Shown here: positions 1 to 64,000 of the stretch, piece by piece | How positions within the stretch are numbered: the stretch's first letter is position 1 | How the letters are laid out: every line of letters starts with the position of its first letter | Assembly (NCBI RefSeq): GCF_003473485.1 | Contig: NC_053046.1 | Coordinates: 1,002,001 to 1,066,000, forward strand | DNA from: Medicago truncatula | Lineage: Eukaryota; Streptophyta; Magnoliopsida; Fabales; Fabaceae | Reading direction: 5' to 3' | Length of the DNA: 64,000 nt | Notes under the pieces: generated by a model | Database searches by the model: none | Told to the model about the DNA's origin: nothing | Seen by the model: only the letters and a program-made list of their open reading frames with translations | Made by a program: the position numbers and the translations under genes

Positions 1-584
1 ACAAATCAAGATTTAGAAGATACTTGAATAGTCATCTCACGTTTACTACATCGTACATATAAAAATAGTGGAGAAAGCCTATGTATAGGTCGTTTCTAAC
101 TTGCCACATTTGATAAAAACATTTCACTCGAATGAAAGAGTTAATGACACATATTTTACAGCAAAAGATTGATAATTACCAAGAGGAGACATGCAAACAA
201 TAACATAAACAACGGGTCTATTATGGATAGTTACACACTGATTTAGTATGAGATATGTGACTCTTGATTTAACATAAAAAAATCATTATCATATTTAATA
301 AGATTCATATTTAGAATTAGAGCATGCATTGCAGATGCATGAATTAAGTTACGTCATAATGTTATATTATAAATTATATTTTAATTCAATTCGTTAATCT
401 CAAAATCTTTTTTAATAGTTTCTCCAATTCATTAAAAGATAAAAGAGAGAAGATCTAATTTAATCCCTCACAATTTTCTCGCACCCACAAAAAAATAAAC
501 TCAACTTAATCTCTAACATTAACATTTACATTTTTTTTTAAGGAACGTTAACATTTACATGTCAAGGATAAATTGATCGCTAAC
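1..584. other. AT-rich flank, no gene seen
   Basis: I see no coding potential, RNA gene or clear repeat boundary in this AT-rich stretch. Its last 15 bases (570-584) are the left copy of the target duplication of the SINE that follows. Confidence 0.5.
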
Positions 585-726
585 ATCCCCGTGAGCTTAA
601 CTCAGTTTGGTAGGGATATTGCATATTATATGCAGGAGCTGGGGTTCGAACCCCAACACTCCACTTCTCCACAATTAAATTGTGTGAGCTCTGGCCACTA
701 GGTTACTTGATAAAAAAAATAAAAAA
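585..726 (+). mobile_element. SINE (tRNA-derived, Au-like) with target duplication
   Basis: A short non-autonomous retroposon. The head (from about 592) has a tRNA-like RNA polymerase III box A (GAGCTTAACTCAGTTTGG) and a box B (GGTTCGAACCC near 643-653), and the tail ends in an A-rich run. A 15-bp direct repeat, AAATTGATCGCTAAC, flanks it at 570-584 and 727-741, which is the mark of target-primed reverse transcription. The sequence type is common in legume introns and intergenic DNA. It is not a functional tRNA gene because it lacks a cloverleaf beyond the two boxes. Confidence 0.85.
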
Positions 727-900
727 AAATTGATCGCTAACTCGTTATATCAAAAGACTAATTTGTCCGTAATAAATGCATGTTTATCTGTTATTGAAAC
801 AAAGATAATGAAACATTAACAAACAACAGAACACCATACTTATAGAAATGGTTTCAAATTTCAGACAGACACATATGTTTTTCTTTTGTTTGAACTAGAT

Positions 901-3417
901 ATGATTGTGTTGTCTCTTCCACCAATACCAATGGCTACTACTACTACAACCCTTCATCAATCTTCATCTCCTCTCTTACTTCCCACAACAACACAAAAGC
1001 CCAAAAATTCATCGCTTCAAACCTGCAAAACCCTCATTGAGCTCAAACAATTACACTGTAACATGTTAAAGAAAGGTGTTTTTAACATCAACAAGCTCAT
1101 TGCTGCTTGTGTCCAAATGGGTACCCATGAAAGCTTAAACTATGCTCTCAATGCTTTCAAGGAAGATGAAGGAACCAAGTGTTCACTTTATACTTGTAAT
1201 ACTCTGATTAGAGGGTATGCTGCATCTGGGTTATGTAAAGAAGCAATTTTTATTTACCTTCATATGATAATAGTGATGGGTATTGTTCCTGATAACTTCA
1301 CTTTCCCATTTTTGCTTAGTGCTTGTTCGAAGATTATGGCGTTTTCTGAGGGTGTTCAGGTTCATGGGGTGGTTGTTAAGATGGGTCTGGTGAAAGATTT
1401 GTTTGTTGCTAACTCTTTGATACATTTTTATGCGGCATGTGGGAAGGTTGATTTGGGACGAAAGGTGTTTGATGAAATGCTTGAGAGAAATGTTGTGTCG
1501 TGGACTAGTTTGATTAATGGGTATAGTGTGGTGAATATGGCTAAAGAGGCTGTCTGTTTGTTCTTTGAGATGGTTGAGGTGGGTGTTGAACCGAATCCTG
1601 TGACTATGGTTTGTGCTATATCTGCTTGTGCTAAGTTGAAGGATCTTGAATTGGGTAAAAAAGTGTGCAATTTGATGACGGAGTTGGGGGTGAAATCTAA
1701 TACGCTTGTGGTGAATGCACTGCTCGATATGTACATGAAATGTGGAGACATGTACGCTGTGAGGGAAATTTTTGATGAATTTAGTGATAAGAATTTGGTT
1801 ATGTACAATACTATCATGTCAAATTATGTGCAACATGGGTTGGCTGGTGAAGTGCTAGTTGTTTTGGATGAAATGCTGCAGAAAGGACAGCGGCCAGATA
1901 AGGTGACTATGCTATCTACTATTGCAGCATGTGCACAGTTAGGTGATCTTTCTGTTGGGAAGTCATCTCATGCTTATGTCTTCAGGAATGGACTAGAGAG
2001 GTTGGACAACATTTCTAATGCCATCATTGACATGTATATGAAATGTGGCAAAAGAGAAGCTGCTTGCAAAGTTTTTGACAGTATGTCAAACAAGACGGTG
2101 GTGACATGGAATTCGCTAATTGCAGGTTTGGTTAGAGACGGTGAGTTGGAATTAGCTTTGAGAATCTTTGGTGAGATGCCAGAGAGTAATCTTGTATCTT
2201 GGAACACAATGATTGGTGCCATGGTTCAAGCAAGCATGTTTGAGGAAGCAATTGATTTACTCAGGGAGATGCAAAACCAAGGGATTAAAGGAGATAGAGT
2301 GACAATGGTGGGTATTGCTTCTGCCTGTGGATATTTAGGAGCTCTTGATCTTGCTAAGTGGATCTATACTTACATTGAGAAAAATGACATTCACATTGAC
2401 ATGCAACTTGGCACAGCTTTGGTCGACATGTTTTCTAGATGTGGTGATCCTCTAAATGCTATGCGTGTTTTTGAAAATATGGAAAAACGCGACGTGTCTG
2501 CCTGGACTGCAGCCATCAGAGTTAAGGCAGTGGAGGGTAATGCAAAAGGAGCTATTGAGCTTTTTGATGAGATGCTGAAGCAAGATGTGAAAGCAGACGA
2601 TTTTGTTTTTGTGGCACTATTGACAGCATTTAGTCATGGTGGATATGTGGACCAGGGGAGACAACTTTTTTGGGCAATGGAGAAAATCCATGGAGTAAGT
2701 CCTCAGATTGTCCACTATGGATGTATGGTTGATTTGCTTGGTCGAGCTGGGTTGTTGGAAGAAGCTTTTGATCTCATGAAAAGCATGCCAATAAAACCGA
2801 ATGATGTTATATGGGGATCTTTTCTAGCAGCTTGTCGAAAACACAAAAATGTTGAATTTGCAAATTATGCAGATGAAAAGATAACTCAATTGGCCCCAGA
2901 AAAAGTTGGGATTCATGTGTTGCTATCCAATATCTATGCATCGGCTGGAAAATGGAATGATGTAGCAAGAGTGAGGTTGCAAATGAAAGAGAAAGGGTTC
3001 CAGAAAGTAGCTGGATCAAGCTCAATAGAAGTTCACGGATTGATTCGCGAGTTCACATCTGGTGACGAATCACACACAGAGAACGCCCAAATTGGATTAA
3101 TGCTACAGGAAATAAACTGTAGGATAAGCCAGGTGGGGTATGTTCCTGATACAACCAATGTCTTAGTTGATGTTGATGAGCAGGAGAAAGAGCATTTGCT
3201 CAGCAGACATAGCGAAAAACTAGCCATGGCTTATGGATTAATCAATACCGGTAAAGGAATACCTATACGGGTAGTAAAAAATCTAAGAATGTGTTCTGAT
3301 TGTCACTCATTTGCAAAATTAGTGTCAAAACTGTACGGTAGGGAAATAACTGTTAGGGATAATAACAGGTATCATTTTTTCAAGGAAGGATTTTGTTCTT
3401 GTAGAGATTTTTGGTAG
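901..3417 (+). CDS. YS1: DYW-class PPR RNA-editing factor, YS1 (At3g22690) orthologue
   Basis: A single-exon gene of 838 aa. Family knowledge: YS1 is a chloroplast PPR-DYW protein needed for editing of an rpoB transcript site and for early greening. What is seen: an N-terminal Ser/Thr-rich region that fits a plastid transit peptide, a long run of PLS-type PPR motifs (about residues 80-640), an E/E+ region, and a C-terminal DYW deaminase domain. The zinc/catalytic signature is intact: His770-Ser-Glu772 and Cys798-x-x-Cys801-His. The protein ends in DFW rather than DYW, as I recall for the Arabidopsis protein. Length agrees with the Arabidopsis protein (about 842 aa). The start at 901 is preferred because its MATTTTT-like stretch (second ATG at 931) aligns a little downstream of the start; 931 is the alternative. 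Neighbouring RDM1 genes on the opposite strand repeat the Arabidopsis gene order. Confidence 0.93.
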   Translation: MIVLSLPPIPMATTTTTLHQSSSPLLLPTTTQKPKNSSLQTCKTLIELKQLHCNMLKKGVFNINKLIAACVQMGTHESLNYALNAFKEDEGTKCSLYTCNTLIRGYAASGLCKEAIFIYLHMIIVMGIVPDNFTFPFLLSACSKIMAFSEGVQVHGVVVKMGLVKDLFVANSLIHFYAACGKVDLGRKVFDEMLERNVVSWTSLINGYSVVNMAKEAVCLFFEMVEVGVEPNPVTMVCAISACAKLKDLELGKKVCNLMTELGVKSNTLVVNALLDMYMKCGDMYAVREIFDEFSDKNLVMYNTIMSNYVQHGLAGEVLVVLDEMLQKGQRPDKVTMLSTIAACAQLGDLSVGKSSHAYVFRNGLERLDNISNAIIDMYMKCGKREAACKVFDSMSNKTVVTWNSLIAGLVRDGELELALRIFGEMPESNLVSWNTMIGAMVQASMFEEAIDLLREMQNQGIKGDRVTMVGIASACGYLGALDLAKWIYTYIEKNDIHIDMQLGTALVDMFSRCGDPLNAMRVFENMEKRDVSAWTAAIRVKAVEGNAKGAIELFDEMLKQDVKADDFVFVALLTAFSHGGYVDQGRQLFWAMEKIHGVSPQIVHYGCMVDLLGRAGLLEEAFDLMKSMPIKPNDVIWGSFLAACRKHKNVEFANYADEKITQLAPEKVGIHVLLSNIYASAGKWNDVARVRLQMKEKGFQKVAGSSSIEVHGLIREFTSGDESHTENAQIGLMLQEINCRISQVGYVPDTTNVLVDVDEQEKEHLLSRHSEKLAMAYGLINTGKGIPIRVVKNLRMCSDCHSFAKLVSKLYGREITVRDNNRYHFFKEGFCSCRDFW

Positions 3418-3802
3418 TAGAATTACATAAATGAAATTTTGACCTCTGGTTTACAAATAAACTCCACTCTTGTCAATTTAAGTTAAAAATGAACTGATCA
3501 TCCTGTGTTTATTTTTAAGCATGGCTCTCTTCATGGGGGAAAACCAAATAATTCATTGATTAATACACAGGAGACAGTGATCTCAGAAAGCAAAGGTAAC
3601 AGCTAAAAGTTTGTTTATTTAAACCATGTTAAGTATGGATTTTTTTTGTTCAACATTATCAGCAATTGCAGTGACGAAAATTCAAATCATGTTGTAATTT
3701 ATGCTTGGTCATAATCCAAAATTGTAACTCAGACCGACAAATACTAAGATGCAGCCATGTATTGAAAAGGAAAGATAGTCTAAAACAGAAAATAAGGAGG
3801 CT

Positions 3803-4143
3803 TCATGATTTGTGCTGCAATGTTGGAAAAATGGAATCAACAAACCCATTATTATACAATGGGTCCATCTTCCAGAGATTAGCAAGATGAAAATGCGATG
3901 ACGCTTGGCGATGGATTATGTTGTCTAAGCGCCTATACTCATCCTTGTCGCCAATTCTCATTTGGTCTCATTGCTTAAGGATAATATTTGTGAGGTAATG
4001 AAGAGGTTGTGTATATAATTTCTTAATTGATTTGCCTAATCCCATCCATAAGGTAGATGGAATGACCGAGCCTCGACTAGTCAGGATTGGGATCTGCTCC
4101 ATGTAATTCTGATACATTGCTGCCCGTCTGATGATGAGCACGT
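3803..4143 (-). pseudogene. RDM1: RDM1 pseudogene, exon 2 only (copy A)
   Basis: This matches exon 2 of the two intact RDM1 copies downstream (380 bp each), starting at a preserved 3' splice site (CAG before 4143) and ending at the same TGA. It is broken by a nonsense change that turns the Trp codon after LTNIILKQ into TGA (3968-3970). It also lacks 45 bp that encode the [11 protein letters not shown] stretch, a deletion bounded by a short GATG/GATGA repeat. Two 3-bp insertions keep the frame. No exon 1 is found upstream on the minus strand; the homology with copy B fades near 4300 and a POLD4 fragment follows. About 140 bp of 3' flank (from 3658) is also shared with copies B and C. Confidence 0.85.
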
Positions 4144-4490
4144 CTGCATATAAGCATGAGTCTGCATCACTTTCAAATGTGATTGGTCTGACAGTGGGAA
4201 AGTGTACCAATGTGCCTTAAAACAGAACTATAGACTCATTCATTTCAACACATAAAACTGTGAAGTGATTTTCATTCTGTAATTTTAATATACCCAAGGA
4301 ATTAAACAACAACCAAACAATTATGAAAAATTATGAACAATAATGCAAAAACGTCAAACGAAAAAGTAACAAGACCAGTAATATTTTTCTAATTAAGCAG
4401 CAAAATTCTGAGAAGAACATCAATAAAACAACCAGAAGCTGGAATTGTAAATTATACTCTTAATTAAACTATATTAAACCATATTAATAA

Positions 4491-4910
4491 TTAATTAAAA
4501 TCTTTTTTAATGAATGGTCCTCCTAAGCGATCGTGCCACAAACACTCTTCATCAACATTGCATTTTTTCAAAAATTTCCCAATCTCAGGTGGAGGGTTCA
4601 AATTCCACTTTAGTGCACGTTCATAACGTTCTAGTCTAGTCATACCAAAACATGGTCCATACTTTGTATCCATGTTGCCGCAACATCATCTCTTCCCTAT
4701 TGTATTCACGACCATCTGAAAATAATTAAATAAATAATAATACTGATCAAATTTTATAAGGTCAGCTAATAATCTTTGTAGTATAATCTTAGTTGACAAT
4801 ATCATTATTATGCAATAACAACTAGAGATGACATTTGTTACCTTGTATTTAGTGGTGACACTAGATTTCTTATTTGATTTGAATGGCTTATTCAAAGTTT
4901 TCTTTTTCAT
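4491..4910 (-). pseudogene. POLD4: POLD4 (DNA polymerase delta small subunit) pseudogene
   Basis: Two separated blocks resemble plant DNA polymerase delta subunit 4, the small subunit of the replicative polymerase. The first block (4910-4842) encodes a lysine-rich N-terminus beginning MKKKTLNKPFKSNKKS and ends at a GT donor. The second block (4715-4491) starts after a TTTCAG acceptor and encodes the family's signature YGPC-GMTRLERYERA-LNPPPEI. The middle exon of the family (the ALISHG region) is absent. Next to the signature, the normal LRQFDM sequence has lost about 5 bases, which shifts the frame. The N-terminal PIP-box aromatic pair is also missing. I judge it a degenerate copy and not the working gene. 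It sits where exon 1 of RDM1 copy A would be expected. Confidence 0.6.
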
Positions 4911-5623
4911 CTTGAAAAGTTTTTCATCTAATCTTTCTCCCAACAATTCTTCGACATGTTACTCTCAAATATTGTTTGGTCTTCTCAAATATATCTTTTC
5001 TCACAAGTTAGGTTTGGATATACTCTTTTTTTTTTTTTTAATCGCAAGTTAGTTTTGGCCAAAAAAACGCCCACTTCTTATTTAATCACAAACAATGTTT
5101 AGCATCTTTAAAATGTTTAGTTCAATTTTAACATAAAAAAAGTTTTCTTAAGAAAAAACCACCAAAAAAAGTTTTGCTCAATATCTATTATTTAATTTAA
5201 TTATGAAACTTCATTAAAAAAAAATCAATTATGAAACTTAACGACTATAAAAAAATACAATCTTACCTCATTATAATTATTTGACACGTCATCAAAATTA
5301 TATTCTTTCGTGTCTTTTATTTCAACCTGCCCTTGTTATTTTTCTCTTTAAAAGTTGTCAATTAAAACAAATTAAAATAAATTAGCCAATTAAAAGAAAC
5401 CCACTTACAAGCAAAACAACTTTTCCAAACAAAATTTCCCACAATAACTCATTTTTCCTGCTAAATATCTAGAGTAAAAATAAAATCTCCAATAAAAACT
5501 AATACTCTTTCTATTCACTAATTATGTAACTTAATTACAAGAAGAAAAAAAAACACAATTATGTCATATTCGGATTATTTGATTTTTTTTACTCTATTGT
5601 GTCTTTTTGAAACAGAAAAAAAA
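4911..5623. other. AT-rich spacer, no gene seen
   Basis: Low-complexity AT-rich DNA with homopolymer runs (for example the T run near 5028-5039). No coding or RNA signal was found on either strand. Confidence 0.4.
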
Positions 5624-5995
5624 GGTAAATACTTCTTTTCGTCTCTGTAATATTAGCGAATTCCGGTTTTAGTCCCTGTAAAAAAAAATTAGATTTAGTC
5701 CTTGTAATTTCATATTCTTCCACTTTTGGTCCCTCATTCCACCACGTAAGCAGAATCTGCATACATGACACGTAAAATGAGGGACCAAAAGTGGAGGAAT
5801 ATGAATTACAGGGACCAAAAGTGGGAGGAATCTGAAATTACAGGGACGTAATTTATACAGATTCTGTTGACATGATAAAAGGAGGGACCAAAAGTGGAAG
5901 AATCTGCAATTACAGGGACAAAATCTAAATCTTTTATTCTACAGGGACTAAAACCGAAATTCGCTATTATTACGGGGACAAAAAAGGTATTTACC
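5624..5995. repeat. Foldback MITE of the GGTAAATAC...GTATTTACC type
   Basis: An inverted-repeat element of about 372 bp. The left arm begins GGTAAATAC and carries GGTTTTAGTCCCTGTA and TTTTGGTCCCT. The right arm is its reverse complement, ending GTATTTACC. Internal sub-repeats of the phrase AGGGACCAAAAGTGGA recur three times. Flanks are A-rich on both sides, so the target duplication cannot be read. Short frames inside are products of the palindrome and are not genes. Confidence 0.8.
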
Positions 5996-6879
5996 CAAAA
6001 AAAAAACTTTTTAGAGGAGAGAGAAAACAACTTGTCAAAAATTGAGGTAATTTTGTTAAAAAAAAATCTCTTTCTTAGAGAAAAAATCTCTTTTATATAA
6101 TCGTATCTACACAAATTAAATTATTTTAAAAAATATTTTTTATTACGATAAACAAACACAAAATAGATTCTGATTTTTTATAAAATTATTAAAAAAAATA
6201 TTCAAATTATTGAATGTCAAAATCACTTGTATTTCAATACGTAATGAACAGGCCATATGAGACTGTTTGTTATAACTTAAGAAACAAAATCACTTTTTCT
6301 ACCTCTAAAAAAATTACTTTATTAAAAAAATACTTTAAGAGTATTGTATCCATTTGTTAGATTTTAAAAAAAAAAACATATTTTCTTAAGAGTATTGTAT
6401 CTGTTTTATATATATATATTTTTTAAATATATTCATTTGTTAGATTAAAAAAAAATAAAAATTCTTAAGAGTATTGTATCTGTTTGTTATATTTTTGTAA
6501 AATATATTTTTTGTAGAGGGGAGAGAAAATATGTATCAAAAGATGGAGATAAGTCTTGATGAGCTTAATTCAGTTGGTCGGGACAATGCAAAAATATATG
6601 CAAGATTCATGGTTCAAATTTTGGCCGCCACAAGAAATCACTTTTATATAATTGTACCCAAAAAAAGTAAATTTTTTTTTTTTTTAAGAAGTGGTTTTTG
6701 AAATAAACAAACATAAAATTGATTCTTCTTTTTTTTATAAAATCTCTTAAAATGTGTGTTGGTAATCATGTTTGATGTCATAAACACTTTTGAACCTACC
6801 ACATCAATGTTAAATGGTTCATAAGCATTTTTTTAACAACGTTGGTTGAAAAAAATGGATAACCATGTAAATATTAATA
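5996..6879. other. AT-rich spacer with a decayed SINE and a triple short repeat
   Basis: No gene is seen. The phrase TTAAGAGTATTGTATC occurs three times (about 6335, 6386 and 6463) with intervals of roughly 50-75 bp. Around 6559-6640 the sequence GAGCTTAATTCAGTTGGT followed by a damaged box B looks like an old SINE. Confidence 0.4.
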
Positions 6880-7300
6880 AAATCCTTGGATGAATGTTCC
6901 ATGTCCTCTAGTTAATCCTCCACAAGCCGATTGACCGTTGGCGTTCTTGGGAAATCCATCAATTTGAATTTATAAGAGGTTCCCATTTCACATGCAGAAT
7001 TTCTTCCAAATATCCTGAAGATGCAACCAATAGCAATCATTTGCACTTGACTTGATAGATAAGGAAGTCAATTATCTCAAAGTTGTGAATATTGATTGAA
7101 AAGTAGATCATCCTGATCCTTCCATAATGCATGAATAACGACACTAAAAAAAACTCTCAATTCCAAGGTGTATTTTTGAAGAATTTCACTGAAATTATTA
7201 GCAAGAGTTTGAGATGTATTTCTAGAAAAGAAAACTTCATATTTACTGAGGTTCACCTTCTGGCTAGACTGATAGCAAAAATCATTAAGTGGGAGCACCC
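6880..7300 (-). mobile_element. LINE-type reverse transcriptase / RNase H relic
   Basis: On the minus strand broken frames encode a QKVNLSKYEVFFSRN motif. This is the reverse transcriptase segment usually written SGQKVNLxKSEVFFS in plant L1-type elements. Further downstream an RNase H-like segment reads NGQSACGGLTRG. Frames are shifted and stops intervene, so this is a fossil. It lies against the duplicated YS1 tail at 7309. Confidence 0.6.
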
Positions 7301-7308
7301 AAATTGGA

Positions 7309-7460
7309 ATGATGCTACATGAAATAAACTACAGGCTAAGCCAGGTGGGGTATGTTCCTGACACAACCATTGTCTTACTTGATATTGATGAGCAGGAGAA
7401 AGTGCATTTAGTCAGCAGACATAGCGAAAAACTAGCCATGGCTCATGAATTAATCAAAAC
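7309..7460 (+). pseudogene. YS1: YS1 3'-end fragment (truncated DYW region)
   Basis: This repeats the part of the YS1 gene near 3101-3240. It encodes LSQVGYVPDTT...DEQEK...SRHSEKLAMA with a few substitutions, then breaks off before the CxxC zinc motif. What follows resembles the YS1 3' flank (about 3600 onward), so roughly 360 bp of the original are deleted here. Together with RDM1 copy B it shows that a block holding the YS1 tail and RDM1 was duplicated. Confidence 0.85.
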
Positions 7461-7679
7461 AGCATCAGCATTTACTAAAACCTTGTTTGTTTAAATCATG
7501 TTTTAAGTAATTTTTTTCAACAAAATTCACAACATGCTGTAATTTGAGGTAGGTCATACAAAATTTTCAATCCAGGATTGTAACTAAGACTGGAATATCA
7601 TTAGCAGTGTCTTGGGGACAAATACTGAGATGCAACCATGTATTTAAAAGGAAAATAGTCTAAAACAAAAAACGAGGCT

Positions 7680-9039
7680 TCATGATGTGGCCTGTAATGT
7701 TGGGAAAATGGAATCAAGAAAACCATTGTACATTGGGTCCTTCTTCCAGAGATTAGCAAGATGAAAATGCGATGACGCTTGGCGATGGACTTGTTCCATG
7801 AGCCAGATGGTGGCTTCAGCTTTGCAAGGATGAATTATGTCATCTAAGCGCCTATACTCATCCTCACTGCCAATTCTCATTTGATCCCATTGCTTAAGGA
7901 TAATATTTGTGAGGTAATGAAGAGGTTGTCCATATAGCTTCTTAATTGATTGTCCTAAGCCCATCCATGAGGTAAATGGAATGACTGAGCCTCGACTACT
8001 CGGGATTGGGATCTGCTCCATGTAATCCTGGTACATTGCTGCCCGTCTGATGAGTACATCTGCATATAAGCATGAGTCCGCATGACTTTCAAAAGTAATC
8101 GGTCTGACAGTACAAAAGTGCAACAATGTGCCATAAAACAGAACTATAGACTCATTTGAATACATAAAACTGTGAAGCGATTTTCATTCTGTAACTTTAA
8201 TATACCTAAATGCCAATATATGATATATCCTTAAAGAGCATATCATCTAGGGATGGCGAAAGTTAAAAGACTACTCAGACCAGGACCCATACTTGCACGG
8301 GAAGTAGCAATAATGCATACACGCACACACCCAGACCCATTACACACATTTGTTAACTATGGCATCCTATAATGCATTGATCAATTTATGTGACAAACTA
8401 GTTCAACATAATTGCTATTATATAAACAGCGATTTTTTTTATTTTTATCAAAAACATAAAATTAATTCAAGATAATCTAATTACTCATTATAAAACATTA
8501 CAAATTTAACCATGTAACTTCTTTAAAAATCAATTCACATATTTATTATAGAACATAACCATATTGTGTATGTATAGAAACAGTTGGGTACTATAGTATC
8601 CATACCATTACTTGCATACATAACCACCATATTTATTATCTATATCTGGACCCATACATATTTGATTCGTAAAATCTTCATCCATTGGGGGTAATTTTCA
8701 TGGGTACTAAGAGGGTTCGAGTCCCAATGCCATGCACTACCACATGATTTATTATTAGCATCAGAAAATGACTCGAGTGTTAATTCAACAAAAATGTCTA
8801 AATAGGAAAAGGACAAAATTGAAGGGCATGTATATTTTTTTTATAATGCGAGAGAATTCAAGGGAAATATATTACAAAAAGAAGATGCAAAACGGAATAC
8901 CTGAGGAGTTGATATCTATAGAGGGTATTGAGATTGGACTCTGAGTTGTTGGAAGATTGGGAATGGAACTTGCGAGAAGGCCATTGCTGGTGAAGTATGG
9001 CAAAGAAGAGTTCAGTGCTGGTGGAAATGACATCTTCAT
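7680..9039 (-). CDS. RDM1: RDM1 (RNA-directed DNA methylation 1), copy B
   Basis: A two-exon gene, 172 aa. Exon 1 is 9039-8901 and exon 2 is 8059-7680, separated by an 841-bp GT-AG intron in phase 1. Family knowledge: RDM1 is a small nuclear protein that joins DRD1 and DMS3 in the DDR complex and helps RNA polymerase V recruit DNA methylation. The core is well conserved: [20 protein letters not shown], the PFTSWMGLG segment, [11 protein letters not shown], and a C-terminal DPMY-GF-DSIFP block. The Arabidopsis protein is 163 aa. The N-terminal exon is Ser/Pro/Asn-rich and shows almost no resemblance to that of copy C, lacking its acidic serine tract. A second in-frame ATG lies two codons downstream (9033). 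A YS1 fragment lies 3' of it. Nothing in the sequence disables it. Confidence 0.82.
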
Positions 9040-9082
9040 TGCAATAGAAGAACACTCTTTTCTTCCTGCTCAACAGAAACAT

Positions 9083-10176
9083 GCATAATTAAGATTAACT
9101 CATATTATAAAAAAAAAAACCTACAAGGGTAAAACTGAACACAAAAAGCATAGATTCAGAAACAGTGCAGTTTGTGTGTTTTCAAATAAAATGATAAATT
9201 GATGGAGTAAACAAGAATTTAGAGCTCAGCTCCACCGATGTCCACAGTCCACACTAAAAAAGCCTCGCTCACAGTAAGAGGAATCTATGCCTTCGACTTA
9301 ACCATTTCGATGACCACTCTACTATTCTTCTAACTTCAAACACATCATTGGTCACTATGTATATACATAGAAAATGCGGAATTTCATAGAATACTTTTAA
9401 AATTAAGAAAATTATTGTTTTGTAATATTATCTTTGTTTATAAATAAATTATTTGCATGGGACACGCTAATTTCTAGACATATATTAAAACCACTTGTGT
9501 AGATTATACAGTATTACCTAAAATTAAATCTTAATTAAGTTGGTTGGGCAAGACACTTAAAAAAGAAAAATTGCAGTTAGAGCAAACATTTTATTACAGT
9601 TAAACTCTATCAATAGGCCTTTGACAATAAAGTCTCATACCACATGTTAGATTAGTTGGGAGTAATACCAAAAAAATAACCTTAGTTTGATTGGTTTCTC
9701 CTCGATTTCAAAACACAATTGCATTTGAGATTTTCATCAGAAGAGCACCAGCAGGCAAAATCAAAGAGGATTTCTTGAAATGTGAGTGACGGAAGTAATA
9801 ATGATAGCAAGCACTAAAGAATAATCTTTCAAAAAGGACACAAGGCAAAAAAATTAATTCGAAGTATTGTTTGGGAAAGTGTTGAAGATGAATCTTTCCA
9901 AAATAACACTTCAACGGGAGATTTTGGATCAGAAGTATTTTTTTTTTCTGTATTGGTTTTCAAATGCTACCAAATATCGGCTACATAATATTGACATGGC
10001 AAGATAGGATCTCCAATATCAATATACCCTCAATGAGTTACAAGCTGATAGGCATGTAATACCGGCCATTTGGAAATATACTGTATTAAGCACTCCAATG
10101 AGTTTTGCATATAAAAATGTTGTTATCTTAATAAATAATGAACTCGTATGCAAATTAATAAATACACAATTAGAAC
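9083..10176. other. Spacer upstream of RDM1 copy B, no gene seen
   Basis: This includes the presumed promoter of copy B (just above 9039). I find no conserved coding frame, only short unsupported frames such as one near 9708-9914. Confidence 0.4.
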
Positions 10177-10663
10177 CTAGCCAATCTTTTTACCTTTAAC
10201 TCCCTCAAGATGAGTGATAGAACGAATTTCTGATTCCCCCGGGGATACATGATGGTTTTCACCGATAGTATGTCCGCCTGATACCAAAGTTCGTCCAAAT
10301 AATCTTGCAGTAGATATGTTACGATTGATAAATGAAGTTTCTTGCTCCTTAGAATAATATGACAGAGGTGTGGACATTGAATGTGTACTTGTCTCAACAT
10401 ACATGGCTGGTCCAGATAAATGATTCCCTGTGGCATGGGAATCATTGAATGAAAATAGCAAGAAATATAACCAAATGGAAGAACTTCAGTGGTTATAACT
10501 CAGATTAATAGTAATATTTAACAATACCATCATTAGTGTGACGAGGCATATTTTCACCTTCAGTAGAGATCTTGGATCTGCTAGGACGTTTTTGATTTAA
10601 AATCAATCTTCTTTTTGAACGCGCTTCTAGTGAACATTTTTTCAAATATTGTTGTTCATCCAT
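10177..10663 (-). CDS. Unrecognised two-exon reading frame, 128 aa
   Basis: I do not recognise a family with confidence. Exon a (10663-10528, 136 bp) starts MDEQQYLKKCSLEARSKRR, is rich in Lys/Arg, and ends at a GTATTG donor. Exon b (10427-10177, 251 bp) begins after a CCACAG acceptor, and the phases join in frame to a stop. The product is basic at the start, then Ser/Thr/His-rich, with no membrane segment. The style (basic head followed by an ISTEGENMP-like linker) recalls the N-terminal part of plant Helitron/PIF1-like helicases, but no helicase motif is present. It may be a captured or truncated transposon gene. No homology search was possible. Confidence 0.35.
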
Positions 10664-11164
10664 GGCTGTGCACACAAAAAAATCAATAAGAAAGCGTGAA
10701 ATGAGCAAAACCTAATACAAAAAAACAGATGAATATTAAACACAAGCATGCATATAAGCAATAAATTGTCTAAAGCTGTTCCTATTTACCATATTTAAAT
10801 GTCTGGACTAATGTTTAATCATTTCATAGTGAACTAATACTAATTCATTTTACACATTAACCTTATCAAGTTTGACTAAAATGGTGCACAGAAAGAGTAA
10901 TGGCCAAGGCTCACACAACATAGCGTACCAGTATCAGGATAATCGAGGAAAATTCTCACCAGCTTCAGAGGGAAACATGTGGATCTTCCAAAAAAGAATT
11001 AAAACAATATCACATATTGGGACCTAGAAAATGTACGAAAATCACAAACATTGGAGGAGGTATACGGTTCTTGACCTTATTTTCCCTATGAGTACAGCAC
11101 TATACCCTTGTTCTGCTCAGAAGTAAAGATAAAAAACTGAAGATATCAATAACATGCCCGAGAT

Positions 11165-11471
11165 CAGCACAATATAGATATTATAATGATTACCCTTGAT
11201 ACAATTTGTGCAATGTGTTTAGAGAGAGACTATGAAATCTATTTTCAGATTTTCTCTTCTTTTGATTTTTCTGAATGATACAACAAGCAACACTCTATTT
11301 ATAGATTGTTCTATGTAGAGCCAAGAGTCTAACTAACTAACAACCGTCAGTTAGTTAGTTACAACCAGTCATGAGTCAGTTACAACTCACAAGGGAATGT
11401 ATTAGATGTGGCAAAGACTATGTAAGCTCTTGTGAGCTTGAGTTTGACTATTCCTTTAATAACCCTTGACA
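11165..11471 (-). repeat. Possible solo LTR
   Basis: Read on the minus strand, the segment starts TGTCAAGGGTTATTAAAGG. It carries a TATAAATAG box near 11296-11304 followed by a leader-like Thr/Ser-poor stretch, a layout seen in plant copia LTRs. The imperfect tandem TTAGTTAGTTAG tract sits upstream of the TATA box. I could not find a matching target duplication or a primer binding site, so a promoter of an unknown gene is an alternative. Confidence 0.35.
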
Positions 11472-13079
11472 TCTAACGTGAAAATAATTAAAAGAATAAA
11501 ATCCGTAATATCTATAGCTGCTTCCGTTAAGATTATAGTCGGTGATATAATGGGGCCTGCATTTTGTATTGGGATTTTAAAATTGCCAATTTTGATTGAA
11601 ATGGTTTCATGTTGCTGCAAGACAAGATTTTGATTGTGCATACATACATTGTAGATTAAAAATATTAAAAGTATATGGTTTATGTTAAATATCAGTTCCT
11701 TTTGTACTTTCAGTTTCAGGTAACTTCCATATCATGTACATGTGCTTGCATGTTAACTGTTTTGACACTTATTTTGAGGAACATCAAACTGAAGTCAAAG
11801 GTGATGCGAAATAGCTATGAAGCACTGAGAATGATACTCAGAAAACTCTAAACAGCAATTTGAAATGCTAAAACAATACACTGGTGATTTAAATGGGGAC
11901 AGTTGATTTAGATACATGGGGAAAATGTTTAAAACAATCAAGTGAGTCATATGAAGAATGTCTACCTTTGGTTTTCTGCCTCCCCTAAAAATCTGATAAA
12001 TGATTTGCTCAGCAATATTTTAGCCCAAATCAATGTATACTTTCATAAATTTTAATATATTAAATTAAATTACCTTCTAAAGCATAGCAGCCGCCCTCCA
12101 AAACTATATCGCGGAATAACATATTCATTAATACTCATCAAAATTCATTGCTACTAATATTTTAAACATAATAAAGCAAATAAGTTCTAGCCACCAAGGC
12201 TCAAAATAACACATCTCTGTGACCATCCTTCTCCTCCCCTGATTGATACGACTCTTCTCCCCTGTTTTCTACAACTATGCGCCAACAGTCCACTCTATTA
12301 TGGCCTCATCTCACTGATATGATCATTGAGGATGATATACTAACTTGGAGGGATTTGCTAATGTGGCCGGGGCTGATGAGCCAACAACAGTCACTGGGGG
12401 CCAACAAAGAATTCAGAACCAAGTTCCCCCTATAGGCACACAGAACATAGAAGAACAAAAGGAGGATACACAATAGAATGCACGTGACAATGATGAGAAA
12501 ATGCTTGAACGTGATGATGGGGAAGATCTTGAGCGTGATGATGATGATAGTGATACCATTTAAGGAAACACCTGTGTATTTAATTAAATGCTTAGATGTG
12601 TCATTTGAACCTTGGAGGCTAGAACTTATTTGCATTTTTCTTTAGATTATGTTTGAAATATTATTAGCAATGAACTTTGATGATTATTTATGAATGTGTT
12701 TTGTTTTGTGCATTCTGCTATTTTTGTTATAGTATTGCTTCCCTAGACTTCAATGTACTGGCCATAGCATTTTGGGGGCCGACCGCTACGCTATCTGCTA
12801 CTGACTACATAGTTTGAGAGAGGCTATCCTCCCTTCTCCGTCCCTTTCATCCTCCCTTTCCTCTCGAAGTCCTCCCTCCTAACTCTCAAATAAAACCTTA
12901 ATGTTTGAAGCAAATGAACTGCACAAAGACCAAAATCATACAAGCAACTAAAAACTCTACGATGGCAATTTCAAAGTGAAATATCCTGAATTCTAGTTAA
13001 ATAATTACTAATCAGCACAGAAAACGCTAAATACAACCTATGCACACGAAACAAACAAACAACAAGAAGTTTTATTACA
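11472..13079. other. Spacer with a decayed transposon-like frame
   Basis: No intact gene. On the plus strand about 12333-12563 a frame with one internal stop ends in a strongly acidic tail of repeated ERDD units before TAA. It looks like the C-terminal relic of a transposon protein but I cannot name the family. Confidence 0.35.
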
Positions 13080-13225
13080 CTAAATGGGGTCGGCTACATG
13101 GATCAAATTAACCATAAGGTTAACGGAGGCCGCTATAGATATTACAAACTTTTGTTCTTTTAATTATTCTTAATAGTTTCACTTATAGTTTTTCTAGGTC
13201 TTCATCTGCCTATGCGCACGAAAAC
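13080..13225 (-). mobile_element. LINE reverse transcriptase C-terminal relic
   Basis: The minus strand holds GRPRKTISETIKNN in broken frames. Beyond it lies the DNA motif CATGTAGCCGACCCCATTTA, which in plant LINEs corresponds to the HVADPT end of the reverse transcriptase gene and its 3' tail. The copy is short and decayed. Confidence 0.5.
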
Positions 13226-13255
13226 TCAATAAAATAAGGGGGAAGCAAGTTAATT

Positions 13256-15875
13256 GTGAAATGTAGCTTACTTGATGGTGGCACCAATGAAATGTTTGAT
13301 TGCTTCACCAGCTACGACCCTGTTGACCAAAGTCAAGTGCATGGAAATGGATATTTCAATATCAATTTAAATAAGTAAATTAAAAGTAATGACTAAAATG
13401 GAACCAACCAAACAGAGAGAATCGGAAAAAAAGAGAAAAAATACAACTTTGGACAGAAATTGAACCTCATAGAAGGAAAACCGAATGGTCTGAGCAGTGT
13501 AACCCTAAACCTTCGACAGAATCTTGTTTCTGCACTGCGGCGAAAGAAGAAATTATTACCGAGTGAAGTTAATTAATGGACTATTAATGGACCAATTAGC
13601 TTGCATGGTGGTAATGTACTCGGCCGAGTTAGACTTTGCAAGGCCCAAATTTGGTGTGTTCAAAAAGTTTGAGGCCGAAGTCTCAACTATTAACTCGCTT
13701 TTGGGCCTGAGTATGACATTTTTAAATATAAATATGTTTCGTTTTGTTGTTCAACTCTGCCATATGGCAGTCACCCATTGAATGTTGACGTGTCAATCCA
13801 GCATCACATGACACCAAATATGACATGACATGAAATTTGGATGAGAACATGGCACCCGAGAGCAAAAATTACAAGGAGGTAATGTAAAAAAAAAAAAAAA
13901 AAGGTAAATTATAAAGACCAAAACCAAAAAGTGATCTTATTACAGATACCAAAAATATAAATTACCCTTAAGTAAATAATCTAACATACCTTTAAATAGA
14001 CTCATTAATTAGTAAATCAATAAAACTAAGTTCTATTTTGAGATATAACATGACAATTTAGAGAAACTAACTTTCTATCACATTCCCTCAAAAAAAACCC
14101 TCAAAAAAAAAAAAACTTTATATGACATCATATTTTAATTCTATTTTATAACAGCCAAGTGCTTAATAAGCTTAATCGTTTGGGAGAACACGAGTTTGGT
14201 TCCTGAGTGGAATGATTCTTGGTCAAACTTTACTTAACTTCTGGCCGAACTCTGAGTTATCAGGACCCTTTATCCTAGAACCAGAGGGTTAACACTATAA
14301 AAATCTATTTTATAACTATACATTTAAATATGTTCAGAATTAATGTAGGTTAATATGTTTGAACTACTAAAAAGATCACCAAACTTATAATTTCATATTT
14401 ATACTTATATGGTTAAGAGTATTCCAAGATTATGTACATAAGTCTTAAAAAACCCTTTACAAAATCGGTTACTCATTATGTTCAAGTCATTCGTATATCA
14501 TCGAATGTGAAATTCTTAACATGCAATTTACATTCCAATCAACTCTGTGAAATGTAGCTTACTTGATGGTGGCGCCAATGAAATTGTTGATTGCTTCACC
14601 AGTAACAACCCTGTTGACAAAATTGGAGTGCATGGAAATGGAGATTTCGATATGAAATTAAATAAAAAAATTAAAAGTAATTACTTTACTAAAATGGAAA
14701 TAATAAAACGGAGAGAAGAGAAAGAATAGAACCTTGAAGAGGATTGAACTTCGTAAAAGGAAAACCAAATGGTCTGAGATGTGTAACCCCAAATACTGCA
14801 TCGAAAGAAGAAATTATTGGCTAATGAAGTTAATTAATGGACCATTAATGGACCAATTAAGACATAGCTTGCATGGTGGTAAACGTACTTAGACATTTCC
14901 AAGGCTATGATAGATATGTTCAAAAATTCCAAAGCCGAAATCTCCTCTCAACTATTGATTCCTTTTTGGAATCTTCAAAAATATATAGGGATACTTGCTA
15001 ACAGATAAATAAATAAATGATCATTGTAAATATCAAGAATTTTGTTTTTAATCCTTACAAAAAAAATATTGCACTTTTTTAACATTTTTTTTAGCATTTT
15101 TAAGGACTAAAAACACTAACACAAAAGTTTTACAGAGGATTAAAACTGTTAATAATTTTTTTACAAGGACTAAAAATGTTGACAGAAAAATTTAAAGGAT
15201 TAAAGAGTGAGGTTTTATGTAGGGATTAAAAACAAAATTATGGATATTTATATGAATCATTTACTTAATTAACTCTTTTTAAAAATATATATGTTTCGTT
15301 TTGTTAATCATCTACATGACCAGTCATCGAATGTTGACATGTCAACCCAGTGTCACATCATCTAACTTGAATGAGAACATTGTATGATGACTACAACAAT
15401 AAGAGTTTTATAATACAAAGACATATTTTTTTTAAAAAGATTACAAGAGATTAAAACCGAAAAGTGATCTTATTAAGAGATCAAAAATATAAATTACCCT
15501 TAAGTAAATAATGTAAATATCTTTAATAGACTAATGAGTTAATAAATCAATGAAATTAAGTTTTATTTTGAGATTTAACATGACATTTTAGAGGATCTAA
15601 CTTTCTTTGACATCATATTTCAATTCTATTTTATATAAATCAAGTGATTAAAGTGGTTAATGATCTCCGCCTTGGTACCAATTGGCCGAAACAACCCGAG
15701 GTCAATTCTTGACCTGACTATTGTCATTTTTTGGTTAAATATGTCGTTCATTAGAGTGCAAAGGGAGTGATATATAAATCTTAGAAAACCTTTTACAAAA
15801 TTGGTTGATTTTGTAAGGTGAAAATTGTCCTCGCTTAAACTTATGTTCAAGTCATATATCATCATTTGTGGAACT
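13256..15875. repeat. Tandem duplication, two units of about 1.3 kb
   Basis: Unit 1 (about 13256-14525) and unit 2 (about 14546-15875) align along their length, starting at GAAATGTAGCTTACTTGATG. Both keep a minus-strand frame reading NRVV-GEAI--FIGATIK before a TAAGCT sequence, and both keep blocks near 13930 and 15455 (AAAGTGATCTTATTA). Unit 2 alone contains an inverted-repeat insertion at about 14990-15280. The short conserved minus-strand frame (about 24 codons) is not a family I recognise; it could be an exon of an unidentified gene. Other frames in the region are unsupported. Confidence 0.7.
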
Positions 15876-16524
15876 CTTACCACACCATTCTCCCACGCAC
15901 ATGAATAGACATCTAGAGCGTGACAAAGTTCTCTAATAGAGAATGGTGCAAAAGATCACAAAAAAGACTTGTAGAGTGAAATTTGCTTATACTTATAAAT
16001 ATAGGGGATTTCTTTCCCCTCCCTTCTCCCTTCTCTCTTCTCGTGCACTCTATTCGAATTATAAAATCCATAAATTTATGTTCAAGTGATATCTCACAGT
16101 TCAACACATGTAACTGGTGCGACTCGCAGTTCAACACACCAGTTAAATACACGGAAAACAGAAATCTCTCAAAAAGCAAAGGAATCTGAGTCAAAGCCTC
16201 AAAGGCCTAAAAAACCGGTTTGGTTTAAAATGGGAAAGCAGTATCGATTTCTATTTATATTGAATGATATGATATTAGCAATTGCAGTGACGAACATTCA
16301 CAACAACACAGATTGTGACCAAGACTGGAATATCATTAACAGCATCCTGGGAGACAAATACTTTGAAGTAGCTGTCTGTGTATTAAAATGAACAATAGTC
16401 TAAACTCTAAAGCATAAAGTTAAGATGAAAGGATCAAGGATCTGGTTCAATTTCGCTTTACCAATAGGAAAATAAGACAAACGATTTGCAGGCTTACAGT
16501 ACAAAGCCTCTAAACAAAATGGCT
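15876..16524. other. Spacer 3' of RDM1 copy C
   Basis: No separate gene is seen. The part from about 16270 to 16395 (AGCAATTGCAGTGACGAA and following) is the 3' flank shared by all three RDM1 copies and marks the edge of the duplicated block. Confidence 0.5.
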
Positions 16525-19055
16525 TCAAGATGTGTCCTCCAATTTTGGGAAAATGGAATCAATAAACCCATGGTACATTGGGTCCTTTTTCCAGAGATCA
16601 GCAATATGAAAATGTGATGAGGTTTGTCGATGGATTTCTTCCATGAGCCAGATGGTGGATTCTGCTTTGCGCGGATGAATTATGTCGTCCAAGGGCGTAT
16701 ATTCGTCCTCACTGCCGATTCTCAATTGGTCCCATTGCTTAAGGAGGATATTTGTGAGGTAATGAAGAGGCTGTCCATATAGCTGCTTGATGGATCTACC
16801 TAATCCCATCCATGAAGTAAACGGGATGAGAGAGCCTCGACTACTTGGGATTGGGATATGCTTCATGTAATCCTGATACATTGCCGCCCGTCTTGTGAGT
16901 GCATCTGTGTATAATCATGACTTTTTAAATAAGTGAATTCATAGGAATAGGAAGCAGACTAAGATTAAAAAATTAATTGAGAAAGCCACACACGTGCTAT
17001 CTAGAAACCAATAAGACAAAGGGGATTTTAAGGTGAAGGCTAGTATTGAGAAGTAAAAACAAATTAAGTTTTATAAAAATTGTAACAGCTATGAGTTATG
17101 AGCAATTAATTCAGAATATCACAAAGTCTTTCAAACTTTAATGTGATTAGTAATGAAAATAAATTATGTGTTCTATCAGCTGATACATTTTAAAGTAATC
17201 CTCAATGTAAATATTTTGAACACAGTGATACATAAAATGAAAAACTCCTTATCAAAATGCAACACATATTATATTGACATTGAAACAACACAAAAGCATT
17301 GCATAGAAAAGTATCCCCTGACAATCAGAAATACTAAACATCATATAAGAAAGTACTAACATGTGAGAAAAACAAAACAATGTATCAGTTATAGTTCAAC
17401 TATCTGACCATTTAAAGTTACCCCTTCTGCACCACAGTGAGAACTTAGCAGTTTAGGTGACTGTGCTTTCTGGGGTTTACAGTTTTCAATAAGGTGCTAA
17501 GCCTAAGGTATGCCTTTGACTGCTCTGGTCTGACCAGGGAAAAATGTAACAACATACCATAAAAGAACAATAAATTCATATATCAGTACATTTCTATCCA
17601 GAATTACACCTAGGATTCTATGCTTATTTGAGCAGGTAAGAAATACAGAGAGAAGGGAAAATAGATATGAATATAAATGATAGAGGATGCACTGTATCTT
17701 TGACGCCTCCAAGAGATCAAAAGCGACGAGGAGGAGTGTGAATGAGTTACAGCCATCCCAGTTTTCGTGGTAGAAAACTACGGTGAAGTGACTTTCATTC
17801 TCCAATTGTAATCTACCAAATGTTATTACATGATTGATCACCAGGGGAAATACCAGCTGTACCGTATGCATACTGCAGTTCAGCCTGAAACAGATTGCAA
17901 CGCTAGCACTAGTGGAATTGGTTGGCCCCCTCCTTATGATGATTCGATGAAGCTCAATTGTGATGGACGGTTGCAAATAACGGAACCAAAGTTGGCTGCG
18001 GAGGGATTATTCGCAACAGTAAAGGCGAATACATTCTTGGATTTTCAATGAATTTGGGGGAAAAATCTGTCATCATATCAGAATTTTCTGCTATTTACTA
18101 TGGTTTAAAGCTACTTGATGAGAAAGGTTTTTCCAAAACTTTGGTTGAAACCGATTCGTTAGAGGCCTTGAGTAATATGCAAATTGGATGTGTTTCTAAT
18201 AATCCATGCTGGGCTACTACGAAAGTAGTTTGGAAACTAGTAAAGCAGATCGGATGTGTGTAGGGAAAGCATATCCTCTGCAAGGCGAATCAAGTCGCAG
18301 ATGCTTTCAGCAAAGAGAATTTGAATCAATCGATGCATATGCATATTTTTTTCAATGTTCATACGTTTTGTTATTCTGAGTTTGTAGCTGATAATTAAAG
18401 TACCCTGTTTGCTAGAGGTTTATAATTTCGTTTCTTCGGGTTATCCCCCTTTTGTTCATAAAAAAAGGGAAATATCATATAGGGATATGAATTGGTAGGA
18501 TCTATATAAAATATTACACTATTTGTCCTTATACCCATATTTTTTAAAATACCCGCGTCCAAACCCATACCTTCATACAACTTTAATTCTTGTAGCCACA
18601 ACCTATGGGCACCTCTCTTGGCCGAGATTTGAACTTTGGTTCGCCAAGTTGTGGGAGTCTAACCCCTGATGGTAGTTACCCACATTTTAGAGTATTTTGT
18701 TGTAACTAATTAATTAATTTGATAGATTAGTACAACATAAATGCAATTGCAATACAAACATTTAACTAGATTAAAGAAGTTTGAAATTCAAAAAGTAAAA
18801 CGCAATAAATATGTTGTGCATGCGATTCCTACAAGTTGAATTGAAAGAGAAACAGATATGAAAACAAAAATTGAAAAGGAATAGAAGAATAATACCTAGA
18901 GAGTTGACATCTGAAGAGGGATTTGGAAGCGGAATGTGAATGTGAATTGAAGGAAGAACGGTGGCGACATTAGGGGTTTCATTTGGTGAATCATCAGAAG
19001 AAGAAGAATCTGATACATCAATTTCATCTTCATCCCATGGAAATGGCCTCTTCAT
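16525..19055 (-). CDS. RDM1: RDM1 (RNA-directed DNA methylation 1), copy C
   Basis: A two-exon gene, 179 aa. Exon 1 is 19055-18896 and exon 2 is 16904-16525, joined in phase 1 across a GT-AG intron of 1991 bp. The product would act with DRD1 and DMS3 in nuclear RNA-directed DNA methylation (family knowledge). Exon 1 encodes [20 protein letters not shown], an acidic serine-rich head. Exon 2 holds the conserved core: [46 protein letters not shown], and [13 protein letters not shown]. The core is slightly closer to Arabidopsis RDM1 (DYMK, FID) than copy B is, so this may be the ancestral locus. The long intron has taken in a retrotransposon RNase H fragment on the opposite strand. The 5' untranslated side has a (CAAA)n tract right next to the start. 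Confidence 0.85.
17920..18400 (+). mobile_element. RNase H-like (non-LTR retrotransposon type) relic in RDM1-C intron
   Basis: The plus-strand frames, joined across one frameshift near 17990, give an RNase H fold of the plant RVT_3 type: GWPPPYDD...KLNCDG (first Asp), [29 protein letters not shown] (Glu), VETDS (Asp) and [10 protein letters not shown] (last Asp). The catalytic residues are visible but the frame is broken and a stop follows IGCV. It is antisense to RDM1-C and, with its flanks, largely explains why this intron is about 1.1 kb longer than in copy B. Confidence 0.65.
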
Positions 19056-19060
19056 CTCAA

Positions 19061-19088
19061 CAAACAAACAAACAAACAAACAAACAAA
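19061..19088. repeat. (CAAA)7 microsatellite
   Basis: Seven tandem CAAA units lie 6 bases upstream of the RDM1-C start codon, inside its probable 5' leader. On the minus strand they read as a GTTT repeat. Confidence 0.9.
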
Positions 19089-19449
19089 CCCTTCTTCCTT
19101 CCTTCCTGCTCAACATGCAAATTAAGCTTAAGTTAAGATTATTTATATCAATCAATCAAGTAAATTCAATTTTAAAAAAAAAAAAAGGAGAAAGACTTAG
19201 ATTACTATATAATTCAGCTGAGAAAGAAAGAAAGAAAGAAAAGAGCTTACAAAATGATTATGATTATTTGGAGTCAGAAATTGATGAGACTGAGAATGAG
19301 CATCGAAGAACTTCACACAAATAATACTGCCTCTGCCTCTGTCCCTCACACCGTAGGGTAGTAGTAGTAACTATGTATGTTGACTGTCTTCACCCAACTT
19401 TCTTTACTACACTACGCAGTACACACACGTTTTTTCTTCTTTTTTTAAT

Positions 19450-19944
19450 GTTAAATATATTTTTGGTCCTATAAATATACCAACTTTTCGTTTTAATCCT
19501 TTTAAAATTTTCCTTCAACTTTTAATTCCTAAAAAATTTTCCATCTTTCCTTTTGGTCCCTCTTTTAAAGTAAACTCATATGCAGAATTCATATTTTTGA
19601 ATCAAATTTTTCAGAAAAAATCATAATATTATAATAATCTCTCCCAAAAAAATTAGAATTTTTTAACAAAACATGAATTTAATATGAATTTTTATATTAT
19701 TTATGGTTAAAAATTCATATATAATTTATGTTTACTTAAAAAATTCTATTTTTTTTTTGGAAAATATTTTTACAATATTCTACACATTTCTGTACAATTT
19801 CATTAAAAAATACTAAAATTTACTTTAAAATAGGGATCAAAAGTAGTGATTTAAAATTTTATAGGGACTAAAAGTTGAAGGAAAATTTTAGAGAGACTAA
19901 AACGAAAAGTTGATATATTTATAGGGACCAAAAACATATTTAAC
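19450..19944. repeat. Foldback MITE (GTTAAATAT...ATATTTAAC)
   Basis: Inverted-repeat element of about 495 bp. The left arm reads GTTAAATATATTTTTGGTCC and continues with AACTTTTCGTTTTAATCC. The right arm is the complement, with GGGACCAAAAACATATTTAAC. It lies about 400 bp upstream of RDM1-C. Flanks are T-rich and the target duplication is unclear. Confidence 0.75.
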
Positions 19945-20624
19945 CCTTTTTTTTATTAATAAATAAACACACGTTTTTTTCTTTTGCAACGCTGTATAAA
20001 AATAAAGAAAAAGTGGCTAAATAATATGTTAAAATGCATTCCAATTCAAATGCGTCGTTTCGCTACTTCTTTCTATTTATGTTATTTTACGATTTTGTAT
20101 ACGAATGAATGAGAGGATAACGTGTGTATATATATTTTTTTTTTTAAAAAAACACAAAGTAGAAGAATCCCGTGTTTAATTAAATTTCGTAAAATAATAA
20201 ATTATCAAAATTTAATATTTTTACAAACAAAATTTGCTCTAAAAACACTTTTTTTTTTTTTTTTAAAGCAAGAGGGCCAAAGCCCAGCTCTAAGAACACT
20301 TAGGCCGCGTTACTGGGTGAGGAATGTAAGCTCACTATGACAATTATGTGTGAAAAAATTGAGGATATCAAGTCTCATCTCTAAGAAGGATGAGGGTATT
20401 GTTTTGAACTTTGTTTAAGTGGGTTCCCTCCCTAACTGCATAGATAGAGTTATCTCTGAGATTTTGAATGTTATGTGTGAATTATGATAATGACGTTCTA
20501 TTTTAAACAAATGCACAAGTGCATGTTTGTATACATGCGAGTGTGTATGTTAATTTTTAATGCATATAATCTTCAATATAAAATTGTGCAAAAGATTAAT
20601 CATCAGTTTTTTAATACAACCTAA
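19945..20624. other. AT-rich spacer, no gene seen
   Basis: Nothing beyond short unsupported frames and homopolymer runs. Confidence 0.4.
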
Positions 20625-21053
20625 AATATAATAAAATAAGATGAGGGATCCATTGACTCTAAGGTAAGTCTCCAAATCTTATCCCTTTATTTTATTTTAA
20701 TCTAATGGTTCAAACACATGAACCCTAAATTATGTTCTCCTACACTATTTCTCTTCTATTCATTTGTTTGCTTCCTGCAATTGATGAAAAATCTAACCTC
20801 TCCCATGTATCGTTTCACTCTCATTTTTTGGATGCTATCATCACCCATTTCAATTCATTAATTCTAGTAATGGTTTTCGTTAGTTTTGTTTCTTCTTTAA
20901 CTTTCCTCCTGCAATTATTTACAAACATATTTTTAGGGATGTGATTGATGTTGGTTGTAACAAACATCTTGGTTTTTTAACGGATCTTAGTTATTGTTCT
21001 CCCCCTTCCTTCCCTAGCAGTCATTAGTCTCCTCTTTAATGTTTTAGATTGTT

Positions 21054-22354
21054 GGCTTAATAGGTCATTTGGTTCCCTAATTAATTTCAAGTTTTCATTT
21101 TGGTTCCATAACTAATAAAACTCATGTTTTGGTTCTTCATGTTTGTCTCCATCAGTCAAATAAATCTTGATAGTTAACTTTTACCCCCCAAAATGTTATG
21201 GTGGACCAACCTTAAGAGTGGTCCACCATAGATCCTATTAATTATTTAATCTCAATCCTTTGATCTTTCTTCATCTTCTTCCTCAATCTTGTTCATCATT
21301 TTCAACATCACATTCATCAACACCATCATTATCTTCATCATTTTTTCAGAAAAATTCAGAAACCTCGACCATCATCAGTAAATGGAAAATTCTTTACTCT
21401 TTCCATCATCATTCATCAACAACAACAACATCATCATCACCATTAATTTCTATCAATAACAACCCCAGAAAAACAAACTCAATCCAGTTTACTAGAGAAA
21501 CAACCGTAAAGTAAAATTGCAGCAAACAAGGCAAATAAGAATAGAATGAAGAAGGATTGAATTCAAAGAACCCTTCTTTCTACTAGCACGAACCATAATT
21601 GCAGAAGCTTTTTATTATTTCAACAACAACAACAAAAATGAAATCAAATTGGGTAAACGTGAAATTGAATACAAGGATCCCAAATAAAAATTTAAAGATC
21701 CCAAATCAGAAATACTAGAAATTCCAAAATTTGGCAACAAAAGAATGAAGAAGGATTGAAATCAAAGAATTTCATAGAAATGAAAACGTGGGTCTCAATC
21801 TAAGCTATCCAGGATCACGAAAATGAGAACGGTGGATGAGAAGAAAGTTCCAGATTCAATTGGAAGAAAATAAGGGTTTGTGGGTTCAATCCTGAGTGAG
21901 TAACGATGGAGAGAAGAAGAATCATTAACCTCTTTCGTCAACTTCCTTCTGCACCACATCATCATCCAAATGACACCGTTTTGGAGAAGAAGAATCAATC
22001 TTTTTATAGGTTGTTTAATTTTTTTGACTGTTTTTTTTTTTTTTGGTTTGGTGTTGATGAAGAAAGTGAAAAAATTAGTTGTTGATGGTTCACTGTTAGA
22101 TACAACGGCCCTTCGAAATCTAATCGTCCTTTTTTGGAAAAATAGATCAAAGGGTTGAAATTAAATAATTAATAGGATCTATGGCGGACCACTCTTAAGG
22201 TTGGTCCACCATACACATTTGGGGTTAAAGTTAACCGTCGGGATTTATTTGACTGACGGAGACAAACGTGAGGGACCAAAACATGAGTTTTATTAGTTAT
22301 GGGACCAAAATAAAAACTTGAAATTAATTAAGGGACCAAATGACCTATTAAGCC
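21054..22354. mobile_element. Foldback MULE-like element 1 (9-bp TSD TAGATTGTT)
   Basis: A 1301-bp element with long terminal inverted repeats. It begins GGCTTAATAGGTCATTTGG and ends with the complement ...AATGACCTATTAAGCC. A perfect 9-bp direct repeat TAGATTGTT flanks it (21045-21053, 22355-22363). The 9-bp duplication and GG...CC ends point to a Mutator-type transposase acting in trans. The arms extend about 200 bp each (matching through GTGGTCCACCAT). The centre holds Ser/His-rich frames that may be captured host sequence, with no transposase. Confidence 0.88.
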
Positions 22355-22700
22355 TAGATTGTTTAACCTCCAATTTTCAAGAATAAATAAGACAATCACA
22401 ATGAAATTATGTGAGTCTGAATTGTAATGGCTCCTGATGAATATAAATTGGCTGGGGAATCTTTATTGGAACACATTGAGAACCCTAATTCAAATCATTT
22501 GGGGCTTCATAATCTCATATCCCGTCAATCAATACACTAACGTAATAAAAAAAAACAAAAAATCGTTGAACTTTGTTGCAGTAGGAAGTAGATGATGATG
22601 GTGTTGTAGTCCTGGATGATGGGAAAAATTAGTCTAGATGAGTGACAACGGATGAAGAAGGATATTCAAGTGAGGACTATGTTAGTGATAATTAAATGAA

Positions 22701-24051
22701 GGCTTAATTGAACATCCGGTCCCTTAATTTAATTCTTTTATTCAAATTGGTCCCAAAAGTATTAAAATGTTCAATTTGGTCCTTTATATGGGTTTTCATT
22801 GAACAATTTGGTCCAATTTAATCAATTTTAATCCTATAAAAAAGAAGACTGTTGGATAAATAAGGTCTACGAGATCTAATGACATATCATCAACACATAA
22901 TTTTTTTACTTTTCTTTTTCTTCTTCATCATCTTCATCTTCACACAACCTTCATCATCTTCATAAAAAAAACCCATTTTTTTTCTTTAAAAAATTCATTA
23001 CTTCAACAAAACCCATAATTAAGAAAACCCTTAAATCTTGAATTAACATCCCCAGTCACCACTATCATCTAACTCACAATCAAAACTAACATCAATTTAT
23101 CAAATTCATCACCTTTAACCAAACTCATATACAATTAACAAAGTTAATTATCAGCGATTCTTCAAAACTCAAGTTTTTTTTATCTAAGATCTAAGAGTCA
23201 TTCTCATTCAGCTTCTGCAACAGCACCCTTGGAAAAACCACCAGTAGCATTTCCAGCCATTTCATGTCTTCTTGTTGTTGGAAGAACCACCAATAGCATC
23301 ACCAAGAAGCTTGCTCAATTCTGCATCGTTCCTCAACAATTCGTGTCTTGTTGTCCCTTGCAGCATTTCCAGCCAATTCTAAAACCATATAAAAAAAATC
23401 CTAAATTTAATTAAAAATCGTAATCAATCGAAATCACTTTAAATTCAAGATGATTATTCATAATTAATTAACAATTCTGAATAATTACTAAAATTGGAAA
23501 AAACCTAACTGTGTTATGAAACCCTAGATCTAGTAATATGTATGTGAAATTGAAGATGAAGGAGGGCGGCGAAGGGACATATTGTCGGCTTCAAGCTGTT
23601 TGGTGTTTGGTTTGGTGGATTTTGAAGAAAGGTCCACCTGGATATATTGATAGCTACACATTTAGAGAATCATGTGGCTGATACGATTTTGATATTTTGA
23701 TTCACTAAAATTTAAGCATGATTATAGTTATAGTGGTGATGTTAATTTTAGATTTAAGGGTTTGTTTGATTATGTGTTTTTTTGATGAAGATGATGAAGG
23801 TTGACAAAGGTTGTGTGAAGATGAAGAAGAAGAAAAAGAAAAGTAAAAAAATTATGTGTTGATGATACACCGTTAGATCTCGTAGACCTCCTTTATCAAA
23901 CGGTCTTCTTTTTTATAGGATTAAAATTGATTAAATTGGACCAAATTGTTCAATGAAAACCCATATAAAGGACCAAATTGAACATTTTGATACTTTTGGG
24001 ACCAATTTAAATAAAAGAATTAAGTTAAAGGACCGGGTGTTCAATTAAGCC
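22701..24051. mobile_element. Foldback MULE-like element 2 (9-bp TSD TTAAATGAA)
   Basis: A 1351-bp element beginning GGCTTAATTGAACATCCGGT and ending ...GGTGTTCAATTAAGCC, with arms of more than 200 bp. The perfect 9-bp duplication TTAAATGAA lies at 22692-22700 and 24052-24060. Its end sequence shares the GGCTTAAT start with element 1 but the arms differ, so the two are related subfamilies. No transposase frame is seen in the centre. Confidence 0.88.
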
Positions 24052-24672
24052 TTAAATGAATCATAAAGCGTTAGATTAAAAAGAAATGAATGGTGGTGAT
24101 TTGAAGTAAGTCAATAAACTTACTCTTGGAGTCAATGAATCCTTCCTCATAAAATAATATAAAAGATATATTATAAGTTAAAGTTCACATCAAATCAAAA
24201 CTACATAAAGTTATAAAAAAAAAAAAAATGTATACATGTATCTTAAACTCAAATAATGATGTGGCGTCCACGTCATACTGAAAAGTTACACATTACCCTT
24301 AATTTTAGTTTTGGATTTGATTTTAAAAATTAAAAAAATTTAGGGACTAAAATATGTATTTAGAAATGATAGAGCAATCGTAAAAAAAAAGGGAGAATCA
24401 AAATCTAAAAATTGACCAAATATGCAATTTTGCCTTTTAAATTAAATAAAGTATATAAAATATCATTCTCTTTTCTCATAAAAATTAACATTTTCTCTTC
24501 AATTTATTCCTTGAGTATATCAAAATAATAAGTAGGTAAACCCTAATAAGTATATACTACATCTCAAATCTCAATATCAAATGCTAAATTGATAATATTT
24601 TATTTATTTTTAGATGAAAGTGATAAATACTATTTGAAACTCATCCCGTTTGTAAATTGGAGTGTGTTTTAA

Positions 24673-26094
24673 GGCAAAGACTATGGTAGGTGACCTCTTT
24701 AGATCTCCTACCGTAGGAGACTTGACCTTTTTTTTTTTTTTTTTGCAAAAGAAATGTTAACCATTGGATATATTTAAAAACTTTTGAAGACCATAGTATC
24801 ATTATGCTCTCTCAAAACTAGATACTTTTTACACCATTCCATCATCTTTCTTTCACCCCCTCCATGTCTCTCCTTACTCCCTACTTGATTAAGAGGCTCT
24901 AAGGTTGTTATGAACCAACACCTTGTCAATTTTCATTCTCTATCTTCGCTTTCCATTCTTCAACCCTTTTAGTTTTCAGAACAATTCTTTCTCTCTTCTC
25001 GGAATAACCTTACTGTGCAAGATTAATAATTAAAGGAAATTGTAACAGAAAAAATAAATAAGTTTGCTAGTTAACTTTTGTTCCTCTATTAATACCCAAA
25101 CAAATTTTGTGCTTGTTCAATGTATTTGCATCTTCTCCGAAAAACAGTATGGTTCGATTGCTGTTCCTAAAAGTCCCAAAAAGAAGGTTGAGAGGTTTCA
25201 AGGATGTGTGAAGCTTTGAAAAAAATCAAAACTTTGTCACTCAATTTCAGTTTTTTTTCATTTCTTAAACTATTAAAAACTTGAACTTTAATGCTTAAAT
25301 ATTAGTTAAATAAAGTCTTTTAAGTTTTTTCTCTCGTTGTTGAAGAATGACTTGAACATTGATCTCCTTTTTCATTTTTTTCATTATTGAAAAGATTTTT
25401 GTTCTTCTGAAAATGGCGTTCTTAATTAGTTTAAGAGGACAATTTTATGGGTTGGAGGATGATGGTCTACAAGTCTTGTATTTTTAAGATTTGATTACTA
25501 TGTTGTTTCAAATGTTGTATCTCTGGTGGTTTATAGAGGCTATAACAGCTAGCAGAGGTCAATGTTCTGCTAACTCTGATGAACAGATATTACAATGGCC
25601 GGAGGAAGAGTTCACAAAATTGGTTTTTGCTTTTGATTCAATTTCAAAGGTGAAAGAGGAAGAAGAGGAAGAGAAGGGTGCATGCTATCCAATACAAGGG
25701 TGATTGATTTTAGATCTAGATTTTTATGAACATATTGGTGAAGATGAAAGAATATTGAATTTAGGAAGAACACAAGATAAATTTGGATAAAATTAATTAG
25801 GAAGAATATGAAGTATATATTTTGATGATGATGGAGAACACGGTGGTGGTGACAGAGGATGTCGTCGGCGGTAGAAGAGATGAGAACCGGAAAGAGGAAG
25901 ATTTTTTTTTTCCTGGGGTTGTTTTGCCTGAGGTTGAAGAAAGTGGAAAAAAATTCAATGTGGAGGGATTACAGTAAGATCAATGTTTTTCAACAGTCTA
26001 ATGGTTACACATGTTATACAAAAAAAATAATCAGTGTTTTACAGTGTCACCTACCGTAGGAGACCTATCTAAGTCTCCTATCGGAAACGGCGCC
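24673..26094. mobile_element. Foldback MULE-like element 3 (9-bp TSD GTGTTTTAA)
   Basis: A 1422-bp element beginning GGCAAAGACTATGGTAGGTG and ending in the imperfect complement ...TCGGAAACGGCGCC. Both ends contain CTACCGTAGGAGAC. The perfect 9-bp duplication GTGTTTTAA lies at 24664-24672 and 26095-26103. Inside is a short plus-strand frame (25491-25703) with an acidic stretch of glutamates that may be captured sequence. The element stops 71 bp before the start codon of the truncated PPR copy. Confidence 0.88.
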
Positions 26095-26164
26095 GTGTTT
26101 TAAGTTTAGGATTTAGACCCACAAATCAAACTAGTGTATCAACCATCATCAATCATATCCCAAA

Positions 26165-26330
26165 ATGCTATCAAAGTTCATAATCCTCCACCACCCCACT
26201 CAACACGTCTCATTAAGAACCACCACTCCTAATTCCTCGCTTTTCTTCATCAACCCTCTCAGCACGGTGGTTAACTCACCCGAATCACCTGAAATCGTAC
26301 CATGGATCAAGTTTGGTCTTTGTTCTTGGG
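26165..26330 (+). pseudogene. 5' fragment of the At3g22670-type PPR gene
   Basis: This encodes a relative of the first 52 or so residues of the PPR gene at 28891: MLSK--ILHH-T-H---R, FFINP-STVVNSPESPE and PW. Part of the 5' leader is shared too (GATTTAGACCCACAAATC against GTTTAGACCACAAATC). Homology stops soon after and a stop codon closes the frame at 26357-26359. The mitochondrial presequence is therefore present without the PPR array. Confidence 0.8.
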
Positions 26331-26359
26331 AACATTGTTGGATGGAAATGAAATTATAA

Positions 26360-27027
26360 TGTTGGATCGTATTTTAATAAGTGTACAAAATTACAATTTC
26401 GAAATCATATTTTAATAAGAGTCTAAGCACAATTATATTTTAAATACAATTTTTGGTGCTTAGATATACCACTTTGGTCCAAAAATAAGTGTCTAATTTT
26501 ATGATTTAAATTGACTAAATAAAAACATATTTGAGGACCAAAACACTTACTAAAATACATTTAAAATTATAATGACAACGCATCACATGTTCAAGACCAA
26601 AACAACGGTTTACATTTTAATATATTAAAAAAAACTAAGGATTATAATACATCCTTAAGAGGTTACTAAGAGTATGTTTGATAAGACACGTTTTTGAACT
26701 TATAACTTGTCTTATAAGCTCATTTTACTAAAAAAGATTCTTTTGGTAAAAGTCATTTTCCCATGAGCTTATAGAATTTTTTTATGAGCTTATTTAATTA
26801 AATTAGTTTTTTTTAGTAAAAGTAGATTATAGTTTAAAACTTATAACTTTTTATCTCAATTTACCCCTGCAATCTTAGTTTTAAAAGATAAATATTAATT
26901 AAATGTACATTTTTTATGTCATTTCATATCTATGAGCTACTTCAAACATTAATTTTATCAAACACAACAAATTTAATCAGTTAGCTTATAAATCACCCAC
27001 TATAAGTTTATCCGCACTTATGAGTTA
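26360..27027. other. Spacer with decayed repeat sequence
   Basis: No gene. The stretch about 26660-27020 has repeated CTTATAAGCTCA / TGAGCTTAT phrases on both strands, like an old hAT-type MITE, but I cannot fix its ends. Confidence 0.4.
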
Positions 27028-27173
27028 CTCCCTCCGGTCCTATATATAAGAAACAATTTACTTTTTTGATTCATTGAATAGTTGATGTATTTGGTCTATT
27101 TCTAAGTTAGGTACATCGATTATTGAATGAATCTAAAAAGTTAACTTTTTCTTATAAATAGAACCGGAGGGAG
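27028..27173. mobile_element. Stowaway-type MITE
   Basis: A 146-bp element starting CTCCCTCCGGTCC and ending GGACCGGAGGGAG-like (GAACCGGAGGGAG), flanked by TA dinucleotides, as expected for Stowaway/mariner elements. A decayed relative lies at about 35570-35667 in a SUV3 intron. Confidence 0.85.
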
Positions 27174-27354
27174 TATTATTTTTTTTACCAAACTGAACAT
27201 ACTAGATGAAAAGAGTGATTATTTAAACAGAAAAAAAAAATGATATTTTGTCCAATGAAAAAAATGAAGGGAGTGACTTAATGCCCACATGTATACAACG
27301 TTAAACCGATTCGCCATAAAATAATGGCACTATCATCACTCTTCACAAAATAAA

Positions 27355-28835
27355 GGCAAAAATGCACTTTTCCTCCCCTAACTTTTAAAAAGTTACAATT
27401 TTGGCCCCCTGTGTACAAAACCTACAATTTTAACCCCCTAAGAATTAGTCCCTTTGCATATTTGGTCCTTTTCCCCAATTTTGACCAATCAATGCCTACG
27501 TGACATGCCACATGTGTAATTATTGAATTAAAAAATTAAAAAATCATATAATCATTTTTTAAATTAAATAAATTAAAAACTAAATTAAAAAAAAAACTAG
27601 AAAGAAAATTAAAATCTCAATCTTTTATTTCCTCTTCATCTCAATCTCAAGAAAAATAAAAAAGCAACAATTTTGACAAAACCCATCTAACAAAACACAA
27701 ATTCATCAAAACTCATTTCAAGAATCACCTTAAATTGCTCAATTTCAATGTTTTTATCATCATAACTGAAAAGGGTAGGAGCAGGTCTTTGAGAAATATG
27801 TCTGTGGCTGGGCTGGTTCGGCTGAGACTGTTGCTGTTAGCAGCTGCTAGCTGCGTGTGCAGCTGTTTCTGTTTGGTTGAACTCTGCCCCTTCACAGGTT
27901 TTCTCTTTGTCTGATCCATTTTCACGCATATGTTCGTTCAGTGGTCTGCACTTTGTGGTGAGTCGACGTGGACGATATTGCGCAACATTGCAACAACGTC
28001 GCTTTAGAAGGAAGAGCGGTAGCTTTTCAGAGAGAGATACTTAAAATTTGTAGCATATCCAATGGCTAAAAATGAATTGACTATGTGAATGTGTGATTTT
28101 TATGACTATAGGGAATCCACTCTAAGCTCCACTTCACTTTCACTTCCTCTGTTCTGTTACTTCTCGTAAACAAATGATTCTCTCTTTAGTACACAGAACC
28201 AAAACCAAAACCTCAATCTCCAACGTTCTATCAACAACATTGTTGTTAGATTCAACACATCAACATGGCCCCTTCAACATCATCACCGCCACCCAGTTTC
28301 ATTCTCTCCATCACAGACAACAACCAAACCAACACCAAGGACAGCAAATGCGGCGGGTGCCTTATGGTAGCTCTTTGTCATTGTCTCATATGTTTCATTC
28401 TTCTTCTAATTATTCTTTCAATCGTTATTATTGTCAAATTCCACTTTTTTTGTCACACCCCTCTTCATTCCTTGTTCTACAAAAAAAAAATGTTGAATCC
28501 CTATTTGGGTTGGGTGGAAGTTTCTATGGATTATCCTTTTCTAGTTTTCAAGGAAAGTTTATGTTTTTAGATAATTATAGACCATTTTGTAGCTGCGTGA
28601 GAAATATTTTTTATGATTTTTTAATTTAAAAAATGATTATATGTTTTTTTATTTTATTTTTAATTCAATAATTACACACGTGACATGCTACGTAGGCATT
28701 GACCGATCAAAATTGGGGAAAATGACCAACTATGCAAAGGAGCTAATTCTTAGGAGTCAAAATTGTAGTTTTTGTACATAGAAGACCAAAATTACAATTT
28801 TTTAAAAATTAGGGGGAAAAAAATACACTTTAACC
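27355..28835. mobile_element. Foldback MULE-like element 4, possible Pack-MULE cargo
   Basis: A 1481-bp element. The left end reads GGCAAAAATGCACTTTTCC and the right end is its diverged complement ...AAATACACTTTAACC. The flanks are CAAAATAAA (27346-27354) and TAAAATAAA (28836-28844), a 9-bp duplication with one mismatch. Arms of about 250 bp share GACATGCCACATGTG-like sequence. The centre contains two unrelated frames that look like captured gene pieces. One is basic and on the minus strand (27725-27925). The other is on the plus strand (28265-28570), with a cysteine pair and a hydrophobic segment that would span a membrane. The right end lies 56 bp before the PPR start codon. Confidence 0.8.
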
Positions 28836-28890
28836 TAAAATAAAATCAGTTTTAGGTTTAGACCACAAATCAAACCTTCGTAGCCTCGAA

Positions 28891-30552
28891 ATGCTGTCCA
28901 AGTACCGAATTCTCCACCACCTCACCCGCCACCTCTCTCCACGAATCACCACCACTCGCAGTTCCAATGTCTCGCCGCATTTCTTCATCAACCCTTTCTG
29001 CACTGTGGTAGTTAACTCACCTGAATCACCTGAACTTCCACCATGGGTCATGTTCTCCGATAAACCAACCCCTTCAAACTCCGACGACGATTTCGTTATC
29101 CCTTCTCTCGCTCATTGGGTTGATTCCAGCATCCTTCAAACCAAACCCAAACTCTTTGCAAAACCATCTTTGGAGGAAAGCATTCACCTTGAAGATGTTG
29201 AAAAAATCAGCACTTTTCTTAAGGAACAACGTCATTCTTCTCATGACCATGTTGTTCAAGCACTCGATGGTAGTGGTTTTCGGGTTTCCAACAGTTTGGT
29301 TATGCAGGTTTTGAAGAGATTCGGAAATGATTGGGTTGCGGCATATGGTTTTTTCATTTGGGCGAAAAAACAAACACCTTATGTGCATTCTCCTGAAGTG
29401 TACAATTTGATGGTTGATATATTGGGAAAAGCTAAGGAATTTGATCTCATGTGGAAATTGGTCAAGGAAATGAAAAGAATTGAAGGGTATGTGTGTTTGG
29501 ATACAATGAGTAAGGTAATGAGGAGGTTTGCAAAGGCTCAGAGACATGAAGATGCTGTTGAAGCGTTTCGCGGAATGGGTAAGTATGGTGTCGAAAAGGA
29601 TACGGCTGCATTGAATAAGCTCTTGGATGCTTTGGTGAAAGGACAAAGTATTGAAATTGCTCATAATGTTCTTGATGAGTTTAAGAGTTCTGTTCCATTG
29701 AGTTCTCCGTCTTTCAATATTTTGATAAATGGGTGGTGCAAAGTTAGAAACTTTGAGAAAGCGCGGAAAGTGATGGAGGAGAGGAAGGAACATGGATTTG
29801 AGCCGGATGTTTTTACGTATAATAATTTCATTGAATCTTATTGTCATGATAAGGATTTTCGCAAAGTTGATGAAGTTTTGGAGGAAATGAGGGGAAATGG
29901 TTGTCCTCCAAATGCTGTGACTTATACTATTCTGTTGCTTGGTTACGGGAAGGCGGGGCAATTGAGCAAAGCTTTGGAGGAATATGAAAGAATGAAGAAG
30001 GATGGAATTGTGCCCGACACTCCATTTTATAGCTCATTGATGTACATTCTTGGCAAAGCTGGTAGGTTAAAGGATGCTTGTGAGGTTTTTGATGATATGC
30101 CTAAGCAAGGGGTTGTGAGAGATGTGGTGACATATAATACTATGATTAGTACCGCTTGTGCACACTCAAAGGAAGAAACTGCACTTAGGTTGCTTAAGGA
30201 AATGGAAGAAACATCGTGCAAACCGGATCTTCAGACTTACCATCCTTTACTCAAGATGTGCTGCAAAAAGAAGAGGATGAAGGTGCTCAAGTTTTTGCTG
30301 GATCACATGTTCAAACATGACCTATGCCCTGATCGGGGAACTTATACGCTTCTGGTGCAGAGTTTGTCTAATAGCGGAAAACTTGTGGAGGCTTGCACAT
30401 TCTTTGAGGAGATGGTCTCGAAGGGATTTACTCCAATGGAGACCACAGTCAAGCTATTGACGCGAAAGCTTGAGATTAAGAGCATGTTAAAGGAGAAAGA
30501 CCAGATTGAGGAATTGATGGCGGGACATGTTCTGGGGGAACAAAATGTTTAG
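28891..30552 (+). CDS. P-class PPR protein, At3g22670-type, probably mitochondrial
   Basis: A single-exon gene, 553 aa. The start at 28891 gives an Arg/Ser/Thr-rich, acid-poor N-terminus typical of a mitochondrial presequence. Residues about 170-525 form around ten tandem P-type PPR motifs, for example SFNILINGWCKVRNFEKARKV, TYTILLLGYGKAGQLSKALEE and TYNTMISTACAHSKEETALRLL. No E or DYW domain is present, so a role in organelle RNA stability, splicing or translation is more likely than editing (family inference). Length matches the Arabidopsis protein (about 560 aa). Its place beside YS1 and RDM1 repeats the Arabidopsis order. A foldback transposon ends just 56 bp upstream, so the promoter is probably partly transposon-derived. 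Broken pieces of this gene lie on both sides (26165 and 32528). Confidence 0.9.
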   Translation: MLSKYRILHHLTRHLSPRITTTRSSNVSPHFFINPFCTVVVNSPESPELPPWVMFSDKPTPSNSDDDFVIPSLAHWVDSSILQTKPKLFAKPSLEESIHLEDVEKISTFLKEQRHSSHDHVVQALDGSGFRVSNSLVMQVLKRFGNDWVAAYGFFIWAKKQTPYVHSPEVYNLMVDILGKAKEFDLMWKLVKEMKRIEGYVCLDTMSKVMRRFAKAQRHEDAVEAFRGMGKYGVEKDTAALNKLLDALVKGQSIEIAHNVLDEFKSSVPLSSPSFNILINGWCKVRNFEKARKVMEERKEHGFEPDVFTYNNFIESYCHDKDFRKVDEVLEEMRGNGCPPNAVTYTILLLGYGKAGQLSKALEEYERMKKDGIVPDTPFYSSLMYILGKAGRLKDACEVFDDMPKQGVVRDVVTYNTMISTACAHSKEETALRLLKEMEETSCKPDLQTYHPLLKMCCKKKRMKVLKFLLDHMFKHDLCPDRGTYTLLVQSLSNSGKLVEACTFFEEMVSKGFTPMETTVKLLTRKLEIKSMLKEKDQIEELMAGHVLGEQNV

Positions 30553-30795
30553 AGCACTTTTAGCACAAGATTGACTTGTAGAGGACTTGTTGGTTCAGGC
30601 TGGATCATGGTTGATCCCGTGATTAGACTGTTGGTGATTGGTTGATCAATATAATTTTTCTTTTGTAAGCCTTAGTATAAGGGTAGAATAAATCTATAGA
30701 ATTTTTTCCTTCCTGTGTTTTTGTGTTTTTATTATGTTTTCTGTTCATATAAATAATGCCTGAATGAAGAAGATTAAAACATCAGAAAATACAAG

Positions 30796-32510
30796 ATGGC
30801 AAAGTCATCACTCTCAATAACACTTGTGATTCTCTTCTGTGGTTTAACTCTTGCATCAAGAACAAAAATCTTACCCTTAAGCACTATTACTGCATTGGCA
30901 CCAGAACTCAATGATGGTGTATGCTCATCAGTATAACTAGTGAAGACACAAGGCTATGCTTGTGAAGTACACTTGGTACTGTGCATTGCTTTCATATGTT
31001 TCTGTTTTTTTAATTAGAAATCAGCAACATTTTGAGCAAAAAGTAGCTTCTAACCAGCTACCGTGTATATAATTGTTTTTAGAACAAGTAATAGCTTCTA
31101 ACTAGCTTCTATATGTATGTAATTGTCGAACAAAAGATGGTTATGTTCTTAACATGCAAAGAATTCTACCAAGAGGGAAACCTGGAAATAGTATACCAGT
31201 TGTGCTACAGCTTGGACTATTCATGGTTAGTGGTGGTTACTATAAGTATAACTATAGGCCGGATTGATTCATTTGAGTTTATATACTGACATAAACATGT
31301 GTGATACTGTTTAGGAGAGCTTATAAAAATAGCTTATGCCATGGCCATAAGTTGTTTTCATCTTATTTTCATTAACTCTCAAGGAGAGTTTACGAAAACA
31401 GTTTGACTTTAGTTTATCTTTTGTTATTAAAATAGTTTATGCATAAGCATTTATATGATTGGTGTGTTTTTGTAGGATGGTGTGACATGGTTGTTGCTAC
31501 CACCTATAATCAATCTCTTGCATTTCTGTTGGCAGATAATGGATTTGATGTTTGGATTGCTAACACACGAGGAACCAAATATAGTCATGGACATGCATCA
31601 TTTTCTAATAACAGCTCGGTTAGTTTTGTTTTTTTTTACTATATTACATGGTTTTAAGTTGCGATTACACTACAAACCTTTATATTGCGGAAAAATGCAG
31701 TCAATGTGGTCAAAATTGCAGTTGCGGTGCCGTTGTGAAGATCTCAAAATCCTTTATGTTGTGGCCGCAATTGCCGTTGCAGACTACAATTTAAAAGAAT
31801 ATGTTGCTGCATTTCTCTGGTCATGAAATTTGATTCAATTGAATAACCAAAGTAATCCGTGGAATTGTAGGCTGCTCTCAACTTAGTCTCTGGAATTTTT
31901 AATATTTCAAAACAGTCCTCGAAATTGAAAATCTCGGATCATGTTAGTACTTTTAGGTAGTCCAATTTGATTCCATTGCTAATATCAGGTTTCAAATGTT
32001 TAGGATTATTGGAATTGGTCATGGGATGAATTAGTTGCATATGATCTTCCAGCAACATTCCAGTATGTGCATGATCAAACTGGACAAAAACTACACTACG
32101 TTGGTCACTCATAGGTGATTTAATTGGTTAATTTTTGTAAGTTTTTACCTCTTCATATATATAATTCAATTTGATGAGTAATGAAGATTTTTGAATTCTT
32201 TTTTGTAGGGAACTTTGGTTGCATTGGCTGCTTTTTCCAAAGATCAACAATTGGACAAGTTGAGATCAGCTGCCTTGCTTTGTCCAATTGCTTATGTTGG
32301 TCAGATGACCTCACCATTAACAAAAGATGCTGCTGACCATTTCATTGCAGAGGTAACACTTGTTGATAAATGCATTGTTTCTTTTTCACAAATTGAAACA
32401 AAATAGATATAATTGTTTTTCAAAATTCAAATATTAACTTTGAAAATTTGTATTTCTTCTTGACAGTCACTGTACAAATTGGGAATTTTCGAATTTAGCC
32501 TTAAAGGGTA
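30796..32510 (+). pseudogene. Acid-lipase-type (triacylglycerol lipase) pseudogene, 3' truncated
   Basis: Several exons of a plant LIP1/MPL1-like alpha/beta hydrolase can be followed: a signal peptide (MAKSSLSITLVILFCGLTLA), VKTQGYACEVHL, DGYVLNMQRI, DGVTWLLLPP, LADNGFDVWIANTRGTKYSHGH, WNWSWDELVAYDLPATFQYV, YVGHS, GTLVALAAFS and LLCPIAYVGQM. It is disabled in several ways. There is an in-frame TAA after VCSSV. The oxyanion HG motif reads QLG. There is a frameshift in the third exon. The nucleophile elbow GHSQG has its Gln codon changed to TAG at the exon end. The second half, with the catalytic Asp and His, is gone and is replaced by a piece of PPR gene from 32528. Confidence 0.85.
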
Positions 32511-32527
32511 AGTAATTTTCTTCTTAA

Positions 32528-32850
32528 CAGAGTTTATCTAATAGCGGAAAACTTGTGGAGGCTTGCACATTCTTTGAGGAGATGGTCTCGAAGGGATTTA
32601 CTCGAATGGAGACCACAGTCAAGCTATTGATGTGAAAGCTTGAGATTAAGAGCATGTTAAAGGAGAAAGATCAGATTGGGGAATTGATGGCGGGACATGT
32701 TCTGGGGGAACAAAATGTTTAGTGCACTTTTAGCACAAGATTGACTTGAAGAGGACTTGTTGGCTCAGGCTGGATCATGGTTGATCCCGTGAGTAGACTC
32801 TTGGTGATCAACAGAATTTTTCTTTTGTAAGCCTTAGTATCTAGTGTAGA
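32528..32850 (+). pseudogene. 3' fragment of the At3g22670-type PPR gene
   Basis: This is about 95% identical by eye to 30360-30692 and covers the last 60 or so codons plus the 3' flank of the PPR gene. An in-frame TGA replaces the Thr-Arg region (TTGATGTGAAAGC where the gene has TTGACGCGAAAGC). It starts directly after TTCTTCTTAACAG, a good splice acceptor, so a lipase-PPR chimeric transcript is possible. Confidence 0.9.
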
Positions 32851-33914
32851 ATAAATCTACACGAGATACACCCTTGCCTCAGTTGGCATGTAATTGCACT
32901 TGTGAAAATCATTGGTTATGGAGTTTTGACTCCCTACACTTTTGAAATGATTGTTTGGATAGTTGGCCTAGTACTGATATTTATGCGCCATCCATACTCT
33001 TGGTTTTTTTATCATTATTGTTCCACCAAGATTTATTCAATTGCATTGCATTGTTGTAAATTTAAGCCATCTTCTCATATAGAAAGTCATTAATTTTGGT
33101 TTCCAAGTTTAGTAGCATAGCGGGTTTATTTTATTTTATTTTATAAATTGAGTTCAATGTCTCAGAAGAATCTAGACCTCGAAGGGTCTGATTGGTTCAA
33201 GGTAGGGGAGGAAAGAGATTTTGATGGAGGGGAGGAAATATCTTTTAATTAAGGATGATGCTAAAGAGTGTCCTTAAAAAAACAAATATAAAAATATTGA
33301 CATGGCTTTTTAATTAAATATGTTTGATTTAATAGAGGGAAATATATGAATTTTAATTAAATATATGTTTGGTCTGCAAGAGGAGAGGAGAGATTTTTAA
33401 TCTGGTTTACCTTTTTACCGAAAAAACAAGAGTAGAGAACGAAGAAGAAACAATAAAAAGTTACTTAGTTGATCTCTAGAATGAAGGTTTTCAGCATAGA
33501 CTACATGAAAGAAATGAGTTAAGTTTGTTTCTTTTAGCAACATAAACAAAATAAATAAAATAGAGCCAATATGAAGATAGAGCATGCTATACAGGATGAA
33601 AAGATCAAAATAACAGTACCAGGATGAAGAAATAACGAGGGAACATAATAATATGAATATATGATGAAGAAATGATGTTATGATTTGATAGAGAAGAAAA
33701 AAAAACTCAAGTAAAAAATAATAGAGATTATTTAATCTTTACTATGTAAATTTAATTTGTAGTACAACAACAGTCATGATAAAAATAAGAAATAATCGCC
33801 CAAGGGATAGAATATACAACAACCAAAAAAAAGATATTGTTTTCTGAAACTTTTACAATGCTAAGCATACAAATGAGCGCAGAGGTCATAGTGCTGGTAT
33901 GGAAAGGGCAGAAC
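32851..33914. other. Spacer between lipase relic and SUV3, no gene seen
   Basis: AT-rich DNA with no supported gene. It ends in the 3' flank of SUV3. Purine-rich GGAGGGGAGGAAA and AGAGGAGAGGAGAG phrases at 33230-33400 may belong to an old repeat. Confidence 0.4.
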
Positions 33915-36900
33915 TTATAAATGCTGCCTCAAGTTTTGGGATAACAGAGAATTTGACACTTTGCGCAAAGGCAACCGTCTAGCCATTGGCTTCTGCCACC
34001 CGTATCTATCAAGGAATTCCTCAATCAGCCTATAAAATCAAATCGTTAATATATACTTCAAGGATAAAATTGGACAAATCAGTATATCACAAAGATTAAG
34101 CAACACACACATGCTGCAAAGGGCCTTCTGAGATTTAGCCAGCTCATGATCTGGGAAAGAATCTTCCAACCTAAAACTCAACCAAACATAGAGATCCAAG
34201 ACCTGCAGTTTTGGCACCAATAAAAACTCACAAATATACTAAATGAATTAAAATAGGGATTATAAACATTTTCCATCAAACTAAATGAAGGTAAACAATC
34301 GGAAACTCTGTATGGTGCTCATGGTTGTTAACCTGGTGGCTGAAGTTATGAAATTGTACACGACCATGACCATTTATTGGACCTTGACAGTTAAGTGTCT
34401 GGCTATCAAATCACTTCGAAGTGAAAGCTACTATTGGGTTTTGTTGGTGAGAATGGGTGTTCACTGTCTCACGGACATTAAACCAAACACACTATAGGTC
34501 ACAGCGCAACAAGCTTAATGTTGTGTCAGAGGATATAAAAATTAAAGCAACAGAAAAAACCTTGTGGATGGATTCCAGGTCCTTAAGAGCTTGAGGCGTC
34601 GTGGGTACTTTCAGTGTTCCTGGTGTAAATATTTCTCGAAGCCGGACAAGGCCTTTCTTCGCATAATTCTCTACAAACTGGTACAACATGCATCATGTCA
34701 ATTTTTTTACCATTCAAACTAACATCAACATATTTGACACTTACTAAATGTTAATTACCTGTGTCAGGCCTTGAGATGAAATCTCATCGTCCATGTCAGC
34801 TGGACTGAGTATTACGGAAATCAGTAAAAATGAAACTGAAAAGGTTAAATTATATAAAATACTGACACCCTAATCTATCAGGGTTTCAATTCATAGAAGC
34901 GTCCTTAAGATGTGGGTATTGCATTCTAAAAACGAAATTTTCTGAAAAGATATGAATGTACCTGATACAAAAAAGGTATTTATCACGCAATTCAAGGGGA
35001 AACTCATCAACAACAGCAGCCACTTTCTGGTGCCAATAAGTACAAAGTACAAACAACACCCGCAACAAAGTTTTTAGAAGGGAAATCAGTAAACAATCAA
35101 ATTATTGAGGGATATTAGATAAATGATACAGTAGTACTAATGAAGAGCAATATGACATTGATATGAAATGTTTATGATTCAATGACAAGACAGCTATTCA
35201 AAGACATACCAATACTTGGTCACAATTAACAATGAAATACTTTTCAGATAATTTGGCATTGTCAACAAAATGCTCCTGCAATATAAAAGTGATAGTAAAT
35301 ATATACTTTTGGGCAATAATGCGATAATACATTCTAATGTTAAGAAATCTAGGGAAATTCAACTTTGACAGTTTGACAGATGACGCGAACAGTATGTTTG
35401 TTAACACCTGCCCATTTACTATTTAGTAATTATTAATCACATACAATTTCTCTTCGTACTTGCAGTCTTGCTTTAAGCCTTTGACAACAATTAAAACTAT
35501 GTACCTCACAAATTCCTAGTTATATAGTAAGTGTATGTGGTTCTACCGTGGACAAATTTGATTTTGAATGAATGATGTCTGTGGTCTATATTATAGACCA
35601 CATACATCATTTATTCAATGAACCTAAAAAAAGAAAAGTTACTTATAATTGAGACCGTAGGGAGTATTTTTCTTTGTACTTGCAGTCTTGCTTTGACAAT
35701 CATTAAAACTATGTACCTCACAAACTTCTAGTTATATAGTAAGTGTATGTGGTTCTACCGTGGACAGATTTGATTTTGAATGAATTGATTTTGTAACACT
35801 TATTCTAGTTAAAAGTGATTTGAAAGTAAAAAGGAATATATTTGGAAACAATAACAAAGAAAGTGATTTTTAAACACATTCCGTGGGGCAAAAAAATACT
35901 CATAATAGCTCCGAATAGGCGATGTGAATTGATTTTAGGGCTAACTCAAAAGAGTCTAAAATGTATTTTTACGGTGGAATTATGTTTCATACACTTAAAT
36001 TTGAGTTTGATGGTTTCCGACATGCAACTAAACAAGCACAAAACTCACCAGTACTTGATAGAAACCAGCTTGGGGGTGTAACCGTGAATACATATACAAC
36101 AGTTCGTAGGAGGGAAGTAGTCCAGCACGCTGCATAAGAATATATATTACACAAATCATCAATGAAAGAATTGAAATAAAGTAAACAAAATTCAGATAAA
36201 GGTGTATACTTACTAGAAGCTTCTTTATTTTCAGTTTCTCCTACACTACATACATATTTAGTAGTACAGAGTAATTAGGCATTACGTGGTCAGGTTACCT
36301 CCAAAATGGGTGATGGAGAGTCCAATGCTGAATGAAGCAAAGGTAAATCGTCTCCTGACATGCACGTTACTTCTCCGAGAGGGAAATTTGACCCATATCT
36401 ACCAGCTCTCCCTGCATGAATATACACATTCAAGTAAAGCGAAAATAATGTATGATGCACAATCAAATATACAGGACATATTACTCCAAATCTTCACATT
36501 ATTACAATAAAATATAAAAATAAAATCTGCTAGAACAGTAAATAATAGAGATTTGACTTTAGTGATCATTTTTTAAAACCTGAAGTTTATGCTAAATCAA
36601 TAAACATTAAAAACAAATTGATTCAAATATATAAAACAAGACAGAAAAATCAAAATTAATAGAGCCTAGCTCCCTCAAGGAGAAACAATAGATTGAGTTG
36701 AGTAGAGTGAGAGAAGAGATGTGAAAAAGGGCATGTTGAAGCCCAAAGATTAGGAATGAAAATAAAACTAAAACCAGAAGTTTAATCTTTTTTATAATGC
36801 TGCAAAGGTTTTCCAGGACATGTATAGACTGTCCCACATAGAATCTTGACATAAACATAAATAACTTTGCTGCATTATCCAGAATAATCAGCATTCCAAA

Positions 36901-39546
36901 GGATGATATAAATAGAAAGAATGTTTTGACACCTGCTTATCCAAGCTAAATTAGTTCATTTAAATTCACTACACAACAGGTATAGCTGGCCAGCCTCATA
37001 TTAAAATACAAGTGTAAAAAAATTATGAAGGCTATCCACTGGTCAAAAGTTAATTTGACATTTACAGAATCACCCAAAAAAATTCCCTTTTCTCTTATTG
37101 GACATAAATATATCTATTTATTGACAAAAAAACATAAATTATCAGAGTTATCATATATCAGCTACAGTCATTTAATCAAATTCTGGAGCAATGTCAATCT
37201 GCTTCAAATAATTACATACTACCTGCAATCTGTTTGATCTCAGGTACAGTCAGATCTCGCATCTGAAAACCATCAAACTTCTGCATCGTTGAAAAAATGA
37301 TCCTAGAGATGTTTAGATTAAGGCCCATTCCAATGGCATCACTGGCCACAAGAACATCAAACTCGCTACTTGCATCATTGAACATGCTTGCCTGCAGTCC
37401 TAATGAAACTTTGAACTCAGCAAATCATTGGCAGATGGGGACAATACAAAGGAAAGGTGAAACATTTATCAACATATCTTGATAAATATAGTAAGTTAAT
37501 TATGGTAAGCCTATAAGTGCACAGGAAAGGAGAAGGAATTTCCCAACAAAACCATGAAATAACACTAAAACCATATAAACTGATAATAGCCAACATGAAG
37601 GTTTTTGTCTGAATTAGAAATACAAAAGACGCAAAAGAACAAAACAGAGGAAAAATATTATTGTATGGGATGTAAACGTTAAAACCTAAAGATCAAATTC
37701 CCATGAAACAAGTGTAATTCAAAAGGGAAACCTAAAACTTCTAAGAAAAAGGTGGGAGCTCAGACCTGTCTTGTTCGAGTCTCTGGTGGCAGTGAACCAT
37801 ATACTACCGAACAAAGATGCTTTCCTTCTCTCTCAATTCGTTTCTGAGCAATATGAATGTCCACTTTAACAAGTTAGTCCACAGTACATAAACAAAATTT
37901 CCAAAATGCAATTAAATTTGTTGAATTCAAAATAGGTTAGCAGTCTGTCTTTTTTTTTTTTTTTTAACAGCAAATTTTATTAATAATGCAACAATCCGAA
38001 TATAAGACATTATCAAATTGGGCCAATACAAAAGAACAAGTACTGCTATAGCAGTAAACACCCGAAAGCAACAAAGAAACACAACAAGCACCTAAATAAC
38101 AAAAAACTCCAACACAAGGCAACTCATGATGCCAATATCCACCACCATGCTGTTGCACACCAACACCAAAGAACCTCCCACATAAACCCCAAAACAAAAC
38201 CACATTATGTTACAATACATCTCCCGTATTCCAATTCAAATTCCCAGGTTCCAAATCACCTATTCAAACAATCAGTAGGATCAAAAGATCCCACCCCACA
38301 TAACTCTTCTCTTCTTCCCAGTCACCAACCGCCCTATCCACAGACTGATTCCCCTAACACCAATTGAGCGAAATCCCGTAACTATCAACAACAAACACCT
38401 CTGCCTCAGCAAAGACCCTCTGATCCTCATCCTAACCAACTAAACATCCCAAATCGAACTACTCTCTCCCTACTCCTCATCCTTCCTACACTCTTCAATC
38501 TTCTTCAACAACCCATCAATTAAACGCCATTCCCTCAGACACAATCATCGCCCTTTCGTGACATAGCAAGGGAACGAAACACCAACACAGTTTGAGAGTG
38601 AGTCTGCACAAAACAACAAAACCCCAGTCCGCCGGATATGACACCGTTAACAAGCCCAAAATCTAGAATTTAGAATTTGATTCCCGATCTCGAAACAAAA
38701 GCGATCGGCCCACCAAAACTCAAAAATAGATTGTGAAGGAAGTCAAGAATGGTGGTGCAGTGGCGCAATGAACAGAAACAAATCACTGAAGGAGTCCAGA
38801 TTCGGTGTTACTGTTTGTCGAAAAACCAGTTCAGGCAGAAGAGAGTCACCAGAAGGAGCTAGATAAGGAACCAGTCGCGGCGGCACTGGCTACATAAACC
38901 ACCTATTCAAAGCTATAAATCACCTATTCAAACCCCTATAACAGCCACCGGCTTCAAATAGCCAGATACCCACGACAACAAACAGGCCGAAAGCAACTTA
39001 TAGATAAACCACCAAACGAGCTTCCAGTCTACAATCCTCCAATTGTCAAATCACGATAAAACGTGCTATGAAATCAATAGACACGGATATGGTCTGGTAG
39101 AAGAAAGCATAGAATGGGAAAGAAAGATGAACAGGAACTAATGATTAAAAGTTTTTTTTTTTTTAAGGAACTAATGATTAAAAGATTGTTGAAGCGAAGT
39201 TGAGAAAAATATTATATCCCATCATTCCATCTTCCAGCACATAGAATTCTGGCAATTTATCTATTATCTCCATTTCATATATTCATTAGCAGAAATAGCA
39301 CCAGCAACATGACTACAGACACTTTAAGTTGTAATGTTCAATTAGATGCTAAAAGATTGGAGTGAATTAATTTCTGATTCTAGTTGTGAACTATATCATA
39401 GTAGAGATAAGACAATACAATCAAGTGCTAGCTAAATTTAGTAGTGGGTCGATGTTATAGAAAAAATGCAAAGTGCATAAGGAAATTTATAATTAAAGTT
39501 GCAAACTGATTATTGTTTTGAATTCAGAACACCAAAATAGCAAAAA

Positions 39547-39627
<81 letters not shown>

Positions 39628-42378
39628 CACGTGAATTTTCTACATGTATCTCCCGTATCTCGTACTAAATAAATTAAAAAGATGTTAAAGTTCACCTTCA
39701 ATTTGTATATATCCCGGCGTGAAAAGGTAACTATGCAATCACCGTTTCTTACATCAGACAAGGATCGAAGAGGAACCTTCATTGGGACTAAAGGTGACAA
39801 TCTCTCATAATATTGAACCTGCAGTACATATGAAGAAAAAAAAATCCGTCGGAGAGATTCAAACTGCATTTTAATAAAACTAGTATAAAGCATCATGAGC
39901 AAACAGAGAGCCTCAAGAACAGTTTTTACCATAATGGTCAATTCATGGTGTTGAAATTTGGGGCCTAACTCATCGTCACAAAACCGGTTTGTAAGGTGAG
40001 GAGTGCCTCCTCTTTATAAACTCTTCTCAAGAGTGCTATCTATCCGATGTGGGACTAAATCCACCCCCTCAAAGCCAACACAATGAAGGTGTTGGAGGCT
40101 GCAATGTAGGCTAACCAAAGGTTGCAATTTAGGCGACTAGGGGGGACTGCAATTAAGGCGGAATTTCCAACACACCCCCTCACGCTTCAGCCCTGCCCAA
40201 TGGGTCTGAAGCGTGGACGATGCGGGAAGCCCAACGATAGATCTAGGATAGGCTCTGATACCATGTTAGAAATGGTGGTTGGGCCTAACACAACCCCACA
40301 AATTGCCTCCTCTATATAAACTCTTTGGGCTCTGATACCATATTGAAATTTTTGGGCTCTGTTGGGTCACTGAGGGGAGCTAGGGGGACCGTCCACATCG
40401 AGGCTAGAACAACCGCACAAGTGAGAGAGACGCCACACTCTTACCAAAAACCTTAAGGTTATAGGTTTATGGGTCCTCTTACTTATAAAGTGTTCATCCT
40501 TTACTTTTCTATCCGATGTGGGACATATAACTCACACTTGTACACAACACATGGGAATGAAGTTACTATAACTAATAATTTATCTAGTATTCTAGTTTAT
40601 CTGTCCCATTCCCACCCCCTTATCCCAAAAAAGATAATGTTTTCATAGATTATTCCGAGACTCAATGGAGAACATAAGTTTCAATACCTCAAGCTCATCA
40701 CCAGTAATATCCAATATCTCTTGAATAAGAGGAACAGCAGCTGGATCACCACAGAGGTGAAGTTCATCGGCAGCAATGCCTAACAAAGCACGTGTAAAAG
40801 AATAGCCCCTTGTATTACACCCCAACATCTAAATGCAGAAAGCAAGATAAAGATTAACATAGAAAATTATTCACAATAACAAGCATAAGGTGAAAAACCT
40901 ATATATGCTTATATTTTCATAAAGTAACAAGATATGAAAAAATGACCAGCAACGCTCACAAAGCCATCTATGTTTTCCACAATGCAGATGCTTCAATCAT
41001 GAATAAATTATTTTAACTCTAAACTAATAATAGTAATACCATTAAAATAGAATAACTGATGTGACATGATTATGATAAGAACAAGATGTTTAAGATGTGA
41101 AATAATTATGTTGGCTCATATAAAACCAAAAAGGAGTCTCAAAATGAAAATTTAACTTGCCTGAATTTCATCAATAACAGCACATTTATAATCAGTTGAT
41201 ACATCAGCCATTTCAACTGTAACAGCCTTATGATGTGCACCCTCAACTTCATCTCTCTCCTGACCTGTTATGAGATCACAAGGAACATTTGCCTTGTTCA
41301 ATCGCTTTGCTACCTCCCAAGCCAACAATCTTAAAGGGCCACAATATATTCCTACAAAGCAAAAAACGAAACTACTAAATTACCCAGCTTACCATATTTT
41401 CATCAACATTACAGATTAACCATTGCCATTTCAAAAGATTGAGAAGCAATTTACCAGAAGCACTCGACTGAAGTTGCTTCAGAGCTTGATATGTTTTACC
41501 ACTATTAGTGGGACCAACATGCAGGAAAACCCTGCGACGTTTCCTCCTAGCCAACGGATACCATGTATGAGGGCAACTAAAACAAACAGGAAACAAACAT
41601 CAGCTTTCACAACCATTAAATGTAAACAAAAAATGACGATATAATCATGACCGTTGCATCACATCTTTAGCACAATATACAATATTAAAAATTACCCATA
41701 ATCTCAACTTATAGAAAGCAAGCATAGGCAAAAAGAGATTCCATCTGAAAGATAACACACTTCAATGGCAATGAAACATGTCTCTAAAGATTTACAAGTA
41801 TATCTAACTTCATATAACAACCTTTGACATAAAGAAAAAACAAACTAGAGTTGTGTTATTTGAACATCAAAATTCAGACACCAATGTGACACAATATATG
41901 TTTATCTCTCTATCTCTTACTTTTTATCTTCTACAACCTATATGCATTAATATACGGTATACATAAAAACTAAAGGACAACGATTTGACATGAAAATATC
42001 ATTTCTCTTCAAACTAACATAACATGGCACATTGAATACCTATGGAACATGCATGTATATATACATACTTACGTCATGTCGGTAATTTCATTTCGGATGG
42101 AACCGGAAGCAGAACCATAACTGCGACTATATGGATGTAAACTGTTTAAAGCAGCACCTAAACATTCAAATTTGGCTTGAAAGTACGGGCAAAATTGCTC
42201 CTTATAATTACCTGATATACCAACATAATAGCAATACGTAAGTATTCGTCGGAATTCAAACATAATAAAAAATATATATAAAAATTGAGAAAAATTGATT
42301 TGACGGTGAACTTAGGAGCTCACCGGTAAGAGAACGAGCGAGGAGGTTGGAGTTGCGGCGAAGAAGAAAGGAAGCCAT
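33915..42378 (-). CDS. SUV3: ATP-dependent RNA helicase SUV3, mitochondrial
   Basis: A 16-exon gene, 570 aa (AtSUV3 is close to this length). SUV3 unwinds RNA for mitochondrial RNA turnover with an exoribonuclease (family knowledge). Exons on the minus strand: 42378-42324, 42211-42073, 41576-41455, 41351-41161, 40828-40688, 39818-39696, 37843-37766, 37391-37223, 36411-36299, 36129-36049, 35275-35210, 35026-34962, 34804-34759, 34677-34561, 34202-34111 and 34029-33915. All phases join in frame. Motif I is GPTNSGKT (86-93), motif II DEIQ (166-169), motif [10 protein letters not shown] (300-308) and motif VI QIAGRAGR (337-344). The N-terminus [16 protein letters not shown] is a typical mitochondrial presequence. 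The C-terminal SUV3 domain is complete. Intron 4 uses a GC donor (CAG|GCAAGT). Intron 5 and intron 6 are long and full of repeats. Confidence 0.94.
35459..35785. repeat. Direct repeat split by a decayed MITE, in SUV3 intron 10
   Basis: The segment CTTGCAGTCTTGCTTT ... GTGGTTCTACCGTGGACA occurs at 35459-35572 and again at 35681-35785. Between them is a Stowaway-like remnant with the palindrome TGGTCTATATTATAGACCA and a terminal ACCGTAGGGAGTA. The MITE insertion appears tied to the local duplication. Confidence 0.6.
37950..39132 (-). mobile_element. LINE-type retrotransposon 3' end in SUV3 intron 6
   Basis: The plus strand opens with a run of 16 T followed by AACAGCAAATTTTATTAATAA. On the minus strand this is a poly(A) tail preceded by an AATAAA-like site and a GC-richer, gene-like segment. 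The rest up to about 39130 is unlike the AT-rich host intron. It lies in the same orientation as SUV3. The upstream boundary is uncertain and no reverse transcriptase motif was found. Confidence 0.5.
39133..39184. repeat. 19-bp direct repeat around an oligo(T) run
   Basis: AGGAACTAATGATTAAAAG appears at 39133-39151 and 39166-39184, separated only by 13 T and one A. This looks like a target duplication around a poly(A)-only insertion in the minus-strand sense. Confidence 0.85.
39550..39624. repeat. (TA)n microsatellite in SUV3 intron 6
   Basis: About 37 TA units, interrupted only at the ends. Confidence 0.95.
39955..40560 (-). mobile_element. TRIM/LTR-type debris in SUV3 intron 5
   Basis: GGCTCTGATACCAT occurs at about 40252 and 40327. 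On the minus strand this reads ATGGTATCAGAGCC, the primer-binding site complementary to initiator Met-tRNA. Next to it are LTR-like blocks with CTATCCGATGTGGGAC and TTGGGCCTAAC, each present in two diverged versions. No protein domain is present. The layout fits a miniature LTR element, nested or rearranged. Confidence 0.55.
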
Positions 42379-42686
42379 TGTTGTAGGAAAGGGTAAGAAG
42401 ATTGAAGTATAATAGAGTCAAATAGAAGAAAAAAGGGAATGAAATAATATCATGCGATAACGGTGCCGCCAGTGGTGGTGGTGGTGGTGGTGGGTGGATT
42501 TCCGAACCTCACTCTCCGCCTCTTCAAGCAACGTTAATTGTTTTTGGTTGGACCAAGCAACATTAATTAATTAATTAGCAAATTCATTTTTTTTAGGGGT
42601 ATTAGCAAATTATTTTTTCTTAAAGAATAATTAGCTAATAAATTATAAACTAACATGTTATCAATTGATCACTGACATTTTTTTTT

Positions 42687-43228
42687 GGCTTAAATGCTAT
42701 TTTGGTCCCTTAATTATTTAATTGATATCGCTTTGGTCCTTTAACTAAAAAAATATTGTTTGAGGATTTTAAGTTTTTTTTAGTCTCATTTTGGTCCCTT
42801 CTGTTAGGTTTCCGTTAGGGTTTTTAAAAAAAGTTAACTCCTGGACACGTGGCACCTTGTCATTGACTCTGAGTTTTTCTTTTTACAAAGCCAATGACAA
42901 AGTGACACGTGTCCCAGAGTTAACACGTGTCACCTTGTCATTGGTTCTGGGATTTTTTTTAAAAAAATAAAATATATATATTATAAAAAATTATTATTTT
43001 TTTATATAAAAAGTTTATATTTTGTAAAAAAAAAAAAAACAGAGCCAATGACAAGGTGACATGTGTCCACACTTAACGTTTTTAATTAAAACTAACGGAA
43101 ACCTAACAGAAGAGACCAAAACGAGACTAAAAAAAACATAAAATCCTCAAACAATTTTTTTTTAGTTTAGTTAAGGGACCAAAGCGATACCAATTAAATA
43201 GTTAAGAGACCAAAAGAGCATTTAAGCC
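42687..43228. mobile_element. Foldback element upstream of SUV3
   Basis: A 542-bp element beginning GGCTTAAATGCTATTTTGG and ending ...AAAGAGCATTTAAGCC, with long inverted arms (shared CTAACGGAAACCTAACAGAAG block). Flanks are runs of T that could be a 9-bp duplication. It is 309 bp above the SUV3 start codon and belongs to the same GGCTTAA-ended group as the elements near 21-24 kb. Confidence 0.85.
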
Positions 43229-44165
43229 TTTTTTTTTTATTTTTTTTTATAAACCTGTCAATTTGGATTTGAGCTTTTATATAAAACAGTATACGCAAAT
43301 AAATTAGTTTGTATGTATTATTTATAAGTTTGTCAAAGTAATTTTGGAAAAACTATTTTATAAAAATATAATTTTTCATTAGTGATAATTAATGAATTAA
43401 CATTAAAACTTTTTTATTTGTATTAACTATTTTTCATAAACTCAAATAAGTCAATACACATTGACCCTAATACTAGTAGTACTATTGGTTTGAGAGTGTT
43501 CTTGTTCGTCTCAATATCTCACTTTCAAATACTAAATTTCTAAAATAAAATGGGTCTTGTTAATAAGTGTTTTGAGGCACTCTTTAAATATTCTAAAATA
43601 AGAAATCATTATATAAAAAAGTCCAGTATTTCAATTTCCACTTGATTAAAACAAAATTCTAAAAAAATAATTATCACTCGACACTCTTTAAACTTATGAA
43701 ACTTATGAAAAAAATAATTCTAAAAGCCCTTAATTTATTAAACTTATGAAAATAGTTTTTTTAAAATCAAACTTTTTGTTCTTATATTTTTACATTTTTG
43801 TTTCAGGCACACGATTTTTGAAAAAAGATTAGACACTATTTAATTATTATTTTTTCTAACTTTTCAGCTTTTTGAGTGCGGGTGTAAATATTGTATCTAA
43901 AAATTCTACGTGCATTATCATACAAAAATAAGCTCTCTTTTTTTTCTTCTTCTAAAAACATGTATCCATATGAACATAATTGTGTTTACATGCACTAAAG
44001 TAAAAAACAAGCATTTCCTTTTAAAGACAGCAGGGAAACCGAGAAATTAAGGAGAAAAGAAGGAACGTGGACGGTTTAATGGAGAGGTACAAATAGAAAC
44101 AAATAATAAGACCTTCCTCTTCAATGGGGACAATACGCCAATAAGCAACTATAGCAACGCAATGG
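43229..44165. other. AT-rich spacer, presumed distal promoter of the first OPR gene
   Basis: No gene seen. The last 150 bp contain a block (AGGAACGTGGACGGTTTAAT) that recurs in front of the second intact OPR gene near 54517, so the promoter homology extends at least this far. Confidence 0.4.
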
Positions 44166-44235
44166 CACACGTCACCAAAAAGTTTTTGGTGGGGTATTTG
44201 ACTTTCCAGCACATACCATCCATATACTATAAATA
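44166..44235 (+). promoter_or_regulatory. OPR copy 1 promoter: TGACG element, TTGACT and TATA box
   Basis: CACACGTCACC at 44166-44176 contains a TGACG half-site on the minus strand (a TGA-bZIP site). A TTTGACTTTCC W-box-like core follows near 44198, and TATAAATA is at 44228-44235, about 100 bp before the ATG. The same three-part layout stands before OPR copy 2. Confidence 0.55.
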
Positions 44236-44335
44236 TAGATGCACCGGACCCTACCAACCCCCTCTCAATTTGAATTGCATATTTGCATCAAAATTTATTC
44301 AGTTATCACATTAATTTGATTTAATTGGTATCAAA

Positions 44336-46056
<1,721 letters not shown>

Positions 46057-46974
46057 AGAAAACAATGTTGTATTGTAGCATCCAAGGTTGGAAGTGGAAC
46101 CTCCATATTTAATAAGTTTTTTCTCCTTGCAAATTTGTTCACTTAATTAAGAATTTTGTTGCTTATAGTAGCATTTTTTATCCATACTAGCTTCACTGCT
46201 ACGACACACAGTGTGTAAACTATTATGTACCTGATATTTTATACCATATGAGCTTTGTGTTTGATAGGTTCCTGGAATTAAAGAGAAGAAGTGTATTAGA
46301 AAATGGAGAAAAACTCATAGTAGCCATCATTTATTTTTCTAGCATTGTTTATACATCTAGTTCGAGCATAATAGTAAAGGAATAGAGACGAGTCCTTAGC
46401 AGTTTATCCTAATTATCTTGGTGAATTGACAAAAAAGGAGTAAAAGCTCAAATTTAATTTTCTCTTCAAAGTTCTAAAGTAAATGGAAGCTTTTCATTTT
46501 CTCTGCAAAATGCCACTAGGCAATTGCTTGTTTGCAAAATCAGTTTGAAGCAGAATGTGTAATGAGAAGTAAATTAAAAGTACAGGTTAAAATACTACAA
46601 CTAAGAGTAGTTTACTACTACCTTGATTTAAATAGGAGCTGAAAAACCAATTTTTATATAGTATTAGTTTCACCATCCTTAAGTCATATATACGAAGTCT
46701 CATGGAATTTCTTGTCCAATTTGAATATAAATAAAAAACAAATAGAAATCAGAAGAACATTTAAATTTGAAAGAACTGTGATTTGTGAACACATTTGTAC
46801 ATTCGATGGTTCTTGTCGATGCCATAAATTACTTACATGTTATATTTTATGAAAAATCATACAAAGAAATATTATACTGTAACAGCAAATGAAAAAACAA
46901 AGAAACATGCACTGAAGATTATCTATTGTTCACAATGAAAAATATTTATGAATTAAAGTAACACTAATGACCAT
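46057..46974. other. Spacer 3' of OPR copy 1
   Basis: The first 150 bp (GAAGAAAACAATGTTGTATT and on) are homologous to the flank of OPR copy 2 and probably contain the 3' untranslated region. Nothing else is recognised up to the MULE target duplication. Confidence 0.4.
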
Positions 46975-47044
46975 TTTACAAGGGAGAATTGTTGTTCCCA
47001 CGTGTGATAAGGCTGTGCCACACTAATAAAATACGATTTTACCC

Positions 47045-47125
47045 CCTCGGCAGTTAACTGCCGAGGAATTTGAATTTCGGCTGCAGTTAATTACCGAGGA
47101 AATCCTCGATAGTTAACTGCCGAGG
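47045..47125. repeat. Palindrome array at the left MULE end
   Basis: A perfect 22-bp palindrome (arms CCTCGGCAGTT, centre GTTAAC) lies at 47045-47066. A near copy lies at 47104-47125 and a weaker one between them. The same 22-bp palindrome stands at 51669-51690 in the right end. Such repeated hairpins near both ends may be transposase binding or regulatory sites. Confidence 0.85.
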
Positions 47126-47322
47126 AAATGTTTCATCAGATGAAACAGCCACCTGCTCCCCCTACACACTATTTTCTTCATCAACTTCATTTCCACCTCC
47201 ATTCAATCCCAAAATCCAATTTTTCTTTAATCAATTCTTGATCCAAAATCATTCAAGCATCAAGCATAGGAGGTATCAACACACTTTTGACGTAAAAAAA
47301 CAGGTATTGTGCATTTTATTCG

Positions 47323-47923
47323 ATAATGTATCAAAATATTTCTTGGAAGCATCTTGCTCTTGGTCAAGTCACGTACAATATTCTTGTCGTCCTCCTTTAA
47401 TCTACCGGCAAGAATGTGTCCTTCTAAAGCCGGCTCCATGGCATGGTTGTGAACTCCATTAAGAATGTTCAATCCCCATTCCTTTGTTTGCTTACTTTGA
47501 TATCCACTAATCATGAACAAGCACCCACATTTTCTTGAGCCCGTTCTCGCATGCTTCGGTTTTTTTTTCCGGCACTTTGTGAGTTCCACTCCTTTCACAC
47601 ACTAGCCGGAACATTGGATTGATCAAGCTTGATCTTTGTGTGACAATTGTAAATCCCGCCTTATTTGCTTGATGACGCACCCACTCAAGCAATTCATCTC
47701 TATCTTTCGATTTAACGTCGTCTGAAAAAAACCTAGCCGTGTCGACCTCGTGGGCTTGAAGTGGGAGGACACCGGAGCCGCCAACATACTTTGAAGCTTC
47801 AACATGGACGGAAACTCCATCAATGTTTGGTTTCGCTTCAACCTTAGGCGGTTTGACATCTCCGGAATTTTCGACAAAATTTTGTTTTGTCTCTTCCGGA
47901 ACATCTTTTGCGTTCTCTACCAT
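47323..47923 (-). pseudogene. MULE transposase N-terminal part, FAR1-like zinc domain, inverted
   Basis: From ATG at 47923 on the minus strand the frame reads MVENAKDVPEETKQNF, then an ARFFSDDVKSKDRDELLEWV region, FRLVCERSGTHKVP and, after a one-base slip at a run of nine A (about 47560-47568), TGSRKCGCLFMISGYQ...WGLNILNGVHNHAMEP and AGRLKEDDKNIVRDLTKSKM. This is the Cys/His FAR1-type DNA-binding region that normally precedes a MULE catalytic core. The homologous frame continues on the opposite strand at 48297, and about 78 bp around that junction are present in both orientations. After ILIH the minus-strand copy loses homology. Confidence 0.85.
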
Positions 47924-48080
47924 TACTATAATTAAACAACACATAAATATGAATTAACAACTAACTAATGTATAAACATCAATGCCATAATGAATTAAAA
48001 CAAAAAAAACAAAAGAAATTTTTTTTTGAAAATCTGGCAGTAGCTGCCATTTTTTCGTTGTGAAAATTTTTCACCAAGAG

Positions 48081-48296
48081 TTCCTCGGTATCTTACTACC
48101 GAGGTTTTCCTTAGCACTACACTACCGAAGTTACAAAAGTGTGTTGATACCCATAAAATAGGCAAAAAATATTTTGATACGTGACTTGACCAAGAGTTCC
48201 TCGGTATCTTACTACCGAGGTTTTCCTCGACACTACACTACTGAAGTTACAAAAGTGTGTTGATACCCATAAAATAGGCAAAAAATATTTAGATTA
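48081..48296. repeat. Tandem 116-bp repeat with palindromes, at the inversion junction
   Basis: Two copies with a 116-bp period start TTCCTCGGTATC at 48081 and 48197. Each carries an imperfect palindrome (CCTCGGTA...TACCGAGG) and the phrase AAAAGTGTGTTGATACCC. They sit between the inverted 5' half and the plus-strand core of the transposase gene. The phrase GTATCAACACACTTTT also occurs at 47271 on the other strand, at the far end of the inverted block. Confidence 0.8.
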
Positions 48297-50735
48297 AAGG
48301 AGGACGACAAGAATATTGTACGTGACTTGACCAAGAGCAAGATGCTTCCAAGAAATATTTTGATACATTTGAAGAACAAAAGACCACATTGCATGACAAA
48401 TGTGACACAAGTGTACAATGAACGTCAACAAATATGGAAGGAAAATAGAGGTGACAAGAAGCCGTTGCAATATCTAATCTCGAAGTTGGAGGAGCACAAC
48501 TATACTTATTACTCAAGAACACAAAGTGAAAGTACTACAATCGAAGATATCTTTTGGGCTCATCTAACATCCATTAAGTTGTTTAACAATTTTCCAACGG
48601 TTTTGGTTACGGACTCAACCTACAAAATCAACATGTATAGGATGCCAATGTTTGAGGTAGTTGGGGTCACTTCGACCGATTTGACATATTCGGTTGGGTT
48701 TGGATTTATGACACATGAGAAAGAGGAAAACTTTGTTTGGGTTTTAAAAATGTTGCATAAACTTCTTTCGTCAAAGATGAATATGCCTAAGGTGATTGTT
48801 ACCGATAGGGATATGTCTTTGATGAAAGCGGTTGCAAATGTTTTTCCCGAAAGTTATGCAATGAATAGTTACTTTCATGTGCAAGCAAATGTTAAACAAA
48901 GATGTGTCTTAGATTGTAAATATCCTTTGGGTTTTAAAAAGGATGGGAAAGAGGTGAGCAATCGCGATGTTGTCAAGAAGATAATGTAGGCATGAAAAGC
49001 TATGGTTGAATCACCCACTCAAAAGTTATATGCAAATGCATTAGTGGAGTTCAAAGATTCCTGTAGTGATTTCCCAATTTTCAAAAATTATGCCATGACC
49101 ACCTTGAATGAAGTGAAGGACAAAATTGTGAGGGCATGGATAGACCATGTGTTGCATCTTGGTTGCAGGACCACGAACAGGGTCGAATCGGCTCATACTT
49201 TATTGAAGACATACTTGGATAATAGTGTGGGTGATTTGGGTACTTGTTGGGAGAAAATACATGACAGGTTGTTGCTTCAATTCACTGCTATACAAACATC
49301 CTTTGGTCACAGCGTTAGTGTGTTGGAACATAGATTCAAAGATGTCACTTTATACTCGGGGTTAGGTGGTCATGTGTTTAGATATGCTTTGGACAGCATT
49401 GCTTTGGAAGAGACACGTTGTAGGAAAACATTGTGCATGGACAATGACATTTGTGGTTGTGTTCAAAGGACATCTTACGGGCTACCATGTGCATGCGAAA
49501 TTGCTACTAAGCTCCTTGAAGAGAAGCCAATTTTATTGGATGAGATATACCACCATTGGCTTAGGTTACGTATGGGCGAAGAAAGTAACGAAGTTGCTTT
49601 TTGTGTCGAGGTTGAGTTGAAGGCTATTGTAGAATGTCTAAAGAAACTCCCTTTCCAAATGAAGCTTGAGGTGAAAGAGGGTTTGTGGCAGTTGGCATTT
49701 CCTGAAACCACCTTGTTGTCTCCACCACCACGAAAAGTACCAACCAAGGGAGCAAAGAAAAAAGTCGACATTGCGAGGTCTAAAGGAAAAATTACATCGA
49801 CTAGTCGGATCCCTTCTTCGTGGGAGGTTGTTGATTCCCAAAATCCGGATAGCCAACCATCACCATCACCATCACCAACAACATCATCGTATAAAAGGAA
49901 AAAAGGTGCTCGTCTTGGTAAAACATCACTTTCCCCACTTCTACCACCTACTCGGTATCCAAAGCCTAAGGATATCCCGATTATGAGTCCTATTGATTAT
50001 ATGCCACGCTTCATGCTTCCATTTATTGAAAAAGTGGTGGATGTTATCGGCGATGGACATTGTGGATTCCGGGCTATAGCCGAGTTCATGGGCTTGACCG
50101 AAAAAAATCATCTCATGATCTGTACACATCTTATTCAAGAGTTGATAGATCATAGAGATGATTATGTTGAAGTATTTGCGGGTGAGGATCGTTATAACTA
50201 CATTTTAAACGGCTTACATCCTCCCGCAAATACAAAAACTTGTGCACATCTTGTTGATAAGTGGTTGACTTTTCCGGACATGGGGCACATTGTTGCTAAT
50301 TATTACAAAATGTGTGTGGTCGTGTTGACAAATCTTGAAGTTGGAAACTCAAAATCTTTTTTCCCACTAAGAGGGCCACCACCGCCGGGTAATAAAAAAA
50401 CTCCCATCTTGTGCCTTGGGGAAATTCCGAATCATTTCGTGCTTATTTATTTGAAGAATGGTTGTCCACTACCTCCATCATCTACGGAGTGGCACAATCA
50501 CAAGAAAGAAGATGCGGTGACTTGGGAAGATGAGTATTTGGATCAACATGAGTTGTTCCGAAAGCTCATGGCTATTGAAAGTGGAAACAAACCGCCGAAA
50601 CCACAAAAGGAGTCAAACAAAGCGGCGCCTATTTTGTTGGACACTCCCGAAAAACCAAAGCAACAATTTGAAGTTATTGCGGAAGATGAGGAAGATTCTA
50701 TGTCATTTGATCTTCTCCAATCACTTGGTCTTTAA
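48297..50735 (+). pseudogene. MULE transposase core fused to an OTU cysteine protease domain
   Basis: The first part (to 48989) holds the MULE DDE domain: FPTVLVTDSTYKIN (first Asp), VGVTSTDLTYSVGFGFM, and MPKVIVTDRDMSL (second Asp). Two in-frame stops follow close together (TAG 48987-48989 and TGA 48993-48995, the latter in place of a Trp). The same frame then goes on for 577 codons from 49002: HLGCRTTNRVESAH, a SWIM-like CGCVQRTSYGLPCAC cluster, a Pro/Ser/Lys linker, and an OTU domain with DGHCGFRAI (Cys at codon 354 from 49002) and NHFVLIYL (His at codon 478). OTU enzymes cut ubiquitin chains; in MULEs the role is unknown. The long C-terminal open frame suggests recent decay or selection on this half. 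Confidence 0.88.
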
Positions 50736-51025
50736 TGAGTGATTTTTTGTCGGTGTTAGTCCTTTTTTTTGGTAGAAATTACACCGATGTATATTTTGGG
50801 GTCGAAATTGTAACGCCAATTTTTTGTGGCCAATATATAACTAACATTATGTAATTTATATATATATATATATATATATGATAATATGACTTTTATGTGG
50901 TGAAACTAATGCAATACTTATTTATAGCTTATTAATGTTTATGCATTTGATTTATTCGTTATTACATTCCATTTAATTTTGTTCTAATATATAATTCTTT
51001 TCTTAAAGCTTTTTTCAAGTGAGAC

Positions 51026-51382
51026 ATGTCTGAGGTTGCACAAATTGAAGGGTGCGTTAGATACTCCGCGTTTAAAAAGACGGTTAAAGTTATGATAACG
51101 CCGACAGACTCTCTTGACGATTTGAAGGCACGATTTAACACTTATTTTGAGCATCTTGGTAAAAATTAATATACACGTCACTTGTTTGGTCAAATGCCAT
51201 GCATAGACCTAGGAGAAGATAGAGATGAATACGCATGGAAAACGGCAAGCTATATGCCTTTGCTTATTCGCGACGACGGCGACATCGGATTTATGTTTGG
51301 AATATGGTGGAAAATAATATGTTATATATGTATGTTCGTACCATATGCAGTTGCGTTGAATGTAAGTAGGGATTTAATTTAA
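51026..51382 (+). pseudogene. Second small MULE reading frame, one internal stop
   Basis: Downstream of the transposase, in the same orientation, a frame starts MSEVAQIEGCVRYSAFKKTV and reads ...SLDDLKARFNTYFEHLGKN. It meets TAA near 51167 and continues in the same frame as TRHLFGQMPCIDLGEDRDEY...YMPLLIRDDGDIGFMFGIWW to a final stop at 51382. About 118 codons in all. I do not recognise a domain. It lies inside the element boundaries, so it is likely a MULE accessory gene, comparable in position to mudrB of maize but not visibly related. Confidence 0.55.
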
Positions 51383-51760
51383 TGATATGTAATGAGTTGT
51401 TAAATTATTGACACTTAATTATAGACACTTTGTAATGTTTTGATGAATTTCAAACGTTTGTTTAATTTTAACCAAATGTCGGTTTAATTTAATTATGGAC
51501 AATTGTAAAAGATATTGTATTTATCGTGTTTATGTCCGAGTTTCAATCTTGTATGAATTATTTTGCCTTTGAAAATGCTCTGGTTTAATTACAGGTAAAA
51601 ACTGACCCAAAAAATGGCTTGGAAATATTTAGGATTATGCAGAACTCACTGTCTGCATAATCAGTTTTCCTCGGCAGTTAACTGCCGAGGGGGTAAAAGA
51701 GTAAAATACTCGTGTGGCACAACTTTATGTAAAGTGTAAACATCAATTCTCTTTACAAGG

Positions 51761-52507
51761 AGATTCAAACTCAATACCTTAAGGTTATAATTCTGAGTTC
51801 TTGCACCGAGCTAGAAGAACCTCAAAGTGTATAATTGTCATTTTCGCCCCTTAGGAAGTAACAAAATAAAACAGCACGGGGATCCATAGCATGACTATAC
51901 TTCTAGTGGAAAAAAAATAAACTAATTGTTTATTTTTCTAAATAGGTAGAAAGTTTTCCTTAAAAATCATTATTGGGATGTGCACTCTTCAATTCTTTGA
52001 GTGCTTAAGTTAAACCAAACTAATTCATCGTCGTTTTTTCTAAAGAATATATCTTCCTTCTTACCGACTCCAATAGGATGCTCAACACAATCCAACAATG
52101 AAGAATTTGGTCCAAGATTCCGTCACTTCAACTTCATCCAAAATTGATATGTGTAAAATAGTTGAGGTAATTTTGAAAGTACGAGAAAAGCAAGATCATC
52201 ATGTACATGTTTATTACTAACCTTTCCATTTGTCGCAGTCACTGATTTCCCCATTGAGATTTGAGAGAAACCGCCGATGCCAAACAAACCTAATCAAGCT
52301 GCTGCTACAGGTGTGGTTAACTTGTAGAAATTGGATTGAATTTATTCAAAATTTAAGAGATTTTTTTGCTCCTATTATGGCAGTACGCGGAGTTTATGCC
52401 TGAATTTTTAGAAATTGATTTTTTCTTCATTTTTTGGATTTCTTATTATAATGTAATGAAAAGATTTCTTGCTTCCAATTAGCTTTTAACATCCTTAACA
52501 AAACGAA
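51761..52507. other. Spacer after the MULE, no gene seen
   Basis: No supported gene on either strand; only short unsupported frames. Confidence 0.4.
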
Positions 52508-53145
52508 GGCTTAAATATGCATTTTGTCCTGTAATTTGGGTGTGTTTTGATTTTCGTGTTTGTAAATTTTTTGTTTTAAAAAGATCCCTGCCCAACTTTT
52601 TTACTGACATGGGATGGTTTTGGCCACATGGCAATTGTTGACTGTGCAACTTTTGCCACGTGGCAGTCCACGTCATTTTACTCATTTTTTAAATTAAAAA
52701 AATAAAAAAATCATGAAAAAATTCCAATTTTTTTTTTAAAGATAGAAAAAAAATTGGAAATTAGTTTTTCGAAAAAAAAATGTAATATATAATTTTCAAA
52801 AATTTAATTTTCACTTTTTTTTCAAAAATTTTAATTTTAACAGTTTTTCCGAATTTTTTTTATGATTTTTAAATTTATTTTCATATTTTTTTAATTTAAA
52901 AAAAGAATTTTCAGAATTTTGAATATTTTTTAATTATGTGACATGCCACGTCAACGACACGTGATAAAAGTTGCACAATCAGCAACTGACATGTGGTCAA
53001 AACCATACCAAATCATAACTGAAGTGGGATCAGAGACCTTTTTAAAACAAAAAAGTTTTTGGAGGGATATTTTTAATTTTTGTTTTTTACAAGGACGAAA
53101 ATCAAAACGCGCTCATATCACATCCACGAATTGCATATTTAAACC
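52508..53145. mobile_element. Foldback element (GGCTTAAATATG...CATATTTAAACC)
   Basis: A 638-bp element. The left arm, GGCTTAAATATGCATTTTG, continues to GTTTTGATTTTCGTGTTTG. The right arm is the diverged complement with CGAAAATCAAAACGCG and GCATATTTAAACC. The 9-base flanks CAAAACGAA and TAAAATAAA agree at 7 positions, so the insertion is old. Both arms include GTTGACTGTGCAAC / GTTGCACAATCAGCAAC. Confidence 0.8.
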
Positions 53146-53337
53146 TAAAATAAAATTAAAAAAAGCTTTTAACATAGGTCGAGTATAATTTTAACAGTTT
53201 TTGTTCATATTTTTTTTTTTTTAATTTCGTTTTCCACCTTCATCATACTTGTTAGAGGGCCCTTCATTTGATTGGATTTTCTCCTCCAATGCTATTGAAG
53301 TCCGTAAATTGATCCAAATTTGAAAAATGCTTCAATC

Positions 53338-53476
53338 ACTGTACAATAATATTTTCCCGGAAACAGGACTAATTAATTGTTGTTAAGGTCATCTAACATG
53401 CTCAATGTGGTGCAAATTTCAGGTTTTGATGGGATGAAATCCATGCAACTCATGGCTACCTACTTGAGCAATGTGT
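53338..53476 (+). pseudogene. OPR: OPR exon 4 5'-fragment
   Basis: The intron end plus the start of exon 4 of an OPR gene (GGTTTTGATGGGATGAAATCC, CATGGCTACCTACTTGAGCAA) matches 45380-45520 and 55780-55910. A lost base shifts the frame and homology stops at TTGAGCAA. The HGAH pair is not encoded in frame. Confidence 0.85.
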
Positions 53477-53810
53477 ATAACCATTTAAACATCCATTATT
53501 TTCATATAATCATTCAACATCTTATTTTTTCAATGTCTCCTCCAATCGCATCATCGACATATTATATTATATGATATTTATATAACCAATTTATGACAAA
53601 CTTTTGGGACAATCTTATTTTTTTTTTCTTTTTAAGAGTAATAGTCATTTTAGTCCTTAAATGCATAACAAGTATCTACAACAGTCGTATCAAAATTTTA
53701 AAATAGTCTTTGCACTTCGTTTGTCAAAATAGTTACTAATGTTAAAATGTTTCATTAACATTGTCATATTAGTCTTTTAATATACAGTAAAACTTAGTCT
53801 TGAAAATATA

Positions 53811-54002
53811 AGTTTTACTTTTTTCTTAGCAATTATTACACCAATTTTCGATACAAACTTACTTTTTTTAGTACTTTAACTAATGCCCCAAGGGCAATGG
53901 TTATAAGTTTTACTTTTTTCTTAGCAATTATTACACCAATTTTCGATGCAAACTTACTTTTTTTAGTACTTTAACTAATGCCCCAAAGGCAATGGTTAAC
54001 AT
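53811..54002. repeat. Tandem repeat, two 95-bp units
   Basis: Two near-identical units beginning AGTTTTACTTTTTTCTTAGC with a 95-bp period and three or so differences. Confidence 0.9.
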
Positions 54003-54576
54003 TCTTCAAATAACTATTACCCCTTCTTTTTATTTGTAAAAAATAATAGAGAGAATAAATTTAAAAGAGATAGTAAAAACACAGTGAAATATAAAAGAGT
54101 TATTCAATTGTCCACAAACTATGCCAAAATGATTGTACAACTATCATTTCAATATCTATAAAAAGAGGAGAAAAGTTTTTTTTGACAACCTACAAGTTGT
54201 GTCATTTAATAATAATAATAATAATTTTCTCCTTCCCTTAATCAAATTCACATTTGTTTTAGGTGTATTTTCACACATATCTCAATAGTTATTCTACTTG
54301 TTCAAATATCACACTCTCAATTTCTTTTCTTCAAAAGTGTTAATGAGTGTATGCGAATGGGGTTCAATTCTTTTATTTTATTTATTTCCTTGAAAGAAAA
54401 TTTATTTTTTTAACAAAAAGAAGTGTGAACACAAAAGTCTTCATATTTTAAACCACTTCCTTTTAAAGATAGCTAGGACATTGACCAATAGTAATACTTC
54501 TAAATGAAATGGGAAAAGAACGAACTTGGACGGTTTTAATCGACAGGTACATACCTGATACCTACCTATGCAATGG
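54003..54576. other. Spacer and upstream promoter of OPR copy 2
   Basis: No gene. The end of the stretch (GAACTTGGACGGTTTTAAT at 54518 and on) is homologous to the promoter of OPR copy 1. Confidence 0.4.
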
Positions 54577-54688
54577 CACACGTCACCAAGAAGTAGCACA
54601 AACGTTGGGATTTGACTTTTCACACCTTACTTTATCAATAAGACAAAAAAGTATTTCCACTTCTAGAACATACCATATAGTATAAATA
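54577..54688 (+). promoter_or_regulatory. OPR copy 2 promoter: TGACG element, TTGACT and TATA box
   Basis: CACACGTCACC at 54577-54587, GATTTGACTTTTC near 54609, and TATAAATA at 54681-54688, 62 bp before the ATG. The first motif is identical to that of copy 1 although the surrounding sequence differs. Confidence 0.55.
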
Positions 54689-54749
54689 TCCATACACCAA
54701 ACCAACCCCCTTCATATTGAATCACATATTTTTCATCAAAAGAAAAAAA

Positions 54750-56442
<1,693 letters not shown>

Positions 56443-57344
56443 AGAAAACAATGTTGTATTGCAGCATCCAAGGGTGGACCTCCATATTAATAAGTTGTTT
56501 TTCTTCTTATACATTGGTTTTGCAGTGAATTTGGTCACTTAATTAAGAATTTTGTTAATTATAGACATAGTTATATTTTTTATTCATTCTTCTCATACTA
56601 GCTTCTCTGCTAGGACACACAGTGTGTAGAACCATTATGTACCTGATTTTTGTAATACCATTTGAGCTTTGTGTTAATGAAAAGGATTGTTGTAGTAACC
56701 AAATTTTTTTAATTGCTATGCTATGGTAACTACCGTGATACTAAGAATTGACATTGTTATTGATTTTGAAAATATCTGTAGTGAATTTGATTCCTGATTT
56801 ACTCGGTTGAACCACAAAATCTTCAAATCGAAGCCTAATTCAAGTACTTTCAAGTATTGTTTCAACTTGAGATATAATTCAGGTACTACTGATTGTTTCG
56901 GTTTGATAAGAATCTTATCAATGTCATGGTAACACCGCTAAACGGTGGTTGAAGCTTCGCACCTATGGCATGGTAACAAAAAATAAGAAAAAGAACAATC
57001 ATGGAAGGTTTACGATCCCTTTCTTCGAAGGGGAAAATATGAAAGACCTGTGCTATTATAATTTGTTATGAAAAATTTTGGTTTTGACTGACTGTAGAAG
57101 AGTCGTGCCATGTAGAATTTTTACATTTCTTGTCCAAGTCTAACGATAAGAATTTTTCAATATGAAAACGATATATACCAGTAATGAAAGGAAAGGTCAG
57201 CAAAAAGCATAAATGCTGATACTACTTTCCAGTTTTTATAGTATATAAAAACATATCCTCCAACTTCGTATTCAAGTGTATAAGAAAAGTGTATATTTTC
57301 CTCATTATATATCAGTATCAGTTCATAATTGATTAACTAATCAA
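56443..57344. other. Spacer between OPR copies 2 and 3
   Basis: The first 250 bp are homologous to the 3' flank of copy 1. The promoter of copy 3 is short, with TATATAAA at 57242-57249, and lacks the CACACGTCACC element. No other gene is seen. Confidence 0.4.
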
Positions 57345-59028
<1,684 letters not shown>

Positions 59029-60071
59029 ATAAACATATGTTGTACTTGTAGCATGTAAGGGTGGCCACATTTTTGCAATAAAGTTGGTAATTGAATGTTT
59101 GAATTGATGGTGGATTTTCAGAATCATAATGAATAATCGTGATTCAGATAAAAACTACACTTTTTAATATCAACTAAATCACGGTGTTGTCACAATTTGA
59201 CCTAACTCACCGCACATTTCAACATGCATTTGGCCCTTATATAGCCTTTTACACACTTTCTTACACTACAAGTAAACTTCTAATTGCAATGAATCCTAAT
59301 AAAATCCTCCCCTAAACTGAATACTGCTATAGCAGATCAGTTTACACAAGCAACAACAAATCAATCTAGGAGGATTCACGTAGTGGTAAAAAGAAACATA
59401 GAATATGTTCTTACTGTGAGGAAAAATGATTGTACATTCATTGAAATGTGAAATACAAAGAATGATACTTATTTATAGTAAAGTATCTAAGTAATTAGAG
59501 TTGTCTTGCATTGCAAGTAACCTCTACTAAACAAGCCCTAATTACACTAAAACATTATTGAAACTTAAGCACAAAATATAAACCTTCTAACACTTACATC
59601 ACATGAGTCAAATTGGACTGCTAATTAAGGTCAAAGGCAAGAATGCAACGTAACAGCAAACGTTAGCAAGAGCCAAGAAGCATAAAGGCCCACAACCTCT
59701 TTCATAGCCATATTATTTCAACATCAAAATAAGTGCAGTACTATACTAGGGTTCACACTTCAACCTTACACACATAATACAATGTCCTATCAATTGATTT
59801 AAGTTCATGTATCAAAAAACTAACACTTTACATGTTTATTTTTATTTCTCTCTTGCTTTTTATCTTTAAATTTTTACACATATTTTAAAATATACTCGAC
59901 ACAATCCTGTATTTGATAACAATATTTTTATACTCAATCATTTTTCGTCAAGTTTTAGTATAATATATTTCATTTACTTTGGTTACTTCAAAGTTCAAAC
60001 ATATAAAATTGTTTAAAATATCCACTAACCCTGTGTGTCTATGTCTAATAATATATTAATTTTAATTTTAG
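59029..60071. other. Spacer, no gene seen
   Basis: No supported gene. The stretch around 59300-59600 looks like old retrotransposon sequence but shows no domain. Confidence 0.35.
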
Positions 60072-60208
60072 AGTACTTTTGGCACCATTGACCAGACAAA
60101 AATAGTAATAGTACAACAACGTTCCTAAAAAACATGACATCCTCTATTACTCTCAAAGGTCCTTTAAAGTCGGTCTTCTCATAGCAGAAGCAGCCGGGGT
60201 CTCTGAAA
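60072..60208 (+). pseudogene. OPR: OPR exon 2 fragment (copy 4)
   Basis: An intron end plus about 130 bp of exon 2: LAPLTRQK, then a [29 protein letters not shown] and an abrupt end. It is closest to copy 3 (shared ACCAGACAAA and GAAACT). No other exons are nearby. Confidence 0.85.
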
Positions 60209-60467
60209 CTTGCTAACAACACTCTTCAATTTCTTTATTCCTCTTCATGCTTTGATCAAGACAAAGATTAGTCTTATAAGCCAATTCCATCGCTTTCATA
60301 CCTTAAAACTCAAATCCATCGCTTTCATATAGCCGGCTAAATTGTTTTTAATTACGCAATCACGTTACCAAGATGAAGCACAAACGTGGAGATTTGACTT
60401 TTCACAACTTACTTATCAATAAGACAAAAAAGAATATCCACTTCCGGAACATATCATATAAAGTAAG

Positions 60468-60714
60468 TAGTGATGTTCAAAATGAAACAAACCCAATATA
60501 AAAATTGCAAATCAAACTAATCTAAATCGAAATTGCAAAAAACTGCATTTGATTTGGATGTATTTTGATCACTTTCTTACTTAACTACATGGTTTGGTTT
60601 GGTTTGGATTTTATTTCAAAAGTCAATCGGACCAAACCAAACCGCATGTTTTTTTATCTTATGTTTGGATGATTTTTATTCTCAAAGCCGAACCAAACCA
60701 AACCGCGAACCGCT
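60468..60714. mobile_element. hAT-like MITE in the promoter of OPR copy 5
   Basis: An insertion of about 250 bp, rich in AACCAAACCGC / GGTTTGGTTTGG phrases in both orientations, starts TAGTGATGTTCAAAA. The flanks match the continuous copy 2 promoter: AACATATCATATAA before it and GTATAAATAT after it. It ends 2-3 bp before the TATA box at 60717. The target duplication is not clear. Confidence 0.6.
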
Positions 60715-60858
60715 GGTATAAATATAGATCCACCAAACGAACTCCCTTCAACTTGAACCGCATATTTTTCATCAAAAGAGGGAGAAAAAAAATTGAACTT
60801 CATATTTTGCCTTTTGAACTGTTAGTGATCATTGTAATTTATTTAAATGGGTATCAAA

Positions 60859-61904
<1,046 letters not shown>

Positions 61905-62029
61905 CAATTGCACTTTTGGACCCCTATCTTTCCAAAAGTTGCGGTTATGGACCCTTAACTAATTTAAATACAAAACAGCCCCCTATGTTTTGATTCTTTG
62001 GCAGTTTTAGACCAGATATATGGCTGCTT

Positions 62030-62400
62030 CTTCGATGACCAAGATATAGCACCTGAACCAAACATGAAGACATAGCCTGAAGTAGATCTCCTCCATAGTC
62101 AGAATTTGACCATCCCTAATTAAGTACTCTCTTAGTTGCAACTAATTGTATTTCAGTTGGTCTATATATAGATATATAGCTATCAGAAACATTGAGAATG
62201 TGAGATCAGACATAGTATAAATTAAATACATTAGGCACCCCACCATCTGCTTATACTTTGTTGTGTCCACTGCTCTATCGTTTTCATCTCTAGCTAGCTA
62301 GCTTGCTTTCTGGGACAATATGACTGCATACCATGTTGCAATGTTCCATGCTAAACCTTGTTAAAATCTCTTTGGCATATTTCTTAGTCTCTCTCGTTTA
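62030..62400 (-). mobile_element. Ty1/copia polymerase relic interrupting OPR copy 5
   Basis: Minus-strand frames in order give KKYAKEILTRFSME, VDTTKYKQMVGCLMYL, SDLTFSM, then after a stop and frameshift SDYGGD, SGYVFMFGSGAISWSSKKQP. These are the standard reverse transcriptase-RNase H end of copia polyproteins. LTRs were not found. The surrounding non-OPR insert spans about 61905-62857. Confidence 0.75.
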
Positions 62401-62857
62401 TGAATTTCTTAAACAATTCAAAATTAATGTCTCGTTTAAAAACTCTAAAATTTTATGGTGAATGTTCTTATGTAGTTCTAACTATTCTTACAAAATTAGG
62501 GAACGAAATTTGACCTACGCTTACTCCGAACAAAATTGCAATTTTGCATGTTTTGGTTGAAAACTAAAATTAAATTTAAACTTCTTCAAAATGTTATGAA
62601 ACTTTGCAAATCCTTTTTATGTATTTTTATAGTTGTCGCTGCGAACAATCAACTCAAAATTTGATTTCTAGGTCGAGATGTTTTGTTTTGATTTTTGAGA
62701 TTTTAGCGCTTTAAAAATTCATAAATAATCCGACCCTAATCGAAAAATTCTAATTTTTTGTGTAAAGCCATGTTTTAATGTCCAAATCATGTCGGATAAA
62801 AATCATGAAATTGAATCGCTTTTTTGGACTTCTTGGGCTTCGTGTATATTAAATATT

Positions 62858-63222
62858 AAATGGACAAGAACCAACATCTTCTGCAAGCAAGCTACTTACA
62901 CCACAAATTGGAGGTGATGCTGTTGAAATATCACAATTCACAATTCAAATTGATCTATACAAATCTCTCCATAATTCAAATTGATTTAATATAAGAGACA
63001 ATTGAGCAAAATAACGACAGAAGTTAGAGACGTAGAAATAAAATTGCTCATTAAATTTGGCTTGCAATAAAATAGTTACTGATTTCACCTTTTCTAACTC
63101 AAAATCTTCGTTACTATTTCAACTTTTTTATGATAGTACTCCATTTTAGATACTTGTTGTGCTGCAAATTGTAGGTTTTGATGGGGTTGAGATCCATGCT
63201 TGGGGCTCACGGCTACCTTCAT
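62858..63222 (+). pseudogene. OPR: OPR exon 3 and exon 4 fragments (copy 3-like)
   Basis: 62858-62945 matches exon 3 of copy 3, including its extra linker (TTGGAGGTGATGCTGTTGAA). 63170-63222 matches the first bases of exon 4 (GTTTTGATGGGGTTGAGATCC, then GGGGCTCACGGCTACC with a 3-base insertion splitting the His motif). Nothing beyond survives. Confidence 0.8.
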
Positions 63223-63577
63223 GTAAGCATTCATAATTAATACGTCCCTAGTCTTATTTTTTTTTTATAGACATATTTTAACGTAAACTTTTCTGAATTA
63301 CGCGTATATTATAGTATAGAGTCAAAAATAAGAAGAATTTCAAATTACAATATTAAAATATGTGTTTTTTATTTTAGAGATCATCTTCATTGAGTCAATT
63401 TCAACGATTGACGCGATGCAATATGATAAGATTTATTGATTCAATTTTGAAAAATTAGTTTGTGAATGATGCAATGCATTACAACCACAAAAATTCATGA
63501 CAAAATGTGAATGACGATAAGATGGAGAAATCGTACCACAGCATAATCAACATCACCACACACATACACAATCATGC
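63223..63577. other. Spacer before OPR copy 6
   Basis: No gene, and no homology by eye to the copy 1 promoter until the TATA box. TATAAATA lies at 63578-63585; the CACACGTCACC element is absent here. Confidence 0.45.
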
Positions 63578-63657
63578 TATAAATATAGATGCACCCTATC
63601 AACCCCCTCTCAAAATTTATTCAGTTATCACATTAATTTGATTTAATTGGTATCAAA

Positions 63658-64000
<343 letters not shown>

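Follow-up and report, generated by a model that had tools for sequence, protein, structure and literature searches.

How did a transposon gene come to have its front on the minus strand and its catalytic part on the plus strand? The question is raised by a 4,768-bp element at 46984-51751 of the 64,000-nt stretch of Medicago truncatula DNA that was analysed here (the window). The element is flanked on both sides by a perfectly matching 9-bp target site duplication, TTTACAAGG, exactly as a sequence-only reading of the window had placed its boundaries. Its left tip reads GAGAATTGTTGT and its right tip, as reverse complement, GAGAATTGATGT. Together with the long terminal inverted repeats (TIRs) and a MULE-type DDE transposase domain on the plus strand (PF10551, above the cut-off), the 9-bp duplication makes it a Mutator-like element (MULE). 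The same genome carries more than 100 sites of its family, and among ten other copies displayed, the duplication, read by eye, is perfect in four (L010, L012, L016 and L025) and has one mismatch in three (L015, L021 and L024). The features of the window copy are as follows.

46975-46983, no strand: left target site duplication, read from the sequence
46984-47068, plus: left TIR, 85 nt, 81% identical to the right one
47130-47324, plus: 5' untranslated exon and start of the predicted 5' intron (GT at 47304), 92-98% identical to the fetched relatives
47325-47404, minus: left 80-nt arm, exon sequence reversed, identical inverted duplication
47325-48123, minus: reversed segment with the 80-nt arm, the FAR1-like N-terminal part and the remaining predicted intron, antisense to relatives
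48070-48178, plus: tandem unit U1, a mosaic put together from intron, UTR and exon sequence, 94% identical to U2
48186-48294, plus: tandem unit U2, 94% identical to U1
48290-48369, plus: right 80-nt arm in the original orientation, identical inverted duplication
48290-48986, plus: MULE transposase core (PF10551, E 1.2e-23)
48987-48995, plus: two in-frame stop codons (TAG, TGA), which split the frame 48297-50735
48996-50735, plus: rest of the transposase and C-terminal OTU-like domain (weak PF02338 match)
51026-51382 (approximately), plus: second small gene, a broken copy interrupted by an internal stop whose last base is 51169 and, further on, by a change of frame
51667-51751, minus: right TIR, 85 nt, 81% identical to the left one
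51752-51760, no strand: right target site duplication, read from the sequence

The core thus lies on the plus strand, as had been proposed, in a frame that the two stop codons interrupt. We take its catalytic motif to be D 48612-48614, D 48804-48806 and E 49185-49187. The TAG at 48987-48989 is found in none of 13 relatives and the TGA at 48993-48995 in one of 13, and the FAR1 part is spread over two frames at a poly-A run, with a frameshift near 47559-47570. The frameshift and the two stops contradict the earlier description of the transposon as otherwise complete. With its 5' part reversed as well, the window copy is not an autonomous MULE but a dead member of a multicopy Mutator-like family. 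A full-length transposase frame was found in none of the 21 loci scanned (20 fetched loci and L033), the longest frame being 849 aa. The second small gene, which matched no Pfam family, has a 114-aa frame that is open in seven of ten relatives translated, the other three not being resolved.

The assignment of the two outer domains is less firm than that of the core. The FAR1-like part does lie on the minus strand, as claimed, but its match to PF03101 is partial and below the curated cut-off (E 0.014, 16.6 bits against 28.1); the relative L017 reaches 24.3 bits against the same cut-off. With the AFT family PF08731, L017 scores 31.3 bits, above the cut-off of 21.6, whereas the window copy, at 20.5 bits, is just below it. 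Matches to PF02338 are likewise weak relative to the cut-off of 23.3 bits (12.8 bits and E 0.18 in the window; 17.4 bits and E 0.0064 in L010), and the whole genome gave eight matches at E up to 0.1, irrespective of family membership, which speak neither for the OTU reading nor against it. The best match to a solved structure is OTUD3 (4bou), over the DGxC motif, with E 0.0057 for L010 and 0.06 for the window. The OTU-like Cys and His are found in the window and in most of the relatives shown, L025 being without the Cys; they are presumably encoded at 50061-50063 (Cys) and 50433-50435 (His). On these weak matches, the C-terminal domain is probably OTU-like.

Comparison with uninverted relatives, all drawn from the same genome assembly, answers whether the two halves were once a single gene. 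All 18 elements in the 20 fetched loci that contain both halves are collinear and have a single 80-nt copy; L009, L015 and L020 are without the 80 nt and uninformative on gene order. Out of 243 candidates, the 40 best-scored sites, among them the one from which the query was taken, are all collinear across the 80-nt stretch. UTR sites number 167, of which 99 are listed; 31 of these are without a listed neighbour, and among the 68 that have one among the matches listed, 66 are collinear; the two that are not are the window and one palindrome. The reversed segment is antisense to all five collinear relatives displayed, with the complement of the ATG at 47921-47923. Separate genes on opposite strands, which would have spoken against a former single gene, were not seen among the informative relatives. 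Hence the comparison supports the view that the transposase gene was probably once a single FAR1-MULE-OTU frame, the 5' part of which has since been reversed and a breakpoint duplicated; the proposed transposase-OTU fusion stands as an original single frame, whereas its OTU label is carried by weak matches only.

The duplicated junction, previously put at about 78 bp, consists of two 80-nt arms, 47325-47404 and 48290-48369, which are 100% complementary and 885 nt apart. Read from either site, the stretch encodes RLKEDDKNIVRDLTKSKM, and both reading frames cross it in the same phase. A 40-nt piece of it occurs at 134 genome sites at up to three mismatches (none for a reversed-pattern control), and the only exact matches among these are the two window arms. 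One base is common to both arms and absent in the 98 other sites listed of the 134 (34 unlisted). The left breakpoint falls at 47324|47325, 47130-47324 keeping its original orientation, in an intron whose splice sites are predicted from sequence. Among the best 40 of 251 candidates this junction is spanned by the window alone, the other 39 ending exactly there, and an inner UTR-intron join was found at two sites at up to three mismatches, both in the window element. As far as the relatives examined go, the reversal appears to be confined to the window copy.

The right side of the reversed segment is more complex. A tandem repeat of 116 nt occupies 48073-48294, and the junction holds small mosaic pieces: the order intron-UTR-intron is shuffled, exact exon pieces of 14 and 19 nt stand at the end of U1, and intron positions 195-287 are mostly lost. 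The two units have four inner differences in 102 nt, all of them transitions, whereas the 80-nt arms have none in 80. For three of the four sites, individual relatives also carry the minority base (L019; L014 and L019; L011; n = 16). Read by eye, the seven joins share 0, 0 (plus 1 nt), 6, 4, 3, 8 and 1 nt. Microhomology of at least 3 nt (3-8 nt) is thus present at four of seven joins, for which a simulation gives a chance of about 0.0005, the joins having been defined after inspection; two of the seven are without microhomology. The 8 nt at join J5 are shared with the window copy's own intron and the overlap is shorter with some relatives.

Because of the tandem repeat, the mosaic pieces and the four joins sharing 3-8 nt, we favor serial template switching in repair. 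We consider it quite probable that in this MULE copy, now dead, the front of a formerly collinear gene was copied back in reverse by strand switching during repair or replication inside the element. Copying would have passed from the left flank to the opposite strand, entering it where the 80-nt exon stretch has its far end, and would have run back across the FAR1 part and the intron. Short slips at the intron and the UTR would have followed, two more fold-backs would have produced the tandem unit, and the last join would have led to the intact right side, at the near end of the 80-nt stretch. The reading is built on the collinear relatives, the private junctions, the mosaic order, the microhomology joins and the base shared by the arms. 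The rearrangement would be the product of a single gap repair or break-induced repair event, templated by the same element or its sister, and we would put its age at about a million years. How the steps followed one another is not proven, as U1 and U2 differ by four transitions and the arms by none; the tandem units may come from different templates, or two steps may have been involved.

The inversion with duplicated breakpoints that had been proposed thus survives as a reversed 5' part with a duplicated breakpoint, but not as a clean inversion, which is too simple in view of the tandem and mosaic pieces with microhomology. A two-break inversion with an 80-nt stagger at one break that was then filled in, the tandem unit being an unrelated duplication before or after, accords with the perfect inverted duplication and with the reversal of a single block. 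However, it leaves unexplained the 14- and 19-nt exon pieces, the intron-UTR-intron shuffle and why intron positions 195-287 are mostly missing, and we regard it as unlikely. The mosaic is equally unexplained if a reverse 80-nt copy first entered the 5' intron and recombination later flipped the segment between the inverted copies. The opposite orientation of 47405-48289 would indeed restore the collinear order, but the intermediate with two copies is absent from the 18 elements of the fetched loci, and such a history is very unlikely. An invertible switch operating between the arms was set aside as the gene is broken elsewhere; no two-arm copy with the other order occurs among these 18 elements.

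Chimeric or fold-back reads can yield inverted repeats, and an assembly or read artefact has to be considered. Still, the four transitions between U1 and U2 are unexpected for assembler copies or read errors of one stretch, and several small mosaic joins with four strand switches would be unusual for an assembly error; we give an artefact scarcely any credence. A family that natively consists of two genes on opposite strands is rejected within the source genome, the informative relatives being collinear and the two frames being in phase with each other across the 80 nt, and its probability is practically negligible. Beyond the source genome, one query each of prokaryote and viral contigs confirmed no relatives.

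Template switching of the favored kind resembles both the gap filling described for TIR transposons (PMC8277862) and MMBIR (PMC2621351) in the microhomology at joins, the several template jumps and the breakpoints within the element. Unlike in both, the filler in the window is the element itself reversed, not captured host sequence. Taken alone, the window copy is a single mutated relic in which complex template switching can be followed at the resolution of single bases.

The family also differs from known MULEs. PMC2836005 assigns Ulp1 to Mutator elements, whereas it names OTU in connection with Ginger1 and Helitrons. Ulp1-MULEs and Ginger1 transposons with an OTU or Ulp1 domain share with the window family a DDE transposase and a C-terminal ubiquitin/SUMO-type cysteine protease in the same protein, but the window family combines an OTU-like domain with a MULE-type transposase and a FAR1-like front. 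An OTU-bearing MULE bears on the suggestion, made in PMC2836005, of a role for proteases of this type in transposition or in the repair that goes with it. MuTAnT, a MULE family of the same species (PMC4486113), has 9-nt duplications and fold-back ends too; in contrast, its TIR starts with GGGG, its targets are TA repeats and its gene is mudrA-like with five exons, and the terms OTU and FAR1 are absent from the main text of that paper. Among the matches listed in the open-licence literature, by titles and abstract starts, no OTU-MULE was found. Legume genome annotations may well hold OTU-MULE proteins.

A new addition to the picture of the family are three large fold-back derivatives, L033, L034 and P8. 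One of the three is a 7.1-kb palindrome with halves 99.5% identical, within a perfect 9-bp duplication. In L033, the two halves, some 2 kb long and 92% identical, both extend from the left side across the UTR and the FAR1 part into the core; L034 is similar but without one tip, and P8 is made of right halves. TIR letters mostly fail to separate left from right in the fold-backs (in L033 at best 85% against 83% and 85% against 84%). An opposite-orientation pair at C3 (L021) was rejected as a fold-back, being two separate elements.

To our knowledge, silencing loci like Mu killer are known mainly from one maize case. L033 resembles maize Mu killer (PMC3440606) in structure: it is a MULE in which two left ends enclose incomplete transposase copies inverted to each other. 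The right halves of P8 set it apart, as do the left and right ends of the window copy, whose perfect inverted arm is just 80 nt. The window copy and the three fold-backs suggest a natural series whose dated copies might be used to study the origin of such loci. By analogy, the FAR1 end might be a fold-back hot spot (window, L034 and P8; L033 folds elsewhere), with some copies transcribing hairpins that silence the family as Mu killer does. We hold this idea to be rather doubtful; if it were true, the transposon's own repair accidents would provide the trigger of its silencing. DNA folding as a cause of the hot spot was dropped: among 20 windows of L010, the 80-nt window had z -3.07, but an OTU-part window had -3.19, and no claim is made. 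In silico folding of the plus strand at 47200-48500 paired 79 of the 80 arm positions.

The element is bounded by terminal inverted repeats of 85 nt (81% identity), and its transposase gene lies on both strands. The core is read from the plus strand (MULE, PF10551, E 1.2e-23) and the FAR1-like part from the minus strand (PF03101, E 0.014, under the cut-off). A tandem repeat with a period of 116 adjoins the reversed block. The coordinates reported in the sequence-only reading were rechecked and are off by a few bases at most.

46984-51751: MULE element, 4,768 bp, with TTTACAAGG on either side
47325-47404 (minus) and 48290-48369 (plus): 80-nt stretch doubled in opposite orientation, 0 differences between its two arms

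The genome (430 Mb, 42 contigs) was searched for elements with the same ends, as had been proposed, and the best 40 of 1,361 candidates scored against the left 341 nt were all near-full-length sites, the window included. Patterns allowing up to 3 mismatches found 167 sites for the 5' UTR, 146 for the border of the 80-nt stretch with FAR1, 134 for the 80-nt stretch and 127 for the OTU part; place-by-place comparisons of these sites rest on the matches listed, about 100 per pattern. We compared the 20 other copies whose left ends are most like that of the window copy, the nearest of which are 97-98% identical to it over FAR1 and core. Both the FAR1 part and the 80-nt stretch are present in 17 of the 20 loci, which hold 18 such elements (L021 has two); L009, L015 and L020 are without the 80 nt and are uninformative on gene order. 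All 18 elements have UTR, FAR1, a single 80-nt copy and core on one strand, and thus none shows the pair of separate opposite-strand genes that would have spoken against a rearrangement. A 240-nt query from L010, one of the relatives, spanning FAR1, the 80 nt and core, matched in full or up to 2 bases short at 40 of 40 scored sites (best 40 of 243 candidates, L010's own site counted, the window absent). Among the 99 UTR sites listed, 68 lie no more than 2 kb from an 80-nt or border site that is also listed, and 66 of these are collinear, the exceptions being the window and the palindrome L034; the other 31 have no neighbour among the matches listed. Internal deletion derivatives of the family also occur (L013, L015, L020, L021, L026).

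The junctions of the window copy are its own. Of the best 40 of 251 candidates for an 80-nt query centred on 47324|47325, the window alone runs through the join and the remaining 39 end exactly at it; a 27-nt pattern for the join of UTR to intron within the tandem unit has 2 genome sites (up to 3 mismatches), both in the window copy. Both arms carry AAT for AAG, found at none of 98 other sites among the matches listed (134 in total). Hence, either one arm served as template for the other, or both derive from the same element. The rearrangement is real, derived and, as far as examined, private to one copy.

An inversion with duplicated breakpoints, as originally proposed, agrees with the large reversed block and with the 80 nt at both sites. 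A clean inversion accounts for that block, but for none of the other pieces, and leaves the tandem and mosaic parts over. Read against L010, with positions numbered from the aligned UTR fragment, the window copy runs 1-194 forward, 1090 to 288, 159 to 142 and 220 to 197 backward, 1070-1087 and 1040-1058 forward, then intron, UTR and intron pieces backward again, and finally 1011 onward forward. This order needs four strand changes and several slips. A break or stalled fork in the element, repaired by template switching, would account for all pieces together. The bases shared at the seven joins, read by eye, number 0, 0 (one base added), 6, 4, 3, 8 and 1; in simulations, at least 3 shared bases at 4 of 7 joins had a chance of about 0.0005 and a sum of at least 22 a chance of about 0.004, for joins that were picked after inspection. 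Known repair processes, acting in an established superfamily, account for the window rearrangement.

Its age can be given only roughly. None of 80 sites differs between the arms, and the tandem units have 4 inner differences, all transitions; measured against the majority base of 16 relatives, the minority base is in each case a C:G to T:A change. Single relatives also have the minority base at three of these sites (L019; L014 and L019; L011), so the differences need not all be later mutations; at the fourth, none of the 16 does. If 0.65-1.3e-8 substitutions are assumed per site and year, pooling arms and tandem units gives roughly 0.8-1.7 million years; for the arms taken by themselves, the approximate upper limit is 1.4-2.9 million years.

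The window copy is unable to make a working transposase. Its FAR1-like part is broken across two frames at a poly-A tract near 47559-47570, which is variable across 16 aligned relatives, and its plus-strand gene is broken by stops at 48987-48989 (0 of 13 relatives) and 48993-48995 (1 of 13, L016). With both ends kept, it could at most be mobilised by others. A transcript starting at the left end would be predicted to fold the two arms into a perfect 80-bp duplex, and in silico folding pairs 79 of the 80 arm positions.

No full-length transposase frame was found in the 20 fetched loci or L033. L017 has a single 618-aa frame with FAR1 region and MULE (AFT over the cut-off, FAR1 under), and L010 a single 849-aa frame with MULE and the OTU-like end. 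As each frame joins neighbouring parts, the three pieces were one gene. The C-terminal part appears OTU-like, judging from weak matches to PF02338 (17.4 bits in L010, cut-off 23.3) and, over the cysteine motif, to OTUD3 (E 0.0057 with L010, 0.06 with the window), and from a Cys and a His that the window shares with most of the relatives shown (L025 is without the Cys). A second small gene lies downstream of the transposase:

L024 3932-4273, and relatives: second gene, 114 aa

It has no Pfam match. Of 10 relatives translated, 7 have the frame open; in the other 3 its start was not located. None of the relatives in which it is open has a full-length transposase frame. In the window copy (start 51026) it is disrupted by one stop and then a frame change.

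The fold-back copies of the family are a more interesting lead than the window copy itself. Opposite-strand pairs up to 15 kb apart, among 122 distinct sites listed, fall at five places: the window, L021, L033, L034 and C8:17.38 Mb. The pair at L021 was rejected as a fold-back, being two separate elements.

L033, 1962-6266 (G000:C4): left halves, inverted, each of about 2 kb (92% identity)
L034, 1434-3635 (G000:C6): left half turned back inside the 80-nt stretch
P8 (L036+L035+L037), 3069-10201 of the joined stretch (G000:C8): 7.1-kb palindrome from two right halves

Left and right halves were assigned by the genes adjoining each end. Comparison with 18 TIRs places the P8 tips closest to the right TIR of L024 (89%) and does not separate left from right for L033 and L034. 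P8 is enclosed by a perfect 9-bp duplication, TTGCCCTTT, and its halves are 99.5% identical, with 9 substitutions and 2 gap columns in an alignment of about 3.5 kb. The halves of L034 (about 1 kb, 91% identity) share 4 nt at the turn; its right side breaks off at L010 position 130. A 12-nt match, ATAATCAATAAT, adjoins the left tip on the outside and recurs about 150 nt past the right edge. No common duplication of at least 6 nt was found at the L033 borders. In coordinates of the L010 element, the copies turn at 1236/1157 (window), 1215/1181 (L034), 1120/1082 (P8) and 2172/2260 (L033). Three of the four fall within 155 nt (1082-1236) of 4,735, which makes a hot spot there possible, as a lead from four cases. 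The architecture of L033 matches that published for maize Mu killer, a MULE-derived silencing locus (PMC3440606).

The window holds several other genes:

820-3417 and 28834-30552: pair of pentatricopeptide repeat genes, of which the one at 820-3417 ends in a DYW deaminase
7683-8183: RDM1 gene (RNA-directed DNA methylation; PF09187, E 4.7e-64)
45436-46056 and 55804-56442: pieces of flavin oxidoreductase genes, similar to each other (Oxidored_FMN)

RNA-directed DNA methylation silences transposons; the presence of RDM1 in the same window as the MULE copy is probably a coincidence. The element is located between the two Oxidored_FMN pieces, which we take to be OPR-like.
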